DNA of 64,000 bases from Terriglobia bacterium (GTDB taxonomy: Bacteria; Acidobacteriota; Terriglobia; Bryobacterales; Bryobacteraceae), in assembly GCA_025358575.1 (NCBI GenBank), contig JANYJA010000144.1, forward strand, positions 1 to 64,000, read 5' to 3'. This document shows positions 1 through 64,000 of the stretch, one piece after another. The notes under the pieces are model-generated. The model searched no databases and was not told the origin of the DNA. It saw only the letters and a list, made by a program, of their open reading frames with translations. The position numbers were made by a program, and so were the translations under genes. The first letter of the stretch is position 1, and every line of letters begins with the position of its first letter.

Positions 1-455
1 TTGAACTGCTCTTCCGCATACGCTTTCAGAATGGCGCGCATATCGGCGGAATAGGGGCCGCCGTTCTTGTCGATGACTTCGCCGAAGACCATCACCTTCC
101 CAGGTCCAAAAACGTCCGAAGGACCCCAATAGAAAGAAGACCAATCGATCGAAAGCCGCAGATCGCTCTCTTTTTGCGCGGTGAAACCGCGAATCGAGGA
201 TCCGTCGAACGTCAGGTTGTCCCAGTTCTTCACCAGAAACTTCTTGTCATAATCCAGAATGTGGAGCCGTCCTTCGAGATCGCTGAACAGCAGCGTCACG
301 GCCTTGATCCGTTTCTCGTCGGTTAAATATTTGAGCCGCTCCTCAGCAATTTTATCGGCGGAAACGCGGCCCATCCGCTGTTCCTTAGCCTTCAAGTTCA
401 GCTCTTCAAGTTCCGTGTATGGCAGCCGCAAAAAGTCCTGTAACTCGTTGATCAT
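1..455 (-). CDS. glnA: Glutamine synthetase, type I (N-terminal part, cut by window edge)
   Basis: Glutamine synthetase makes glutamine from glutamate, ammonia and ATP in the cytoplasm. The 151 visible codons carry the N-terminal beta-grasp domain with the type I signature FDGSSIRGF (about residues 85-93), followed by ESDLRL and a region leading toward the catalytic barrel. The rest, with the metal-binding and adenylylation sites, lies beyond base 1. The ATG at 455 is chosen because AAAGGA lies just ahead of it. The gene is divergent from an ammonium transporter across about 200 bases, which fits shared nitrogen control. Identity is clear from the motif; whether adenylylation regulates it cannot be judged here. 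Confidence 0.93.
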   Translation of the reverse strand, partial: MINELQDFLRLPYTELEELNLKAKEQRMGRVSADKIAEERLKYLTDEKRIKAVTLLFSDLEGRLHILDYDKKFLVKNWDNLTFDGSSIRGFTAQKESDLRLSIDWSSFYWGPSDVFGPGKVMVFGEVIDKNGGPYSADMRAILKAYAEEQF

Positions 456-470
456 GCATATCCTTTTAAG

Positions 471-482
471 CTGGAATTCCAG
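471..482. promoter_or_regulatory. 12-bp perfect palindrome upstream of glnA
   Basis: CTGGAATTCCAG is a perfect inverted repeat lying 15 bases ahead of the glnA start and next to its ribosome binding site. It could be a regulator site or a small RNA hairpin, but a 12-bp palindrome can arise by chance and I see no second copy. Confidence 0.2.
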
Positions 483-653
483 ATTACAATTTCAAGTCGA
501 TCCCGTCTCTCGATTCTCACCCAACTTAACGCTATTTGCCAACGGTGCGGCCTATAGAAGTTCTCTATCGGATGGATTCGTTTCAGCGTACGGCGTAATG
601 GGTCAACCTTCTGTAGTAGTATGTGACATTCTATTGAACCAAGGCGGGCAACC

Positions 654-869
654 ATTCAGCCAAACAGGAGTTCCTCTACCCACAACTTCACGCGGCTCGC
701 CGGATTTCTCCTGCTCGTCGCCGGATGGAGCATCGACCTAACGGCACTTGCCGCCCTGAAAACTCTGGGTCCGCGGATCGGTTTCGTGCTGGCCGGAACA
801 GCGGTCGAGTTGCTTGGTTTGGTGCTCGTCTTCCGATCGCATCTGCTTCCACGGGCCCACAAATGGTGA
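654..869 (+). CDS. Small two-helix membrane protein coupled to amt, unusual start
   Basis: A 71-codon open frame ends in a TGA overlapping the ATG of the Amt gene (shared ATGGTGA), the usual arrangement for translational coupling. It encodes two hydrophobic helices (about residues 16-33 and 41-59) and a basic C-terminal tail, LLPRAHKW. No ATG or TTG start exists in this frame after the stop at 624, and the only GTG (786) falls inside the second helix. The best option is ATT at 654, preceded by AAGGCGGG at normal spacing. Either a rare ATT start is used or the true start was lost to an upstream frameshift. I do not recognise the family; a small partner of the transporter is only a guess. Confidence 0.4.
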   Translation: MQPNRSSSTHNFTRLAGFLLLVAGWSIDLTALAALKTLGPRIGFVLAGTAVELLGLVLVFRSHLLPRAHKW

Positions 870-2134
870 ACCTAACGGTGCTGCTATGCGTGGTTTCAAT
901 TCTGCTAGTCCCCTTCGCCGCCGCCGGACTGTCGCTCATCAATACGGGCCTCGGCCGCTCACGCAGCGCCGCTCACGCCATGCTCGCGGCTCTATGCTTG
1001 TTCGGTGTTGCGGTCCTGATTTACTTTTTCTGCGGATACGCGCTGCAAGGTTTTCCAGGCCGCCCCGACCACGCTTTTACGATCGGCCAGAAATCCTGGA
1101 GCTGGGTTGCCGCCGAACCTTTCTTCCTCCGCGGCATCCCACTCGATCTCTCTCCGGTTTCGCTCGCGGTGTGGCTCCAGTTATACAGCGTCGCGCTCGC
1201 GGCCATCATTCCATTGAGCAGCGGCGCGGATCGGTGGCGTCTCGGCGCCATGTGCATTTCCACTATATTTCTTGCCGGTTTAACCTATCCGCTTTTCGCC
1301 CATTGGGCATGGGGGGGCGGATGGCTCGCCCAGTTGGGGACGAACTACGGCCTCGGGCGTGGATTTCTAGATGCCGGGGGGTCCGGCTCCATCCAATCGG
1401 TCGGCGGCTTAACCGCGCTGGCTGTCGCATGGATTCTCGGACCGCGCCGAGGCAAGTATCCCAAGGAGGGGATGCCCGCCGCCATCCCCGGTCACAACAC
1501 CGTTCTGGTGATGTTCGGGTGTCTGCTTACGCTCGCCGGATGGACCGGTCTCAACTCCGCCGGGTCGATGCTTTTTGCGGCCGCCGATCCCACCAAGTTG
1601 GTGTTGGTCGCTATCAATACCACGCTATCGGCCGCGGCATCCGCCCTCGCTGCCGCTGCGATCACTCGGGTTCGTTTCGGGAAACCGGATGCCTCCCTCT
1701 GCGCTAACGGTTGGGTGGGCGGATTGACCGCGAGCAGCGCGGCCTGCGGATTCGTGCCCCCGGCGGCAGCGGTTTTAATTGGAGCCGTCGCGGGCTGCCT
1801 AGTCACCTTGTCAGTGGAATTTCTAGAATTGCGATTGACTGTGGACGATCCAGGCGGCGCGGTTTCCGTCCACGCTATTGGGGGCATCTGGGGGTTGCTT
1901 GCGTTGGGCCTTTTCGTCGGCAACGATACGGCTCAATGGCTGGCACAGTTGATCGGCGTGGGGACGCTGATCGGTTTCATTCTGCCGCTAACCTATGGAG
2001 TGAACATTGCGATCAACCGTTTCTATCCGCAGCGTGTCGCTATCGAAGGCGAGAGGCAAGGCATGGATCTCCATGAACTCGGGGCGGGCGCGTACCCAGA
2101 CTTTTTCACGCATTCAGACGATTTGACGCACTAA
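863..2134 (+). CDS. amt: Ammonium transporter, Amt family (variant pore)
   Basis: This is a 423-residue inner-membrane Amt channel with about eleven helices that would bring ammonium into the cell for the divergent glutamine synthetase. Family marks are HWAWGGGWL (147-155), the aspartate D170 of the recruitment region, LGPRRGKYP, and VDDPGGAVSVHAIGGIWG with the second pore histidine at 337. The first pore histidine, expected in the motif D-x-x-G-S-x-x-x-H, is glutamine (Q178). An upstream ATG at 725 would add 46 residues with no hydrophobic or conserved character, so I place the start at 863. No PII (glnK) gene is visible beside it. Confidence 0.9.
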   Translation: MVNLTVLLCVVSILLVPFAAAGLSLINTGLGRSRSAAHAMLAALCLFGVAVLIYFFCGYALQGFPGRPDHAFTIGQKSWSWVAAEPFFLRGIPLDLSPVSLAVWLQLYSVALAAIIPLSSGADRWRLGAMCISTIFLAGLTYPLFAHWAWGGGWLAQLGTNYGLGRGFLDAGGSGSIQSVGGLTALAVAWILGPRRGKYPKEGMPAAIPGHNTVLVMFGCLLTLAGWTGLNSAGSMLFAAADPTKLVLVAINTTLSAAASALAAAAITRVRFGKPDASLCANGWVGGLTASSAACGFVPPAAAVLIGAVAGCLVTLSVEFLELRLTVDDPGGAVSVHAIGGIWGLLALGLFVGNDTAQWLAQLIGVGTLIGFILPLTYGVNIAINRFYPQRVAIEGERQGMDLHELGAGAYPDFFTHSDDLTH

Positions 2135-2177
2135 TGAGCTACGGAGCCTATGCCGCCTTGCCCGTCCCACTCCCTCG

Positions 2178-5100
2178 TTAGAAAGAGAACCGCAGCGCCA
2201 ACTGCAGTTGCCGTGAGAAGTTCGCCTGCGTGGTAATCTTCCCAAAAGCACTGCTGCCGTAGGATACGTTCGGTCCATAAAATAACGGCGTATTCATGGC
2301 GTTGAGCGCTTCGCACCGAAACTGCCCCTTGAGCGTTTCCCGAATCAATATGTCCTTGAACGCCGACATGTCCCAGTTCACTTGTCCCGGTCCGCGCATG
2401 TCGATCGTCCGGCTGACGTTGCCGAAAGTGAATTGCGGGGCCACTGAGAAAGCCGCCGCGCTGATGTAATAATTCAGCCGGTCCTCCAAGCTTCCGCTGG
2501 TGACCGGTGAAACGCCGGTGGCGTTCGGCCGCTGACTTCCGTATCCGAAGGCCGAGTTGAAATTCGTCGCCTGTGTGATCTGCAGCGGGAAGCCGGTTTG
2601 GAAGACCGACACCGCGTTCAGGCTCCATCCGCCGGCGATATAGTTCGTGATTTTGCTTCCGTTGAGCATCGCTTTGCCCTTGCCGAACGGCAGCGCGTAA
2701 GAAACTGCGGTGGCCCAGCGGAACGGAGTGTCGATGTTTGAGAACGAATACTCCGCTGCCATGTTATACGGGTTTTGCGGAGCCTTCGCGCCGCTGTTGA
2801 GAGTATTGCCCACGCCGCCGCTCGATTCGTCGCGATTTCGCGACCATGTGAACGTCGATAGCAGGGTCAAACCCGAATTGTAGCGCTTTTGGGCTTTGAA
2901 TATGAACGATCGGTAGAGCGCTTTGTTGTTATCGCTGAATGCTAGATTTATCGAGCCAAACGTTGGGTAGGGCAGAAGCAGTTGTGACGCCTGGATCTTG
3001 GCCGTGCCGATTACACCGGCGCCGCCGTTCCCGTAGAAAGGATTCGGCACGCGCTGAGTGAGAGCGGGTCCCAGCCGGAGAAGGCTGGGGTCGAGTGCGT
3101 TTGCGTTAATGGTCCCGGCGCCAAGCGCGAGATGACTGGATTTTGACCCGACGAATCCCACTTCGATCGCGGTGTTGAAAGGCAATTCCCGCTGGATGTC
3201 GAACGAGTACTGCTGCACATAGGGCGAGCGGGCATCGGGATCAACCAGCGAAAAGCTCTGGCCGATGCCGGTGGAGGTGCCGCGCGTGCTGCCCACTGGC
3301 TGCAGAATTCCGTTTGGAAACGGGTTTGAAAGCGATCCCGCCGGTGTCAGGTTGTTGTCGGTGGAAGCGATGTAAGACGTAGCTTGGTTGTAACCCACGG
3401 TGGCAATCGGGTAGCCCAGCGCGAACTGGGGCGCGAAAAAGACGCCGTAGCCGGCGCGTACCACGGTCTTTGAATTCCATTGATAAGCCGCCCCGAAACG
3501 CGGCCCCCACTTATTGCTATATGGATTTCCTACCGTTGTCTTTCCGTTGGTCCCCGCGTAATTCACAACGCCTTTTGGCGAAATCCCCGTGACATTGGCT
3601 GCCAGCGGATTCGCTGCATTCCTGTCAAAATTAACCACAATGCCGTTATGAGTCTCTCCGAGTCCAGCCTCATGCTCCCAACGTAATCCCATGTTGAGGG
3701 TGAGATTCGAACTCACCCGAAAGTCGTCCTGAATGTACAAGCCGTAGTAATTGGCGAACTGGGAGAGTTTGGTCGATGTGTAGATGTTGCCGCTCGATGG
3801 ATAGCCGAGCAGGAGATCGGCCAGGTCGGCGCCGCCCTTGCCCGCCGCGGTTGGCGCGGATTTCGTGAAGATACCGTTGAACGAGTAATTTCCTTCCGCA
3901 TCGTTGAAGTCATTGCCCGCGGCCTTGATTTTACGGTAATCAAACCCCGCCTTGAGACTGTGGCGGCCCAGGAATTTGGCAATACTGGCGCCAAAGTTAT
4001 CGGACGAGAGAACCACCAGCGAGTTGTTGTCGTTCACGCCCAGCGAGTAGAGATTGGTCATGGGAACGTAGGGAAACTGAGCCTTCGCGCGAGGCACCTG
4101 GCTGACCAGAGATGAATCAAATCCGAGGCTGGTCAAGTCAAATCCCTGACTCGAGTTGTAACTATAGTTCGGGAACCGGTTGAAGCCGTACCGAACCGTC
4201 ACGACGGTAGACGGATTGACCGTAATCAGGTTATTCAGTTGTGTCGTATCGACACGGCGCAGCAATCGCCATCCGTCCGGTGTCGAGGGGTTGTTAAACC
4301 AGCTATTGCCGGGTTCGAGCGAAAAGTAGCGGAGATAACTCACGCTGGCGCGCCACCATGACGTGAAGTCTTCGTCGAGCTTGGCCGTATACTGGGCGGC
4401 GCGCGCGGGCAAACTGGCCGAAGCTGAGATGTCGTTGTCGCCATAATATCGGGGTGCTGTTTGAGGCGCCTGATAACTAGCTGCGATGGCCTTGGCTACC
4501 GGGTTGATTCGGTTCGCGGGGATCACATTCCCAGGGAACGGGGCTCGGCCGCCGGGGGACAGCGGGTCGTAGATGATCAGAGGCGCGCCGCTAGCCGTTA
4601 CGGTCTTCGAGAAATCTCCAATTCGTTCCAGCGCGGTCGGCGCATTGAAGAGCGAAGATGCGGACTGAGTATCGTCATAGTGCTCAAATCCCAGAGCGAA
4701 GAACGTCTTGTTCTTGCCGTTGTAGAGTTTAGGTATGATGACGGGTCCGCCAAAACTAGCGCCCCATGTGTCGTTGGGCTGATTGGTAATCGGGATCCCG
4801 GCGGCGTTGTTGAAGAAGCTATTGGCATCCCACGCGGTGCGGCGCAAGTGGCCGTACAGGCTTCCGTGATATGTATTGCCGCCCGACTTCATTAGCGTGT
4901 TGAACATACCGCCACCCGTGCGGGCCATTTCGGCATCGTAAGTGTTCGCCTGAATTTTGACTTCCTCGACGGCTTCGATCGCCGGAATAATAATTGCGCG
5001 ATTGTTCGAGTCCGTAATGGGCACGCCATCGATCAGATAGTTATTGCCGCGCACCGGACCGCCCGCAATCGAGATCGACGACGAACCGCTCTGATCTTCC

Positions 5101-5636
5101 ATCCGGTTATAGGCCGGATTGCCGACTGGCACCACGTTCGCCGCCAGCTTCGAAAGCATGAACGGATTGCGCCCGAGGTTGGGAAGTTCAGTGAGTTGCT
5201 TATTGTCGAGCACTTGGCCCTGCGATGCGGTCGACGATTCGATCAGCGGCGCGGACTCGGTGACTTTCACGCTTTCCGACACCTGACCGACATCCAGTTT
5301 CATATCCAATGAAACCTGTTGCTGCGTGCCTACGACAATTCCGTGCCGTTCGAACGTCTTGAAGCCGGGCGACTCCACCCTCACCGAGTAAGTGGCCGGT
5401 ATCACTTCACTGAATATGAAATCGCCGGAGGACGCGGTGGTAGACGAACGTTGGCCGGATGTGCCCTCGTTCGTTAACGTGACCTTTGCGGTTACCACCG
5501 CGCCCCCGTTGGGGTCTAACACGGTTCCGCGGACAGCGCCGTAATAAGACTGGCCCTGGAGCGCGAGCCCCCCGGCGCAAACTGTAAGCAACGCAAACGA
5601 ATATCGAGCGAACGATCGTGACGAAAAACTGAACAT
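2178..5636 (-). CDS. TonB-dependent receptor, Oar-like, with carboxypeptidase-regulatory domain
   Basis: This 1152-residue outer-membrane receptor begins with a signal peptide ending near LALQGQS. A carboxypeptidase-regulatory-like beta-sandwich follows at about 30-110 (GAVRGTVLDPNGGAV), then a plug domain (RNPFMLSKLAANVV, NNYLIDGVPITDSNN) and a long beta-barrel ending in the aromatic LALRFSF. Such Oar-type proteins are strongly expanded in Acidobacteriota and probably take up large or polymeric substrates using TonB energy; the ligand cannot be read from sequence. AGGGGG lies about 12 bases ahead of the ATG. It converges on the amt gene and has about 215 bases of upstream DNA separating it from the kinase gene, so it is probably transcribed alone. 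Confidence 0.92.
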   Translation of the reverse strand: MFSFSSRSFARYSFALLTVCAGGLALQGQSYYGAVRGTVLDPNGGAVVTAKVTLTNEGTSGQRSSTTASSGDFIFSEVIPATYSVRVESPGFKTFERHGIVVGTQQQVSLDMKLDVGQVSESVKVTESAPLIESSTASQGQVLDNKQLTELPNLGRNPFMLSKLAANVVPVGNPAYNRMEDQSGSSSISIAGGPVRGNNYLIDGVPITDSNNRAIIIPAIEAVEEVKIQANTYDAEMARTGGGMFNTLMKSGGNTYHGSLYGHLRRTAWDANSFFNNAAGIPITNQPNDTWGASFGGPVIIPKLYNGKNKTFFALGFEHYDDTQSASSLFNAPTALERIGDFSKTVTASGAPLIIYDPLSPGGRAPFPGNVIPANRINPVAKAIAASYQAPQTAPRYYGDNDISASASLPARAAQYTAKLDEDFTSWWRASVSYLRYFSLEPGNSWFNNPSTPDGWRLLRRVDTTQLNNLITVNPSTVVTVRYGFNRFPNYSYNSSQGFDLTSLGFDSSLVSQVPRAKAQFPYVPMTNLYSLGVNDNNSLVVLSSDNFGASIAKFLGRHSLKAGFDYRKIKAAGNDFNDAEGNYSFNGIFTKSAPTAAGKGGADLADLLLGYPSSGNIYTSTKLSQFANYYGLYIQDDFRVSSNLTLNMGLRWEHEAGLGETHNGIVVNFDRNAANPLAANVTGISPKGVVNYAGTNGKTTVGNPYSNKWGPRFGAAYQWNSKTVVRAGYGVFFAPQFALGYPIATVGYNQATSYIASTDNNLTPAGSLSNPFPNGILQPVGSTRGTSTGIGQSFSLVDPDARSPYVQQYSFDIQRELPFNTAIEVGFVGSKSSHLALGAGTINANALDPSLLRLGPALTQRVPNPFYGNGGAGVIGTAKIQASQLLLPYPTFGSINLAFSDNNKALYRSFIFKAQKRYNSGLTLLSTFTWSRNRDESSGGVGNTLNSGAKAPQNPYNMAAEYSFSNIDTPFRWATAVSYALPFGKGKAMLNGSKITNYIAGGWSLNAVSVFQTGFPLQITQATNFNSAFGYGSQRPNATGVSPVTSGSLEDRLNYYISAAAFSVAPQFTFGNVSRTIDMRGPGQVNWDMSAFKDILIRETLKGQFRCEALNAMNTPLFYGPNVSYGSSAFGKITTQANFSRQLQLALRFSF

Positions 5637-5851
5637 GATGCGAATTACCCCCTCAAAGTTTTTTGAATTCCACGAAATGTGACTAAATCGAGTGACTTTG
5701 AGACCGACGAGGTCTTCCGCGCGGACAGGTTGCGGTGTTTAACTCAAGCCAGCGGCTTAGCTAAACGAGTTTACTTTTCGTGAATTGTAACACGCACTCC
5801 GCAAAACCAACAACTAATTTGTTTTTAGGAGATGAGGTTTTCTGGGGAAAT

Positions 5852-6820
5852 TTACGTGTGCTTGGCGACGTAGAACAGCAGCCCGAAAATTACCACCGGG
5901 ATTAGCGCCAGCATAATGTAGTAAAGCACCTGCGACCCTCGCGCGGTGCGGCGCTGTTTCCAGTCATGCAGTTCGGGCCGCTCCGAGACGCCCACATCGC
6001 TCAAATGCTCCAGGTCGAAGGCCATCTCATGCGCGCTGCGATAGCGGTTCGCCGGATCTCGCTCCATCGCCCGGTACACCACCTCCTGCAGTTCCGGCGA
6101 AATCTCGCTGTCGATCTCGCGCGGCGGCACAGGGTTATTCAACAGGCGGTCGTTCATGATTGCGAACGGATTTTCCCCGGTGAACGGCGGCTTGCCGGTC
6201 AGCATTTCATATAGCATCACGCCTAGGGAATAAACATCGCTGCGCGCATCGCCCCGCTTGCCCTTCACTTGCTCGGGCGAAATATATTCCGGCGTCCCCA
6301 TCACCTGCGAGAGTTTCGCGAAGGTTAGCCTGCGGGCTCCGGCCTTGCCCGCGATTCCGAAATCGATCAGCTTGATTTGGTCCTCATCGTCAACCATCAA
6401 ATTTTCGGGTTTCAGATCGCGATGCACCACCCCGTGCTTGTGAATGTAATCGAGTGCCTCGGCGACTCGCCCCACGATGCGAACCGCACGCTCGGCTGGC
6501 AGCTTCCGCTGTTGCACCATGATTTCGCGAAGCAGGCGGCCATCGACCCACTCCATCACCATGTAAACCGTTTTGCCGCTTTTATCGGCGAGCACCTTCA
6601 TTACGCCTGGGTGGTCCAGCGCTTTTCCGATCTCTGCCTCGCGGTGGAAGCGCTCGAAGAAAACTGGGTCCGATTCCATTTCGGGATGCGGGATTTTGAT
6701 CGCAACCGGTATTCCGGTGCGCGTGTCGGTGGCTCGAAATATGGATGCCATGCCGCTTCGCGCAGCCAGCGAATCTATGGAGTAGTCGTCGAGTTTGTCT
6801 CCAGCGTGGAGTGAGGTCAT
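5852..6820 (-). CDS. Serine/threonine protein kinase, membrane-anchored
   Basis: This is a Hanks-type kinase of 322 residues. Visible motifs are the ATP-binding VAIK (K42), HRDLKPENL with catalytic D135, DFG at 153-155, the activation-segment MGTPEYISPEQ, and DVYSLGVMLYEML. A single membrane helix near the C-terminus (about 297-318) anchors the kinase domain inside the cell with almost nothing outside, so it lacks the PASTA sensor of PknB-type kinases. The glycine loop is degenerate (ARSGMAS). It follows a PP2C phosphatase by 23 bases on the same strand, so the two probably form a reversible phosphorylation pair in one operon. Confidence 0.93.
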   Translation of the reverse strand: MTSLHAGDKLDDYSIDSLAARSGMASIFRATDTRTGIPVAIKIPHPEMESDPVFFERFHREAEIGKALDHPGVMKVLADKSGKTVYMVMEWVDGRLLREIMVQQRKLPAERAVRIVGRVAEALDYIHKHGVVHRDLKPENLMVDDEDQIKLIDFGIAGKAGARRLTFAKLSQVMGTPEYISPEQVKGKRGDARSDVYSLGVMLYEMLTGKPPFTGENPFAIMNDRLLNNPVPPREIDSEISPELQEVVYRAMERDPANRYRSAHEMAFDLEHLSDVGVSERPELHDWKQRRTARGSQVLYYIMLALIPVVIFGLLFYVAKHT

Positions 6821-6843
6821 GGCAGATCGGCGTCAGGCACTGA

Positions 6844-7641
6844 CTAGCGCAACTTGTAGTGGCGGCCGCGATACATGCCCACACGCTCGACACCAGTTAT
6901 GCGGATCAAAAGTACGCTAATATTATCGCCGCCGTCCCGTTTGTTGGCAAGCGCTACAAGCTCCCGGGCGGCGCCTTTCAAATTCACGCCGTGGCTCACA
7001 ATTCGTCCAATATCAAATTCATCCACCGAGCCATGCAGCCCGTCCGAGCAAAGCAAAAGAACATCTTCCGCGAATATTTGATGTTCCTCGGTATCCACAT
7101 CGACAAAGAGACCGCCCCCTAGAGACCGGCTCAAAAGATGGCGTGTGGAGGCGTCGGCCGCTTCTTGTGCGGAGAGCAGCCCAAGGCGCGCTTGCTCATT
7201 TACCACGGTGTGATCGCGTGTGAGAGCCAGCGCATGGCCCCGACGGATCAAATAGCAGCGTGAATCTCCAACGTGTGACACCACTGCCCGATCGAACCGC
7301 AACGCGCAAGCCACGAACGTGGTTGCCATTGTGGAACCTCCTGGCGAAGCGGAGTGCATTTCCAGAATTTTTGTGTTTGCCGCCTGAATCAGGCGAGGGA
7401 CTAATGCATTTAACGGCTGACCGCTGGGGGCCGCCAGAAACCCGGCGGTGACCGTTTCCACTGCCGCCCGCGACGCCACTTCTCCCCGATCCTGCCCACC
7501 GACACCATCCGCCAGCGCAAACAGCCAGCCCCGGGTTTGAGCCTGTTCGGAAGTCTCGGGCAGCGCGTATCCCGAAAAATCCTCGTTATGCCCGCGCACG
7601 CGTCCAGGGTCTGAGAACTGCGCGAATTCAACCTCCAACAT
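6844..7641 (-). CDS. PP2C-family protein phosphatase
   Basis: A soluble, metal-dependent Ser/Thr phosphatase of 265 residues (Stp1/PrpC type). Metal-binding motifs are RGHNEDF (E20, D21), ADGVGG (D45), VGDSRCYLIR, LLCSDGLHG and the terminal GGDNISVLLI. It has no membrane segment. As the first gene of the pair with the kinase, it most likely reverses that kinase's phosphorylation or dephosphorylates the kinase itself. Confidence 0.93.
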   Translation of the reverse strand: MLEVEFAQFSDPGRVRGHNEDFSGYALPETSEQAQTRGWLFALADGVGGQDRGEVASRAAVETVTAGFLAAPSGQPLNALVPRLIQAANTKILEMHSASPGGSTMATTFVACALRFDRAVVSHVGDSRCYLIRRGHALALTRDHTVVNEQARLGLLSAQEAADASTRHLLSRSLGGGLFVDVDTEEHQIFAEDVLLLCSDGLHGSVDEFDIGRIVSHGVNLKGAARELVALANKRDGGDNISVLLIRITGVERVGMYRGRHYKLR

Positions 7642-7704
7642 AGAACTAGACAGACCACGAGCAGGCTTTCACCTGCCCGTGTCCCCATATTTCAAGCGAG
7701 CTCT

Positions 7705-9513
7705 TTAGTAAGCAGCCCCCTGCCCGCGTTCTGCCACTAGCGTGGTACGGCCCTTGGACTTACTGGATCGAATGAAATACATACCGCCATAGATCGCCCA
7801 AACCGCCGCCAGTCCCAGCGCCAGCAGAGGTTCCATCTTTGTGCCGTACCCCATGAACGGGCCGATCAGGTAAAACGCCATGCACCCCAGATTGGCTAAG
7901 AGCCCAAACACTGGAATGAACAGATGCCGCACCATGCTGAACTTTGGATGGCCGTGGTAACAGACAATGCAGGTCACGCAGCTTAACATATACAGCAGGA
8001 AAGTGCCGAAATTCGATGCCAGCGTGATCGTCAGCAGAGAATTCGGAAGAGCGGCCATGGCGTCATGGGAAGGATATCCGAAGCTGGACCAGAAACCCTG
8101 GGGTATCGCTTTAATGGTCGCATCCGCGGGCGCGGCGGCATCGCCGAACGGCATAATCACCGCCAGGCATCCGAAAACCGCCGAGATGACCGCCAGGGTC
8201 CAGATCGCGCGATGGGGCGTCAACGTCTCGGAATGCAGCATCCCGAAATGCTCCGGCACTTCATCGTCTTTGCCCATGGAGTAAGTCACGCGCGCCGCCG
8301 TATTCATGCAAGAGAGCGTGGTTCCGATCAGCGCCAAAAACACCGTTACCGCTTCGATCAGCATGAACGTTCTGCCATGTCCCTGCCCAAAGAATGCGTC
8401 CCCGACAATGATCATCATGTCCCCAATGGGGGCCGACGATCCCGCCGCCGTCGCCATGGTGTAACCGCTACTCAAGAAATAGTTTGCCGCGAAGTACTCG
8501 AACAGGTAACAGAAGGCGCCCTGAACCAGCAAAGAAGTAATGACCGCGATCGGCACGTCCCGCTTGGCGTTCTTGGCTTCGCCGCCCATGGCTGTCACCG
8601 ATTCAAAGCCAACCAGGATCAAAATCGCGACGGTGGCCTGCACGAAACCCCATCCCCAGTTATGCACACCCACTACGGAGGCGGCGTTCGGATGGCTTTG
8701 AAAGACACCGGCGGAATCTTTTTCGGGATAGGCGATTTTGAACGGCACCGGCTGCCCGGCCGCGTCCAGCTTCGGCTTCGGAGCGCCGCCCGCATCGCGC
8801 ACGATTGTATCGGTCGTCGTGCCATTCGCCGTCACCGGCGCAGTGAGAAATTCGTAGTTGTAAGTCGAGCCGGAGCTCGAATCGTACTGCAACGCCGTGC
8901 TTCCAGCGGGATGATTCATGCGGTAGCTCAGGGCCAGCACCGAGAACACTATCAGGGCGCTGATTTGGATGACGTTGATCGCGATGTTGACCGAAGTGGA
9001 GCCATTGACGCCGCGAGAGGCGATGTAAGCCACTGCAAACGAGAACAGGGTAGCGACCAGCATCATGAATGCGGGACCCGGATTGCTGGCGCTCATAAAG
9101 TTCGGCCACAAGGTGCCCACGACGAATCCGACGAATATCCCCGTGACTCCTACCATCACGCCCGGATAGATCCAGTAATAGAGGTGCGACCCCCAGCCGA
9201 CGATGAACTTCGATAGCCGGGCGTAGCGCCAAGCCTTGTCGTGATTCAGAAACGCCTGCTCCGCAAAGTAATACGAGCTGCCGGTGCCAGGGTACAGCTT
9301 GGCCATTTCCGCGTAGCAGACGGCGGTTGCCAAGCACAGCAACAGCGCAATGATAATCCCGAACCACATCGCCGGAGCCGTGGCTCCGGTCGCGCCTTGG
9401 ATGGCGAAAGTGAGCCAGAGAAAGGCTCCCGGCGCGATCAGCGCCATCGCGTTCATCGTTAGCCCAGTTAAGCCGAGCGTCGCTTGCATTTGCGGTGGTT
9501 TTTGGTCCGCCAT
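7705..9513 (-). CDS. APC-superfamily amino acid permease
   Basis: A 602-residue transporter with about twelve membrane helices. The N-terminal stretch LGLTGLTMNAMALIAPGAF and the AEMAKLYPGTGSSYYFAEQAF region are typical of amino acid/polyamine/organocation permeases, as is GFESVTAMGGEAKNAKRDVP near the middle. An insertion of about 90 residues (roughly 215-290) forms a large polar loop rich in Gly, Thr and Pro between helices, which is longer than usual. AGGAAGG lies ahead of the ATG. The substrate cannot be told from sequence. The gene stands alone between the phosphatase and the MarR gene. Confidence 0.88.
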   Translation of the reverse strand: MADQKPPQMQATLGLTGLTMNAMALIAPGAFLWLTFAIQGATGATAPAMWFGIIIALLLCLATAVCYAEMAKLYPGTGSSYYFAEQAFLNHDKAWRYARLSKFIVGWGSHLYYWIYPGVMVGVTGIFVGFVVGTLWPNFMSASNPGPAFMMLVATLFSFAVAYIASRGVNGSTSVNIAINVIQISALIVFSVLALSYRMNHPAGSTALQYDSSSGSTYNYEFLTAPVTANGTTTDTIVRDAGGAPKPKLDAAGQPVPFKIAYPEKDSAGVFQSHPNAASVVGVHNWGWGFVQATVAILILVGFESVTAMGGEAKNAKRDVPIAVITSLLVQGAFCYLFEYFAANYFLSSGYTMATAAGSSAPIGDMMIIVGDAFFGQGHGRTFMLIEAVTVFLALIGTTLSCMNTAARVTYSMGKDDEVPEHFGMLHSETLTPHRAIWTLAVISAVFGCLAVIMPFGDAAAPADATIKAIPQGFWSSFGYPSHDAMAALPNSLLTITLASNFGTFLLYMLSCVTCIVCYHGHPKFSMVRHLFIPVFGLLANLGCMAFYLIGPFMGYGTKMEPLLALGLAAVWAIYGGMYFIRSSKSKGRTTLVAERGQGAAY

Positions 9514-9720
9514 GTTTGGTTACCTTCCTCCAGTAGTCTGATTTCGATTCACTAAACAACGCGACGAGCGCCACATCCGTCAGCCGCAATTCTCATTGGT
9601 TGGAGGCTAAGTATAACAAGCGATCCTATCGCCACCATAAGCGATAATTTGGATAAATCCCATTCATAAAAGTTATATAAAGATTTTGCGAATAGATCGT
9701 TACACCTGCGCCAGTACCCA

Positions 9721-10182
9721 CTAGCAAGTGGGTATTGATGCGGCCCACAGCCCCATCTTCTTGAGCAGTCGCACCAGCTCAAGCCGCTCGCCAGCGCTCA
9801 AACTCGTCAGGGCTTCTTCCATATCGATGGCATGTCGCTGAAAGGCCTTTTGGATCAGTCGCCGTCCGGATGCGGTTAGCTTCACGATCCGAGCACGCAG
9901 ATCGCTGGGGTTCGCCATCCTTTGCAATAATCCTTTGCATTCCAGCCTGTCGATCGCGGCCGTAATCGATCCGCTGGCAAGAAGCACGCTCTTCCCGATC
10001 GTGTTCACCGGAAGGGGGCCTTTGTGAAGCAAGATCTCTAGCACGGCAAAATCCGTTCTCCCCAGCCCGATGCCCGCGATACTGCGGAAAGCGTGCAACT
10101 CAACGGCCCGAGATGCTTTCCAGAGCACCATCCAGACGCGGGGCGCGCTCGTGTCATCCTTGGCTTTCGGTCGGCGGCTCAC
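9721..10182 (-). CDS. MarR-family transcriptional regulator
   Basis: A 153-residue winged-helix regulator. The DNA-binding part includes LLHKGPLPVNTIGKSVLLASGSITAAIDRLE and the wing MANPSDLRARIVKLTASGRRLI, with dimerisation helices at both ends. The start codon is GTG at 10182. It is divergent from a YceI-family gene, and the space between holds two copies of one palindrome, the first overlapping the leader of this gene. It therefore probably represses both itself and yceI, with release by a small molecule or oxidant that the sequence does not identify. Confidence 0.92.
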   Translation of the reverse strand: MSRRPKAKDDTSAPRVWMVLWKASRAVELHAFRSIAGIGLGRTDFAVLEILLHKGPLPVNTIGKSVLLASGSITAAIDRLECKGLLQRMANPSDLRARIVKLTASGRRLIQKAFQRHAIDMEEALTSLSAGERLELVRLLKKMGLWAASIPTC

Positions 10183-10186
10183 GCCT

Positions 10187-10214
10187 CATTTTACCTCGAT
10201 ATCGAGATAAAATG
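10187..10214. promoter_or_regulatory. MarR operator, copy 1 (28-bp palindrome)
   Basis: A 28-bp inverted repeat with thirteen of fourteen base pairs symmetric, centred between 10200 and 10201. Its core is TACCTCGATATCGAGATA. It starts four bases upstream of the GTG start of the MarR gene, so binding would block that gene's translation-start region and promoter. Confidence 0.75.
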
Positions 10215-10260
10215 ACCTTGCCGCCCAAGATTCCCGAATCCTAAAATCGCGTGCCTCATC

Positions 10261-10278
10261 TATCTTGATGTCGAGATA
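10261..10278. promoter_or_regulatory. MarR operator, copy 2
   Basis: TATCTTGATGTCGAGATA matches copy 1 at 15 of 18 positions and keeps the same two-fold symmetry. It lies 28 bases ahead of the yceI ATG, where it could overlap the yceI promoter. Two copies in one divergent spacer support a real operator. Confidence 0.7.
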
Positions 10279-10306
10279 TCGATCTTAACGAGAGGCCAAA
10301 AACTTT

Positions 10307-10843
10307 ATGAAGACTACGTATCAAATCGACCCGGCGCACTCCAGCGCGCAGTTCACAGTTCGCCATATGATGATTTCCAACGTGCGCGGCGGTTTCCGCA
10401 GCGTGACAGGCACGGTAGTTTACGATCCGCAAAACCCCTCTGACGCTTCGGTGAACGCGACGATTGATGTCTCCACCATCAGCACTCTCGATGACCAGCG
10501 GGACGGTCACCTTAAGAGCCCCGATTTCCTCGACGCGGCCAAATACCCGGAAATCACGTTCAAGGGCACGAAGATCGAGTTGGCGGGTGAGGGCGAATAT
10601 AATCTGACCGGCGATCTGACCATCCACGGCGTCACCAAGCCGGTGGTGCTGAAGGTCGAAGGCCCTACTCCAGAAGGAAAAGATCCATTCGGCAACACAC
10701 GCGTGGGCGCTTCCGCCACCACCAAGATCAGCCGCGCGGACTTCGGTCTCACCTACAACGCAGCGCTTGAAACGGGCGGAATCCTAATCGGCGACACGCT
10801 GAAGATCGACCTCGAGGTTTCGCTGATCAAATCTGCGGCTTAG
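10307..10843 (+). CDS. YceI-family lipid-binding protein
   Basis: A 178-residue lipocalin-like beta-barrel of the YceI family, which binds polyisoprenoids or similar lipids. Family features are YQIDPAHSSAQFTVRHM at the start, GTVVYDPQNP, HLKSPDFLDAAKYPEITF, and GDLTIHGVTKPVVL. Unlike the periplasmic Escherichia coli protein, it has no signal peptide, so it probably stays in the cytoplasm. It is divergent from the MarR gene and has a copy of the MarR operator just upstream, so it is the likely regulatory target. Its stop and the stop of the peptidase gene on the other strand abut. Confidence 0.92.
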   Translation: MKTTYQIDPAHSSAQFTVRHMMISNVRGGFRSVTGTVVYDPQNPSDASVNATIDVSTISTLDDQRDGHLKSPDFLDAAKYPEITFKGTKIELAGEGEYNLTGDLTIHGVTKPVVLKVEGPTPEGKDPFGNTRVGASATTKISRADFGLTYNAALETGGILIGDTLKIDLEVSLIKSAA

Positions 10844-13102
10844 TTATTTCCCCGCATCCTTCAGGAGCATCGCAGCCTCATCGATAAGGGCGGTTTCCCG
10901 CTGCAGAGCGGCAGCGGCTCTTGGAATTTGCGACTCAGCTTCTGCCCAATTCTTGCGATCCATCGCTTCCAGCACACCGGGAAGCGGCTTGGCTTCATAC
11001 CCCGTGTAGGCTCCGGGCGCGTAAATCTGGTTCTGGAACCAGGGACGCCCCGGCAGCCCGGATGAGTCCGTCAACTTCGGTCCGCTTTCCATCAGCAGAT
11101 GATTCACGCGGTCCAGCGTTGCCGCATTTACCTGCAACCCCGCGCTCTGCACGCGTGCCACTTCCTTCGCGAACCGGTCGGCACTTGCAGTCAGGGCGTC
11201 GAGCGCATTTTCCAGCGGCGCAAAGTTAAAATGCGGGGGAATCTCCCTCGCTGGCGGGGCTTTCACGGGCTTTTCCGGGTCGCTAACAGCTCCAAAGACG
11301 CCCTCGTCGATCTGGCGATTGCGCTCGCGAATCTCGTCCTGATTGGTTTTCAGAAGCTTCTGTACATCGCCCATATACTTCTTTACGGTGTCCGCGAAGC
11401 CCGCGAAATCCAGAGGCAGCAGCTCGCTATCGGCCAGCCGCATTACTGCCGTACCTATAGTCTGCGAAAGCGCGCGGCCGTATAAGAATTTGGGATCGCC
11501 GAAATGTGTGAACCAATAAAAATCGTCGTAGATCGAATGGTAGATGCCGCCCTCGGTCTCCCCGCCGTAACCGATGTCCGCCGACGGAATCCCCAAATGA
11601 TGGATGAAGGCTGTGTAGTCCGACCCATCGCCCAACGCTCCGATGCGCAAATCTGTGCGGTGGCGCGCCTCTTCGCGATCTTCTGGATTGCGCGCTCGCG
11701 AGATATCCAGCAGTTGCCGCCGTTTCCAAACCGTCATGTCCGTTTCGGGATCCATCACGTCGCGCGCCACCGAGTTGATGAATTTCTCCAGCACATGCGA
11801 GCCTTCCGCATAGAAAAATCCGCGCCCGTTCGTATCGCTGTTGAAGTAAGCGACCGCGTGATGTAACAGTTCCTCCGCGTGCGCCTCCACCCACTCGGTG
11901 GATCCGAGTAACCCAGGCTCTTCGCCATCCCACGCGCAGAAAATGATTGTTCGCTTCGGCTGCCATCCCCGTTTCTTCAATTCGGAAAAGCCGCGCGCCT
12001 CTTCGAGCAGCGACACGAGCCCCGACACCGGATCTTCAGCGCCATTCACCCAGGCGTCATGATGATTTCCCCGGAGCACCCACTCGTCCGGAAGCGTCGC
12101 GCCTTTCAGGCGCGCGATCACGTCGTAGAGCTTCGCTTGGCCCCAATTCGAAAGCATCTTGAGATGGACTTTAGCCGCTCCCGGCCCAATGCGATACGTG
12201 ACCGGCAGTCCGCCGCGCCACTCGCGCGGAGCCACGCGTCCGTCCATCGCTTCGAGCAGTGGTTGCGCGTCGGCGTACGAAATTGGCAGCACGGGAATTT
12301 TTTGAATGGTCTGGGCGTCCGCTAGCGCCAGCCGCTTTGTCCCCGGAACCGAAGGCGCGCCAGGGGTCAACGGATCTCCTGGATATTGCGTATCCATCAC
12401 ACTCCCGCGCTGCACGCCCGTCTTCGGACGAAACGCTCCGGCGGGAAATACCTGTCCTGCCGCATAGCCGTCATTGCCCGGATCGGAATAGATGATGCAG
12501 CCCAGCGCGCCGTGTTCCGCCGCGACCTTCGCCTTCACGCCGCGCCAGCCGTTGCCGTATCGCGCGATCGCAATTGCGCCCTTCACGGAGACGCCGAGAC
12601 GGTCGAGTTCTTCGTAATCGGCGGGCATCCCGTAGTTCACATAGACCAGGGGACCGGTCACGTCGCCGTCACCGGAATATGCGTTGTAAGTGGGCAATTG
12701 CTCGGCGGCTTGATTGGATGTCGGGTCCTGATTGACCGCTGGCTCCGTCAAACTCGCGACGAATATGCGTGGAGAAAGCAGCTCCAGCTTGCGCTCTTTC
12801 GGGGTAGGGAAGAGAACATCGAAGGTTTCGATTTGCGCGTCGTAACCCCATTCCTTGAACTTCGCTAGCAGCCACTCGGCGTTGACTTTGTCGTAGGAGG
12901 AGCCGACGTGATGCGGCCAGGCAGTCAGCCGTCGCATGAACTCGCGCTGATTGTGCGGAGAGGGAAGATCGCGAAATTTCGCTTCCCAGTCGCGCTCCGC
13001 CAAGCTCGCCGCAGGGGAATATCCGTCTAGCGGCGGAGCCGGCTCTGCCGCCTGTGCCAGCAATGGAAAAAATGCCAACGCTACAATCAATCGATTTTGC
13101 AT
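10844..13102 (-). CDS. Secreted M28 metallopeptidase, glutamate carboxypeptidase II type
   Basis: A secreted zinc peptidase of 752 residues resembling glutamate carboxypeptidase II. After a signal peptide (LIVALAFFPLLAQAAEP) come a PA domain (about 110-300) and the M28 catalytic domain. Zinc ligands and catalytic residues are seen in GNHHDAWVNGAEDPVSG, WDGEEPGLLGSTEW, YFNSDTNGRG and YHSIYDDF. A transferrin-receptor-like helical dimerisation domain follows at the C-terminus. I start at the ATG at 13102, which directly precedes the signal peptide, not the one 27 bases earlier. It probably trims acidic peptides outside the cytoplasm. Confidence 0.92.
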   Translation of the reverse strand: MQNRLIVALAFFPLLAQAAEPAPPLDGYSPAASLAERDWEAKFRDLPSPHNQREFMRRLTAWPHHVGSSYDKVNAEWLLAKFKEWGYDAQIETFDVLFPTPKERKLELLSPRIFVASLTEPAVNQDPTSNQAAEQLPTYNAYSGDGDVTGPLVYVNYGMPADYEELDRLGVSVKGAIAIARYGNGWRGVKAKVAAEHGALGCIIYSDPGNDGYAAGQVFPAGAFRPKTGVQRGSVMDTQYPGDPLTPGAPSVPGTKRLALADAQTIQKIPVLPISYADAQPLLEAMDGRVAPREWRGGLPVTYRIGPGAAKVHLKMLSNWGQAKLYDVIARLKGATLPDEWVLRGNHHDAWVNGAEDPVSGLVSLLEEARGFSELKKRGWQPKRTIIFCAWDGEEPGLLGSTEWVEAHAEELLHHAVAYFNSDTNGRGFFYAEGSHVLEKFINSVARDVMDPETDMTVWKRRQLLDISRARNPEDREEARHRTDLRIGALGDGSDYTAFIHHLGIPSADIGYGGETEGGIYHSIYDDFYWFTHFGDPKFLYGRALSQTIGTAVMRLADSELLPLDFAGFADTVKKYMGDVQKLLKTNQDEIRERNRQIDEGVFGAVSDPEKPVKAPPAREIPPHFNFAPLENALDALTASADRFAKEVARVQSAGLQVNAATLDRVNHLLMESGPKLTDSSGLPGRPWFQNQIYAPGAYTGYEAKPLPGVLEAMDRKNWAEAESQIPRAAAALQRETALIDEAAMLLKDAGK

Positions 13103-13134
13103 TGCCTTTGAGCCTACGACATTCCGCAATGCAA

Positions 13135-13162
13135 ACGGGCGTCAGGTTGCCCTGACGCCCGT
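13135..13162 (-). terminator. Hairpin terminator after the glycine-zipper gene
   Basis: A perfect 12-bp stem (ACGGGCGTCAGG and its complement) with a four-base loop lies just past the stop of the 13200-13640 gene, reading leftward. The following T-run is short (GTTTGC), so termination may be partial. It sits before the M28 peptidase gene and separates the two transcripts. Confidence 0.6.
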
Positions 13163-13199
13163 GACCTGCAACGAAAATGTAAGAGGTGTCGTTGTTCGT

Positions 13200-13640
13200 T
13201 TAGTAGCCGCGTCCGTAGCCGTAGTCGTTGTAGGTGTTATCTTTGTGCCGCTTATACAAATACCCGCCGACACCACCCGCAAGAGCACCGACGGCCGCGC
13301 CTCTTCCGTGACCGATAAGCGCTCCTAAGACAGCACCCGCGGCGGCGCCCCCTCCGACATAAACCGCGTCCCGCTCCAGCCTATCTCGGTTCCAATCGCC
13401 GTACCCGTTACGGCCATAATTGTAGTTTCCGTTGCGCGGTTTTGCGTATGCATTCCGTTGATAGTTGTTGTACCCACGAGTTTCATAGCGATCCTGCACA
13501 GGATAGTGATAGTTGGATTGGTAGCCCTGTTGATCGTAATCCTGTCCGCGATCATCCCGGTCCCGATCTCTCCCGAACGAAGTGGCGGGTGCGATCATCA
13601 TTGCTAACAGCGCTAAACTGCCGATTAAAACCCGTTTCAT
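13200..13640 (-). CDS. Exported glycine-zipper protein
   Basis: A 146-residue protein with a signal peptide (LIGSLALLAMMIAPATSFG). A long low-complexity middle is rich in Tyr, Asn, Arg, Asp and Gly (about 23-92). A glycine-zipper segment follows at about 95-127 (GGGAAAGAVLGALIGHG, GAAVGALAGGVGGYLY), able to insert in or pack against the outer membrane. The tail is again Tyr/Gly rich. Such proteins are common in Acidobacteriota and have no assigned function. A hairpin terminator follows it. Confidence 0.8.
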   Translation of the reverse strand: MKRVLIGSLALLAMMIAPATSFGRDRDRDDRGQDYDQQGYQSNYHYPVQDRYETRGYNNYQRNAYAKPRNGNYNYGRNGYGDWNRDRLERDAVYVGGGAAAGAVLGALIGHGRGAAVGALAGGVGGYLYKRHKDNTYNDYGYGRGY

Positions 13641-13771
13641 ACCGTTACCTCCCCTACGCTTTGAGAGACGGGAACCCGATTCCGCGCGTTGCCATTCTGT
13701 AGCAAAGTTAATCTGGCGAGCTCGAACGCATTCGGGGAAAACACGCTAAACTAATTCAATCCCGAGGACTT

Positions 13772-14248
13772 ATGACCAATAATCTTCTTGCCTCATTCGC
13801 ACTGTTTTTCATGGCGGCATTCGCAAACGCCGCTGCCGCGCCGAAACCCGACTTCACCGGAAATTGGAAATTGAATATCGAGAAAAGTGAGATGGGCCCC
13901 ATGCCCCCGCCCACTTCAATGACTCAGAAAATCGATCATAAAGATCCCAAGCTCAACGTTACGACATCAGCCAGCGGCGGCCCACAGGGCGACATGAATT
14001 ACGACGTCAAGTACACCACCGATGGCAAGCCGTGCACCAACACATTTTTCGACCGCGAAGCCAAGAGCACGGTCACGTGGGAAGGCGAATTTTTGCTGAT
14101 AGAAACTAAAGCCGACTTTGGTCAAGGCGAAGTCACGATCAAGGGCAAGTGGGGCCTTTCGCCCGATGGAAAAACTCTAAAGCAGACTGCGCATATCGAA
14201 ACTGGCGGGGGAGCTTTCGATCTGATTTATATGTTCGATAAGCAGTAA
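13772..14248 (+). CDS. Secreted hypothetical protein, lipocalin-like
   Basis: A 158-residue exported protein. After a signal peptide ending near AAFANAAAAP it begins with PDFTGNWKLNIEKSEMGPM, a pattern seen at the start of many small acidobacterial secreted proteins with a lipocalin-like beta-barrel. It continues in alternating beta-strands such as KLNVTTSASG, KYTTDGKPCTNTF and EVTIKGKWGLSPDGKTLKQT. No catalytic motif is visible. It converges on the PQQ-like gene with six bases between stops. Confidence 0.72.
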   Translation: MTNNLLASFALFFMAAFANAAAAPKPDFTGNWKLNIEKSEMGPMPPPTSMTQKIDHKDPKLNVTTSASGGPQGDMNYDVKYTTDGKPCTNTFFDREAKSTVTWEGEFLLIETKADFGQGEVTIKGKWGLSPDGKTLKQTAHIETGGGAFDLIYMFDKQ

Positions 14249-14254
14249 GCGCGC

Positions 14255-15775
14255 TCAGCGCTCCAGAAACACCCCAAACGCCCACAGCGTTGCATCATTC
14301 GTCGTAAAGTAAACCCGCCCGTTCGCCAGCGTGATCCCCGTCAAATTGGCCGGCGCGGTCACCTGGTTTCCGGTTGAATACAATTCTTTGCCCGTTTCCG
14401 CATCCAGCGAATAGAGCGTCGCGTGGCTCGAACTCTTGGCGCGCTCGTCCTTCCCATACGCTCCAGCGGAGAGCGCGAAAGCCATTCCTCCGGTGATCAC
14501 CGGCGGCTCTGGAGAAATGATGTCGCGCGATACCCACGCCGGAGTCAATACGGGGAGTCCGCTCTGCTCGTCCACCTTGAACGCCACAATGGATCCATTC
14601 GGCGCGGGGCCATTCGACGAAGGCAGCTTCAACTCGGGATTGATTGAACCCCACACAGGCGCGAGCACCCAGCGCGTTCCGTTGGCATCCTGCCAGCTTG
14701 AAATTCCGCCCCACACGCCGCGATCCGTGGATAAAGGCTGCGTCTGAAACAACGGAGTGCTCACGCTCGAATCCAGTAAATACAATCGTCCATCGCGTCC
14801 CGCGCTCACAATTAAATCGCGATCCCTGTAAGTGAACACCACGGGTGTGGGCACGTTCAAAGCGCCACGCTTTACATCGCTCTCCGGCGCCGTGAACGAG
14901 CTCTTCAGCTTCAGCTCTTTCGGAGTCAGCGCCAGCAGTGCGCCCGCGCTGGTTTGCGCATACACCGTGCCGTCCGTCCCCAGAGCCACTCCAGACACGT
15001 TCGCATCGGCGACGGGATACGACGCCACTGTGGATTCCGGCGACGCCAGATCGATAGCCCACACGGCGTTCGGCGCTCCGCCGCATCCTCCGCTTGTCGT
15101 CGTGTACACGGCGCCTTCCGATACGGTCAGGCCCGATGACTTTGCTCCTGCGGGAATAAAGTTGACGGGAGGTTCGTAAGCGTCGCCGTTCGATGTGTTC
15201 ATCACGTGCAACTTGCCATCGGGGGTCACGGCAAAGACAGGCCTAGGGGTGCCAAATCCGCCGCCGCCAAGAGCGGCCGCGCGCGCGCCGCTGACCGAAG
15301 CAGCCGCCTTGGCTCGCCCCCCCGCGGGCCGCTTACCGAACACCATGGGAGGCGTCAAGGCCGGTGTCGCCGCGAATCCTCCCGAACATGCTGCGCTGCC
15401 GCCGCGCAATTTTACGGCTCCAGATACCATTTGTTTTTGCCAGAAGATCCGGTCCATGTCCGCGTCGATTGCCCACAGATTCCCACCGCTGCCTTCGACG
15501 AACGCCAACTCCTTGAAGCCGCGATACGAGATCAACATCCCAATCACCACCGGGGGCGTCAACGGCTGCAATCCCTTTTGCTGGGTCTCAAGTTTGCGCT
15601 TCAGGACCAGTTTGAAATCTTTGACGTTGTCCTTGGTGATTCTCGAATCGCTCTTTTCCCAGCCGCTGCGCTGCGCGTCGCCTGCGTAAGACGGCCAGTC
15701 GACCGGCCGCCCCTGCGCGTTCGCCAGACATGCACCACTTATCGTCATCACCGCTAGAGCTGCAAATCGTCTCAT
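14255..15775 (-). CDS. Secreted PQQ-like beta-propeller protein (paralogue 1)
   Basis: A 506-residue exported protein with a signal peptide (LAVMTISGACLANAQ) and a repeat-built beta-propeller of the quinoprotein type. Blade motifs include NLWAIDADMDRIFW, GTVYAQTSAGALLAL, GRLYLLDSS, TLYSLDAETGKELYS and GRVYFTTNDATLWAF. It starts with VDWPSYAGDAQRSGWE, as quinoprotein dehydrogenases do, but I do not see the vicinal disulfide or a full set of PQQ ligands, so it may be non-enzymatic. It is related along its length to the next gene upstream and separated from it by 29 bases, so both come from one duplication and probably one transcript. Confidence 0.82.
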   Translation of the reverse strand: MRRFAALAVMTISGACLANAQGRPVDWPSYAGDAQRSGWEKSDSRITKDNVKDFKLVLKRKLETQQKGLQPLTPPVVIGMLISYRGFKELAFVEGSGGNLWAIDADMDRIFWQKQMVSGAVKLRGGSAACSGGFAATPALTPPMVFGKRPAGGRAKAAASVSGARAAALGGGGFGTPRPVFAVTPDGKLHVMNTSNGDAYEPPVNFIPAGAKSSGLTVSEGAVYTTTSGGCGGAPNAVWAIDLASPESTVASYPVADANVSGVALGTDGTVYAQTSAGALLALTPKELKLKSSFTAPESDVKRGALNVPTPVVFTYRDRDLIVSAGRDGRLYLLDSSVSTPLFQTQPLSTDRGVWGGISSWQDANGTRWVLAPVWGSINPELKLPSSNGPAPNGSIVAFKVDEQSGLPVLTPAWVSRDIISPEPPVITGGMAFALSAGAYGKDERAKSSSHATLYSLDAETGKELYSTGNQVTAPANLTGITLANGRVYFTTNDATLWAFGVFLER

Positions 15776-15804
15776 GATGGAATCTCCAAAGTTTCAAGCG
15801 GATG

Positions 15805-17355
15805 TCAGCGCGTTTCCGGAATGCCAAAGCAATAGAGCACGCTGTCATACGTCGCAATGTACACGCGACCGTTTGCTACCGATAGACCGCTGAAGTGGTT
15901 GAACGACGCGATTTGATCGCCGCTCGAATATAGTTCCCTGCCGGTTTGCGCGTCGAGCGCATATAACACCGCGTGCGTGGAGGCCGCAATACGCAGGGGA
16001 CTGTAGTCCGCCAGACCTTTGTCCGCATAAGCCTGCCGAGTGTTTTCGCCGCTGCCGTACGAGTAAACCACGCCGTTGGCAATCACCGGCGGCTCGGCTT
16101 GATCCATGTCGCGCGACATCCAGGCTGGAGTCAGCTGATACTTGCCGCCCTTATCTTCCACCTTGAATGCCACCACCGCGCCATGCTTAACCGGGCCATA
16201 AGAAACCGGAACTTTGAAGTCTGGATGGACTGGCCCCCAAAATGGAGTCAGGCCCCAACGCGTCCCATTTGAATCTTCCCAGCTCGCCATGCTGCCCCAA
16301 ATTCCCGCCGATTGGAAATCCGCCTCTTCGTTGCACAACAGCGGAGTCCGATAGAGCGGCGTCTGATGATCGTCGCCGCCCGCCGACTTCGTATCCAGCA
16401 GGTACACGCGGCATTCCTTGCTGCCAGTGATCATCATCTCCTTGCCTTTGAAATCGAAGATAGCGGGTGTCACCTGCATGTCCAGATCGCGCTTTTCCAG
16501 CCATACCCAGTTCCGGGGCTCGAACCAATCCTTCAGCTTCAGTTCCGTGCCTTCGACCCGCGCGCCGATCAGCCCATTCCCATAGACATGATCCGCCGCG
16601 TCGTATCGCCCGTCTCCAGTGGGTGCCCACGCGGTGCCGCTCGAATCGATGGCCGCGCCCGTGCGTCCCCACAAGCCGCCACTGCGCGGATTGAACGTCA
16701 TCACCTTGTGCGAAGCATCGGTTATGTCCACCGCCCAGATCTGGTTCGGATTCCCCGCGCAACCTTGCGACGTCGTCGTGAAAATTAGGTTGTTCCATAA
16801 ATTTAGCGCGTAAGATTTTCCGTTCGGGTACCCGAACTGATACGGCGCTGCCACGTCTTCGCCGTCGCCCAGATTCAGCGAATGCAGTTTGCCATCGCCC
16901 GCCAGCGCATAGACCGTGCGCGCGCCAGAAGCGTTGGCCGGACCGATCACCGGTGTCGCCGTCTGCCCGGGCGGGCATAGGGGGTCGCCCTCGCTTCCGC
17001 GCCGCGCCGGTGTCGGATACTCAAAATGTTTTTTCCAGATGAGCTGGCCGGTTTCCACGTCGATGGCGTAGATGTTGTCCGAGATGCCCGCTTCGAGAGC
17101 GATCTGCTTTATCCCGCTGCGCGTGGCCACCTTCTCGATGATGAGCGGCGGAAACAGCGAGTGCATCTCCTGCGGAAGGTTGTCCAGCTTGATTTTCCAG
17201 AGGATCTTCAGATTCTTGACGTTACTCTTGTTGAGAATCTTTTCGTCTTGCTGCCAGGCAGTGCGCTTGGGGTTGCCGCCGTCGGTTGGCCAGTCGGCAC
17301 CGTTCAAGAGCGCGCACCCAAGCGTCAGCATGATTACGATATCTCGTTTAAGCAT
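15805..17355 (-). CDS. Secreted PQQ-like beta-propeller protein (paralogue 2)
   Basis: A 516-residue exported propeller protein. I start at the ATG at 17355, preceded by GAGG and directly followed by a signal peptide ([14 protein letters not shown]); an earlier ATG at 17496 would run into the neighbouring cytochrome gene. Blades are marked by [64 protein letters not shown] and [15 protein letters not shown]. With its paralogue downstream and a small cytochrome c upstream, it resembles pieces of a quinohaemoprotein dehydrogenase split over three genes. PQQ binding is not proven. Confidence 0.82.
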
Positions 17356-17407
17356 TTTTGCGGAACCTCGAAAGTTGGGCGGAATCAACAGTGACGGTTG
17401 GATCTTA

Positions 17408-17899
17408 TCACTGATGCGAGGCGGTGAAAACGAGCCGGCCTTTTTGGGCTTCGATCTTCGCGGTTTCAAGCCCTGGAATTTTCTTGAAATCGGCAACCGA
17501 CTTGAAATCGCCCTTCTCCTGGCGATACTGCACGATTGCGGCGGCCTCCTTGTCCGAAAGGCTCAGCTGGGTTTCCAGGTCCTTGGCTGACGCTTGATTC
17601 ACGTGGATCTTCGCCACCGCCGCGGTCTTCGGAAAGTTCGCGGTCAGGTAGTCCACGGCATCGGCAAACTCGTCATCCGTCCCTTTGGCGCCACGCTGGA
17701 TCATATCCTCGACTATTGCGCTCCAGCCTTCTCGTGTTTCCTGCCGTGTCGCGACGACTGCCGCTGCGTGGCAGGCACCGCAAACCTTCACGGTCGCTTC
17801 CTTGCCCGTGCCATCGGGCAATTTGGGTGTCTGTGCCATGCCAGCGCCGCCAGTCAAACTCAAAAGAAGAAAGCCGCGCCCTATTAACTTGGATGCCAT
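17408..17899 (-). CDS. Exported cytochrome c / helix-hairpin-helix protein
   Basis: A 163-residue exported protein combining two parts. After a signal peptide ([13 protein letters not shown]) there is one haem-binding site, CGACH (40-44), with surrounding residues as in the cytochrome c region of quinohaemoprotein subunits. From about 100 a ComEA-type helix-hairpin-helix domain follows ([34 protein letters not shown]). It is first in a likely three-gene operon with two PQQ-like propellers, so it could carry electrons from them. The pairing of haem with a ComEA-like fold outside the cytoplasm is seen in related bacteria but unexplained. Confidence 0.82.
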
Positions 17900-18093
17900 A
17901 TCCCCATTTTTTCAGACGCGCGCCAAAAAATCTCGTTTACAGTACCGGCGGAAGACGCCCGCGGTTTCAGCGTACGCCACTTCCGGTGACGCCAAAACCG
18001 TGTTTAATTCCCTAATACTCTGAGCAAGTTACCTCTTTTCGCCCCGGCGCCCGCCCAAATCGCCCACTACCATCAAACCGAAAGGAGTAACTC

Positions 18094-18357
18094 ATGTCCA
18101 CTCTGTTACTGATACTGAAACTGCTGCCCACCATTCTGAATGTGGTGCAAGCGATAGAAATGGCAATTCCTCTGCCCGGCAGCGGCAAGGCCAAGCTGGA
18201 ACTCTTGATGAGCACGGTTTTCGACGTTTTTGAAACCGATCCGGCGCTGAAAAACGAGGTCTCGAAGGACCGTCTCACGGCGCTCTTCCAGGGAGCCGTT
18301 CAACGTGTCGTCGCGAGCTTCAACTTGCTCGGTATTTTTCATAAGACCGTCGCGTAG
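18094..18357 (+). CDS. Small hypothetical protein, phage-holin-like
   Basis: An 87-residue protein with a clear ribosome binding site (GAAAGGAG). It has a hydrophobic N-terminal helix (about 2-19), the sequence IEMAIPLPGSGKAKLELLM, and a second moderately hydrophobic helix VQRVVASFNLLGIF near the end. This arrangement is reminiscent of small phage holin-like proteins, but there are no other phage genes nearby, so a domesticated or unrelated function is equally possible. It is followed 31 bases later by argD. Confidence 0.6.
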   Translation: MSTLLLILKLLPTILNVVQAIEMAIPLPGSGKAKLELLMSTVFDVFETDPALKNEVSKDRLTALFQGAVQRVVASFNLLGIFHKTVA

Positions 18358-18388
18358 TCTCAAACGAAGATCCATGTATGATCGGTAA

Positions 18389-19594
18389 ATGGGTCTTATC
18401 ACTACTGCCATTGCCGACGAGGTGATGCAGCTCGAAGCCGATTATTTGCTGCAAAATTACGGGCGCTATCCGCTCGTGCTCGAACGCGGCGACGGACCCT
18501 GGTTATGGGACGTCGCCGGCAATCGATATCTCGATTTCATCGCGGGAATCGGCGTCAACGCGCTGGGTCACGCGCACCCCCGCATCGTCAAGATCATCGA
18601 CGAACAAACCCGTTTGCTGGTCCACACTTCCAACCTCTACTACCACCAGTACCAAGGCCCGCTAGCCAGGAAGCTTTCCGAAGTCAGCGGCTTGCAGCGC
18701 TCTTTTTTCACCAACTCGGGCACCGAGTCGATGGAGGGCGCGCTGAAAATGATTCGCTCCCATGGCCGCAAAATTTCCCCCGAGAAATTCGAGATAATTT
18801 CCCTCGAAAATTCTTTTCACGGGCGCACGCTCGGTGCGCTCTCCATTACGGGCCAGCCCAAGTACAGAAAAGATTTCGAGCCGCTGCTGCCTGGAATTCG
18901 TTTCATTCACGCGAATAATTTCGAGGAATTGGAAGCCGCTTTCAGCGAGCGCACAGCCGGAATTGTCGTGGAATGGATTCAGGGCGAGGGCGGCATCTAT
19001 CCCATTCAAGACGCCTGGGCCTTCAAGGTCCGGGAGTTGGCCGACCGGTACAACGCGCTTCTGGTTTTCGATGAGATCCAGTGCGGCGTGGGCCGCCCGG
19101 GCACTTACTTCGGCTATCAACTGGCTGATCCCGCTGTGATGCCGGACATCATGGTGGCGGCAAAGCCGCTAGCGTGCGGGATGCCGCTTGGTGTAATCAC
19201 GGCGAACGAGAAGGCCGCCGCGGCCATTGCGCCCGGGATGCACGGCTCCACCTTTGGTGGCAATGCTTTGGCGTGCCGAGTCGCTATCGAATTCTTCGAC
19301 ATTCTGGATGGGCTTCTCCCGCGGATGCGGCGCGTGGGCGACTATTTTCGCTCTGGCCTGCGCGAACTCGCATCGCGCCATGCGTTTATTCGCGAGGTTC
19401 GCGGTTACGGCTTGATGGTCGGCGTCGAACTCGATATCCCCGGCAAGCAGATCGTTCTCGACGCCATGAATGAAGGCTTGCTGCTAAATTGCACGCACGA
19501 TACGGTGCTGCGTTTTCTGCCTCCCTACATCATCACGGAGTCAGAAGTGGATCGGGCGCTAGGCACTTTAGAAACAGTCTTCGCTCGAATCTAG
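18389..19594 (+). CDS. argD: Acetylornithine/succinylornithine-type aminotransferase
   Basis: A 401-residue class III, PLP-dependent aminotransferase, closest in layout to ArgD, which forms N-acetylornithine in arginine synthesis. Motifs: GNRYLDFIAGIGVNALGH, SNLYYHQYQGPLA, FFTNSGTESMEGALKM, ENSFHGRTLGALSITG, LLVFDEIQCGVGRPGTYF, and the PLP lysine in VAAKPLACGMPLG. The sequence KPLACG differs from the usual KALGGG, so related roles (GABA or another omega-amino acid) cannot be excluded. No other arg gene lies beside it. It converges on manC. Confidence 0.85.
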   Translation: MGLITTAIADEVMQLEADYLLQNYGRYPLVLERGDGPWLWDVAGNRYLDFIAGIGVNALGHAHPRIVKIIDEQTRLLVHTSNLYYHQYQGPLARKLSEVSGLQRSFFTNSGTESMEGALKMIRSHGRKISPEKFEIISLENSFHGRTLGALSITGQPKYRKDFEPLLPGIRFIHANNFEELEAAFSERTAGIVVEWIQGEGGIYPIQDAWAFKVRELADRYNALLVFDEIQCGVGRPGTYFGYQLADPAVMPDIMVAAKPLACGMPLGVITANEKAAAAIAPGMHGSTFGGNALACRVAIEFFDILDGLLPRMRRVGDYFRSGLRELASRHAFIREVRGYGLMVGVELDIPGKQIVLDAMNEGLLLNCTHDTVLRFLPPYIITESEVDRALGTLETVFARI

Positions 19595-19606
19595 TACAAG
19601 GCGTCA

Positions 19607-20683
19607 CTAATACAGGTTTTCGCGGCGATCTTTTTCCAGGCGTTTCACGATGTCGCCAACCCTCTGCGCCTGACTGCGGTCCGCAATCAGCAGCGCATCC
19701 GGAGTGTCAATCACAATCAAGTCCTTCACGCCGAGAAGCGCGACTAGTTTTTTCTTTCCGGCATCGATGTAGTTCCCGGTGCTGTCCGAAGCAATCAGCT
19801 CAGATCGCGAAGCATTTCGATCGGCATCCCGCGGCAGCAGTTCGTACACCGCGTTCCAACTGCCGACGTCGTTCCAGCCAATTTCGTCACAAGCGATCCC
19901 CGTGACTTTCGCAGCCCGCTCCAGCACTGCGTAATCGATTGAGATGTCTTCGCAAAGTGGAAACGTCCGAGCCAGTTGCGCGGCAAAATTTCGGCTGCCG
20001 AAAGCGGGAAGGGACGCTAGCAGAGTGGCCGTTTTTGGCAGGTGCAGCCGGAGGTTTTCCAGCAGCACGTCGGCACGCCAAAAGAACATTCCGGCATTCC
20101 AAAAAAATCTCCCCGCCGCCACATATTTGCGAGCGGTCTTCAAGTCGGGCTTCTCGCGAAATTTCCGGACTTCAGAAATTTCACCCGCCAAAGCGCCCTC
20201 CGGAAACTCAATATATCCGTAGCCTGTCTCGGCCCAGCGCGGAGTTAGCCCAAGCACTGTTACATGGCCTTTTTGCGCCGCCTGGAAAGCTCTCCGCACC
20301 CACTGCAAATATCGTTTCGGTTTTGCAATCACGTGATCCGACGGAAACACACCCATCACCGCATCGGGATCGATGGACTGCAAAATGTGCGCCGCAAGAC
20401 CGATTGCGGGCGCCGTATTTCGCTGCTTCGGCTCGGCGATGATTTGTTTTTTTGGAACTTCCGGAAGCTGCCGAACAATCTCATCGCGCACAAAATCGTT
20501 GGTCAGTATCCAGATTCGCTCCGGCGGAATTATTGGTGCCAGCCGATCTACCGTTGCTTGAATCAGCGACCGCTCACCGGCGACATTCAATACCTGCTTG
20601 GGATGTCGGCGCCGGCTTTGGGGCCAGAAGCGCGTGCCTCTGCCTCCGGCCAGAATCAAGCCGTAATATTTCGGATTGGCCAT
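19607..20683 (-). CDS. manC: Mannose-1-phosphate guanylyltransferase
   Basis: A 358-residue nucleotidyltransferase that makes GDP-mannose for glycans. The signature LILAGGRGTRFWPQSRRRHPKQ lies at residues 9-30, and VFPSDHVI, EKPDLKTARKYV, WNAGMFFW and IDYAVLERA follow as in the family. It is the short form without the isomerase domain of bifunctional ManC. It starts four bases after the signal peptidase gene on the same strand, so the two share a transcript; that pairing places it in an envelope context. Confidence 0.9.
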   Translation of the reverse strand: MANPKYYGLILAGGRGTRFWPQSRRRHPKQVLNVAGERSLIQATVDRLAPIIPPERIWILTNDFVRDEIVRQLPEVPKKQIIAEPKQRNTAPAIGLAAHILQSIDPDAVMGVFPSDHVIAKPKRYLQWVRRAFQAAQKGHVTVLGLTPRWAETGYGYIEFPEGALAGEISEVRKFREKPDLKTARKYVAAGRFFWNAGMFFWRADVLLENLRLHLPKTATLLASLPAFGSRNFAAQLARTFPLCEDISIDYAVLERAAKVTGIACDEIGWNDVGSWNAVYELLPRDADRNASRSELIASDSTGNYIDAGKKKLVALLGVKDLIVIDTPDALLIADRSQAQRVGDIVKRLEKDRRENLY

Positions 20684-20687
20684 TCGG

Positions 20688-21494
20688 CTATTGCACCGGG
20701 TAGCTGTGAACCAAGTTTAAAGTTCGCTTCCATCGCGTCTTTGTGAAGAAGTGCTGTGCTAAGTCCAGAACGTGATCCAGTCCGATGGTCGGGTTCGACA
20801 ACTGCTCCGTGGGCGCGTCGTACGACCAGTAGATAATCAGCGGTTTGCCAATGATATTCTCGCGCGGCACGAATCCCCAGTAGCGGCTGTCCAGAGAGTT
20901 ATCGCGATTGTCTCCCATCGCAAAATAACTGTTTGCTGGCACCACCACCTCGCGCGCTCCTTCACTGCCTGTGCTCACATTGCGATCCAGCATATCTTGA
21001 GCCGGGGGGTAGACCTGGCTGTTCGGCTCTCCGGGAAAATTGTCCCGATACGTATCCAGGTACGAGCTCTTGTGCACCACGTACGGCTCGTTCAGAAGCT
21101 TGCCATTCAAATAGACCTGTTTGTTCGCGAGCCGGATGTGGTCGCCTGGAACGCCCATGCATCGCTTCACGAAAGTCTGGCGTATGTCGACCGGGTAGCG
21201 AAATACGATGATGTCGCCGCGCTTTACGTCGCTATACGGCAGAAGATGCTTGCTGATTGCCCCCGCTGGAGCGAACGCGAGCTTATCCACTAGCAAGTGA
21301 TCGCCCACCAGCAGTGTGTCCTCCATCGAGCCTGTCGGGATCACGAAGGCTTGCACCAATGTCGTCGTGCCGAACAGCAGCAGGATGATGGTGACGGTCC
21401 ACTCGGCGATCACGCCTCGCGATATTTCGGTGCGCGCCGGTTTCCGCGGCTTCTCCGCCGCCTTCTCCGCTACGATGGTTTTATCTCGTTCCAC
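20688..21494 (-). CDS. lepB: Signal peptidase I
   Basis: A 268-residue inner-membrane peptidase that removes signal peptides from exported proteins. One membrane helix (about 31-50) is followed by IPTGSMEDTLLVGD with the nucleophile S56, RGDIIVFRYP and FVKRCMGVPGD with the general-base K110, and MGDNRDNSLDSRYWGFVP. A single N-terminal helix fits the common non-enteric form. It leads the pair with manC and is divergent from the small transporter pair. Confidence 0.94.
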   Translation of the reverse strand: MERDKTIVAEKAAEKPRKPARTEISRGVIAEWTVTIILLLFGTTTLVQAFVIPTGSMEDTLLVGDHLLVDKLAFAPAGAISKHLLPYSDVKRGDIIVFRYPVDIRQTFVKRCMGVPGDHIRLANKQVYLNGKLLNEPYVVHKSSYLDTYRDNFPGEPNSQVYPPAQDMLDRNVSTGSEGAREVVVPANSYFAMGDNRDNSLDSRYWGFVPRENIIGKPLIIYWSYDAPTEQLSNPTIGLDHVLDLAQHFFTKTRWKRTLNLVHSYPVQ

Positions 21495-21548
21495 AGCCTC
21501 CCATTGTATCGGAAAGCTTGATATTCTGAGATCTCTTCTTCAGGGTGC

Positions 21549-21950
21549 ATGATTAGTTCAGCTTCCGCTTTGCCTCAGCAGCAGCACAAGCCCTTCACGC
21601 GCTTGCAATCCATCGCACTGGTATTTGTGTGCACAATTTTGGGCGCTGGCGCTCAGATTTTGATGAAAACCGGCTCTGCGCAGGTCACGCATTTCGATGT
21701 GATCATGATCCTGACCAACCCGCCTTCGCTCGCCGGTTATATTCTCTATGGCATCAACACTCTGCTGCTGATGTTAGCTTTACGCGACGGCGAGTTGTCG
21801 CTGTTGTATCCGGTGATCGCCCTCACTTATGTTTGGGTCACTATGCTCTCGGTTTATTTCTTCCATGAAACCATGAATCCTTGGAAGGTCGCCGGGATTG
21901 CCGTTATTATGGCGGGCGTTACCGTTTTGGGTCGGGCGGGGACGAAGTGA
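21549..21950 (+). CDS. Small multidrug-resistance/EamA-type transporter subunit 1 (ArnE/F-like)
   Basis: A 133-residue protein with four membrane helices of the drug/metabolite transporter superfamily. It has the SMR-like pattern ILGAGAQILMKTGSAQ in helix 1 and GELSLLYPVIALTYVWVTMLSVYFFHETM in helices 3 and 4. Its stop overlaps the GTG start of a second, homologous four-helix protein, the layout of heterodimeric pairs such as ArnE/ArnF, which flip lipid-linked sugars. The nearby ArnT-like glycosyltransferase makes a role in moving a lipid-linked sugar attractive, but this is inference. Confidence 0.82.
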   Translation: MISSASALPQQQHKPFTRLQSIALVFVCTILGAGAQILMKTGSAQVTHFDVIMILTNPPSLAGYILYGINTLLLMLALRDGELSLLYPVIALTYVWVTMLSVYFFHETMNPWKVAGIAVIMAGVTVLGRAGTK

Positions 21951-22297
21951 AAACTCCGGTCAGCTCGATGCTACTGGTTCTCATCGCCTCCTTCATAGGG
22001 TCTTTCGGCGCCGTGTTTTTGAAACTAGGAGCGGAACGGCTTCGCTACGGGCTCAGGCACATCCTAAGCTGGCAGGCGTTCGTGGGAGTTTCCCTATTTT
22101 TGATTTCATCCGGCTTCTTTTACAGAGGCATTAAGCACGGCGAACTGTCGGTTTTGTACCCCATGGTGTCGCTGGGTTACGTTTGGACGTTACTTTGGTC
22201 GCGCCTGTTTTTCCGCGAGCCAATCACTGCGCCAAAGTTCCTCGCCCTTGGCCTCATCCTCAGCGGAATTGTCCTCATAAATTTTGGGGCTCGCTAG
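21947..22297 (+). CDS. Small EamA/SMR-type transporter subunit 2 (ArnE/F-like)
   Basis: A 116-residue four-helix partner of the preceding protein. GTG at 21947 overlaps the upstream TGA (GTGA), so the two are translated together; an ATG at 21881 would overlap the upstream gene by 70 bases and add non-hydrophobic residues. Repeated family pattern: IGSFGAVFLKLGAERL in helix 1 and GELSVLYPMVSLGYVWTLLWSRLFFREPI. The last 23 bases overlap the end of the DedA-rhodanese gene on the other strand. Confidence 0.82.
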   Translation: MKTPVSSMLLVLIASFIGSFGAVFLKLGAERLRYGLRHILSWQAFVGVSLFLISSGFFYRGIKHGELSVLYPMVSLGYVWTLLWSRLFFREPITAPKFLALGLILSGIVLINFGAR

Positions 22298-23234
22298 CGG
22301 GCATCAGCGGCTCTACGGGAAAGCCTTTGGCAAGCCAAGCTTCATATCCTCCCGCTAAGGGACGCACTCTCTTCACTCCGCGCTTTTTCAATTGCAGCGC
22401 CGCACGGGCGCTGGAGGCTTCGTTGGGTCAAGTGCAGTAGAGCACCACGTCGCGATCCCGAGGAATCTCCTCGTGGCGGGATTCAAGTTCTTCAAAATCA
22501 AAATGCAGCGCGCCCGGTATTTTGTCCGCCCCGTCTTCCCATTCCAGAGAATTGCGAAGATCCACCACCGCGACTTTTTCGCCCCGCTGAATCATACGAT
22601 CCAGCTCTTCGGGCGTAATTCGGGCAATTCGCAGTTCCCGGTAGAACCGCCGGCGCTCGAAAAATTTCCAGCCGATGTATCCGGCCAGGGTCACCGCGAT
22701 CACAACCAATAACCATGTGCCCATTCCCAGGGCGGCTTGTGCTAAATCCTCAAGCTGTTCGCGAAATAGAAGCCCGAGCAGGCTATAGCCACCGGCCCAG
22801 ATTAATGCTCCGAGCCCGTCAAATAGGATGAAACGCCACAACTTCATGTGGAACATGCCGGCGAGCGGCGGCGCGGCAGTGCTTAAGCCTGGAACGAATT
22901 TGGAAAATAGCAGTGATCGTGCGCCGTATTTTACGAAAACGTTTTCGGTGCGGCGGACACAAGAATCCGGCTCAAGCGAAATGCGACAGAGTAATTGCAG
23001 AATTGCCGACCCGCGGCGGCGGCCCATCCAGTACCAAATCAAGTCGCTTATTAGCGAAGCAATTAGAGCCAGCAGCAGCGCCCGGAAAAATTGCATCTTC
23101 CCCATCCCTGCCAGCGCACCCATCGCCAGCAAGACGGGTACTGCGGGAATCGGGAGTCCGATCTGCTCCACAAAAACGGAGAGGAACAGGATGCTATAGC
23201 CGTGCCGCAGAACGAATTCAAGTGTTTCTTTCAT
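22275..23234 (-). CDS. DedA-rhodanese fusion with in-frame UGA at the catalytic position (putative selenoprotein)
   Basis: Residues 1-200 form a DedA/SNARE-associated membrane domain (VPVLLAMGALAGMGKM, YGARSLLFSKFVPGLST). From about 204 a rhodanese sulfurtransferase domain follows (VAVVDLRNSLEWEDGADKIPGA). At codon 269 (22428-22430) the frame reads YCT-UGA-PNEASSARAAL and continues open through RVRPLAGGYEAWLAKGFPVE to a TGA at 22275. Counted from the UGA codon, the tail aligns without gaps to Escherichia coli GlpE starting at its catalytic Cys (shared SS, AA, G, GG-x-EAW), so UGA replaces the nucleophile. A hairpin of bacterial SECIS geometry follows. I read it as a 319-residue selenoprotein; a point nonsense mutation is the main alternative. 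Confidence 0.75.
22395..22413 (-). promoter_or_regulatory. Candidate bacterial SECIS hairpin
   Basis: On the minus strand a perfect 7-bp stem (CAGCGCC with GGCGCTG) encloses the five-base loop CGTGC. The loop begins 21 bases after the UGA codon and has a G at its second position. This meets the published outline for bacterial SECIS elements (loop of 3-14 bases, 16-37 bases from UGA, G among the first two loop bases). GC-rich coding DNA forms stems easily, so the hairpin alone is weak evidence. Confidence 0.55.
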
Positions 23235-23351
23235 TTCCGTAAATCTTTTGTAATATCTCTTGCCAGTTTTCTTAGCACCGCGCTATGTTCAAGGCATCCA
23301 TCTCCGTACAAGGGTGCACGTTCTTTGGGAAAGGACGATTAGGGGATACTG

Positions 23352-25274
23352 ATGTGTGGAATCGCCGGATTTATTCATAATAGCCGGGGCGTCGACCGAA
23401 GTGTAATTGAACGCGTGATCGCGTCGCTGTTCCATCGCGGCCCGGATCGGCAAAGTGTTTTTGTTTCTCCGGAAGTGTGTCTGGGCGCGGTGCGATTAAA
23501 GGTTGTCGACCTCAACGGAGGCGACCAGCCGCTTATGAGTCCGGACGGCGACACGGTCGTCGTGTTCAACGGCGAAATCTATAACCACGATGAACTGCGG
23601 CGTGAACTCCAAGCCGGCGGGCACGAATTTCGATCCCGCTGCGACACGGAGGTGCTGCTCCAGGCATTTCTTGAATGGGGCACCGGCTGCTTTTCGCGTT
23701 TGCGCGGCATGTTCGCGTGCGCCATTTGGTCGCAGCGTGAGAAGCGGTTGGTGCTGGCGCGCGATCGCATGGGCATCAAGCCCCTTTACCTGTGCCGGCG
23801 CGGGAAGGACCTGTATTTTGGATCGGAACTGAAGGCGATTCTGGAGCATCCTCAGATTCCGCGACAGCTCGATACCGGCGCGCTGCAGGATTTCCTCGCA
23901 TTGAACTATGTTCCGGGACCGCGCACGCTCATCCGCGGTATTGAGAAGTTGCCGCCCGCGCACTTCCTGGTTTATCGGCAAGGCTTGGTTGCGATCGAAT
24001 CTTACTGGCAAATCGATCCAACTCAGCGGTCAATTTCAATCCCGGACGCCGAGGATGAATTGGACCGGCTGCTCCGAGCGTCAGTCCGTGAACATCTTGC
24101 GGCGGATGTGCCGCTGGGCATCTGGGCCAGTGGAGGGCTCGATTCGTCCACCATCCTGCACTACGCAGCCGAGGCGTCTGCGTCGCGATTGAAGACGTTT
24201 TCGGTGGCATTTACCGCCGCGTGTTGCGATGAACGCAAGTATTTTCGCGAAGTAGCCCGCATCTATGGCACCGAACACCATGAGTTGGAACTCGGACCCG
24301 CGTCCGACATTGCGAACGCCGTGGAAGACTTCGCGTATTTTTCCGACGAGCCCGGCGCGGACGCTGGCGCGCTTCCCGTTTGGTACTTGTCGAAGCTGAG
24401 CGCGCGCCATGTCACCGTGGCGCTTTCGGGCGATGGAGGCGACGAACTCTTTGGCGGATATGCGACCTATCGAGCCGACCAGGTCGCGCGCGTTTTGCGC
24501 ACGCTCCCGAGTATTTTCCGGCAAGGACTGCTCCGCACCGCGCAGCGTTGCTGGCCCGTCTCCAATCGCAAAATTGGCTTTGAATATAAATTGAAGCGTC
24601 TCCTGGAGGGGTCACTGCTTCCGGCCGACGAAGCCCATCTGTTCTGGAATGGCGCCTTTTCCAAAGGTCAGAGAGCATGGCTCACGGGCAATTCCGAAGC
24701 AGTTTCTAACAACCTTTATTGCGCAGTTCCGGCTGCGGACGAAGTAGGCCGCTTGAACCGCTACATGCTGCTCGACCAGCAGTATTACCTGCCCGATAAC
24801 ATTTTATATAAGGTGGACCGGATGAGCATGGCGCACTCATTAGAGGTGCGGCCCCCATTGCTCGACCACCGCATCGTGGAGTTTGCCGCTACGCTCCCGC
24901 AGAACCTCAAGATCCGAGGCTTGGCCCAGAAATATCTGTTGAAGCGGGTGATGCGCGGCCGTCTTCCGGGGCCGATCTTAGCGCGGTCCAAGGCCGGCTT
25001 TGATATTCCGGCGCATGACTGGTTCCGCGGCATTTTGCGCCCGCTTTTGATGGATACACTAACTGAGAGCGCAGTGCGGAGCACCGGAATTTTCAACTAT
25101 GATGCAACCGAAACTTTAATCCGTGATCATATGGAGAGACGGATCAATGTCGGATATCATCTATGGGGTCTATTGACTCTTTTCCTCTGGTTGAAGCGGT
25201 GGAACGTCGAGGTAGCGCAGCCGGAGGAGATCGACCTGACCGTTCCCCGTTCCGCTTTCGCTATTACCAGCTAA
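23352..25274 (+). CDS. asnB: Asparagine synthetase, glutamine-hydrolysing
   Basis: A 640-residue two-domain enzyme. The N-terminal Ntn glutaminase domain begins MCGIAGF, with Cys2 as nucleophile after Met removal, and includes FNGEIYNHDELR and RSRCDTEVLL. The synthetase domain carries the ATP-pyrophosphatase loop SGGLDSST (around 258-265) and SGDGGDELFGGY. It is one of the long AsnB forms often found in glycan and exopolysaccharide clusters, where they amidate precursors, so simple asparagine synthesis is not certain. An ArnT-like glycosyltransferase gene overlaps its 3' end. Confidence 0.9.
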   Translation: MCGIAGFIHNSRGVDRSVIERVIASLFHRGPDRQSVFVSPEVCLGAVRLKVVDLNGGDQPLMSPDGDTVVVFNGEIYNHDELRRELQAGGHEFRSRCDTEVLLQAFLEWGTGCFSRLRGMFACAIWSQREKRLVLARDRMGIKPLYLCRRGKDLYFGSELKAILEHPQIPRQLDTGALQDFLALNYVPGPRTLIRGIEKLPPAHFLVYRQGLVAIESYWQIDPTQRSISIPDAEDELDRLLRASVREHLAADVPLGIWASGGLDSSTILHYAAEASASRLKTFSVAFTAACCDERKYFREVARIYGTEHHELELGPASDIANAVEDFAYFSDEPGADAGALPVWYLSKLSARHVTVALSGDGGDELFGGYATYRADQVARVLRTLPSIFRQGLLRTAQRCWPVSNRKIGFEYKLKRLLEGSLLPADEAHLFWNGAFSKGQRAWLTGNSEAVSNNLYCAVPAADEVGRLNRYMLLDQQYYLPDNILYKVDRMSMAHSLEVRPPLLDHRIVEFAATLPQNLKIRGLAQKYLLKRVMRGRLPGPILARSKAGFDIPAHDWFRGILRPLLMDTLTESAVRSTGIFNYDATETLIRDHMERRINVGYHLWGLLTLFLWLKRWNVEVAQPEEIDLTVPRSAFAITS

Positions 25275-27010
25275 TAGTCATTCTTTTCGCCGCGGCGATT
25301 TTTCTTACTGCCATTATCAGTCCGCCTTCATTGATGGATGACGTGGACGGTGTGCAGGCGCAGATTGCCCGCACCATGCTCCAGTCGGGGGATTGGGTTA
25401 CGGCCCGTCTCGATGGTGTTGTTTATCTTGAGAAGTCCCCGCTCAAATACTGGCTGATCGCGATCTGTTTTCAGATTTTCGGAGTGCACGATTGGGCGGC
25501 GCGCATCCCGATTTCCATGGCGGCAATTCTATTGGCGTGGGTGACTGCAAAGTTCGCTGCGTGGGCCATGGGCGCGCGCGCGGGGCTCTACGCCGGCTTG
25601 TGCCTGGCCACGTGCGTGGGGCTTTTCTTGTTTACGCGCGTGCTGATTCCCGACGTCGTGCTGACACTGACGGTCACCGTTGCGATGTGGGCATTTCTCC
25701 GCGCGATCGATTCCGATGAGGCGCGGCCGCGCGTCTGGGCCCTGCTGGCGTGGGCCAGCATCGGAGTCGGCTTGTTATTAAAGGGACTCATTGCCGCCGT
25801 CTTTCCGTTTGCCGCTGCGGGAATCTTTCTGGCGATCACGGGGCAGTTGCTGAAACGAGCCACCTGGCGAAGGCTTTACCCGTTTTCCGGAATCCTGGTG
25901 TTGCTGGCGATCGCGGCACCCTGGCATGTGCTGGCGACTCTTCGCAATCCACCGTACCTTGATTTCACGATGCACAGTGAAGCCGGCTCCTATCGCGGAT
26001 TTTTCTGGTTCTATTTTCTGAATGAGCATATATTTCGCTTCTTGAATTTGCGCTATCCGCGCGACTACAATACCGTCCCTCGAGTCTATTTTTGGCTATT
26101 TCATCTGTTGTGGCTGTTTCCTTGGAGTGTATATTTACCGGCCGTTGCAAAATTGACATTTCGGACACCCGACCGGGCATCTCGCACTCGGCTGTTGGCT
26201 CTGTGCTGGATCGGGTTCATCTTAGTCTTCTTCACATTCTCGACAACTCAGGAATATTATTCGCTTCCGGGCTATCCCGCGCTGGCGATTTTGATCGGCG
26301 CGGCGATCGCGAGCGATCACCGATGGTTAAAGGCGGGCACCCGGGTGGCAGCCGCGGTGGCAACGCTGGCTTTTGCGATAATTTGTTTCCTCTTAATTAA
26401 GGTGCAGGGTCTTCCGGCCGAGGGAGACATTGCCAGCGCTCTGACTCAGAATCCAGACATTTACACGCTTTCGTTGGGGCACCTCGCGGACTTGACTTTC
26501 CAGGCCTTTGCGTATCTAAAAACTCCCCTGACGCTGGCTTGTTTTGCCACGCTGATCGGGGCCATCGGTGCCTGGTTTTTGCCCGTGCGCCGCGGCGTGT
26601 TGGCGCTGGCCGTAATGATGGTGTTGTTCTTCCAGGCCGCTCGATTGGCGCTGGTAGTGTTCGCCCCGTATCTGGGATCGCAGCCTCTGGCCGAATCGCT
26701 CAAGGAGCAACCGCCGGGGCAGTTGATTGTGGACGATCAGTACTACGCATTCTCGTCCGTATTCTTCTACGCCAACCGGACTGGCCTGCTGTTGAATGGC
26801 CGCGTGAACAATCTGGAGTACGGTTCCTACGCGCCGGGTGCGCCAGACGTCTTCATCGACGATGCCGGGTTTGCGCGACGCTGGTTGACGGCGGATCGCT
26901 ACTATTTAGTGGCGGCATCGCCCGCGCTGCCAAGACTGCGCGCTCTTGTAGGACCAGATCGGCTGCATCTTGTTAAAGCGTCCGGCGGCAAATTTCTGTT
27001 TAGTAACTGA
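25163..27010 (+). CDS. Glycosyltransferase family 39 / ArnT-like membrane protein
   Basis: A membrane glycosyltransferase of up to 615 residues with about ten to twelve helices. Such enzymes use polyprenyl-phosphate sugars as donors. Motifs: a first periplasmic loop with DDVDGVQAQIARTML, carrying the acidic catalytic pair, then YLEKSPLKYWLIA, and RVLIPDVVLTLTVTVAMW. The most upstream ATG overlaps asnB by 111 bases, which is long; GTG at 25199 is an internal alternative, and neither has a clear ribosome binding site. With asnB, manC and the ArnE/F-like pair close by, it probably decorates a lipid, glycan or protein in the envelope. Confidence 0.82.
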   Translation: MGSIDSFPLVEAVERRGSAAGGDRPDRSPFRFRYYQLIVILFAAAIFLTAIISPPSLMDDVDGVQAQIARTMLQSGDWVTARLDGVVYLEKSPLKYWLIAICFQIFGVHDWAARIPISMAAILLAWVTAKFAAWAMGARAGLYAGLCLATCVGLFLFTRVLIPDVVLTLTVTVAMWAFLRAIDSDEARPRVWALLAWASIGVGLLLKGLIAAVFPFAAAGIFLAITGQLLKRATWRRLYPFSGILVLLAIAAPWHVLATLRNPPYLDFTMHSEAGSYRGFFWFYFLNEHIFRFLNLRYPRDYNTVPRVYFWLFHLLWLFPWSVYLPAVAKLTFRTPDRASRTRLLALCWIGFILVFFTFSTTQEYYSLPGYPALAILIGAAIASDHRWLKAGTRVAAAVATLAFAIICFLLIKVQGLPAEGDIASALTQNPDIYTLSLGHLADLTFQAFAYLKTPLTLACFATLIGAIGAWFLPVRRGVLALAVMMVLFFQAARLALVVFAPYLGSQPLAESLKEQPPGQLIVDDQYYAFSSVFFYANRTGLLLNGRVNNLEYGSYAPGAPDVFIDDAGFARRWLTADRYYLVAASPALPRLRALVGPDRLHLVKASGGKFLFSN

Positions 27011-27018
27011 GCAATAAG

Positions 27019-28230
27019 CTATCGAGGATGCGCCAGCGGATACCCGACCGACTCTAGCAGCCATTCGCGGTTTTCTCGCACATCGTTTCGTAACTCCTCA
27101 ACCAGTCGATCCCTTAGTTCAAATAGTCGATAACCACCCCGGTTTCTCAAGTACCCTTGATGGTTGGTCTCCGTCACGTCTGCATGCATATGCCGCTCGC
27201 GATTATCGAGCAGCGCTTTGACAATAAACGGCATCACCATGGAGTAATCGGCCTGCATACTTTCAGTGGATTGCAGATATGTGTCCTTATCTACCTTGCC
27301 CCACGTGACCGCCTCCGCCGGCGGGCAGGACGAAAGTGAGCCGTCTGTAACCGGCGCAGTTACAATCTGCACATCGAACTCGTAGCCGCGAACGTTGGGA
27401 AGCCCGAGGATCTGACCCAAAGCCGGCTCCGGCTGCAAATTGTAGTTCTTGGGAACGCCGCCGCCTAAAATCAATGTCGCCAGCGAATGTGCCGGGTTCT
27501 CGAAAAGTCCCCAGCGATGGTAGGCGCAGGCCTCAAAAACTTCGGCGTGCAAATCGAGATCGAAGTCGTAAGCGGGAATCACCCCCGCCTGACGCATGGC
27601 CCAGAGCTTCATCGAATTCAAGAAAACGCTGCCGTCCGAAGGGGCTCCGACGAAGACAGGAATCGCCAAGCGGTGGCATGCCGCCAGCAAACCCTCCGGC
27701 ACTCCGTTCTGCCGTTCTTGTGCCGCGTAGTAGCGGCCCAGCAGATACCGCAGCTCGGTGCCGGTCATTTTCTTCTGGAACTCGGGACGCGCCAGCACCG
27801 CGCTGAGAAAACGGTCCTGATCCAGCAGAACTTCTTCGTCGAAAGCCATGTCGGTGACGCGGATGGTCTTTGCGTCGCGCAGCGCGGCATCGTCCGCGAA
27901 GATCGGGACTTCATGGATGGGGTCGCGCGTGTGACCGTCGAGACTGCGGTGTCCATCGTGATAGCATACGGCGTCGGTGGTGCTCAGGTAGGCGACCCAC
28001 CCGGTTTCGAGCAATGGAATCAGCCACGCCAAGTGCTGTCCGCTTACTGTGACCGGGCCTGAAATGGAGAGCGTGAGGGGGCATCCAATTCCCATGGCGC
28101 GATCCAAAATCATGTAAATGCGGCGCAGGAAAGCGCCCCCGAAGGCGGGGAGGCAGTGCTGAAATACTTCATCCAGCGTGTGGCATTCATCCACTCGGCG
28201 CACATTTACAGGACGACGCGTTTGAGTCAT
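27019..28230 (-). CDS. Deoxyhypusine-synthase-like protein
   Basis: A 403-residue member of the deoxyhypusine synthase superfamily. The NAD-fold shows LILGGGVPKNYNLQPE and VTAPVTDGSLSSCPPAEAV, and the lysine that forms the enzyme intermediate is kept in EAVTWGKVD (K312). In eukaryotes and archaea this enzyme modifies eIF5A with spermidine; bacteria lack that target, and bacterial members instead make polyamines such as homospermidine or related guanidino compounds. Which substrate this one uses cannot be read here. It stands alone, convergent with the glycosyltransferase gene and divergent from an esterase gene. Confidence 0.85.
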   Translation of the reverse strand: MTQTRRPVNVRRVDECHTLDEVFQHCLPAFGGAFLRRIYMILDRAMGIGCPLTLSISGPVTVSGQHLAWLIPLLETGWVAYLSTTDAVCYHDGHRSLDGHTRDPIHEVPIFADDAALRDAKTIRVTDMAFDEEVLLDQDRFLSAVLARPEFQKKMTGTELRYLLGRYYAAQERQNGVPEGLLAACHRLAIPVFVGAPSDGSVFLNSMKLWAMRQAGVIPAYDFDLDLHAEVFEACAYHRWGLFENPAHSLATLILGGGVPKNYNLQPEPALGQILGLPNVRGYEFDVQIVTAPVTDGSLSSCPPAEAVTWGKVDKDTYLQSTESMQADYSMVMPFIVKALLDNRERHMHADVTETNHQGYLRNRGGYRLFELRDRLVEELRNDVRENREWLLESVGYPLAHPR

Positions 28231-28327
28231 TCGTCTTTAGCTTCGCATGGGTGTCAGCACTCTTATGTTTAACTTTGTGGGCCCCCCCGATGAGGAAGGA
28301 CTATATGATTACCAGAAGCAGGAGATC

Positions 28328-29404
28328 ATGAAAATCACTACCGCATACGGCGCTGTCGTCATGACAGTGTTTACAATCGCCAGCGCGCTGGCCCAGAATC
28401 CCGCGGCGGCCCCGGCCCCGGCCGCCACCCCAGCGCCAACTGCTCAGCCCACCCAAGGCATGCCGCCCGGTCCCAACCCGAATTCTCAATATCGCTTAGG
28501 CCCGGATTCCATGCCACAGGAAGGTGTACCCAAAGGCGAAATCCGTGGGCCATTCACCCTTCCCAGCAAAGTCTATCCTGGCACCCAGCACACGTACTGG
28601 GTCTACGTCCCCGCCCAGTACGACCCTGCCCTTCCCGTCAGCCTCATGATTTTTCAGGATGGACAGGCTTATAAAGATGACCAGGGCGATATCCGGGCCC
28701 AAAATGTGATGGATAACCTGATTTACCGCCGTGAAATCCCGGTGATGCTCAGTGTATTCATCAATCCGGGCCGCACCCCGGAGCAGCCCGAGCCCAACTC
28801 AAAAGAATGGGGCGACCGCACCACCAACCGGCCCACGGAGTACAACACCCCAGACGACAAATATGCGCGCGTCATCACCGAAGAACTGATGCCCGCGCTC
28901 TACAAGGAATACAACATTTCGAAGGATCCCGATCAGCATGGAATTGGAGGTGCCAGTTCCGGAGCCATTGCCGCGTTTGCAGTGGCTTGGGAGCGTCCCA
29001 ACGATTTTCGCAAAGTGCTGAGCGTGGTGGGCAGCTTCGTGAATTTACGCGGAGGGCATGTGTATCCCGAGCGAGTGCTGGAAAGCGAGAAAAAACCACT
29101 CCGCGTTTTTCTATGCGACGGCAGAAACGATAACCGCGGAATGGGCCGGGGCGGCCAGACCTACGACGAAAAGCGCGACTGGTTCTTCCAAAATGTTCGG
29201 CTTATGAAGGCTCTGACACAGAAGGGCTATGACGTCAATTACTCGTGGGGAATGAACCTTCACGGCCAGAAGTTCGGCGGCGCCATATTCCCCGATATGA
29301 TGCGCTGGCTGTGGCGCGACGGTCCGGTTTCGACCGACCCTAAGGACATGGTCGAGCGCTCTTTTCGCGAACCAGCGGCGAAAAAAACTCCCGAAACTCC
29401 TTAA
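28328..29404 (+). CDS. Secreted esterase, enterochelin-esterase (Fes) like
   Basis: A 358-residue secreted alpha/beta-hydrolase. Start at 28328, preceded by AGGAG, gives a signal peptide ([10 protein letters not shown]); the earlier ATG at 28247 is not supported. A Pro/Ala-rich linker (about 28-60) leads to the Fes-type fold: [25 protein letters not shown], the nucleophile elbow [22 protein letters not shown] and a terminal histidine in GMNLHGQKF. Members act on siderophore or carbohydrate esters. It precedes the DUF1592 gene in the same direction by about 170 bases. Confidence 0.85.
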
Positions 29405-29572
29405 AACCACAGTGATTTCCGGAGCATATATAATGGATGGATAGAGACCCATTCCACGGTTCTCAACTCTTCGAAACCATTGTCATCCTGTAACCAAATG
29501 CCTCCTGCAGGCAGTCTTATTTTAGATCGCATCCCGACTCCCGATCGCCTGTTCCACCAACGCTTGATTTCC

Positions 29573-31963
29573 ATGGCCTTGAAAAATATCGCGCGCTTGC
29601 CTTTTTTGCTGCCCGCAATCACCTCGCTCGCTTTCGCCTGGCAACCGCCAGGGCCCGCCGCCCAAAGTGCCCTGACCAACACGTATTGCCTCGGCTGCCA
29701 CAACGACAAACTGAAGACTGCCGGGGTTTCGCTCCAAAGTCTGGATCTCGCCAACGTCGGCGCAAGTGCCGCCGTTTGGGAAAAAGTGCTCCGCAAAGTC
29801 AGGGCGAATCAGATGCCCCCCGCGGGCTTGCCGCGTCCGGATGCGGCGACCGCCAAAGCGTTTACGGAGGCTCTCGAGACTGCACTTGACCGCAATGCCG
29901 TGGTTCATCCTAACCCCGGCCGCCCGGCCATTCACCGTCTCAACCGCGCCGAGTATAGCAATGCCGTCCGCGATCTTCTGGCGCTCGATATAAATCCAGG
30001 CTCCAATCTGCCGGCGGACGACTCCGGCTATGGATTTGATAACAACGGCGACGTCTTGTCGCTTTCCCCGGTTCTCATTGAACGGTATATTTCGGTAGGT
30101 CGAAAGGTCAGTCGGCTTGCCGTTGGCGATCCAGACATCAAACCGCAAGTCGACATTTTCACGCCCGAGAAGGACCTGCGACCCGCTTCAAAGGGGGCTC
30201 CCAAGCTGCCCCGCAACGAGCGGATCAGCGAAGATCTTCCATTCGACTCCGCTGGCGGGTTGTCGATCCAGTACACCTTTCCCGTCGACGCCGAGTACGT
30301 GTTCAAAATTGGCCTGCCCGCCCTTAACTTGGGATTTACCGAAAGTTCCCCTCCGCCTGACGATTTCCTGGAATTGCGGGTTCCGGTCAAAGCTGGCGTC
30401 CGGCGTGTCGGTCTTACTTTCATCCGTTCCGGTGCCGTGCCTGAAATGGTCCCCGCGGTTCGTAACGCCCCCGGTTCCGCCGCTCCTCCGCCACCTCCAC
30501 TGATAAGCCAGTTGGACCTTCGGCTTGACGGTGCCCGATTGAAGCTTTATGACGTGCCCTCGGAGTCCAGGGGCCCTGCGTTTACGAACCTTGCCATCGG
30601 TGGCCCCTACAATATTGCTGGGTCCGGCGATTCGGTTAGCCGCCAGAAAATCTTTGTCTGCAAACCGGCTTCGGTCAAAGACGAAGAGCCTTGCGCCCGC
30701 AAAATTCTTTCGTCACTGGGTCGCCGAGCCTTCCGCCGGCCATTTACCGAGACCGATCTCAAGCCCCTCTTGGGTGTTTATCGCCTGGGAAGGCATGAAG
30801 CCGAGTCCGGAACCTTTGACCACGGAATCGAAATGGCGCTGCGGGCCATCCTCGTCTCTCCCGATTTTCTGTTCCGGTTCGAAAGCGACCCTGCCGCCGG
30901 CGTCCCCGGAAGTGTTCACCGTCTGGGTGATTTCGAGCTCGCCTCGCGCCTTTCATTCTTCCTCTGGAGCAGCATTCCCGACGACACCCTTCTGACGCTT
31001 GCCGAACAAGGGAAGCTCAAAGACCCAGCCGTGGTGCAACAGCAGGTCGCCCGCATGCTGGACGATCCCAAGTCAAAAGCCTTCATCGATAATTTCTCCG
31101 GCCAGTATCTCTTCGTGCGCAATTTGGCCGCGCAAAAACCAGATCCGGATCAGTTTCCGGAATTCGATAACAACCTCCGGCGCTCGTTTGAACGGGAAAC
31201 GACCATGTTCTTCAACGCCATTGTGCGCGAGAACCGTCCCGTCACCGAATTGCTGGATGCCAAGTTTACCTTCCTCAACGAGCGGTTGGCTGGTTTTTAC
31301 GGCGTGCCCGGCGTCCACGGCCCGCAGTTTCGCCGCGTCGCCATCACCGATGAGAACCGCGGCGGCATTCTCGGTCAGGGAAGTTTGCTTACTGTCACTT
31401 CGTATCCCAACCGGACCTCCGTAGTGCAGCGCGGCAAATGGGTGCTCGAAAATCTTCTCGGGACGCCTCCGCCCCCGCCTCCGCCTAACATTCCGTCGCT
31501 CGACGCCCACGGCAAGAATGGCACCCAGACCCTGCGCCAAGCTCTCGAAGCCCATCGCGCCAATCCGGTCTGTTCTTCCTGCCATTCGCGCATGGATCCG
31601 ATCGGATTCGCCCTTGAGAACTACGATGGCGTGGGGGCTTGGCGCGAAAAGGACAACGGCGCCGTCATCGACGCTTCCGGTAAATTGCCCGACGGAACTT
31701 TATTTTCCGGGCCCGCTGGACTGAAGCACATCTTGTTGACGCAGCATCGCGACGAATTCATCTCTACCTTTACGGAGAAGTTGCTGACCTATGCCCTGGG
31801 ACGCGGGCTCGAATCCTATGACGCTCCCGCAGTGCGCGCAATTATGCGCGATGCTGCCAGGCATAACGTCACGATTCCCGCGCTGATCGATTCAATTGTA
31901 AAAAGCCCGCAGTTTCAGATGAGGAGAACGCCTGACAATGATCGTCACAAAGAAAGCACTTGA
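29573..31963 (+). CDS. DUF1587/1592/1588/1585 haem-binding exported protein
   Basis: A 796-residue exported protein of the planctomycete-type cytochrome family. After a signal peptide a c-type haem motif CLGCH (39-43) is followed by MPPAGLPRP, then domains DUF1587 (IHRLNRAEYSNAVRDLL), DUF1595, DUF1592 (LASRLSFFLWSSIPDD), DUF1588 with a second CSSCH (about 667) in HSRMDPIGFALENYDGVG, and DUF1585 (ILLTQHRDEFISTFTEKLLTYALGRG). Its function is unknown; the haems suggest periplasmic electron transfer. Start is uncertain: ATG 29498 or 29480 are also possible. The DUF1552 gene overlaps its end by 26 bases, a constant partnership in these phyla. Confidence 0.9.
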   Translation: MALKNIARLPFLLPAITSLAFAWQPPGPAAQSALTNTYCLGCHNDKLKTAGVSLQSLDLANVGASAAVWEKVLRKVRANQMPPAGLPRPDAATAKAFTEALETALDRNAVVHPNPGRPAIHRLNRAEYSNAVRDLLALDINPGSNLPADDSGYGFDNNGDVLSLSPVLIERYISVGRKVSRLAVGDPDIKPQVDIFTPEKDLRPASKGAPKLPRNERISEDLPFDSAGGLSIQYTFPVDAEYVFKIGLPALNLGFTESSPPPDDFLELRVPVKAGVRRVGLTFIRSGAVPEMVPAVRNAPGSAAPPPPPLISQLDLRLDGARLKLYDVPSESRGPAFTNLAIGGPYNIAGSGDSVSRQKIFVCKPASVKDEEPCARKILSSLGRRAFRRPFTETDLKPLLGVYRLGRHEAESGTFDHGIEMALRAILVSPDFLFRFESDPAAGVPGSVHRLGDFELASRLSFFLWSSIPDDTLLTLAEQGKLKDPAVVQQQVARMLDDPKSKAFIDNFSGQYLFVRNLAAQKPDPDQFPEFDNNLRRSFERETTMFFNAIVRENRPVTELLDAKFTFLNERLAGFYGVPGVHGPQFRRVAITDENRGGILGQGSLLTVTSYPNRTSVVQRGKWVLENLLGTPPPPPPPNIPSLDAHGKNGTQTLRQALEAHRANPVCSSCHSRMDPIGFALENYDGVGAWREKDNGAVIDASGKLPDGTLFSGPAGLKHILLTQHRDEFISTFTEKLLTYALGRGLESYDAPAVRAIMRDAARHNVTIPALIDSIVKSPQFQMRRTPDNDRHKEST

Positions 31964-33293
31964 TCGCCGCATGTTCCTTCGCGGTGTTGGAACCGCGCTA
32001 GCCCTGCCCCTGCTGGATTCCATGATTCCGTCGATGACGGCAACTCGACTGACTGCTGCTAAACCCGCAATCCGCATGGGCTTCGTCTACGTGCCTAACG
32101 GCATCATCCAGAAGGATTGGGTTCCCCAAACCGTCGGAACCGGGTTCGAATTCATGCCCACCATGAAAGCTCTCGAGCCGTTCCGCGACAACCTCATCGT
32201 GATGAGTAACCTTGCCCAGATCAATGGCCGCGCGCTTGGCGATGGAGCTGGCGATCACGCCCGCGCTGGCGCAACCTGGCTCACTGGCGTTCATCCCCGC
32301 AAGACCGAAGGCGCCGATATTCACGCAGCCATTTCCGCCGACCAAATTGCCGCTAAAGAACTCGGCAAGATTACGCAGTTCGGTTCACTTGAGCTCGGTA
32401 TCGAAGAGCCTTATCTCGCCGGCGGCTGCGATTCCGGTTACAGCTGCGCTTACACCAACACCATCTCCTGGCGCGGTCCCACCACCCCGAATCCCATGGA
32501 GATCAGCCCGCGCGCCGTATTCGAGCGCCTCTTCGGCGATGGTGAAACCACCGACCCCGCCGATCGCATAAAGCGCATGACCCAGGACCGCAGCATTCTC
32601 GATTACGTTCGGTCCGATGTTTCACGTCTCCAATTCGGTCTGGGCGGCCGCGATAAGAATAAGCTCGATGAATATCTGGAAGGCATCCGCGACATCGAGC
32701 GCCGCATCCAGAAAGCTGAAACCCAGGCGTCCACCATGAAGCTGCCTGTCATGGAACGCCCCGTAGGCATCCCGGACAGTTTTGAGGAACATGCCAAACT
32801 GATGAGCGATCTCCTGGTCATCGCCTTCCAGACCGACATGACCCGCGTCATCACCTACATGATGGCTCGCGAAGGCAGCAACCGGAGCTATCGCGAAATC
32901 GGCGTGCCGGACGGGCATCACTCTGTCACGCATCACCAGAACGATCCTGAAAAGATCGCCAAGACCCAGAAGATTGACCAACACCACGTGAAGTCTCTGG
33001 CCTATCTCGTCGGACGCCTGCAAGCCACTCCGGACGGGGATGGAACTCTTCTGGACCACACTATGCTTCTCTACGGCAGCAGCATCCGCGATGGCAACGT
33101 GCACGATCACCACGATTTGCCGTTGGCGCTCATCGGGGGCAAGTCGGCGAATCTCACCGGCGGCCGCCATGTCCAATTCAAGCCCGAAACGCCCATGACC
33201 AACCTGCTATTGACCATGCTGGATAAAGCTGGCGTCCCCGCCGATACCCTCGGCGATAGCACCGGTAAAATCGACCACCTCGAAGGAGTTTAG
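31938..33293 (+). CDS. DUF1552 protein with twin-arginine-like signal
   Basis: A 451-residue protein of the DUF1552 family. The N-terminus has RRMFLRGVGTALALPLLD, resembling a Tat signal, then MGFVYVPNGIIQKDW and GDGAGDHARAGATWLTGVHP, typical of the family and of sulfatase-like/DUF1501 folds. It overlaps the DUF1592 gene by 26 bases and is followed four bases later by the ankyrin gene, so the three form an operon. No enzyme activity has been established for the family; I infer a secreted metal-binding or hydrolytic partner of the haem protein. Confidence 0.88.
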   Translation: MIVTKKALDRRMFLRGVGTALALPLLDSMIPSMTATRLTAAKPAIRMGFVYVPNGIIQKDWVPQTVGTGFEFMPTMKALEPFRDNLIVMSNLAQINGRALGDGAGDHARAGATWLTGVHPRKTEGADIHAAISADQIAAKELGKITQFGSLELGIEEPYLAGGCDSGYSCAYTNTISWRGPTTPNPMEISPRAVFERLFGDGETTDPADRIKRMTQDRSILDYVRSDVSRLQFGLGGRDKNKLDEYLEGIRDIERRIQKAETQASTMKLPVMERPVGIPDSFEEHAKLMSDLLVIAFQTDMTRVITYMMAREGSNRSYREIGVPDGHHSVTHHQNDPEKIAKTQKIDQHHVKSLAYLVGRLQATPDGDGTLLDHTMLLYGSSIRDGNVHDHHDLPLALIGGKSANLTGGRHVQFKPETPMTNLLLTMLDKAGVPADTLGDSTGKIDHLEGV

Positions 33294-33297
33294 CTCC

Positions 33298-34665
33298 ATG
33301 CGATCCACCAGTGGCATCCGCTTCCGGCTGCCCGTTCTGGCACTTATATCGCTGGCGGCTTATGCTGCCACTGCCAGCGACATGGGTCTGGATTCTCGCC
33401 TTATCGACGCGGTTAAAGATCAGAATACAAAAGCCGTGGTGGCGCTGATCGGCTCGCGCGCTGACGTAAATGTGCCTCTTGTCGATGGCTCCACGGCGCT
33501 AGCATGGGCCGCATACAAGGATGACGTAGAGATTGTCAACCTGCTCCTCCAAGCTGGCGCCAGGGTATCGACCGCCGACGAATACGGCGAAACTCCCTTA
33601 ACCCTAGCTTGCGCGAACGGCAATCCCCTCATTGTCGAGAAGTTCCTCAAAGAGGGTGCCGTCGCGAAGACTGCTCGCTGGAATGGCGAAACGGCACTGA
33701 TGATCGCCGCTGATTCCGGGAATCCTCACGTCGTGCAGATGCTGATTGACCACGGCTCGCCGGTTGATGCCGCGGAATCCATCAAGGGGCAAAACGCGCT
33801 TATGTGGGCCGCCGCAAAAGGCAATTCCGACGCAGTCGATGTTCTTCTCAAAGCCGGCGCGCAGCCGAATGCCGCGTCTAAAGGCGGATTTACCCCGCTC
33901 CTCTTCGCCGCCTCAAAGGGCGATGCGAGATCCGTTTCAAGCTTGCTCGCTGCCGGAGCCGATATCAACTGCACGGTTCCTGGCGGCGTGAGTCCCCTTT
34001 TGATCGCCGTCTCCGGAAAGAAGGCTGACGTTGCGGAAATTCTGATCTCCAAGGGTGCCGATATCACGTCGCGCGACGGGGCTGGAAATACAGCGCTTCA
34101 CCTCGCTGCCCAGTCTGGCGATTTGCACATGACCCAGCAGTTGATCGCCAGAAAAGCTGACGTAAACGCGAAGACCAACGTTATTCAGACGCCTCCGGGC
34201 GGCGGCGGCGGTTTCCGACGGCGTGCTGGCGAACAAACGCCTCTGATGCTCGCAGCCGCCGCCAACCATCTTGAGATCATGCACGCCCTGGCGGATGCCG
34301 GTGCGGATCCGATGCTCAAGGCCCAAGGCGGCGCCACCCTCATGATGGCCGCGGCCAATAGCGGGCACATCGAGATCGTGCGGTATGCGTATCAGTTGAA
34401 CCCGGACGTCAAGTCGGTGACCGCCACGCTGAGCACGGTGATGCATGCGTCCGTGACCGGCTCGATGCAGAACTCGACGCAGGCCGAAGTCTGCAAGGTC
34501 ATCCAATTTCTTGCCGACAAAGGAGCCGATCTCGATGCTGTGGACGCCAACGGCCGAACCCCTATGACGATCGCCAATTTTCTTCCGATCGACAATGCCG
34601 TTGACCTTCTCACGAAGCTGATCGTCGCCAGCGGCGCCACTCCGCACGTAGCCGCGAAGCGGTGA
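33298..34665 (+). CDS. Secreted ankyrin-repeat protein
   Basis: A 455-residue exported protein built from about ten ankyrin repeats (about 28-445) after a signal peptide (LALISLAAYAATAS). Typical repeat units are DGSTALAWAAYKDDVEIVNLLLQAGA and GNTALHLAAQSGDLHMTQQLI-like stretches (each seen in part), with an insertion QTPPGGGGGFRRRAGEQTPL before one repeat. Ankyrin arrays bind proteins, so it is probably a scaffold for the DUF1592/DUF1552 pair encoded just ahead of it in the same operon. Confidence 0.9.
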   Translation: MRSTSGIRFRLPVLALISLAAYAATASDMGLDSRLIDAVKDQNTKAVVALIGSRADVNVPLVDGSTALAWAAYKDDVEIVNLLLQAGARVSTADEYGETPLTLACANGNPLIVEKFLKEGAVAKTARWNGETALMIAADSGNPHVVQMLIDHGSPVDAAESIKGQNALMWAAAKGNSDAVDVLLKAGAQPNAASKGGFTPLLFAASKGDARSVSSLLAAGADINCTVPGGVSPLLIAVSGKKADVAEILISKGADITSRDGAGNTALHLAAQSGDLHMTQQLIARKADVNAKTNVIQTPPGGGGGFRRRAGEQTPLMLAAAANHLEIMHALADAGADPMLKAQGGATLMMAAANSGHIEIVRYAYQLNPDVKSVTATLSTVMHASVTGSMQNSTQAEVCKVIQFLADKGADLDAVDANGRTPMTIANFLPIDNAVDLLTKLIVASGATPHVAAKR

Positions 34666-34740
34666 AACGCTCCGGTGTAATTTTTCAGTGACGCGCCACG
34701 AGGCAATTAATGCAGTAATCCTGCCGCCGACGGAAGCGTT

Positions 34741-35883
34741 TCAGCTCATCTTCATTATCGGAACGCGATCCGCAACCGGCGGCAGAGCGGGGAAGTCAGT
34801 GTAAGGCTCGCTCTGATACCAATAGCAAACCGAATAAAAATTGTCCGCGCGATCGTCCGCGTGTCCGTGCTCCATCGTGTGCCGAAGATACTTCTTAAAA
34901 GTTACCGGATTGTCTGCGTGCCATCGATATAAGCAGTAACGTCCGCCGGTATGCTCCGGATTCACAATAAACGGCGCGCCGTTATACAAGTGCGCGAACG
35001 GCACCGATCCGTCGCGCCCGCCGAAATCCCACGCTCCGCAGAAATAATCCTCCGACCCGGTGCCAACGATCGCTGGCGATTTTTCCTCGTCGACGAAAAT
35101 CATGTCGTCGCCCTCGCCCATCCAGTGCTCGGAATTCTGCAGCACGCCCAGCGTCACACCCATCAAATGTCCGCGTCCGCGCGCCTCCGCATACACGTAG
35201 TTGCGCTCGCCATTCGGATTCAGCTCTTTGCTGCCTTCCGCAAATGTGACTGCCGTGTTGGGCGTCGCCTGCCGGTACTGCGCGTGAAAGTAATTCGCGT
35301 CGTCCGGGAGCGAAGGCACCAGCTTGTAATCGATGTTTGAGTAAAAGGAACCAACGGGTTGCGCCCCTTCATTTGTCACCGTAATCCGAGCCGACTTTTT
35401 GAACGGCATTGCGAAGTAGCAATTCATCGCCTTGACCGGCGAGCAATTCAGGAATGCCGATTGGTAGACCATATACTGCCCCAGGTTGAGCCCGAAGAAA
35501 TCCCCCACCGGCACCTCGACGCTCGGTTTGGAATTGCCGTCCCAATACATCCGGACCACAATTTCCTTCAGATGGTTCGTGCTCGGCGAGGCAATTGTGA
35601 ACCAAATGTGCGAGATCACGCCTGGGCCAGCGGACTGGAACACTTCCTGCGTGGCTCCAACGTCGATCGGCCATCGATCCGAATTTCCTCCCGTGCGATC
35701 AAAGCTCGATTGCTTCAGAGATCTGTAATCGAGCGTCCGCGCATAACTCGGAAGCAGGCTAGGACCAGGGGAGCTTGGTGAGGCCGCCGCCATGGGCGCC
35801 ACCCCTATCGCGGAAACACCCGCCAGACGAGTTAAAAATTTCCGCCGCGGAGAGTTAGAGTCGGAACCACCGGTACCCAGCAT
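34741..35883 (-). CDS. DUF2961 / GH172-family glycoside hydrolase, Tat-exported
   Basis: A 380-residue exported protein with a twin-arginine signal (SPRRKFLTRLAGVSAIG). The body is a DUF2961 double jelly-roll, now classed as glycoside hydrolase family 172: GPGVISHIWFTIASPS, VEVPVGDFFGLNLG, CYFAMPFKKSARITV, FVDEEKSPAIVGTGSEDYF and HTGGRYCLYRWHADNPVTF. Known members cleave fructans or arabinans, forming trimers; the substrate here is open. The gene lies 12 bases beyond the end of a TPR gene on the same strand and may be cotranscribed with it. Confidence 0.87.
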   Translation of the reverse strand: MLGTGGSDSNSPRRKFLTRLAGVSAIGVAPMAAASPSSPGPSLLPSYARTLDYRSLKQSSFDRTGGNSDRWPIDVGATQEVFQSAGPGVISHIWFTIASPSTNHLKEIVVRMYWDGNSKPSVEVPVGDFFGLNLGQYMVYQSAFLNCSPVKAMNCYFAMPFKKSARITVTNEGAQPVGSFYSNIDYKLVPSLPDDANYFHAQYRQATPNTAVTFAEGSKELNPNGERNYVYAEARGRGHLMGVTLGVLQNSEHWMGEGDDMIFVDEEKSPAIVGTGSEDYFCGAWDFGGRDGSVPFAHLYNGAPFIVNPEHTGGRYCLYRWHADNPVTFKKYLRHTMEHGHADDRADNFYSVCYWYQSEPYTDFPALPPVADRVPIMKMS

Positions 35884-35895
35884 GGGGCGATTATA

Positions 35896-37041
35896 CTACT
35901 GCGCAGATTTACCGGCCAGAGCCTTAAACTGCGCCGAAATCAATTCGCCGTGTTTCGCAATCCCCAGGTCTTTGCTTCCCGTAGCCAATGCCCGATCCGA
36001 CAGTTTCTTGGCTTCCGAGGCTGAACCATTTCGGTACATTGCCCAAGCCGCTGCATCCAGGGTAGCGATGTCCTTGCGGCGCGCGAGTTCCCGCTGGGCC
36101 AAGCTCACGGCCTCTTTCGAACGCCCATGATCGGCGAAATACAGAATTAGTTCCCGGTTTGCATTGTCCGGTCTGGTTTCGGCATCCATCGCGGCATTAT
36201 GGAACTTCTCAAACGCTTCCGCGGCCTTCGCCGTGTCGCCGGTTTTTTCTATTGCCAACGCTAATTCGTACATCGCCGGGATGCTAACCGATCGGTTTAA
36301 ACGCCGTTGCAATAAATCGACGGCTTCGCCTGGCATTCCCTGTGCCATCCTAGCCGACGCCAATTGCTCCAGTGCGTAAGGGTATTCCGGCTCCAGCACC
36401 AACGCCTGTTGCAGTTGCTTGTCGGCTGGCTCGGTCTTACCGATGGTCAAGTTCAACCGCGCCATCTGGGTCAGAATCCACGCACGCTCCTCAGTGTCGG
36501 CTGCGGTTGTGAGACGCAGCGCGGAACCCCACCATTCCAGCGCTCCGTCAGTGTAGCCGAGCAGTTCACGCACCCGTGCCCCACGCTGCAAACCAGGCGC
36601 ATTTACCTGCCGCATGTCGATCATCCACTGTGCGGATTTCTCCGCTTCCGCATATTCGCCTAGGGCCATTTCCGCGTCGGCCATAAATCCATAAAGCGAA
36701 TTGTCGTCTGGAATTTTCTTGTTCAAGCGCCTCGCTTCGTCCAGCGCTTCGGCATAACGCTGCTCCACCAACAGGATCGGGACGCGGGCATGCTGCCCAT
36801 CGAAATTATTCGGCGAGATTTTCAGCGATTGGGTCACGGCATCTTCGCCTTGTTTGCAGAAATCCAGGTTCGCAGTCTCCCGGCACTTCCGAGCCAATAC
36901 CGCCGCCAGTTCGTTGTAGCCTTGAGCCTTTGCAGGTTCTTTGACGATAGTCTGCCGCGCGGCAGCTATTCGCTCATCCAGGGTTTGCGCGCTCGCGCTG
37001 CATTCAAGCAACATCAAAATTGATAAAAAGGTTGGTCTCAT
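35896..37041 (-). CDS. Secreted TPR-repeat protein
   Basis: A 381-residue protein with a short signal peptide and about seven tetratricopeptide repeats (visible in KEPAKAQGYNELAAVLA, YAEALDEARRLNKKIPDD, YAEAEKSAQWMIDM, EYPYALEQLASARMAQG, DTAKAAEAFEKFHNAAM). Such proteins act as protein-binding scaffolds; no partner is indicated. Its ATG directly abuts the T-tract of the terminator that follows the DUF4331 gene, and its GGGAGG ribosome binding site lies inside that hairpin. Confidence 0.85.
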   Translation of the reverse strand: MRPTFLSILMLLECSASAQTLDERIAAARQTIVKEPAKAQGYNELAAVLARKCRETANLDFCKQGEDAVTQSLKISPNNFDGQHARVPILLVEQRYAEALDEARRLNKKIPDDNSLYGFMADAEMALGEYAEAEKSAQWMIDMRQVNAPGLQRGARVRELLGYTDGALEWWGSALRLTTAADTEERAWILTQMARLNLTIGKTEPADKQLQQALVLEPEYPYALEQLASARMAQGMPGEAVDLLQRRLNRSVSIPAMYELALAIEKTGDTAKAAEAFEKFHNAAMDAETRPDNANRELILYFADHGRSKEAVSLAQRELARRKDIATLDAAAWAMYRNGSASEAKKLSDRALATGSKDLGIAKHGELISAQFKALAGKSAQ

Positions 37042-37042
37042 A

Positions 37043-37077
37043 AGAAAAAGGCCGCCTCCCTTTGAGGGGAGGCGGCC
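37043..37077 (-). terminator. Rho-independent terminator after the DUF4331 gene
   Basis: Reading leftward, an 11-bp GC-rich stem (GGCCGCCTCCC with its complement) with a six-base loop is followed by TTTTTCTT. It sits 25 bases past the DUF4331 stop and runs straight into the start of the TPR gene. The distal arm contains GGGAGG, the likely ribosome binding site of that gene, so the structure could also limit translation of read-through RNA. Confidence 0.88.
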
Positions 37078-37102
37078 AGAAGTACACCTTCAGTAAATGC
37101 TT

Positions 37103-38698
37103 CTAGTACTGGCTGCAGTTAGGAGCACAGTTCTTTTTCGTCTTTCCCACGTGATCGAAGTCGTATCCACTATGTGCCCAAGCCACGTAAGGGAACGTCT
37201 CCTGGTAAGGCACATCATTCGCGTTTACGCCATCGCCCAATGCCGGCACGGTTGCAGCGCTAAACGGGAAACCATTCGACATACATGCAGTGCCAGTGGT
37301 TGGCGAGCACAGAATGCCTGCCACGGCACGCAATGAAATATCCACCACGTCATCCGAAACACGACGTCCATTCGGGTAACCGACGCCGTCTCCCAAGAAG
37401 CCCAAACGGCTCCGCGACGACATGGCTGCCGGAGCGATGGAAGTATTCAGTCGGATTAGGTCCGCTATCGGTCCAGTCGGTGTACCGGCGGGGGCGACGG
37501 GCGCGACATACTCCACCAGCGGGAGAAGGTCCAGACGCGGAGGATCGGGCACAGTGATGCCGAACACGGCATTCAATGCACGTGCCAAAAGCGGGTCGAG
37601 AGCAAACGATGCGAACTGCGCATCATCTTTAGGAGCGCTCATGCTCCACTTGTCTTTTGATCCGGTACCGATGATCAGCTCGTTGATGAGCGGGTTTCCC
37701 ATTCGCTGAATCTGGGTAAAGTCGTTGGGGCCGGGAGCGGTGGCGTTCGGGTCCGCTGGGCGGATGGTCATTTTGGCGCGCGAGGTGGTCGCCCATGTGC
37801 CGAGAACCGGCTTGCCTGCCTGCGTTACCATCGAAATCGGAACCTCGATGGCGATGGTATTCACGTTGAATCCGGCTACGGCATCGGGAGCAAAGTTCTG
37901 ACCGTCGTTCAGATCCTGCGTTTTCAGTAAAACCGGCAGCGCAATGCCGAGAGCGTTCACATTGCCGCCGAAGAATGCCGAACCTCGCAGATTGAGCGAA
38001 TCGAACGCTGCGCCCAAGTCGATGTAGAAAGGATCGTCAACCGTGCCAGCGAATACACGCACTCCGTTGGCCAGGCTGAAGATTCCCTGCTTGGCAAGGG
38101 CGGGATAATTCGGCATCGTCCGCGGACCTACGTTTGAGGGAACCGCGATTAGCTTATTGCCGGCCGTTAAGTCGGTCCGAACGGCGGAATCTCCGGTGCC
38201 TTTGACCATGGTGACGGTGTAAGTTTGCTGCAAGCTCAAACCGGCTGCGCCAGCTCCATCTAACGTCGTGATCGCGGGCGGAATAACGGCCATACCTACG
38301 CTATTTAGCGGCGCATTCGCGGGAGCATTGAGTCCGGCGCCCGCACCCACAAATCCCGTGAAAACTCCGGGGGCGCGAATAGCGGTGGTAAAACGAAATT
38401 CGAAGCTGACATCTTCCACAGCGTCGTAAGTGTTGTCTATTTTGATCGAATAAACCAAGCTCGGATCAAAGGGGAAATAGTTGGGCCCATTGCTCGGCTC
38501 GAGGAACGGGTCGACGTTCATAAGAAACGTCACTTTAGTTGGATCGTCGTAGCTCACGAACGCATAATAGTCCGTGATATCCGCGGGGTGATCCAAAGCG
38601 GTAATGGGCGCTTCGCGATGGCTAGAGGCGAAAACGCTTACTGGCGCTCCCACCATCATCACCATCATTAGCGCAAAAAACGATCTCACATCTCTCAT
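37103..38698 (-). CDS. Exported DUF4331 protein
   Basis: A 531-residue secreted protein. I use the ATG at 38698, preceded by AGGAGGAG and followed by a signal peptide (FFALMMVMMVGAPVSVFASS). The mature part opens with SSHREAPITALDHPADITDYYAFVSYDD, the defining start of DUF4331, and continues with VSYSI/EFRFTT-type strands and EVPISMVTQAGKPVLGTWATTSR. The family is large, secreted, and without known function. The gene is followed by a strong terminator. Confidence 0.88.
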   Translation of the reverse strand: MRDVRSFFALMMVMMVGAPVSVFASSHREAPITALDHPADITDYYAFVSYDDPTKVTFLMNVDPFLEPSNGPNYFPFDPSLVYSIKIDNTYDAVEDVSFEFRFTTAIRAPGVFTGFVGAGAGLNAPANAPLNSVGMAVIPPAITTLDGAGAAGLSLQQTYTVTMVKGTGDSAVRTDLTAGNKLIAVPSNVGPRTMPNYPALAKQGIFSLANGVRVFAGTVDDPFYIDLGAAFDSLNLRGSAFFGGNVNALGIALPVLLKTQDLNDGQNFAPDAVAGFNVNTIAIEVPISMVTQAGKPVLGTWATTSRAKMTIRPADPNATAPGPNDFTQIQRMGNPLINELIIGTGSKDKWSMSAPKDDAQFASFALDPLLARALNAVFGITVPDPPRLDLLPLVEYVAPVAPAGTPTGPIADLIRLNTSIAPAAMSSRSRLGFLGDGVGYPNGRRVSDDVVDISLRAVAGILCSPTTGTACMSNGFPFSAATVPALGDGVNANDVPYQETFPYVAWAHSGYDFDHVGKTKKNCAPNCSQY

Positions 38699-38829
38699 TA
38701 AAACTCCTCCTGGCGTAACCTGCCCAACCGATACTACGTTACTTCTAACGAGATGGATGTGACCCTCAGTCCACACGTGCTATTTACGGTTTAGAGAGGG
38801 TGTTAAAGCGTACATCCCCGTCTAAAATA

Positions 38830-40242
38830 TTAGATTTTTTGCCTTTTCCAACGTCCCCGTCGAAACAGAACTACCGAAACCAGGGCTAACGCTGTCTCTG
38901 CCGCCGGGATGGCGATGAACACTCCGTTTGAACCCAGACCAAATCGAATTGCGAGCGTGTAGGCTAAGGGAATCTGGAAGCACCAATAGCATCCCAGGTT
39001 GATGAGCGTCGGTGTCACCGTATCGCCCGCGCCATTAAACGCCTGCACCATCACCATGCCCCACGCGTAAAATAAATTACCGTATCCTATGGTTCGTAAG
39101 CAGTTCACCGCAACGGCGCTGATCGCCGGGTCGCTGGTGAATGCGTGAACCACTTGGCGCGGCAGGAAGATGAACAAAATCGACACGAGTCCCATATAAA
39201 CCATGTTGTAGGTGCCTGTTCGCCAGACTGCCTTTTCCGCGCGGTCCGGTTTTCCGGCCCCAAGGTTCTGACCAACTAGCGTCGCCGCGGCGTTACACAA
39301 TCCCCAACACGGCAGAATCACGAAAATCACCAGACGGATCGCAATCATATAACCCGCGACGGCAATGCTGCCGAACATAGAGACGATACGCACCAACGCG
39401 AGCCAGCTTGCCGTAGCGATCAGAAACTGCAGAATTCCGGTAGCGGACACCCGAATCAAACGCCCCATCACCTCCCAATTCGCCCTCATCTGGGCGCGTC
39501 CGATCACCACCCGGCTCTTCCCGCCAAAGAGCATCCAGATTTGAAAAAGGACTCCGATGCCTCGCCCCGTCGTAGTGGCGACTGCGGCCCCGGTAACTCC
39601 CAGATGCGGAAACGGGCCCCAGCCATTAATCAGGCACGGATCCAGCACGATGTTGATGGCGTTCGCCAGCCACAGAGTGCGCATTGCCAGCGCCGCGTCG
39701 CCAGCGCCGCGAAAGATCGCGTTGATCAGAAAGATCAAAAAAATGGTGGCCGAGCCGCTCAGAAGTATCCGCGTGTAGCTTGCGCCGGTTAGAACGATCT
39801 GCGGTGCAGCGCCCATCAGCCGAAGCAGATCTGGAGCAAAACGCCATCCCATGACACCCACCACAGCGGACAAACCCATGCCTATCGCGATCGCCTGGAC
39901 TGCGGCAACCGCAGCGCCTTCAGTATGTTTTTCTCCGATACGGCGGGCGATGGTGGCTGTCGTTGCCAAGCTTAGCCCTAGCGCAACACCGAAGATTAGT
40001 GTGAGGACGGATTCCGTGAGGGCCACCGTCGCCAGAGCGTCCGCCCCCAGTTTGGCGACGAAGAAAACGTCCACCACTCCGAACATCGACTCCATCATCA
40101 TCTCGAGCACCATCGGAATGGCGAGGAGTAAGATCGCGCGGCCCTGGCTTCCAGTCGTGAAGTCGCGGTGCGTTCCTGCCAGCGATTCCCGAACCGTTGA
40201 GAGGAAGCCGCTTTGGCGTTGACTTCCGACAGCCCGCCGCAT
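38830..40242 (-). CDS. MATE-family multidrug exporter
   Basis: A 470-residue inner-membrane exporter with twelve helices in two homologous halves (NorM/DinF type). Marks are LLAIPMVLEMMMESMFGVVDVFFVAKLGADALATVALTES-like helix 1-2 region, DAALAMRTLWLANAINIVLDPCLI, and GQNLGAGKPDRAEKAVWRTG in the second half. It would export cationic compounds against Na+ or H+. It is 15 bases downstream of serA on the same strand, so it is probably transcribed with the serine genes, though the functional link is not obvious. Confidence 0.9.
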   Translation of the reverse strand: MRRAVGSQRQSGFLSTVRESLAGTHRDFTTGSQGRAILLLAIPMVLEMMMESMFGVVDVFFVAKLGADALATVALTESVLTLIFGVALGLSLATTATIARRIGEKHTEGAAVAAVQAIAIGMGLSAVVGVMGWRFAPDLLRLMGAAPQIVLTGASYTRILLSGSATIFLIFLINAIFRGAGDAALAMRTLWLANAINIVLDPCLINGWGPFPHLGVTGAAVATTTGRGIGVLFQIWMLFGGKSRVVIGRAQMRANWEVMGRLIRVSATGILQFLIATASWLALVRIVSMFGSIAVAGYMIAIRLVIFVILPCWGLCNAAATLVGQNLGAGKPDRAEKAVWRTGTYNMVYMGLVSILFIFLPRQVVHAFTSDPAISAVAVNCLRTIGYGNLFYAWGMVMVQAFNGAGDTVTPTLINLGCYWCFQIPLAYTLAIRFGLGSNGVFIAIPAAETALALVSVVLFRRGRWKRQKI

Positions 40243-40257
40243 AGTTAAGGGAAATAT

Positions 40258-41841
40258 CTAGGGGAATTCAACCGAACGCGCCAACTTCACCGCCGGATTG
40301 GCCATCAACTGTCGCAGAACATGCTCAGATACCGGAGCGTCCGTAGAGACGATCGCGATTGCTTCGCCCTGACCCTCCGGCGTGTTCTCGCGCCGTCCCA
40401 GCGAAAAGTTAGCGATGTTGATTTTGTTGCCGCCTAAAACCGACCCGACGTGACCGATCACACCGGGCACATCGTGATTCTTCATGCAAATCAGATGTCC
40501 GGCAAGAGGGGCTTCACAGTAGATTCCATCAATCTGAAGAATCCGCGGACGGTTTAGCAGAACCACTCCTTCGACGACTGTAGTTCCGCGATCCGTAATG
40601 AGTTCAAGACGGATGCTATCGGAATGAACCGAGCGCTTCTCGCGGCCCTCCACCACATTCCAGCCGCGCTCTTCGGCGATTTGCATCGAGTTCACCACGT
40701 TGGCCCGCTGCGCCACCGAACGATTCAACACGCCCGCCACGCCCGCATTCCGCAGCAGACTCGTGTTCGTGTCCGCAATTCGGCCCAGATAGCTCAAGCG
40801 CACTGTCTGGGGATTGCCCACCGCCAGATGCGACGCAAAATTTCCTAGTCGCTCCGCCAGTTCGATATAGGGCCCCAGCGCGCGATACTGTTCCGGCGAA
40901 AGCGCCGGCATGTTGACCGCATTGATCGCCACGCCGTTATTTAAATATTCGACAATCTGCTCCGCGATGCGGACGCCCACAATCTCTTGCGCCTCTTCGG
41001 TAGAGCCGCCAATATGCGGCGTTGCCAGCAACGGGTCGATGGTAAATAGCGGATATCCCGCGGGCGGCGGTTCGGGCGCAAAAGCGTCGAGCGCCGCTCC
41101 AGCAACCTTTCCGGAGTCCATCGCAGCTTTCAGCGCTTCCGCGTTGACTAGTTCGCCGCGCGCACAATTCACCAGGCGCACACCGGTTTTCATCTGTTCA
41201 AAGGCTTCGTGCGAGACCAGGTTCTCGGTCTCCGGCGTGAGCGATACGTGCAGCGTGATGTAGTCCGAATTTTTGTAAAGCTCGCTCAGCGGAGCGAGTT
41301 CGATGCCGAGATCTTTAGCGATCTGCGACGTCACATAAGGATCGTGCGCCAGCACGCGCATCTCAAACGCCTGCGCGCGTTTCACCACTTCACGCCCAAT
41401 GCTCCCGAGACCCACGATGCCGAGCGTCTTGCCACGCAGTTCGCTGCCCAGGAATTTTTTCTTTTCCCACTTGCCCGCTTTCGTCGAGGCTGAGGCTTGC
41501 GGAATGTAACGTGCCATCGCCAGCATCAGCGCGAAAGTGTGTTCCGCGACGGAAACGGCGTTGCCTCCCGGCGTGTTCATCACCAACACGCCCGCCGACG
41601 TTGCGGCCGCCAAGTCTACGTTGTCAACACCCACTCCGGCGCGCCCAATCACACGCAAGCGGCGGGCCTGTTTCAGGACTTCCGATGTTACTTGCACGGC
41701 GCTGCGCACCACCAGCGCATCGCAATCCGGCAGAAATTTCGCGTACTCTTTGGGATTCGAAACAATCACGTTCCATCCAGGCTGCGATTGAAACAGTTCA
41801 ATCCCGGCGGCAGCCATGGGCTCGGCTATCAAAATATTCAT
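40258..41841 (-). CDS. serA: D-3-phosphoglycerate dehydrogenase
   Basis: A 527-residue enzyme that oxidises 3-phosphoglycerate to 3-phosphohydroxypyruvate, the first step of serine synthesis. It has the substrate and NAD domains (GRAGVGVDNVDLAAATSAG, GKTLGIVGLGSIGREVVKRA, NCARGELVNAEALKAAM, ATPHIGGSTEEAQ), then the intervening domain of the long form, and a C-terminal ACT domain (HDVPGVIGHVGSVLGGNKINIANFSLGR) that usually binds serine for feedback. It starts two bases after the class V aminotransferase gene, so the two first steps of the pathway are in one operon. Confidence 0.94.
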   Translation of the reverse strand: MNILIAEPMAAAGIELFQSQPGWNVIVSNPKEYAKFLPDCDALVVRSAVQVTSEVLKQARRLRVIGRAGVGVDNVDLAAATSAGVLVMNTPGGNAVSVAEHTFALMLAMARYIPQASASTKAGKWEKKKFLGSELRGKTLGIVGLGSIGREVVKRAQAFEMRVLAHDPYVTSQIAKDLGIELAPLSELYKNSDYITLHVSLTPETENLVSHEAFEQMKTGVRLVNCARGELVNAEALKAAMDSGKVAGAALDAFAPEPPPAGYPLFTIDPLLATPHIGGSTEEAQEIVGVRIAEQIVEYLNNGVAINAVNMPALSPEQYRALGPYIELAERLGNFASHLAVGNPQTVRLSYLGRIADTNTSLLRNAGVAGVLNRSVAQRANVVNSMQIAEERGWNVVEGREKRSVHSDSIRLELITDRGTTVVEGVVLLNRPRILQIDGIYCEAPLAGHLICMKNHDVPGVIGHVGSVLGGNKINIANFSLGRRENTPEGQGEAIAIVSTDAPVSEHVLRQLMANPAVKLARSVEFP

Positions 41842-41843
41842 AG

Positions 41844-43115
41844 TTAAACGTTTACCGTTTCGCGTTCTTTGACTGACTTTGCGGCCGTCGAAGAAGCGCT
41901 ATGCAGTGGGCAGTTTGGCCAAGCGGTTCCGCAACCATGCCCGTCGCGCGAACACGATTTCTTCTGCCCCATTGCGCTCAAATAAAATTCTTGAACAGCC
42001 GCGACTCCTGAACCCAATTTCACATCGTGCCCATTGGCTTTCAGAATAATTTCGAGGCTGGCAATCAGCGACAGCACATCCGCGAAATCGAAATAGCCAA
42101 GGTGCGCGATGCGGAAAATCTTGCCCTGCATGGAGCCCTGCCCGTTGGCGATGATCGCGCCGAAACGGTTCCGGAAATCTTTCACGATCACGCCCGAATC
42201 CATGCCCTTCGGTGCGCGCACGGCTGTAACCGCGCTTCCGGGTGATCCGGCGGCGAACAATTCGAGGCCCAGCGCTTCCACGGCCCGCCGTGTCGCGCAG
42301 GCGAGAAGTTGCGCATTCTCGATCATCTGCGGCATGCCGATCTTCTTGATGTACTTCAGCGCTTCCCCCAGCGCCAGAATCAGCGAGGTCGCCGGCGTCC
42401 AGCTCGAATCGCCCGCGTCCGCGCTCTTCTTCTCTTTTTTCAGGTCGAAATAGTAGTGCGGCAGGTCGGCGGTCTCGCCATGTTTCCACGCCTTCGCGCT
42501 CACCGTAATGAACGCCAGCCCTGGAGGAATCATGAACGCCTTCTGCGATCCCCCGATCACCACGTCGAGGCCCCAATCATCAATGTCGAGCGGCATGGTG
42601 CCGAGGCCCGTGATCGCGTCAACCACAAAAATCGCGTCGGTCTTCGCGACCAGGGACGCGATCGCCTTTACGTCATGCTCAGCACCCGTCGATGTCTCCG
42701 AAGCCTGAATAAAAACGCCGCGCGTCTTCGGCCCATCCGCCAAAGCCTGTTGCACACGCTGGGGCGTCACTACGTCGCCATATTCCGCTTTGAGAACATT
42801 GGCCTTGAGCCCGTAGGCCTTGGCAATCTCGGCCCAGCGCTCGCCGAATTTTCCAGCCGTGCAGACGATCACTTCATCGCCGCGCGAGAACAGATTCGAC
42901 ACCGCCGCATCCATCGCGCCAGTTCCGGACGCGGCAAACATCAGCACATCGTTCGAGGTGCCAAACACTTCTTTCAGATCCGCAAGAGCGGTCTTATAAA
43001 CGTTCTGGAAATCCGCGGTTCGGTGATGAATGTCCGACGCCATCATGGCGTGAAGCGCTGGCGGATAGAGCGGAGTCGGGCCTGGTGTGAGCAGTCTTTG
43101 TTTCTTGATATGCAT
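41844..43115 (-). CDS. Class V aminotransferase (alanine-glyoxylate / phosphoserine type)
   Basis: A 423-residue PLP enzyme of the alanine-glyoxylate/serine-pyruvate family. Start at 43115 gives the family N-terminus RLLTPGPTPLYPPALHAM; the frame is open 39 codons further upstream but would run into the yqeY gene. Motifs: MFAASGTGAMDAAVSNL, VDAITGLGTMPLDIDDWGLDV, and the PLP lysine in GGSQKAFMIPPGL. Located directly ahead of serA, it probably supplies the phosphoserine aminotransferase step. The last 40 residues, with four cysteines (CSRDGHGCGTAWPNC), lie beyond the usual end of the family. Confidence 0.88.
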   Translation of the reverse strand: MHIKKQRLLTPGPTPLYPPALHAMMASDIHHRTADFQNVYKTALADLKEVFGTSNDVLMFAASGTGAMDAAVSNLFSRGDEVIVCTAGKFGERWAEIAKAYGLKANVLKAEYGDVVTPQRVQQALADGPKTRGVFIQASETSTGAEHDVKAIASLVAKTDAIFVVDAITGLGTMPLDIDDWGLDVVIGGSQKAFMIPPGLAFITVSAKAWKHGETADLPHYYFDLKKEKKSADAGDSSWTPATSLILALGEALKYIKKIGMPQMIENAQLLACATRRAVEALGLELFAAGSPGSAVTAVRAPKGMDSGVIVKDFRNRFGAIIANGQGSMQGKIFRIAHLGYFDFADVLSLIASLEIILKANGHDVKLGSGVAAVQEFYLSAMGQKKSCSRDGHGCGTAWPNCPLHSASSTAAKSVKERETVNV

Positions 43116-43149
43116 ATGTAAGGATGATCTTTTAGGATAGCAAAGACCC

Positions 43150-43596
43150 ATGCCGCTACTTGATTCACTGCAGAAGGATATCGTCGCCGCAATGAAGGCG
43201 AAAGATGAGGCGCGCCTAAGCACGCTGCGCATGATGAAGACAGCTCTACAAAAGCATCAGATCGATGCCATGAAGCCGCTCGATGACCCGACCGAGCAGC
43301 AGATTCTGAAGAGTCTGGTGAAGCAGCGGATCGATGCCGCCGACATGTTTCGCAAAGGCAACCGTGAGGAACTTGCGCTGAAAGAGGAGTCGGAACGCGC
43401 CATGATCGAGAGCTATCTTCCCGCCAGCGCCAGCGCGGAAGAAATCGACGCGGCGATCGATTCGGCAATCACGGAAACCGGAGCGTCCACAGCGAAGCAG
43501 ATGGGGCTCGTCATGAAAGCCGTTCAAGCGAAATTGGCCGGAAAGACTATCGATGGCCGTGCGCTGAGCGAGAAGGTGAAGGCGAAGCTAGCGTGA
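43150..43596 (+). CDS. GatB/YqeY domain protein
   Basis: A 148-residue free-standing YqeY protein, related to the tail domain of the GatB amidotransferase subunit that contacts tRNA. Family features are MPLLDSLQKDIVAAMKAKDEARLSTLRMMKTAL, KRGNREELALKEESE-like spacing, SYLPASASAEEID and QMGLVMKAVQAKLAGKTIDGRALSEKVK. It is often near rpsU/dnaG elsewhere, but not here. It is divergent from the aminotransferase gene by 34 bases, and the GTG of a decayed yjbR overlaps its stop. Confidence 0.92.
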   Translation: MPLLDSLQKDIVAAMKAKDEARLSTLRMMKTALQKHQIDAMKPLDDPTEQQILKSLVKQRIDAADMFRKGNREELALKEESERAMIESYLPASASAEEIDAAIDSAITETGASTAKQMGLVMKAVQAKLAGKTIDGRALSEKVKAKLA

Positions 43597-43802
43597 CGAT
43601 CGCCGCGGAAATCGCCGAAGATCACCTGAGCCGCGTTAGGCGCATCTGCCTGCGCTAATTGCCGAGTCGCCCGCGATATTCTTCAGGCCGCCCTACGTGG
43701 GCGTGCGCGGATGGATTCGCATCGAGTTGCCCGAAATCGGCGATGAAGACGTGGCGTTTCGTATCAATGAGGCGTGGCGCATGGTTTCCGCGAATGAAGG
43801 TT
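43593..43802 (+). pseudogene. Remnant of a MmcQ/YjbR-family gene
   Basis: The GTG at 43593 overlaps the yqeY stop (GTGA) and opens the YjbR-like N-terminus EDHLSRVRRICL, but a stop follows after 21 codons. In another frame, from about 43652, the C-terminal half of the same family appears: AESPAIFFRPPYVGVRGW, then IELPEIGDEDVAFRINEAWRMV, where the family has PPYVGxxGW and an EAWRL tail. About 50 residues between the halves, including the normal central WG/F region, are gone. The gene is thus an internally deleted, frameshifted remnant, ending where the toxin gene begins. Confidence 0.7.
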
Positions 43803-44205
43803 ACCCGCCGATCAGACTGACTTTTTCCGCGCGGGCAGCTCGCACCAGATCGCGGTCAAGCGTGGCAAGCGCAATACGCTTCCTTGCCGCTAGCTCCAGA
43901 TAGGCCGCATCATAAACTGAAAGGCGACGGCTGCGGGCCAGGCTGAGGAGCGCAGTTTCGTTCGGGTCAAAATCTACAACGATTTCAAGGGTAGAAAGGT
44001 GTCTCAGAAAGACATTCGATTTGCTTTCCATAATGCGCTTGCGTCGCTCGTTCATCACCAGGGAATTTCGCACTTCAAACCACCACAAGGCCGGCACCAG
44101 AGCATGGTCGTCACGAAGTTCTCTAAGCGCTAACTGCGCGCGCGGATCTTCCTCGTCTTCGAAGGCCCAGCACGCCACAATCGACGTGTCCAGGACGAAG
44201 GGCAT
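43801..44205 (-). CDS. vapC: VapC-type PIN-domain toxin
   Basis: A 134-residue PIN-domain ribonuclease. The acidic active site is visible as D6 (FVLDTSIVACW), E44 (WWFEVRNSL), D99 (LSVYDAAYLELA) and D117 or D119 (LATLDRDL). Its start overlaps the antitoxin stop by one base (TGATG), so the antitoxin is made first. Such toxins cut tRNA or rRNA. The last bases meet the yjbR remnant, suggesting this cassette's arrival or rearrangement damaged that gene. Confidence 0.9.
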   Translation of the reverse strand: MPFVLDTSIVACWAFEDEEDPRAQLALRELRDDHALVPALWWFEVRNSLVMNERRKRIMESKSNVFLRHLSTLEIVVDFDPNETALLSLARSRRLSVYDAAYLELAARKRIALATLDRDLVRAARAEKVSLIGG

Positions 44206-44450
44206 CAGTACTTGCGACCGTCATTTCTTTCCGAAAGCAACACGTCTAATTTGACCTTTCGTGTGTGAGCCCGGATTCCCTGGATACCTGCGATCGCCCG
44301 GTCGATTTCTTCTTGCCTGCGGCTCACCTCCGGGATGATTCGAGCAATGGCGCGGCCGTGCCGCGTGATGATCAGGGTCTCGCCTCGTTCGACTTCGTCT
44401 AAAAGACGGGGCAGATGCACTTTCGCTTCGGAAGCCTGAATTTCTCGCAC
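44205..44450 (-). CDS. Phd/YefM-type antitoxin of the VapBC pair
   Basis: An 81-residue antitoxin. The N-terminus IQASEAKVHLPRLLDEVERGETLIITRHGRAIARIIP is the Phd/YefM DNA-binding fold (shown over residues 4-40; compare SEAKVHLPRLLDEV and GETLIITRHGRA), and the C-terminal tail would wrap the toxin. The start is GTG at 44450. Direct repeats immediately upstream probably serve as its autoregulatory operator. Confidence 0.86.
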   Translation of the reverse strand: MREIQASEAKVHLPRLLDEVERGETLIITRHGRAIARIIPEVSRRQEEIDRAIAGIQGIRAHTRKVKLDVLLSERNDGRKY

Positions 44451-44455
44451 AAATT

Positions 44456-44478
44456 TTGACCAGTCGATTTGACTAGTC
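44456..44478. promoter_or_regulatory. Candidate operator of the toxin-antitoxin pair (10-bp direct repeats)
   Basis: TTGACCAGTC (44456-44465) and TTGACTAGTC (44469-44478) differ at one base and are 13 bases apart. The second contains the perfect palindrome GACTAGTC. They lie just ahead of the antitoxin start, where Phd-type antitoxins bind to repress their own operon. Confidence 0.5.
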
Positions 44479-44884
44479 CAATCATAGCAGGGAATTCCGC
44501 CAGCGCGGTTCGGTAGTGTGCTGAGGTTTCCTGCGCAGCCTTACTATTCCGAAATGAGTGGACCGGGCGATGTAAAGTGAACGGATCGCCGTTGCAATAT
44601 CAAATCGTCTCGGCAACACCGGCGAACCTCAACACGTTCGCCTCTTCCACACTTTCTGGATCTACGCCAAGCGAGCCAGCTGGTGGGATTTGAGACATCG
44701 AGACCACGCGCCATGGATGACGAACACCAGCGAAGGTGGTGGCCATCATGCCTGGAAGTACGCGGATACGCGGCCGACCTTTCCCGCGAAACGCGAAAAT
44801 CGTCCCGACCGTCAACTCCATCACCGCTCTAATAGTCTCATTAAATATTTACAGATATAATTAAACTTGAGGATGGTTTCCCGG
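44479..44884. other. Intergenic stretch without a recognisable gene
   Basis: Between the toxin-antitoxin pair and the S41 peptidase there is no frame I can support. A minus-strand frame at 44600-44824 (74 codons) has no known motif and no clear ribosome binding site. The last 50 bases are AT-rich (TTAAATATTTACAG), as expected for the promoter of the peptidase gene. Confidence 0.5.
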
Positions 44885-46474
44885 ATGGCTCAAAAAAGGC
44901 GTTCGTTTCTCGTAGTTTCCTTCATGATCGCGGCATGCGCACTAGCTGGCGGGCTATACGGACCGCGCGTGGGTGTGGCCTCGGCTGCTTCGAACGAAGA
45001 CGACGTTAAGGGCAGCTTGAAGAGCTTCACCAAGGCCTACGACTTGGTGGAGCAGAATTTCGCCGATCCGCTCAGCCCCGATAAGGCCATCTATAAGGGT
45101 GCGATTCCCGGCATGCTGCGCACCCTCGATCCCCATTCCAACTTCTTCGACCCGCATGAGTTCAACCTCATGAAAGAGGAGCAGAAGGGCCACTATTATG
45201 GCGTCGGGATGTCGGTGCAGGGCCGCAACGGCAAAACAGTCGTGATGGCGCCATTTACCGGTTCGCCCGCCTACAAGGCTGGGTTGCGCCCCGGCGATGT
45301 CATCGTCGCTGTAAACGGAAAATCCACCGACAACCTCACCAGCACGGAAGTTGCCGACCTTCTGAAAGGCCCCCGCAACACTCCCGTCAAGATTTCAGTC
45401 CTGCGCGAAGGCAGCGCCAAGCCGCTGGATTTCGACGTCGTCCGCGATGAAATCAATCGCAAGAGCGTGCAGGACGCCATGTGGCTTAAACCCGGCATCG
45501 CTTACATGCAGATCGAGATGTTTGCCGAGACCACCGGCCGCGAGGTTGAAGACAATCTCCAGCGTCTCGGCGAGAGCAATATTAAGGGTCTGGTTCTCGA
45601 TCTCCGCCAGAATCCGGGCGGCCTGCTTAGCGAAGCGGTTTCCGTTTCCGATAAATTCCTGGCGAAGGGCGACACTATCGTGTCTCACCGCGGGCGGGCG
45701 TCCGCCGAGCGTGTCTATCGCGCCAGCAATGGCAATCACGGAAACGAATATCCGATCGTGGTGCTCGTCAACCGCTATTCCGCTTCCGCCGCGGAAATCG
45801 TCTCCGGCGCATTGCAGGACCATGATCGTGCCTGGATCTTGGGCGACAACACCTTCGGCAAAGGGCTCGTTCAGACTGTCTATCCGCTTATAGAGAACAC
45901 CGGTCTGGCCCTTACCACCGCGAAATATTACACTCCCAGCGGGCGCCTGATTCAGCGCGATTACACCAATACTTCTTTCTTCGATTACTACTACAAGACC
46001 AACACTGAGGCGCGAAACCTGTCCGATGTCAAGATGACAGATGGCGGGCGCACCGTCTATGGCGGTGGCGGAATATCTCCGGACGAAAAGTATGCGCCGC
46101 CGAAGCTCGACAAATTCGAGATCGAACTCATCCGCAAATACGCGCTGTTCAATTTCACCCGCCATTATTTCGGTACTCATGACGTGAAGCTTCCCAAAGG
46201 CTGGGAACCCGATGCCGCCATTCTTACCGCCCTTCACGATTACCTGATGAAGGAAGGCGTCATCTTCACTGAAGCCGAATTTACCCAGGATCACGATTGG
46301 GTGAAGCGCTCGCTGCAAAAGGAAATGTACGTGACCGCTTTCAGTATCGATGACAGCCGCGAGTTCGACATCAAGACCGATCCCATGGTCGAGAAAGCAA
46401 TTGAAGCGTTGCCACGAGCACAAGCCCTGCTACAGAGCGCCAAGAAAATTATCGTACAGAGGATGTCAAAATAG
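44885..46474 (+). CDS. S41-family C-terminal processing peptidase with PDZ domain
   Basis: A 529-residue exported serine protease. A signal/anchor (RRSFLVVSFMIAACALAGG) precedes an N-terminal helical region, a PDZ domain (GVGMSVQGRNGKTVVMAPF, AGLRPGDVIVAVNGKSTD, about 90-180) and the S41 core. The catalytic serine is in VNRYSASAAEIVSGALQDH and the lysine in LGDNTFGKGLVQTVYPL, with LDLRQNPGGLLSEAV between. It would trim or degrade periplasmic proteins. I choose ATG 44885 because AGGATGG is at good distance; starts at 44867 or 44873 are also possible. guaA follows three bases later. Confidence 0.9.
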   Translation: MAQKRRSFLVVSFMIAACALAGGLYGPRVGVASAASNEDDVKGSLKSFTKAYDLVEQNFADPLSPDKAIYKGAIPGMLRTLDPHSNFFDPHEFNLMKEEQKGHYYGVGMSVQGRNGKTVVMAPFTGSPAYKAGLRPGDVIVAVNGKSTDNLTSTEVADLLKGPRNTPVKISVLREGSAKPLDFDVVRDEINRKSVQDAMWLKPGIAYMQIEMFAETTGREVEDNLQRLGESNIKGLVLDLRQNPGGLLSEAVSVSDKFLAKGDTIVSHRGRASAERVYRASNGNHGNEYPIVVLVNRYSASAAEIVSGALQDHDRAWILGDNTFGKGLVQTVYPLIENTGLALTTAKYYTPSGRLIQRDYTNTSFFDYYYKTNTEARNLSDVKMTDGGRTVYGGGGISPDEKYAPPKLDKFEIELIRKYALFNFTRHYFGTHDVKLPKGWEPDAAILTALHDYLMKEGVIFTEAEFTQDHDWVKRSLQKEMYVTAFSIDDSREFDIKTDPMVEKAIEALPRAQALLQSAKKIIVQRMSK

Positions 46475-46477
46475 GGA

Positions 46478-48274
46478 TTGCAGACTCAGCAGGTACTCGC
46501 ACCCAAAGCACAAATCACTATTCTTGATACCGGTGGCCAGTACTGCCACCTGATTGCCCGAAAAGTCCGTGACCTTGGCGTATATGCTGACGTCCGTCCC
46601 AGTGAAACACCCGTCGCGGAATTAGTCGGCGCTCGTGGTCTCATCATTTCTGGCGGCCCGCACAGCGTGTATGATTCGGACAGCCCCGGTATTGACGCCG
46701 CCGTCTTGCAGAACGGCCCCCCCACGCTCGGCATTTGCTACGGCCAGCACCTAATGGCGCATCTGCTGGGCGGGTCTGTACGCCAGGGCAACAAGGGTGA
46801 ATTCGGGTTCGCGCATCTGGACTTCACCAAAGCTCGTCCCCATAGCAAACTGCTCGCCGGGCTCACCGATCATCAGCGCATCTGGATGAGTCATCGCGAT
46901 ACGGTCACGGCCGTGCCTCCTGGTTTCTCCGTGCTCGCGACCACCGAAACCTGCGATGTCGCCGCAATTGAAGATGAAGCGCGCCATCTCTACGGCGTGC
47001 AATTCCATCCCGAGGTAGTCCACACTCTGGAGGGCCAGCGCCTTCTCGAAAATTTCGTGTTCGGCATCTGCCGATGTGCCAAAGATTGGAATCCCAAGAG
47101 CCGAATTCCCGTGGTCGAGCAGCAGATTCGCGACACCGTCGGCGACCGCAACGTCTTTTTCTTCGTGAGTGGCGGCGTCGATTCCACCGTGGCCTTCACC
47201 CTCTGCCTCCGGGCTCTCGGTAAGGACCGCGTGCGCGGCGTGTATGTCGATACCGGCCTTATGCGCGAAGGCGAAACCGAGTTTGTGCGTGAGATGTTTC
47301 GCAAGCTTGGCGCTGACACCGTCGCCGTGGAATCCGCTGCCGAACAGTTCCTCTCACCCCTCGCGCAAATCACCGATCCCGAACAAAAGCGCGCCATCAT
47401 CGGCGAAGAGTTCATCCGTGTGCAAGAGCGCATCGTCGATTCGCGTCATCTTCTCGACGGCCATTGGATTTTGGGCCAAGGCACCATCTACCCCGACACC
47501 ATCGAATCCGGCGGCACCGTGAAAGCCGCCGTGATCAAGACGCATCACAACCGCGTCGCCGGAATCCAAAAGCTGCTTGAGTCGGGCCGCATCGTCGAAC
47601 CCCTCAGCTCTTTTTACAAGGATGAAGTCCGCGAAATCGGACGCGAGTTGGGTATCCCGCGGGAGTTTCTCGACCGTCACCCGTTCCCCGGTCCTGGTCT
47701 TGCCATCCGCTGCTTGTGTGCCAAGGCCAACGCACCGCTCGAACCGATTGCAGACGGCTTCATCGCGCCCATCCGCTCCGTAGGCGTGCAAGGTGATTCG
47801 CGCAGCTACGCCCCCATTCTAGTGCTTTCTGAATTTCCATCGGAGGGGGGCAAGCTGCAAGGCCGCGCCACCGAGCTCGTGAATGCCTCGCACGACTTCA
47901 ATCGCGTGGTCGCGCTCGTCGCCACCCACCAGCCGCTTAGTGCCATGTCCGTGCAGTCCAGTCGGCTCACGTACGAGCGCCTGGACCGCCTTCGTCAAGC
48001 CGACGCTACCGTGCGCCGCATGAGCGCGCAGCACGGTTTCGAGCGTCAAATCTGGCAGTTTCCCGTCGTGCTGATTCCGCTTGGCACGCAGGCCACCCCA
48101 GATTCCATCGTGCTCCGCCCCGTCGATTCCGTAGATGGAATGACCGCCGAATCCGTCAGTATGCCTGACGTTCTGCTCCGCGCCATGGCCGATGCTCTTT
48201 TGTCGATCCCCGGAGTCTGCTCCGTCCTCTACGATCTCACCCACAAGCCCCCTGCCACCATAGAGTGGGAGTAA
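46478..48274 (+). CDS. guaA: GMP synthase, long (eukaryote-like) form
   Basis: A 598-residue enzyme that converts XMP to GMP with glutamine. The amidotransferase domain has DTGGQYCHLIARKVRDLG, the nucleophile in LGICYGQHLM and the histidine in GVQFHPEV; the synthetase domain has the SGGVDSTVAFTL loop. The dimerisation domain is about 70 residues longer than in most bacteria. It keeps GVQGDSRSYAP and VLRPVDSVDGMTAESVSMP before the end, YDLTHKPPATIEWE, resembling the extended human-type arrangement. The start is TTG at 46478, the only start upstream of the conserved core. Confidence 0.92.
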   Translation: MQTQQVLAPKAQITILDTGGQYCHLIARKVRDLGVYADVRPSETPVAELVGARGLIISGGPHSVYDSDSPGIDAAVLQNGPPTLGICYGQHLMAHLLGGSVRQGNKGEFGFAHLDFTKARPHSKLLAGLTDHQRIWMSHRDTVTAVPPGFSVLATTETCDVAAIEDEARHLYGVQFHPEVVHTLEGQRLLENFVFGICRCAKDWNPKSRIPVVEQQIRDTVGDRNVFFFVSGGVDSTVAFTLCLRALGKDRVRGVYVDTGLMREGETEFVREMFRKLGADTVAVESAAEQFLSPLAQITDPEQKRAIIGEEFIRVQERIVDSRHLLDGHWILGQGTIYPDTIESGGTVKAAVIKTHHNRVAGIQKLLESGRIVEPLSSFYKDEVREIGRELGIPREFLDRHPFPGPGLAIRCLCAKANAPLEPIADGFIAPIRSVGVQGDSRSYAPILVLSEFPSEGGKLQGRATELVNASHDFNRVVALVATHQPLSAMSVQSSRLTYERLDRLRQADATVRRMSAQHGFERQIWQFPVVLIPLGTQATPDSIVLRPVDSVDGMTAESVSMPDVLLRAMADALLSIPGVCSVLYDLTHKPPATIEWE

Positions 48275-48726
48275 CGCGCGGTTTAAGTCTGAATTTTAAC
48301 CAGTGACCCGCTAATTTTTGACGCCAAAATGGGAAATCCACGCTAGATTGGCCAGTGCCTTGCAGGAAAAGGGGGTGCGGTCCACGGATAGTGGAATCGT
48401 AGTTAGCTCACATCGAAGGGCGGAGGCGCTCAACCTTGCTGGCAGCATGGAGCGTGGATATTGTCTCTCAAGGTCGTCCCCTGCAAAAACAGACTCGTTA
48501 TTCTTGAACATTTTCGCACTCTCGTCGACGAGCTTAATTTCGCCACAGAACAGATGAACGGCCTTTCTAACGCTTGTATCAATCGTACGGAGCGCGCCGC
48601 TGTCAGAAACTTCGTCAAACTCAAGACGAGGCAGACGTTACACACGTACGCGGTCTATAAAAATCATCGTGCCTGGCACGGTTGCTGAAAGAATCGTTGT
48701 ATTTGCCGCCAGAGTGGTATTAGCGG
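48275..48726. other. Intergenic stretch, no supported gene
   Basis: This 452-base stretch has only short frames (60-80 codons) without recognised motifs or convincing start sites, and it is less GC-rich than its flanks. A short inverted repeat, CGTGCCTGGCACG at 48668-48680, followed leftward by ATTTTTA, could be a weak terminator for the minus-strand gene that ends at 48727. Confidence 0.45.
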
Positions 48727-49887
48727 TCAAAAACTCACCCCGAGGAAAAATGTAATTCCGGCTACCTGTCCGTCGGCAAAGGTGGCAATCAATCGAGTGT
48801 CGAGGCTAACAGCCCCAAATTTGATATCCACGCCGACCGCCAAATCGATCGTCGATCCTGTCGCACTAAAGGTCCATTCCACTTTCCCGGCGGGGAAAGT
48901 CAGATCCCCGTTAAGTGCCGCGGTCCGGCTAATTTGGTTGCCCGGCCCAAAGGTCTGTGTATAAGCGAAGCCGACTTGCAAACTCGCCTTGCCTAAAACG
49001 CCGGCAAAATTCCCGCCGATCGTTAGCGTCGTCGCGCCAGCCGTTCCATCGGTCTTCTTGATCGTCAGGTCTAGATCGCCTTGCAAATTAGGCCGCGTGA
49101 TCATGGCATCGAAGCCCAGTGTGGTGGATCCGACGAGTTCCGCCCCAGAGCTTGAAACTTGCCGCTGCACCACGTAGGTCAGTTGGAAATCGGGCCCGAT
49201 CATCAGAGTTCCCTGAAGACTGATGCTCAAAGTCTTATTTCCCTTGTTGTAAGTGTATGAAAGCTGATTCGTGCCATGCGAAACGGCCACCGCTTTTGGC
49301 AGATCAAAGACGCCGTCGCCACCACTCGTCCCATCGGGTTTCGGCTCTTTTCGATAATGAAATTCAAGTAACGGAGTTCCATCGGTTGCGGTTTTGCTCT
49401 GCCATGAACCTGCAAATCCAAGCACGTTCGTCTGGAGCACGTTATCCAGATTGGCAAAGTGGTAAATGAAACGCCCAATGGGGTCGCTCACAAAGCCATT
49501 TAATTTTGAAACCTTCGCGTTCACTGTGAACGTGAGGTTGTGGTCGGCGTCTAAATCCCAATCGCCTCGGAGTGTGAAAACGAACGAGCTGAGCCTATCG
49601 GGTCTCACCTGCATTACGCAAGAGACCGTGGTGAACAAATTTCGTAGCCCGGGCGCCGTTGCGAAATTAAAGACCTCCGCGCCGCCCGTCTGGATTGTGA
49701 GTTGATTCTTGTCGTTAAACATCCAATCGACGTCGAACGGCAACAAGGTGCCGTCCGCTTTTGTCACGACGATCTGGTTCTTCTCGTTGGTGGTCCATGA
49801 AACCGCTGCTGCCCCCCCCGAGGAGACGCCTCCGGCGGGATCGAAATCGAATGTGTTTGCTCCACTTGTGAGCGTAAAGTTTGCCAT
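48727..49887 (-). CDS. Unrecognised all-beta protein, partner of the Omp85 gene
   Basis: A 386-residue protein that I do not recognise. ATG at 49887 is preceded by AGGAGAG, so the GTG six codons earlier is not the start. There is no signal peptide: it begins MANFTLTSGANTFDFDPAGG. The whole length is short alternating strands with recurring patterns such as KNQIVVTKADGT, KNQLTIQTGGAEV, NQLSYTYNKGNKTLSISLQG and TTLTIGGNFAG, ending in the aromatic FFLGVSF. It could be a beta-solenoid, an adhesin-like filament or an unusual barrel. It starts 43 bases after the Omp85-family gene, suggesting that it is a substrate or partner of that barrel. Confidence 0.7.
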   Translation of the reverse strand: MANFTLTSGANTFDFDPAGGVSSGGAAAVSWTTNEKNQIVVTKADGTLLPFDVDWMFNDKNQLTIQTGGAEVFNFATAPGLRNLFTTVSCVMQVRPDRLSSFVFTLRGDWDLDADHNLTFTVNAKVSKLNGFVSDPIGRFIYHFANLDNVLQTNVLGFAGSWQSKTATDGTPLLEFHYRKEPKPDGTSGGDGVFDLPKAVAVSHGTNQLSYTYNKGNKTLSISLQGTLMIGPDFQLTYVVQRQVSSSGAELVGSTTLGFDAMITRPNLQGDLDLTIKKTDGTAGATTLTIGGNFAGVLGKASLQVGFAYTQTFGPGNQISRTAALNGDLTFPAGKVEWTFSATGSTIDLAVGVDIKFGAVSLDTRLIATFADGQVAGITFFLGVSF

Positions 49888-49930
49888 CGCTGTCTCTCCT
49901 GCCACGAATGCCCGCGTGGCCCGCTGTAAC

Positions 49931-52114
49931 TTATTCTGGAATGTTCAACTGAATGCCAAAATAGAACTTTCCCTTCGGTCCCCGGCTCGCTGCCTCGCCG
50001 AATCCATACGCCCAGTCGAACTTGAGCACCGCGAGCTTCATGTCAAGGTGCACCCCCGTGCCGGCTCCCGATCGCGCCCCAGGTGCGGACGATGTAGTCT
50101 GATAAACACCGCCCACGTCGTAGAACCATGCCAGTTGCAGGCCGCTAACAATCTGCCGCAGTCTGGTGTTTCTCACGCTCATGGCGCCAAGGCCTGGCAA
50201 CGGATGTAGCAGTTCGCTTTGCACGCTCCATAGTTGACGGCCGATCCCATCATCCGCCCGGAAGCCCCTCACCACGTCCACGCCACCGAAAGAAGGTTGT
50301 TCGAATATTGGGGTCGAACGCGTCGCACTCTCAAATCTTCCCGCGAAGTCATATTTGAAAGAGTCGAAACTACGTTGATGCCTGACGACAATCGTAGTGT
50401 GGGCGAATGGCCTCTCGGTCGCCGAAATTCCCAGTCCCATCTTCACGTGCGGAAGAATAACGGTCTGTTGGGGATACTCCGACTCCACACTACGCAGATA
50501 GTAAGTCGCGCCAAAATCGGCCGCGGTTAGGTTCTGCTTAGAGAGACTTGCCGTGTTGCTGGCTAATTTCACCGTCGTCCGGCTGCCATCAAACCAAAAT
50601 CGTAAGTCGGCCCCGTTCCAGTTTCGAAAGGGCTGCCATTCCAAATGCCCCAACCCTCCGGTGTCAGTCTGATCCACCTTGCGGCCTGCCAGGATTCGTT
50701 GCCTCGTGACTACCTGTGACCCATTCAACCTCATGGCTACTCGCTGTCGAAACTTCGAGAAGTTCAAAAAATCGGCAAAATAATTACCGGAAATGAGATT
50801 CCCTGACGGTCCACCGCCTTTAAGAGAAAGAGCTCCATTTGGCAAAGGCCACTTAACTCTTGATATCTGAAATAATCCGGTGGCGCTAATCCCCTGTCCC
50901 GGCTTAAACGTCAGTTGCAAACCCACACGTCGCGGACGATCTTTGACCTGCTGTTGGTTGCGATTCGCCGGCTCCATCGGATCGACTATCCCAGTGTCCG
51001 GTCTCGTCTTGGAATCTTCCACGCTTGTGGCCTTTGGTTTTGCAGAGGCCTTTTGTATCCGCATGTCTACATACTGATTCACGCCTTGTTGTTTGCTCGG
51101 CTGCAACGTCATCGAGCAGCCCTGCTGCGCAAGCAGTAGTTGCTCTATCTGCAAATTGTATTGGTTGACATACGGTTCATCGCCAGTCGCGTAGCCTAGG
51201 TCTTTGTAGCGAAGCGTGCGGTCGCCGACCCATTCTTCGCGATTCGCCATTGCCTTGCGAAACTCTTCCGTGGCGAGCACATTCCACAGGACACTGTCGA
51301 TATCTCCCGTTTGGACTTCGTTCGAAAAGACGATTGATGAAAATTGAGTTCCCTCTGTAATCGATATTGTCTCGTCCCGGCTGGTGACGGTGATTTGTGG
51401 ATCCAGACCCAGATTCTGATATAGCGGACCCAGGGCGTGCAGAATGCTGGCTTTGGACCAGAGCTTTCCATCCAGTCCGCGCAAGTGTTTTTTGATCTCA
51501 GCCTGCCGCCTAGACTTCCGCGCTTCGGCCATTCCCGGCAGGCGAATCTGCACCGAGTTTGACGCAAATGGATCAAGGATTGAAAAGCTTATATATCCAA
51601 TAGCTGGGTCGATTCCTGGGTCGTCATTGAGGATCGCGGAACTATCCTCCTGCTGCAATAGCGGGCTGAGGCACGCCCCAAACACCGCCCCCGGGTCCAT
51701 GCGACCGGCATTCTTATTCTGCCATTCCAAATATTCAATCGCGTATTTAGCCCATGAGCCATTAAACTTTCTCAGACCATCGGTCGCGGCGTCCGTAAGC
51801 GCTGCGTCTGTTTCTCCAGTCGCAAGACCCGACAGGTAGATCTTGGGCAAGGCCAACAGTTTTTCTGCCACGATCTTGCGTACAGCCTCTTTCGCGTTCG
51901 CGAGCGTCACGCCCCTTGCCAAGCCCTTAGCAAATGCCGGGCTCATGGCAAAGCGGTCGCCAGGTAAAATCGTGAGCCGCCCATCGACAACCCCGACTAA
52001 GGCACAATACTGGGTTCTCGTTAAGCCAACCCCTGGAGGGGGACACGGCGGGATCGCTTGGGCACGAATCACGGCTGACACCGCAATTCCAAGAAGTATC
52101 GCCCTCACTTTCAT
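49931..52114 (-). CDS. Omp85-superfamily outer-membrane protein
   Basis: A 727-residue outer-membrane protein. Start at 52114, preceded by GGAGAG, gives a signal peptide (ILLGIAVSAVIRAQA). The N-terminal 400 residues are mostly helical and unfamiliar, with a POTRA-like stretch around LYQNLGLDPQITVTSRDETISITEG. The C-terminal barrel of about 300 residues has the Omp85 marker FGGVDVVRGFRADDGIGRQLW and the terminal YFGIQLNIPE. Barrels of this class insert or secrete proteins. It lies between the dehydrogenase-glycosidase gene and the beta-rich gene on one strand and may form a secretion pair with the latter. Confidence 0.82.
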   Translation of the reverse strand: MKVRAILLGIAVSAVIRAQAIPPCPPPGVGLTRTQYCALVGVVDGRLTILPGDRFAMSPAFAKGLARGVTLANAKEAVRKIVAEKLLALPKIYLSGLATGETDAALTDAATDGLRKFNGSWAKYAIEYLEWQNKNAGRMDPGAVFGACLSPLLQQEDSSAILNDDPGIDPAIGYISFSILDPFASNSVQIRLPGMAEARKSRRQAEIKKHLRGLDGKLWSKASILHALGPLYQNLGLDPQITVTSRDETISITEGTQFSSIVFSNEVQTGDIDSVLWNVLATEEFRKAMANREEWVGDRTLRYKDLGYATGDEPYVNQYNLQIEQLLLAQQGCSMTLQPSKQQGVNQYVDMRIQKASAKPKATSVEDSKTRPDTGIVDPMEPANRNQQQVKDRPRRVGLQLTFKPGQGISATGLFQISRVKWPLPNGALSLKGGGPSGNLISGNYFADFLNFSKFRQRVAMRLNGSQVVTRQRILAGRKVDQTDTGGLGHLEWQPFRNWNGADLRFWFDGSRTTVKLASNTASLSKQNLTAADFGATYYLRSVESEYPQQTVILPHVKMGLGISATERPFAHTTIVVRHQRSFDSFKYDFAGRFESATRSTPIFEQPSFGGVDVVRGFRADDGIGRQLWSVQSELLHPLPGLGAMSVRNTRLRQIVSGLQLAWFYDVGGVYQTTSSAPGARSGAGTGVHLDMKLAVLKFDWAYGFGEAASRGPKGKFYFGIQLNIPE

Positions 52115-52234
52115 GCTCTCCACAATATACTTAGCGCAGTACGAGACAAAAAAGGGCGCGAAAGCCGACAAAAATCTTCGGCGCCCATTTCCTGGCGTCC
52201 ACGGAAGAAGGCTGCCGCGCGTGGGCGAAAGCCC

Positions 52235-55066
52235 TTATTGATGCGGGCGTGAGGCGCTGACCCCGAGCAAATTCATGTGCGCCGGTTGGTCCCGGTCACA
52301 ACGCAACTTGCCCTCCTGGTATTCCAGCTCCACCACTTGGATGTCTGTATGCTTTTCCCACCCCGGACCTTTGCCTTCCGCGTCCAGACCCACCTGATGC
52401 GTGAAGTAGAACATGTAAGCCCGGTCTCCACTAACCACAACATCGCAGTGGTTCCCTTTAGTCCGGTCCGTTGCGATGGTCCCAGGTTCTTGCAGCAGCC
52501 GCCGATCCTGTAAGATCCAGAGCAGGCAATCGTCGGAACGATACACTTCAAATCCGCCCCAGGCATCCACAATAAGCCAGTAACTATCCTTCCATCGAAA
52601 CGCCTTGGGTCCCTCGCCGCGGGAGCCGGGCAACGCCACGCCTTTACCGGTCCAATGATAAAGATCGGGACTATCGGCGTAGTAAATAGTGCCGTCTTTT
52701 GCGCGCTCGTTCTTGTACCACATACGCCAGTTTTGGTTGGGGAGTTGTATAACACTGGGATCGATCACACGGTCTGATCCCAGTTGTAAGGTGGATTCGT
52801 ACTTCCAGTCATTCAGATTATTGCTGGTCAGATGAATTATGTCGCGAGCGGCGTCCCAGCTATTGAATGTTCCGGGAACGATACTAAGGTACATGTGATA
52901 AAGCCCGTCGTGCGTGATGATTTCCGGAGCCCAGTGCGTATAGTCCGATTTGCCGTACGGAATCTGCGCGGTGCCGATATAATTCCACTGCGCGCCGCCA
53001 TCGCGACTTTCGGCGACACCGATCCGCGTCCCGTGAACCCAAGCAACGCCTTGCAGATTCGGCGCCCTCGCGCGCCGGTTCGTGTAGAACATCAGCCAAC
53101 GGCTATGCGCGCTGTCCCACACCAGCACCGGGTCGGCGGCTCCGTCGTATACCGGATCGCGATAAAGCGGCTTCGGCGCTAACTTGCCGACTGTTTGCGG
53201 CTCGGCCAGTGAAAACGCGATCATTGTGTCTGCCGTTTGCTCGCTGAAAAAACCGCCCCCACCCGCGGCAACCGCGACAAACTGCTGACCCTTGCTCGTG
53301 CGATAAGTGATGGGCGTGGCGTAAGCGCTGCCGTCAAGTGTGGCTGTCCACAGCTCTTTTCCAGTTGCCGCGTCGAATGCGCGGAACCGTTCGTCAGCCG
53401 AAGCTCCTATGAACACCAGACCGCCCGCGGTGGCGATCGAACCGCCGATGTTGGGCGTTCCCGTATTCCGAATCCCCACCTTCTCCAGAGCGCGGGTGAT
53501 GCCGAGCGGCACTTTCCAAACCGTCTCGCCCGTATCCACGTCGATCGCCGATAACGTTCCCCACGGCGGCTGCTGGCACGGGTAGTGATTGGTATCCCAA
53601 AACCGCGCATAGCCTCCCAGCGGACTGGTCCGTTCATACGCGTTCCGCGCGCCCTCGGGTTGCTTCGTCAACTGCCCGATCGCGCCCACTTCGTTCGCAT
53701 TCACGAAGATCAATTTCCGTTCAGGATCGTAGGACACGCCCGACCAAGTAGCTCCTCCGAGAGTGCCCGGGAAGACCAGCGTAGGCGTCAGATCAAATGG
53801 CGTATATCGACCGCGCGTCGTTAACTTAGCGAATAACTCCGCGCAATAGCGATGTGATTCGGCGGTGACCGTAGTCAAGTCCCCTGCCGTCATGGTGCTG
53901 CGCGAAAGCGGCGCGGGCTTCGTCGGGACCGGTTGCGTCGGCCATGTCTCTTCACCCGGAACCTGGCTCTGCGGCACGGGGGTTTCCGTCACGTCAAACA
54001 GCGGCCTGCCCGTCAGCCGATCCAGAATGAAGACCAGGCCCATCTTAGTTACTTCCACTACGGCGGGCTTTCCCTGCGCCGTGATCAGGGCCGGCGGGGC
54101 CGGAGGATCGTAATCCCACACGTCATGATGAACAAACTGGTAGTGCCACACCACTTCTCCAGTCTCCGCGCGCAGCGCTACCAGCGAGTCACCATAGAGA
54201 TTTTGGCCTTTCCGGTCACCGCCGTAAAAGTCATAGGCCGGAGAACCCACGGGCAAAAACAGCAGTCCGCGTTCTTCGTCGAGGGTCATAATCGACCAGA
54301 CATTCGTGCCAGTCCGTTCCTTCCATCCGTTGCCCTTCCATGTCTCGTGACCCGGTTCACCGGGTTGCGGAATCGTGTGGAATCTCCAAACCACTTTCCC
54401 AGTCTGAACATTGAAGGCGCGAACATCTCCGCTGGGACCGAGGCCTGGAGATTCGGGTACTTCGGCTCCGGTGATCACCATGTTTCGATAAATCACCGGA
54501 GGCGAGGTCACGTCATAGTTAGCGTTGGGAAACGAGTCTGCTACGCCCTGCCTAAGATCGATCTCGCCTTCGTCACCGAAGCCCGGAACTGGAAGGCCCG
54601 TGCGAGCGTTCAGAGCGATCAATCTTCCGTCCGACGTCCCCGCCAAAATCCGCGGCGGCACTCCCGCATTCCCAGGCCAATAGCTCAAACCTCGACTTGG
54701 CTTGTCATGCGCGGGCCGCTTCCTTCGGCTCCACGGGCTGAACGTCCATATCTCGTGCCCCGTGTTCGCATCCAGCGCGACAATCCGATTCGCTGTCGTT
54801 ACCAGATACATGACATCGTCGATGACTAGCGGAGTCGCTTCGAACGCAATTTGATGCTGCCCGCGCGGGGCGTCGTTGGCGAGTGGTGTAACGTCGCCCG
54901 TGTGATAGACCCAGGCCCGTTTAAGTCTAGTTACGTTGCCAGTATTGATTTCGCGTAGCGGCGAGTAACGAGCCCCGCCTGCATCGTGGCCATAAACAGG
55001 CCACCCCTCCTGAGCGGCAACGCCAGTGCCAATTAAGGTTAAGAATGCGATCGCAGTCCGGGTCAA
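52235..55066 (-). CDS. PQQ-dependent sugar dehydrogenase fused to a GH43-like propeller
   Basis: A 943-residue secreted fusion. After a signal peptide (FLTLIGTGVAAQEG), residues to about 620 form an eight-bladed quinoprotein dehydrogenase of the glucose dehydrogenase family. It has GGARYSPLREINTGNVTRLKRAW near the start, the catalytic aspartate region FVHHDVWDYDPPAPPAL, and GGATWSGVSYDPERKLIFVN. From about 630 a five-bladed GH43-type glycosidase-like domain follows: DGAADPVLVWD, HWAPEIITHDGLYHMYLS, VIDPSVIQLPNQNWRMWY and EGPKAFRWKDSYWLIVDAW. A single protein could release and oxidise a sugar. The membrane part of classical glucose dehydrogenase is absent. Confidence 0.85.
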   Translation of the reverse strand: MTRTAIAFLTLIGTGVAAQEGWPVYGHDAGGARYSPLREINTGNVTRLKRAWVYHTGDVTPLANDAPRGQHQIAFEATPLVIDDVMYLVTTANRIVALDANTGHEIWTFSPWSRRKRPAHDKPSRGLSYWPGNAGVPPRILAGTSDGRLIALNARTGLPVPGFGDEGEIDLRQGVADSFPNANYDVTSPPVIYRNMVITGAEVPESPGLGPSGDVRAFNVQTGKVVWRFHTIPQPGEPGHETWKGNGWKERTGTNVWSIMTLDEERGLLFLPVGSPAYDFYGGDRKGQNLYGDSLVALRAETGEVVWHYQFVHHDVWDYDPPAPPALITAQGKPAVVEVTKMGLVFILDRLTGRPLFDVTETPVPQSQVPGEETWPTQPVPTKPAPLSRSTMTAGDLTTVTAESHRYCAELFAKLTTRGRYTPFDLTPTLVFPGTLGGATWSGVSYDPERKLIFVNANEVGAIGQLTKQPEGARNAYERTSPLGGYARFWDTNHYPCQQPPWGTLSAIDVDTGETVWKVPLGITRALEKVGIRNTGTPNIGGSIATAGGLVFIGASADERFRAFDAATGKELWTATLDGSAYATPITYRTSKGQQFVAVAAGGGGFFSEQTADTMIAFSLAEPQTVGKLAPKPLYRDPVYDGAADPVLVWDSAHSRWLMFYTNRRARAPNLQGVAWVHGTRIGVAESRDGGAQWNYIGTAQIPYGKSDYTHWAPEIITHDGLYHMYLSIVPGTFNSWDAARDIIHLTSNNLNDWKYESTLQLGSDRVIDPSVIQLPNQNWRMWYKNERAKDGTIYYADSPDLYHWTGKGVALPGSRGEGPKAFRWKDSYWLIVDAWGGFEVYRSDDCLLWILQDRRLLQEPGTIATDRTKGNHCDVVVSGDRAYMFYFTHQVGLDAEGKGPGWEKHTDIQVVELEYQEGKLRCDRDQPAHMNLLGVSASRPHQ

Positions 55067-55195
55067 GGTCCTCTCAATCGTAAACTATTAGTCTCATGGA
55101 TGCGATCGACTCACGCTTCGGTATGGTCGGCGGGTCGACTCTGTGTCGGCACCCGGTCATCGTGCTTAAAAATTCGTGTGATAGATTCTGGAGTT

Positions 55196-56503
55196 ATGCC
55201 TGAGGCCGCTGCGGCTCCGAACGGCACCTCGATAACTTTCAATCGTTGGCTGATCCCCCTCGCCGCCATCGCGATTCACATTTGCATTGGCTCGGTGTAC
55301 TCGTGGAGCACGTTCAACAGGCCCATCAAAAATCTGTTCTCGGGCGATCCAGCTTGGTTCAGCCCGCCTTATACGACGTTCACGACAGCGCTGGTCCTTC
55401 TCGGTTTGAGCGCGGCATTCGGAGGACCTTGGGTCGAGCGTCGCGGGCCCCGAATCGCCGCAACCGCGGCGGCAATTTCCTTTGGCACCGGCCTGCTGAT
55501 CGGCGGATTCGGACTCTACACCAAGCATTCATCGCTCGTGTTTATTGGCATGGGCGTGATCGGCGGCATCGGTTGCGGTTTAGGGTACATCTCACCGGTA
55601 AGCACGCTGGTCAAATGGTTTCCAGACCGGCGCGGGATGGCAACCGGGATGGCCGTGATGGGGTTTGGAGGCGGTGCCTTTATCGCCGGTTATCTTAACG
55701 CATGGCTAATTGGAAATATCGGCGTGGCCGCGACAGTGGGCCTGTTAGGCGCGGGATATTTCGCCATCATGATGCTCGGGGCAAGGTTAATCAGGCGCCC
55801 TCCCACAGACTGGACGCCGCCGGGCTGGAGTTCGTCGGAGAAGCGCGGCGCCATGATCGCGCATCGAAGCGTTTCCCGAAACCAGGCCATCCGAACACCT
55901 CAGTTCTATCTTCTGTGGGCCATTCTGTTTATCAACGTGACTGCGGGAATAGGAATCCTGGCTCAGGCGAGTCCGATGGTGCAGGACATGTTTGGACGAA
56001 CACCTGCCCAGGCTGCTGCCCTTGTTTCTCTGATTAGCCTGTTTAACGCAGGCGGAAGATTTTTCTGGGCTTCCTTGTCGGATTACATTGGCCGGCGGGC
56101 GACGTATTTAGTGTTCTTTCTAGTTCAATTTGGTCTTTTCCTCTTGATTCCTGGATTCGGACCCCGCGGACAATGGTTGTTTTTTGAAATCGCACTCTGC
56201 ATCGTGCTGACGATGTACGGCGGCGGATTTGCAACGATCCCTGCATTCTTGGCGGATCTATTCGGTCCCTACAATGTGGGTGCCATTCATGGTGCCGTAT
56301 TGACGGCGTGGAGCGCGGCCGCGATCACGGGTCCCGTCATCATTACTGAGCTATCAAGGCGCAGCAAGGCTGCGCTCAAGCCGGGAATGTCGAAGGCGAA
56401 TATTTACGATCTGCCGCTGCACGTACTTGCAGGTCTGTTGGTTGTGGGCTTTGTCGTAACGCTTCTGGTTCGCCCGATTAAGGGCGGTGAAAAAGCAGTT
56501 TGA
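55196..56503 (+). CDS. MFS transporter, oxalate/formate antiporter (OFA) family
   Basis: A 435-residue inner-membrane transporter with twelve helices. ATG at 55196 has TGGAG ahead of it; an ATG 96 bases earlier adds only hydrophilic residues. Family features: IHICIGSVYSWSTFNRPI in helix 1, GIGCGLGYISPVSTLVKWFPDRRGMATGMAVMGFGGGAF in the helix 4-5 region, and GGRFFWASLSDYIGRR between helices 8 and 9. OFA members exchange small carboxylates such as oxalate, formate or lactate. It is divergent from the dehydrogenase-glycosidase gene. Confidence 0.9.
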   Translation: MPEAAAAPNGTSITFNRWLIPLAAIAIHICIGSVYSWSTFNRPIKNLFSGDPAWFSPPYTTFTTALVLLGLSAAFGGPWVERRGPRIAATAAAISFGTGLLIGGFGLYTKHSSLVFIGMGVIGGIGCGLGYISPVSTLVKWFPDRRGMATGMAVMGFGGGAFIAGYLNAWLIGNIGVAATVGLLGAGYFAIMMLGARLIRRPPTDWTPPGWSSSEKRGAMIAHRSVSRNQAIRTPQFYLLWAILFINVTAGIGILAQASPMVQDMFGRTPAQAAALVSLISLFNAGGRFFWASLSDYIGRRATYLVFFLVQFGLFLLIPGFGPRGQWLFFEIALCIVLTMYGGGFATIPAFLADLFGPYNVGAIHGAVLTAWSAAAITGPVIITELSRRSKAALKPGMSKANIYDLPLHVLAGLLVVGFVVTLLVRPIKGGEKAV

Positions 56504-56817
56504 AAACTGGGTGCGGGTCCCGTCAACCGCAAATCCGCCGATTAGTCTGCGGCAGGGACGTTTATGTGGCGGATGCTCCCGGACGCCGGGTACCAGATTG
56601 GTCGCCAAAGTTGTCAGCCGAGGGAAATCTTTGGCTACGAGTCCGCGCGGGTGACCTCCATCACAACGTCGGAGGGTATCCCGGAAAAGCCCACAGGATG
56701 CTGACGTGCTGCCAGTTGATGAAATCGATGATGCTGGCGACGGACACAGTCATTGATTCGCCTCCGAAAGGCGCCGGAGCAAGGCTCAAAATGGAGTATA
56801 GTCTTCCGCGCAGTTAG
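56500..56817 (+). CDS. Small hypothetical protein
   Basis: A 105-codon frame whose TTG start overlaps the stop of the transporter gene (TTGA). The second half reads like a structured small domain (VRAGDLHHNVGGYPGKAHRM, TCCQLMKSMM, SPPKGAGARLKMEYSLPRS), while the first half looks non-conserved. I do not recognise the family with certainty. Either it is a real coupled gene or the second half is what is left of a gene with a lost start. Confidence 0.35.
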   Translation: MKTGCGSRQPQIRRLVCGRDVYVADAPGRRVPDWSPKLSAEGNLWLRVRAGDLHHNVGGYPGKAHRMLTCCQLMKSMMLATDTVIDSPPKGAGARLKMEYSLPRS

Positions 56818-56837
56818 TCAATCAAACCGAGCACCAA

Positions 56838-57367
56838 TCACCGAGAGGTCTGGTAGACGACCGTGACGACGTTGTTAGCAAGATGCAGCGAGACGGGAAC
56901 CCATAAGCTGCCGCTCCATGCTCGCCAGAGGCCGAGCAAGATGGTGGAGGCGACCTGGATAAGTGATGCCTGCGTGATGCGCCAAGCTTGATATCGAAAA
57001 TGCTGAACGCTAAATAATAGACCCGAGGCTCCGATGGCGCCAATCGGCAAGCCTGTAGAGTGGGAGTCCAAATGCGGAAGATTAAGTAGGGCGACGATTC
57101 CGCCGCAAAGCCACGACGCTGCGGCGATCCAAACAGTACGCCAGGGTGTGTCCCGTCTCGGGGATTGAAGTGTTGGCCGCCGAAGAGAACGCAGAGTAAT
57201 GCGCAGGCAGTTAATGAAGTCACTCTAATCGCGGGAACGAGTTTCAACGGCGGTGCCGCGCGGGCGAGGAACCAATAGGATTGGTAATCGAGGCCGCTGA
57301 TCAACACCAACGAAACGCTGCCGACTAGCAGAAACGCAGCCCCCGTGAGCCTTTGGTTCCGAGTCAT
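56838..57367 (-). pseudogene. CPBP-family membrane protein, frameshifted
   Basis: The ATG at 57367 overlaps the queG stop (ATGA) and opens two membrane helices (LTGAAFLLVGSVSLVLISGLD and a second around residue 55). Near 57190 the reading shifts: the other frame continues with RTVWIAAASWLCGGIVALLNLP and then the CPBP patterns LLFSVQH (FxxxH) and SLHLANN (HxxxN), ending at 56838. The first CPBP motif, EExxxR, is missing where expected, so the protein would lack the catalytic glutamates even if the frame were restored. It could be a decaying gene or a sequencing error in a divergent, non-proteolytic member. Confidence 0.65.
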
Positions 57368-58389
57368 TGGGCACGTTCCAGCGCCCAGCGTGCCGCGTCG
57401 GAGACGATGGCTTGGGGGAATTTTGCGAGGCGCACTAGATGCTCCTGGAATCGAGGTTCGCCGCTGTTGCCCATCGCGATGGCGACGTTTCTGAGGAAGC
57501 CCGAGTAACGGGCGCGATTGATTGGCGATCCGGCGAACACGGTGCGGAACTCGGCTTCGGTGATGGAAGCGAGTTCGTTGAGCGGCGGGGCAAAATGGCG
57601 CGGGGCGAATTCAGAGTCGGCGTCGTTGGGTGCGCGGCTGTTCCACGGGCAGACGTCTTGGCAAATGTCGCATCCGAAGACGTGATTTCCCATGTTGGGG
57701 CGGAGAGCTTCCGGAATTCCGGTGCGAAGTTCGATCGTCAAATACGAAATGCAGAGACGCGAATCGACGCTGTAGCGGCCTTCAAACGGCACGATGGCAT
57801 CGGTGGGGCACACCTCGATGCAGCGCGTGCAAGTGCCGCATCGGTCGGGGGGCGGAGTGTTGGTTTCCAAAGAGAGGGAGAGCAATAATTCGCCCAGGAA
57901 GAACCACGAGCCGCTCTGCTGATTGATAAGACAGGTGTTCTTGCCAATCCATCCGAGACCAGCTTCGCGCGCGTAAGAGCGCTCAAGTAAAGGGCCGGTG
58001 TCGACGCAGATTTTGTATTCAAAATCGGTGTGTCCGCGAAGACGATCGACGACACGGGTGAGTCCGGCGCGAAGAACTTCATGATAGTCGTCGCCCCAGG
58101 CATAACGGGATATCCAGGCGCGGCCGCTTTCGGAAAAGCGCGTGGAATTAGGCTCGGGACCGTTGTAGAGCTTTCCGACGCAGAGAATGGATTGGACTGA
58201 GTTGAGCAGATTTCGCGGTTCGCCACGCACGGTCGCGCGCCGATCGGTGAGGTAGCTCATGGCGCCAGCCATGCCGGAATCGACCCACGCATGATAGCGC
58301 GCGGAATCGATCGATGGAACGGCGGCGGCGATGCCCGCCAGTTCGAATCCGCATTCCCGCGCAATCGTGAGCACCAAATCACGCGTCAC
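57364..58389 (-). CDS. queG: Epoxyqueuosine reductase
   Basis: A 341-residue cobalamin- and iron-sulfur-dependent enzyme that makes queuosine in tRNA from epoxyqueuosine. Two ferredoxin-type clusters are visible: [17 protein letters not shown] and [14 protein letters not shown]-terminal family motifs include [29 protein letters not shown], and [28 protein letters not shown]. Other queuosine genes are not in the window. The downstream CPBP remnant is coupled to it by a four-base overlap; it is divergent from purQ. Confidence 0.94.
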
Positions 58390-58428
58390 AACTACAAGTT
58401 AGCGCGCTTGTTAAACTGGAAGCACTCC

Positions 58429-59100
58429 ATGAAAGCAGGCGTCATCGTCTTCCCAGGAAGCAACTGCGACCACGACGCGTGGTACGCCTTGAACCAGATT
58501 CCCGGCTGCACGGCGGAGTACATCTGGCACGAAAACACGTCCTTAGCGAACATTGATGCCGTGGTATTGCCGGGCGGATTTGCGTATGGCGATTACCTGC
58601 GCTGCGGCGCCATCGCTCACTTCGCGCCCATCATGTCGGCCATCAAGAAATTCGCGGCGGCGGGCGGTCCGGTGCTCGGCATCTGCAACGGGTTTCAGGT
58701 TCTGGTGGAAGCGGGACTGCTGCCCGGCGGTCTTATCCGCAATGCCGGATTGAAATTTCGCTGCGAAGAAGTGCGGCTGCGGACCGAAACCGCTAACTCC
58801 CCTTTCACCGCGAATCTCGCGCGCGGGCAAGTCCTGCGCATTCCAATCGCTCACGGCGAAGGCTGCTATTACGCCGATGACCGAACTTTGGACGAGCTTG
58901 ATAGTGAAGATCGCGTGGCGTTCCGGTATGTCGAGAACCCCAACGGCTCGCTGCGCGATATCGCGGGCATTCTCAACGCGCAGCGAAATATTCTCGGATT
59001 GATGCCGCACCCGGAGCGCGCCTGCGACCCGCTGATGGGCTCGACCGACGGCCTCGCCATTCTGCAAGGCCTGCTTTCGGCCGTCCCCGCCGCCCGATGA
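58429..59100 (+). CDS. purQ: Phosphoribosylformylglycinamidine synthase, glutaminase subunit
   Basis: A 223-residue class I glutaminase feeding ammonia to PurL in the fourth step of purine synthesis. Start at 58429 gives the canonical [17 protein letters not shown]. The nucleophile is in [19 protein letters not shown] and the histidine-glutamate pair in [10 protein letters not shown]. Its stop overlaps the purL ATG (ATGA). The small bridging subunit PurS, normally next to purQ, is not seen upstream, where queG is divergent. Confidence 0.95.
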
Positions 59101-61316
59101 CCACGATTACACCCGACCTGATTGCGCTTCATCAGTTGACTGAAGCGGAGTACCAGAAAATTGTCTCGCTGCTGGGGCGTGAACCAAGTTACACCGAGCT
59201 CGGCATCTTCAGCGTAATGTGGAGCGAGCATTGCTCGTATAAGAGTTCGCGGCTGCATCTGAAGAAGCTGCCGACGCGCGGCAAGCTGGTGGTGCAGGGT
59301 CCGGGCGAGAACGCGGGCATCATTGATATCGGCGGCGGCTACGTGATCGCATTCAAGATTGAATCGCACAATCACCCTAGCTTCATCGAACCCTTTCAAG
59401 GGGCGGCGACGGGTGTTGGCGGTATCTTGCGCGATATTTTCACGATGGGCGCGCGTCCCATCGCGGTGCTGGATTCGCTGCGGTTCGGACCGCTTGACGA
59501 TCCCACTGTGGGCGCGCGGAATCGCCGCATTGTGGAAGGTGTGGTTTCGGGAATTGCACATTATGGAAACTGTTTCGGCGTCCCGACCATCGGCGGCGAG
59601 TGTATTTTCGAGACTTGCTACAACGGGAATCCGCTGGTGAATGTGTTCGCTCTGGGCGTGTGCAAGAAGGACGAAATTTTCTACGCGAAGGCGAGCGGCA
59701 TTGGGAACCCGGTCATCTATGTAGGAGCTAAGACCGGGCGTGACGGGATTCACGGCGCGTCGATGGCGAGCGCCGAGTTCACCGAGGAATCGAAACAGAA
59801 GCGGCCCAATGTGCAGGTGGGCGATCCGTTTCTCGAAAAGCTGCTGCTGGAAGCTTGTCTCGAAGCGATGAAGACGGGCGCGATTGTCGGGATTCAGGAT
59901 ATGGGCGCGGCGGGGCTGACATCGTCGGGATGCGAAATGGGCAGCCGCGGCGACGTGGGGATCGATATGGATCTCGACCGCGTGCCACAGCGCGAAACCG
60001 GCATGACGGCGTACGAGATGATGCTTTCCGAATCGCAGGAGCGCATGTTGCTGGTGGCGGAAAAGGGCCGCGAGGAAGACGTGTTCGCGGTGTTCCGGAA
60101 GTGGGGGCTGGATGCGGTCACTATCGGCACGGTGACTCCGGACGGTCTGCTGCGCGTGCGGCACCATGGCGAAGTGGTGGCGGAGATTGCGAATTCCGCC
60201 CTGGCGCACGAGGCTCCTCTGTACGACCGTCCGCATACGCGGCCGCTGGCGGTGCCGCGTGCCCCGTCCGAGAAGCCCACGCCGTTGGCGGATCACACCA
60301 TTGCGCTTCAACGGCTTTTGCAATCGGCGGACATTTGCTCGAAGCGCTGGATTTGGGAGCAGTACGATTATCAGGTCCGCACGAATACGCTGACCGTTCC
60401 GGGCGGCGATGCGGCGATTGTGCGGATCAAAGAAACGGGCACGTCGGTCGCGATGTCGCTGGACGGCAATGGCCGCTACTGCTATCTGGACCCGCGCGAG
60501 GGGGCCAAGCTGGCGGTGGCGGAATGCTGCCGCAATCTCGCGACGGTTGGCGCGATGCCGGTCGCGACGACGAACAATCTGAACTTCGGAAACCCAGAGC
60601 GGCCTGAGATTATGGCGCAGCTTGTGGAGGCGATCGAGGGGATCGCCGAAGCGTGCGCGTTCTTCGAAGCTCCGATTACCGGTGGCAACGTGAGCCTTTA
60701 CAACGAGACGCTGGGCGAAGGGATCTATCCGACGCCGGTGCTCGGCATTGTGGGTCTGTTGCCGACACGCCCGCCCATCCCGACCGGGTTCCAGAGCGAG
60801 GGCGCTCAGATTCTGCTGCTCGGCGGTATCGGGAACTCCAACGAGACCCAGTTCGGTTCGAGCCAGTACGCCAAGGTGATTTATGGCACGCTATGGGGCC
60901 TTCCGCCCGCTCTGGATCTTGGTTATGAGAAACGCGTTCATGACGCGATGCGGGCCATGATCGACGCCGGTCTGGTGGAATCGGCGCACGATTGTAGCGA
61001 TGGCGGGCTTGCCGTCACGGCCGGAGAATGCTGCGTTGCTTACGGTGCGTCAATCTCGCTCGATTCGGCGCTCGCACCCGAAATGCTGCTGTTTCACGAG
61101 GGGCCATCTCGCATTATCGTGACCTCGAAACAGCCTCAAAAGGTTGCAGGGATTGCCCAGGAATTCCGTGTAGAGTGCGTCCGCATTGGCGTTACAATGA
61201 AAGAGCGGTTACAAATTCGAAATCGAGAGCAAATGCTGATCGATAACGAGATTGCACACCTTTTTTCCACTCTCGAACCCTTGCTTTTTCCAAACGGCAC
61301 TCACCTGCATGTTTAA
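59097..61316 (+). CDS. purL: Phosphoribosylformylglycinamidine synthase, synthetase subunit
   Basis: A 739-residue small-type PurL that forms FGAM from FGAR with ATP and ammonia from PurQ. Motifs: [74 protein letters not shown]-like metal site (given here as [14 protein letters not shown]), and [16 protein letters not shown]. It is coupled to purQ by overlap and followed five bases later by purF. The final 40 residues after the last domain are basic and less conserved than the rest. Confidence 0.95.
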
Positions 61317-61321
61317 AAAAT

Positions 61322-62728
61322 ATGTTCGATAAATTTCGTGAAGAATGTGCCGTCGTGGCTATTTACGGGCATCCGGAAGCTTCCAAGCTCGCTTACTTAG
61401 CTCTGTATGCGATGCAGCATCGCGGTCAGGAGAGCGCTGGAATTGTGACCAGCGACGGACGCGATACCTACAATCACAAGGCCATGGGGCACGTCGCGGA
61501 TATTTTCACAACCGAAGTGTTGCGCGATCTTCCGGGCGACATTGGAATCGGCCACACCCGTTATTCCACTGCGGGTGACACGGCGCTGCTGAATGCACAA
61601 CCATTTTCGGTTTCGTGCAACAAAGGGCGCATTGCGGTGGCGCACAATGGCAATATCACAAACGCGCAGGAACTTCGGCGCGATTTGGAACAACGCGGGG
61701 CTATCTTCCAGGCAAACAGCGATACCGAAGTGATTCTGCACTTGGTCGCGCATTCGGCGGAACGCACGCTGGCTGGGGCGTTACGCGATGCGCTGCTCCA
61801 ACTTGAGGGCGCGTTTTCGCTGGTGTTTCTGGCCGAAGATCGAATTATCGTGGCGCGCGACCCGCAGGGATTCCGTCCGCTGGCGATGGGACAGATGGCG
61901 CTGAAGGGTAAAGTTGCGCATGTCTTCGCGTCCGAAACCTGCGCTTTCGATTTGATTGACGCCGTGTACCTGAACGACGTGGAGCCGGGTGAGATGGTGA
62001 TCATCGGGCCTGAAGGGGTGACCCGCGAGCGCTATGCGCCGAAGCGCCCGCTTTCGCAATGCGTGTTCGAGCATGTGTACTTCTCGCGCCCCGATTCGAT
62101 TGTGTTCGGGCGTCCGGTGGAAGAATCGCGGGAGAATCTGGGGCGGCTTCTGGCGCGCGAAGCTCCCGCGGATGCGGACATCGTTGTGCCTGTGCCCGAT
62201 TCGGGCGTCGCTGCGGCTCTTGGCTACTCCACCGAATCCGGTCTGCCGTTTCGTCAGGCCCTGATTCGCAATCACTACGTAGGCCGCACGTTCATTGAAC
62301 CGTCGCAAGCCATTCGCGATTTCGGCGTCAAGCTCAAGCTGAACCCGGTGCGGCATCTGCTTGAAGGTAAACGCGTGATTTTGGTGGACGATTCCATTGT
62401 GCGCGGAACCACCAGCCGTAAGATTGTTCGCATGGTTCGCAACGCCGGCGCACGCGAAGTGCATCTTCGGGTCTCGTGTCCGCCGACAATCTCGCCTTGT
62501 TTCTACGGTGTCGACACGCCGACGAAGAATGAGCTAATCGCATCGAATAACACCGTCGAGGAAATCCGCAGGTTCGTCGAGGCGGATTCACTAGGCTATC
62601 TTTCGCTGGGTGGTCTGCGAAAAGCCGTTGACGACACACGCCACGAATATTGCTATGCGTGTTACACCGGTGATTACCCGACGGAACTGCGCGACTTAGA
62701 ACAACTAGTCGCCATTCAGCGTAAGTGA
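61322..62728 (+). CDS. purF: Amidophosphoribosyltransferase
   Basis: A 468-residue enzyme of the first committed purine step, making phosphoribosylamine from PRPP and glutamine. The glutaminase nucleophile is Cys9 after a short propeptide (MFDKFREEC), followed by LYAMQHRGQESAGI and GHTRYSTAG. The phosphoribosyltransferase domain has the PRPP loop VILVDDSIVRGTTSRKIV. The C-terminal CYACYTGDYP region is typical of the iron-sulfur cluster form. Last core gene of purQLF; the DinB gene start overlaps its stop. Confidence 0.95.
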   Translation: MFDKFREECAVVAIYGHPEASKLAYLALYAMQHRGQESAGIVTSDGRDTYNHKAMGHVADIFTTEVLRDLPGDIGIGHTRYSTAGDTALLNAQPFSVSCNKGRIAVAHNGNITNAQELRRDLEQRGAIFQANSDTEVILHLVAHSAERTLAGALRDALLQLEGAFSLVFLAEDRIIVARDPQGFRPLAMGQMALKGKVAHVFASETCAFDLIDAVYLNDVEPGEMVIIGPEGVTRERYAPKRPLSQCVFEHVYFSRPDSIVFGRPVEESRENLGRLLAREAPADADIVVPVPDSGVAAALGYSTESGLPFRQALIRNHYVGRTFIEPSQAIRDFGVKLKLNPVRHLLEGKRVILVDDSIVRGTTSRKIVRMVRNAGAREVHLRVSCPPTISPCFYGVDTPTKNELIASNNTVEEIRRFVEADSLGYLSLGGLRKAVDDTRHEYCYACYTGDYPTELRDLEQLVAIQRK

Positions 62729-63234
62729 GCGCCGCGCTTCCCGAGCCTTGGCTGCGCGGGCAGCGGCTCGATGCCGATCCGGTGATTGCGGCGGTTTTGC
62801 ACGCGCTTCAACAGGCTCGCGAGGATCTGTATCGCTTTACTGAATCGCTTTCTTACGCTGAAATTTGGTCGTGCCCGCATCAACTGGCTTCGGTAGGGTT
62901 CCATTTGCGACACATCGCAGGCAGCGTCGACCGGTTGACGACGTATCTTTCGGGCGGCCCCCTCACTGAAGCCCAAATTGCGTCCTTGGCTTTTGAAAAG
63001 ACTCCCGGTGCAAGCCGGGAAGAACTTCTCTCGGGCCTTGACGCGAGCTTTACGCGCTTCGAGGAAACGGTTCGGTCAATTGATCCAGCAACTTTCTTTG
63101 ACACCCGTTTTGTGGGTCGCCAGCGCCTACCGACAACAGTAGTCGGGCTGCTCATCCACATTGCCGAGCACACGCAGCGGCATGTAGGCCAGGCGATCAC
63201 GACGTGTAAACTCGTGATGAATGAACGAAACTGA
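62725..63234 (+). CDS. DinB-family protein
   Basis: A 169-residue four-helix-bundle protein of the DinB/YfiT superfamily. GTG at 62725 overlaps the purF stop (GTGA), so it is coupled to the purine operon. Likely metal-binding histidines are in SVGFHLRHIAGSVDRL and LIHIAEHTQRHVGQA. Members are often thiol transferases using bacillithiol or similar thiols, or are of unknown role. Nothing in sequence links it to purine synthesis except position. Confidence 0.85.
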   Translation: MSAALPEPWLRGQRLDADPVIAAVLHALQQAREDLYRFTESLSYAEIWSCPHQLASVGFHLRHIAGSVDRLTTYLSGGPLTEAQIASLAFEKTPGASREELLSGLDASFTRFEETVRSIDPATFFDTRFVGRQRLPTTVVGLLIHIAEHTQRHVGQAITTCKLVMNERN

Positions 63235-63301
63235 CGTCATCGCGGAATTGACGGATTGCGCCGGACGCGACTCGACAGCCAATCAGATTCGTGGTTCAAG
63301 T

Positions 63302-64000
63302 TCACGGCGAGTCGAGGTGTGGCGCCTTGGCAGTCGATTGCCGGGTGATCAGAGCAGTTTCGACGCAGTATTGCTTCCCTGGGAGCGAAGGATTGGAGAT
63401 CATGTCCCAGAGCGCCTGGAAGGCAACGCGGCCAATCTCCTCCCGAGGCACGGCCACCGTAGTCAGAGCGGGTTGGGTGTACTGCGCAAAAGAGATATCG
63501 TCAAAACCTACCACGGAGACATCTAGCGGGACCCGAACGCCGCGATCGTAGAGGCAGTGAAGGGCACCAATCGCCACTAGATCATTGCCGGTGACAATGG
63601 CGGTGGCCACGCGCGTGGCCGATAGTTTGGAGCATGCATAGTAGCCGCCCCGAACGGAGAAATCGGAGTCGATGGCGGCTGTCACCTCCAGGTTACGGGC
63701 TCTGGCGCACTCAAGAAAAGCTTTCTTCCTGCGACGGGCGGAGTGCAGATGCGGCGGGCCGCCGATAAAACAGACGTGGCGGTGTCCATTCTCCGTAATG
63801 TGCGCGAGCGCTTCCTCGATCCCGCTCTCGTAGTCAATGGATATGTTGCTAATGAACGGGTCGACTCTTCCGAGGTCGAGATAAACCGCGGGGATTTTCT
63901 TGCTCGCGAGCATATCAATCACGGAAGGATCGATCTGAGACGTCAGAATGGCGACGCCAGGAACTTGGAGGCTAACCATCCGGCGTACGCAGCTAAGCGT
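63302..64000 (-). CDS. LacI-family transcriptional regulator (C-terminal part, cut by window end)
   Basis: The visible 232 codons encode the sugar-binding-protein-like effector domain of a LacI/GalR regulator. Features are VPGVAILTSQIDPSVIDML, IPAVYLDLG, GHRHVCFIGGP, AIVTGNDLVAIGALHCLYDRGVRVP and DVSVVGFDDISFAQYTQPALTTV, then the closing GRVAFQALWDMI. The frame is open to base 64000, so the DNA-binding headpiece lies outside. The effector is probably a sugar; no target gene is visible inside the window. Confidence 0.9.
   Translation of the reverse strand, partial: TLSCVRRMVSLQVPGVAILTSQIDPSVIDMLASKKIPAVYLDLGRVDPFISNISIDYESGIEEALAHITENGHRHVCFIGGPPHLHSARRRKKAFLECARARNLEVTAAIDSDFSVRGGYYACSKLSATRVATAIVTGNDLVAIGALHCLYDRGVRVPLDVSVVGFDDISFAQYTQPALTTVAVPREEIGRVAFQALWDMISNPSLPGKQYCVETALITRQSTAKAPHLDSP

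Follow-up and report, generated by a model that had tools for sequence, protein, structure and literature searches.

The window, which is the whole stretch of 64,000 nucleotides of Terriglobia bacterium DNA that was analysed, carries on its minus strand a gene for a DedA membrane domain fused to a C-terminal rhodanese domain. The gene starts with the ATG at 23232-23234 and comprises 319 codons. A single in-frame TGA occupies codon 269 (22428-22430) and is followed by 50 more sense codons up to a TGA stop. Reading the frame thus reproduced the original prediction, in which the TGA had been placed at 22428-22430 and the frame had been followed for 50 codons to 22275. The following features were located:

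22275..23234, minus strand: complete gene of the predicted DedA-rhodanese selenoprotein, 319 residues with Sec269; stop codon TGA at 22275-22277
22773..23150, minus strand: DedA / VTT membrane domain, residues 29-154 (PF09335, 59.8 bits)
22959..22988, minus strand: C83-x8-C92 motif (CRISLEPDSC) in the DedA domain
22329..22616, minus strand: rhodanese domain spanning the UGA, residues 207-302 (PF00581, 61.1 bits against a gathering score of 22.2; profile positions 1-101 of 102)
22434..22436, minus strand: C267, invariant partner Cys of the predicted Sec269 (199/199 homologues)
22428..22430, minus strand: in-frame UGA, predicted Sec269, second position of the C-x-U motif (LYCTU-PNEASSA)
22395..22413, minus strand: SECIS-like hairpin CAGCGCC-CGUGC-GGCGCUG with a 7 bp stem, a 5-nt loop and G at loop position 2

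Only with read-through of the UGA does Pfam give a complete rhodanese domain. When compared to eight relatives, the tail is under purifying selection, with pN/pS values of 0.21-0.57 versus 0.35-0.58 for the upstream part. Scattered mutations in the tail, which had been named as a sign against the prediction, were not found among the homologues.

An AlphaFold model, calculated from an alignment of 33 sequences with Cys replacing Sec, reached a mean pLDDT of 91.8 and a pTM of 0.80, and showed helices and re-entrant-like segments in the DedA domain. Fold matches in the PDB covered the rhodanese half only, the DedA half being barely probed, and included 3tp9 (Z 17.2 over 107 residues) and the persulfide-dioxygenase rhodanese 5ve3 (Z 14.6 over 106 residues). 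Sec269 would be the second residue of C267-x-U269-P (C267-T-U269), a C-x-[C/U]-P loop that is unlike the loops of the solved rhodaneses aligned to it. Ungapped profile alignments (6mxv, 1yt8) place U269 on the catalytic Cys, whereas gapped alignments (3tp9, 5ve3, and MAFFT with Escherichia coli GlpE) place C267 there. The predicted Sec269 is in the active-site loop under either alignment. The original proposal that the UGA replaces the catalytic Cys corresponds to one of these two placements, that of the ungapped alignments. The C-x-U pair could form a selenenylsulfide. Elsewhere in the protein, D225 and R227 are invariant or nearly so among the homologues. In the DedA domain, C83 is found in 197/197 homologues and C92 in 196/198; both are also present in four Pseudomonadota Cys-type fusions, whereas the aligned residues of E. 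coli YghB are not Cys. K112 is invariant like these two cysteines, in about 199 homologues and the Pseudomonadota fusions. According to the positive-inside rule, the rhodanese domain and the C83/C92 loop would both be cytoplasmic.

Homologues of the fusion were found in 144 of the 257 genomes of the same order. The 110 loci of this order, including the locus itself, have TGA (82), TGC (15), TGT (11), GGC (1) or TCC (1) at the equivalent of codon 269. In the wider phylum TGA occurs at this codon in 20/29 loci, and in the named genome records in 67/80, distributed over four groups: Acidobacteriota, Rokubacteria (10/10), NC10/Methylomirabilota (5/5) and Deltaproteobacteria (4/4), the MAG labels being the submitters' own. 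Six records labelled Nitrospirota all have Cys. The sum over the three sets is TGA at 169 of 219 loci, TGC or TGT at 48 and another codon at 2. These sums count some loci twice, as the sets overlap and part of the named records come from genomes already sampled; the distinct sequences number 156 for TGA and 47 for Cys. Both kinds of relative that the prediction called for, Cys homologues and further UGA homologues, are thus present, and the same TGA arrangement recurs in some 150 relatives that belong to several bacterial phyla. Stops other than TGA269 are nearly absent ahead of the natural end in the homologues of the same order. On the FastTree tree, at least 17 changes between Sec and Cys are required. 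TGA likewise occupies this position in a distant clade of DedA-rhodanese proteins (L123-L127), which are 33-36% identical to the protein described here; most of its members show a similar hairpin, and the clade possibly represents a separate Sec lineage. At the Sec/Cys position two homologues (L114, L129) carry Gly (GGC) or Ser (TCC) instead, which suggests that the thiol/selenol function was lost in some lineages. No related DNA was found in the phage records searched.

The source genome is a MAG of 4.77 Mb in 261 contigs with a completeness of 95.6%. The prediction had proposed to look there for selA, selB, the selC tRNA-Sec and selD, and all four were found. The tRNA-Sec scored 70.6 bits and was typed by ARAGORN as SeC with anticodon tca (UCA); SelA scored 483.5 bits, SelB 308.8 bits versus a cut-off of 242, with a match spanning positions 1-339 of 581, and SelD 364 bits. 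The SelD gene (locus L017, G000:C196:32173-33096) has one in-frame TGA near the N-terminus (HVKAAG-U), and SelD of the source genome is itself predicted to be a selenoprotein. Within the order, a tRNA-Sec at E<=1e-9 was found in the genomes of 67/82 TGA loci versus 22/28 other loci, and in 194 of the 257 genomes. Its presence alone is a weak correlate, since most of the order has a tRNA-Sec and MAGs are incomplete. The genomes of the 15 TGA loci without a tRNA-Sec match at this threshold all contain SelB, 14 of them over the curated cut-off and one (G237) in two fragments located on separate contigs. Five genomes combine the Cys form with the lack of a tRNA-Sec match, and four of these have no SelB over the cut-off: three gave no SelB match and one (G009) scored 193.7 bits, below the cut-off. 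The fifth (G238) has SelB.

The hairpin lies just downstream of the UGA and is a candidate SelB-binding element; like bacterial SECIS elements it has a G at one of the first two positions of the loop, here the second. Its first stem base is 14 nt and its loop G 22 nt past the UGA, within the range for bacterial SECIS elements of about 16-37 nt. It was found in the MFE and centroid folds alike. Folded alone, the hairpin region showed no unusual stability (z 0.22), and no Rfam family matched the stretch; the case for a SECIS element therefore rests on the comparison of homologues. Among distinct sequences, the five inner pairs are kept in 149/156 TGA versus 10/47 Cys homologues, and loop position 2 is G in 156/156 versus 26/47. 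When only sequences with the peptide SAR[AV]A are compared, 137/138 TGA versus 5/10 Cys homologues retain the hairpin. In 77 TGA homologues the Ala codons at +7 and +10 are always GCC and GCG (77/77 each), whereas synonyms are mixed at their remaining Ala codons and in the Cys homologues, and codon +7 is GCC in all 138 TGA homologues with the SAR[AV]A peptide. Covariation is seen at the outer wobble pair, which is C-G in some sequences and G-C in others; it is paired in 106/156 sequences, compared with a mean of 78.9 in column shuffles, and 0/3000 shuffles reached the observed number; the Cys forms show no excess of pairing here. One inner C-G pair is replaced by U-A in L142 and in L178, and by G-C in L147. 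The substitutions are compensatory and fall on third codon positions. Column shuffles ignore relatedness, unlike a test on phylogenetically independent pairs taken from the FastTree tree, in which the hairpin went with Sec in an average of 6.4 of 8 pairs and in the opposite direction in 0 (median p 0.016), 8 being all the pairs on well-supported branches. In the codon preceding the UGA (22431-22433) most TGA homologues end in T (AGT, TCT, ACT), and TCG, TCC and ACC are common in Cys homologues; a T-ending codon ahead of the UGA may possibly exert a context effect on its decoding.

Taken together, the UGA aligned with Cys in homologues, the conserved sequence downstream of it, the Sec genes of the genome and the SECIS-like hairpin support the original reading, and we assign a probability of about 0.94 to a full-length membrane selenoprotein in which UGA269 is read as selenocysteine. 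Sec-tRNA(Sec) bound to SelB would decode UGA269 under the direction of the SECIS hairpin just 3' of it, and selenocysteine would be placed in the C-x-U motif, in the active-site loop of the rhodanese domain fused to the DedA domain. A nonsense mutation or a miscalled base followed by a relic of a tail would have in its favour that the source MAG is fragmented, with 261 contigs. This reading is already refuted by the homologues and has a negligible probability: the codon is TGA in 169/219 homologous loci, many of them from independent assemblies, other stops are nearly absent before the natural end, and the tail is under purifying selection. Recoding of the UGA independently of selenium, by natural read-through or by a code in which UGA stands for an amino acid, would likewise give an in-frame TGA and a conserved frame. 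We nevertheless consider it very improbable, as the gene's own stop is TGA, the site is substituted almost only by Cys, the full Sec machinery is present and the hairpin tracks the TGA form.

The function of the predicted selenoprotein can be addressed more tentatively. A thiol/selenol relay facing the cytoplasm, instead of an ordinary undecaprenyl-phosphate flippase, seems the most likely role, albeit with rather low confidence. Working with Cys83 and Cys92, the two invariant cysteines of the DedA domain, the Cys267-Sec269 pair would carry or exchange sulfane sulfur, as persulfide or selenosulfide, or electrons. Two invariant Cys in the DedA domain combined with the loss of residues of undecaprenyl-phosphate flippases suggest such a membrane relay. 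In a more specific and still more tentative form, C83-x8-C92 and the C-x-[C/U]-P loop would hand on sulfane sulfur, selenium or electrons, either at the membrane or across it; Sec would prevail in Acidobacteriota, Rokubacteria and NC10, and the DedA domain would have been repurposed from lipid flipping. Conserved operon partners were not found, the largest cluster of neighbours being present at 21 of about 200 loci, and this counts against a relay.

The selenoprotein might also be a simple membrane-anchored sulfurtransferase of the GlpE type, with thiosulfate or persulfides as substrates, for which the DedA domain would merely be an anchor; we regard this as possible, though doubtful. Its rhodanese domain is complete, with the fold of GlpE and of the rhodaneses of persulfide dioxygenases and with D225 and R227 conserved, and Cys homologues are annotated as 'DedA family protein/thiosulfate sulfurtransferase GlpE'. 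However, a mere anchor leaves the invariance of C83/C92 and K112 unexplained, and the loop differs from those of the aligned rhodanese structures. An undecaprenyl-phosphate flippase of the COG0586 DedA type, with the rhodanese domain as a redox or sulfur sensor, appears unlikely. Rhodanese fusions have been described within COG0586 DedA proteins (PMC10127716), and the first acidic residue (E39 of YghB, E23 here) is kept in most homologues. Asp51, Arg130 and Arg136 of YghB, by contrast, are reported to be essential in flippases of this family (PMC10127716) and correspond to V32, at a variable and mostly hydrophobic position, to Lys112 and to S118, at a position with S, N or G. The DedA domain does match the UptA models NF052604 and NF052605, but far under their cut-offs, at 69 of 250 and 50.9 of 300. 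A possible connection of a DedA protein with resistance to selenite (Ledgham et al. 2005, as cited in PMC10127716) is a lead only.

A 2026 catalogue lists NF041203, rhodanese_LYCAU, as a 'rhodanese-related (seleno)protein', Rhodanese-like form 3, CxU (PMC13188914). This is the best NCBIfam match of the DedA-rhodanese protein and matches all 33 members scanned. It shares the LYCxU-type C-x-U motif in the rhodanese loop (here C267-T-U269) and is colinear over residues 202-309 with 90 bits (E 9e-26), below the curated cut-off of 115 bits; it differs in being a 126-residue model without a membrane domain. DedA-rhodanese fusions of the Cys type have also been described (PMC10127716, PMC12893004) and occur in plasmid annotations. 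They have the same two domains, C83/C92 and a C-x-C-P loop, as in WP_043095768.1 of Xanthomonas sacchari, but Cys replaces Sec, and the identity to the DedA-rhodanese protein is 33-39% among the plasmid matches listed. TsoB (NF045694), a rhodanese/DsbD fusion-like selenoprotein, likewise joins a rhodanese domain to another module, but with a DsbD-like partner and a UxxxxU motif with two Sec (PMC13188914); its model matches the DedA-rhodanese protein very weakly (25.6 of 805 bits). E. coli GlpE (1gmx) has the single rhodanese fold (Z 13.7 over 103 residues) but neither a membrane domain nor Sec, and its loop CYHGNSS contains a single Cys (Cys65). The word DedA is absent from the 2026 catalogue (PMC13188914). 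No paper joining DedA, rhodanese and selenocysteine was found in a search of openly accessible literature, and literature on DedA and selenoproteins was unrelated to judge by titles and abstracts. The protein had originally been called a putative new selenoprotein; 'new' applies to the membrane fusion with DedA, for which priority is not proven, but not to the stand-alone LYCxU rhodanese selenoprotein, which was already catalogued as NF041203 (PMC13188914).

The predicted protein adds a membrane-fused architecture to the set of bacterial selenoproteins, and its gene occurs widely among bacteria of soil and groundwater, most of which are known through MAGs. As a distinct subfamily, the DedA-rhodanese fusions have four positions at which a thiol or selenol is conserved, and they lack residues that are reported to be essential for undecaprenyl-phosphate flipping. 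The conserved pair of UGA and SECIS, together with many natural switches between Cys and Sec, is well suited to studying why selenocysteine is retained in some lineages and dropped in others. Standard gene calling would terminate the gene at the UGA and miss its 50 C-terminal residues. The full-length reading also touches a neighbour on the plus strand, a small ORF at 21881-22297 that encodes a multi-helix membrane protein, EmrE/SMR-like by eye. Its last 23 bases (22275-22297) are shared with the selenoprotein gene on the opposite strand, so that the two would be convergent and overlapping.

Follow-up and report, generated by a model that had tools for sequence, protein, structure and literature searches.

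The window, the whole stretch of 64,000 nucleotides that was analysed, carries on its minus strand a gene for a DedA (VTT) domain fused to a rhodanese domain, with an in-frame UGA inside the rhodanese part. When genetic code table 11 is applied, the ORF ends after 268 residues, partway through the rhodanese domain and right before its active loop. The features of the locus are as follows.

22275 to 23234, minus strand: DedA (VTT)-rhodanese fusion gene, 319 aa if the UGA is read through, with its ATG at 23234
22277 to 22275, minus strand: final TGA stop of the gene in the read-through frame
22428 to 22430, minus strand: in-frame UGA at residue 269, proposed to encode selenocysteine within the motif YC-T-U-P-N-E
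22434 to 22436, minus strand: codon of Cys267, the CxU partner two residues before the putative Sec (Cys in all 72 proteins aligned)
22959 to 22988, minus strand: codons of Cys83-x8-Cys92, a second Cys pair in a charged loop of the DedA domain
22407 to 22413, minus strand: 5' arm of the putative SECIS stem, CAGCGCC, +15 to +21 after the UGA
22402 to 22406, minus strand: apical loop CGUGC, in which loop positions 2 and 3 (G and U) are the conserved bases
22395 to 22401, minus strand: 3' arm of the putative SECIS stem, GGCGCTG, +27 to +33 after the UGA

The neighbours of the fusion gene in the window are an asparagine synthase-like ORF in divergent orientation and a small membrane-protein ORF in convergent orientation; since the adjoining ORFs are divergent or convergent, the gene belongs to no operon. 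Between 21549 and 22297 on the plus strand, two overlapping small membrane-protein ORFs of 133 and 138 aa converge on the fusion gene, and the second overlaps its 3' end by about 20 bases. Across a pool of 63 loci (L023-L052 plus 33 fusion loci) that may include duplicates, a nitroreductase gene lies just upstream in 20 loci, clusters in which a YceI-like ORF precedes the nitroreductase were seen in 19, and a pirin gene is near the fusion gene in 7; most of these clusters come from one family. No neighbour gene was common to all 63 pooled loci examined, and gene neighbourhood is a weak guide to function here.

Both domains of the protein were recovered by Pfam, VTT_dom/DedA (PF09335) at residues 29-154 (59.9 bits for a gathering score of 33.9) and Rhodanese (PF00581) at residues 207-302 (61.1 bits for a gathering score of 22.2). 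An AlphaFold2 model based on 72 sequences (pLDDT 92.4) consists of helices up to residue 203 followed by the rhodanese domain, and a Foldseek search with this model retrieved solved rhodaneses (best match 3tp9, E 7.9e-07). In pairwise sequence alignment, with two residues gapped in the loop, Cys267 falls on the catalytic Cys of the solved rhodaneses, and the modelled strand ends at 266. As Cys267 is aligned at the catalytic Cys, Sec269 would be located two residues further into the loop, and the CxU motif at the rhodanese loop would read Cys267-Thr268-Sec269. Residue 269 is Cys or the presumed Sec in all 72 aligned fusions. The second Cys pair is similarly conserved (Cys83 in 72 and Cys92 in 71 of the 72 fusions) within the motif C-x(2)-S-L-E-P-D-S-C. 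Judging from their Arg-rich flanks, the charged DedA loop and the rhodanese domain probably face the cytoplasm.

On the minus strand, the TGA at 22430-22428 is followed by CCCAACGAAGCCTC and then by CAGCGCC CGTGC GGCGCTG. The sequence-only reading had described a perfect 7-bp stem closed by a five-base loop with G at its second position, and these were found at the coordinates it gave, 22413-22407 being paired with 22401-22395 around the loop 22406-22402. It had also given a distance of 21 bases after the UGA. The value of 21 nt is correct for the distance from the UGA to the loop; the stem itself begins after 14 nt. RNA folding predicted exactly this stem. The published bacterial SECIS outline (Zhang and Gladyshev, as quoted in the available part of PMC13188914) was applied by hand, and the hairpin lies inside it on every measure, as had been proposed: a loop of 5 nt (outline 3-9 nt), a stem of 7 bp (4-16 bp), a UGA-to-loop distance of 21 nt (16-37 nt), an energy of -12.8 kcal/mol (-7.5 kcal/mol or lower), and a G within the first two loop bases followed mostly by G or U, which CGUGC fits. 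The stem is contained in coding sequence right after the UGA, again as claimed.

The caution that a lone hairpin has limited predictive weight was also right. As many as 30 of 200 shuffled sequences fold as well as the window hairpin (z -0.98), among 20000 synonymous versions of this part of the window, 507 (2.5%) have the identical perfect stem in its original position, and some hairpin of at least 7 bp within the SECIS outline is present in 320 of 5000 synonymous versions of its 60 nt. A single sequence cannot decide, and folding of the single sequence, given its z of -0.98, was rejected as evidence for a SECIS. An Rfam search with 201 bases matched no family.

Homologues were collected by searching with the protein through 299 genomes from its own class; 208 of them contained a match with an E value of at most 1e-20. 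Among the matches listed, 130 loci were compared (30 plus 100 more), comprising all 84 rows with an in-frame TGA and 46 rows without. For residue 269, 83 of these loci have the codon TGA, 32 TGC, 14 TGT and one GGC, so that Cys is encoded in 46 loci and Gly in a single one. The Gly locus (L140, genome G069) retains the first Cys of the motif and was excluded from the comparison of Sec and Cys genes.

The genome to which the window belongs is 95.6% complete and contains selA (483.5 bits), a selC gene for tRNA-Sec with a UCA anticodon, and a selD gene that is itself Sec-coding, with an in-frame TGA followed by a 7-bp hairpin whose loop GGU starts 20 nt downstream of the UGA. SelA, SelB, SelC and SelD are all represented, SelB as contig-end pieces only, namely a 439-residue open end at contig C44 and, close to where contig C121 ends, a short C-terminal fragment. 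Directly after selD in this genome (L012:2505-3212), a stand-alone DedA-like ORF was observed which, by eye, is without the Cys83/Cys92 pair. The presence of selA was recorded in 79 of 83 genomes with a UGA gene versus 23 of 45 genomes with a Cys gene; among the UGA genomes, selA was not found in four (G034, G092, G124 and G296). These distributions bear on the possibility that the hairpin helps the UGA to be decoded mainly as Cys or another residue and not as Sec, through a thio-loaded tRNA-Sec under selenium shortage or through a suppressor. Cys is an accepted replacement in the 46 homologues, and DNA cannot tell insertion of Sec from insertion of Cys. However, selA, selD and selC(UCA) are all present and selA goes with the UGA, and we regard decoding as a residue other than Sec as very improbable.

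The UGA could also be a true stop or the product of a sequencing or assembly error, leaving a truncated DedA protein or a pseudogene, in keeping with the termination of the ORF at the UGA under table 11. Against this, 83 of the 130 loci, each from a separate genome, have TGA at this codon, and the signs of coding conservation do not stop there. Mismatch by codon position in the UGA genes is 0.364/0.238/0.596 over the 20 codons preceding the UGA and 0.333/0.257/0.598 over 20 codons beyond the hairpin; the pattern is the same on both sides, and coding conservation continues past the UGA. Downstream, G296 and W300 are invariant in the 72 aligned proteins. A stop or an error at this codon is highly improbable.

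Retention of the stem was then compared between UGA and Cys genes, with base pairs numbered from the first base after the UGA. The sequence-only reading had expected the stem to persist in other UGA homologues and to be lost from Cys homologues. The inner four pairs (18-30, 19-29, 20-28 and 21-27) are formed in 83 of 83 UGA genes, and the outer pairs 17-31, 16-32 and 15-33 in 80, 71 and 70, pair 15-33 being broken in 13 genes and 16-32 in 12. All seven pairs are formed in 58 of 83 UGA genes versus 3 of 46 Cys genes, and the inner four in 9 of 46 Cys genes; the expectation was thus borne out in both directions, with these few Cys genes as exceptions. Single pairs in the 46 Cys genes are formed in about half of the cases (18-30 in 21, 21-27 in 20, 17-31 in 21 and 15-33 in 24). 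The Cys genes that still have the stem look like remnants of recent Sec-to-Cys changes, which are known for other families according to the part of PMC1794560 consulted.

The pairs do not all carry the same weight. Pairs 19-29 and 20-28 count for little, because both join Ala-Ala codons and never vary. Pairs 15-33, 18-30 and 21-27 connect third codon positions, and for 18-30 and 21-27 these positions are synonymous. Third-base entropy at codons +6, +7, +9 and +10 is 0.16, 0, 0 and 0 in UGA genes and 1.35, 1.39, 1.38 and 1.63 in Cys genes, while at other codons it is on the whole similar in the two sets. When the genes were resampled synonymously with their own codon usage (300 resampled sets), full stems were obtained in a mean of 1.9 and a maximum of 7 of the 83 UGA genes, compared with 58 observed, and the inner four pairs in a mean of 15.6 and a maximum of 26, compared with 83 observed. 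As the hairpin is kept with the UGA and mostly lost with Cys, the UGA is almost certainly read as selenocysteine, as far as comparison of the genes can tell.

The loop bases follow the same trend. All 83 UGA genes have G at position 23, but this has little weight as evidence, since it is mainly due to the Arg codon located there. Position 24 is U or G in all 83, in agreement with the published bSECIS pattern of a loop G followed by G or U (PMC13188914, in the part available). Among the 79 Arg codons in the loop, the third base is never C or A; CGC, which makes up 49% of the Arg codons elsewhere in the UGA genes, is absent, an outcome with a chance of about 2e-32 if codons are assumed to be independent.

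Covariation was analyzed in an alignment of the UGA genes with 76 distinct rows. The outermost pair 15-33 changed from C-G to G-C, on both sides, in 16 distinct rows. The covariation score of 0.089 (versus 0.041) was reached by none of 500 shuffles, and 94.7% of cells are paired at the stem versus 21-61% in slid controls. In these 76 rows, the counts of pairs with changes on both sides and of further pair types were not above those of shuffles, because the core hardly varies within the class. On a tree of the homologues built without residue 269, Sec and Cys were exchanged at least 15 times. Supported branches yielded 11 independent pairs; the stem accompanied Sec in 6-7 of them, ran counter to it in none and was alike on both sides in about 4, with a two-sided p of 0.0156 as the median and 0.0156-0.0625 as the range. 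Shared ancestry therefore does not explain the link between stem and Sec, although the number of independent events is modest.

To look beyond the class, a SECIS-blind pattern, YC-x-UGA-P-x-E with loose downstream codons, was scanned over GTDB species genomes; it forces the two Ala pairs only and leaves the free pairs unconstrained. The scan matched at least 118 loci, and all 118 listed read as a CxUP rhodanese stretch. Among these listed matches, pair 18-30 is formed in 114 (C-G 82, U-A 21, U-G 6, G-C 5) and pair 21-27 in all 118 (C-G 110, G-C 4, A-U 2, U-A 1, U-G 1), position 23 is G in all 118, and position 24 is U in 97 and G in 21. In Betaproteobacteria the stem reads GGCG...CGCC versus CGCC...GGCG in the window, a compensated stem. 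The compensatory changes that the sequence-only reading had predicted for UGA genes are hence seen at the outer pair within the class and at pairs 18-30 and 21-27 across phyla. Beyond the class the two outer pairs are not conserved, being formed in 68 and 61 of the 118 matches listed. A DedA part is present in the same frame in 33 of the 118 matches listed (18 Acidobacteriota, 9 Pseudomonadota, 3 Rokubacteria, 2 Myxococcota and 1 Vulcanimicrobiota) and absent in 85. These 85 loci (in the range L153-L270) are CxU rhodaneses sharing the hairpin core, from Chloroflexota, Thermodesulfobacteriota, Nitrospirota, Myxococcota and others.

That the stem has no function and simply results from encoding the conserved peptide S-A-R-[VA]-A-L with GC-rich codons can be dismissed as highly implausible: the same peptide is conserved among Cys genes, Ala codons force two of the seven pairs, and stems arise by chance in a GC-rich gene at the rate given above, but third positions free of the peptide are frozen or co-vary in UGA genes only, pairs are compensated across phyla, and the synonymous-site tests, with 1.9 full stems expected and 58 found, already refute it. 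Readings of the stem as a terminator, a regulatory element or an effect of codon bias were discarded, since the conservation of third positions goes together with the UGA.

Considering together the hairpin, its retention with the UGA, the compensatory changes, the exchange of UGA and Cys, the coding conservation past the UGA and the Sec machinery, we are highly confident that the hairpin is a bacterial SECIS and that it directs Sec to the CxU loop in the rhodanese domain. During translation, SelB with Sec-tRNA(UCA) would bind the apical loop (G-[U/G]) and the upper stem, and selenocysteine would be delivered at the UGA located 21 nt upstream of the loop. The product would be a DedA-rhodanese of 319 residues and not a 268-residue fragment devoid of the rhodanese active loop. 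In this protein, Sec269 would follow by two residues Cys267, which would replace the rhodanese catalytic Cys, and Cys267-Thr-Sec269 would be placed at the mouth of a cytoplasmic sulfurtransferase or redox domain tied to a DedA-type membrane domain. SelB binding, Sec insertion and membrane orientation are all predicted from the genes, and the Cys-Sec pair may carry out thiol or persulfide chemistry.

Compared with known bacterial SECIS elements the hairpin shows no geometric difference, but its primary sequence GCC-NG[U/G]NN-GGC varies unusually little from phylum to phylum, since the protein motif constrains it as well. Among the closest described families is NF041203, rhodanese_LYCAU, named 'rhodanese-like form 3, CxU' in the accessible part of PMC13188914, which like the window protein has a rhodanese domain with C-x-U-P-x-E. 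Among NCBIfam models it gives the window protein its best match, with 90 bits over residues 202-309. The curated cut-off is 115; the window protein and four other fusions score 57-90 bits, and among four full-length stand-alone proteins two score 168-174, one 118 and one 75 bits. The stand-alone members found by the scan have the same hairpin as the window, but the model spans the rhodanese domain alone whereas the window protein is a DedA fusion. Assignment of the window protein to NF041203 was rejected, 90 bits being below the cut-off.

DedA-rhodanese fusions of COG0586 are on record (PMC10127716), as is PA1209 (PMC12893004), and they share with the window protein the order of DedA (PF09335) then rhodanese (PF00581); the portions of these two papers that were available make no mention of selenocysteine. 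Such DedA proteins are believed to act as flippases for undecaprenyl phosphate; the purpose of the fusions and the link of the rhodanese to the lipid carrier are called unclear (PMC10127716, same portion). TsoB (NF045694) is described in the available part of PMC13188914 as a rhodanese/DsbD fusion-like selenoprotein, and like the window protein it ties a rhodanese selenoprotein to a membrane redox protein; however, only its rhodanese part matches the window protein (25.6 bits for a cut-off of 805), its membrane domain differs and its Sec motif is UxxxxU. DedA has been tied to selenite uptake (PMC11422209, in part), and Ledgham 2005 is cited for this link in the available text of PMC10127716. 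As an explanation of the present gene, the DedA-selenite link was rejected as too loose to use.

A Sec-containing DedA-rhodanese was not found in the open-access literature searched. The terms DedA, SNARE, VTT, TVP38 and PF09335 do not occur in the available text of PMC13188914, and no DedA-type selenoprotein is among the nine new families as given in the available part of PMC12013277. The putative SECIS is of a known kind, and a Sec DedA-rhodanese with a second Cys pair appears in no selenoprotein listing searched.

With the UGA read as Sec, an ORF that looks truncated becomes a selenoprotein gene, which standard annotation would stop at the UGA. Within one bacterial class this gene is common, with 83 loci from as many genomes, and the scan places the UGA gene in at least five phyla. 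One alignment-based SECIS model should capture all CxU rhodanese hairpins, and the many Sec/Cys exchanges together with near-frozen SECIS codons constitute a natural data set for the decay of a hairpin after loss of the UGA. A Sec at the rhodanese loop, together with a conserved Cys pair in the DedA domain, suggests that the missing link in the known but unexplained DedA-rhodanese fusions (PMC10127716) is thiol/selenol chemistry, and four residues, Cys83, Cys92, Cys267 and Sec269, are named as targets for mutation. A speculative extension, which we consider possible but rather unlikely, is that the cytoplasmic Cys267-Sec269 pair swaps electrons or persulfide sulfur with the fusion-specific Cys83/Cys92 pair in the DedA loop, whereby the sulfur/redox state would switch or drive flipping of the lipid carrier. 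Were such a relay to operate, the protein would be a DedA flippase under redox control and the first selenoprotein with such architecture.
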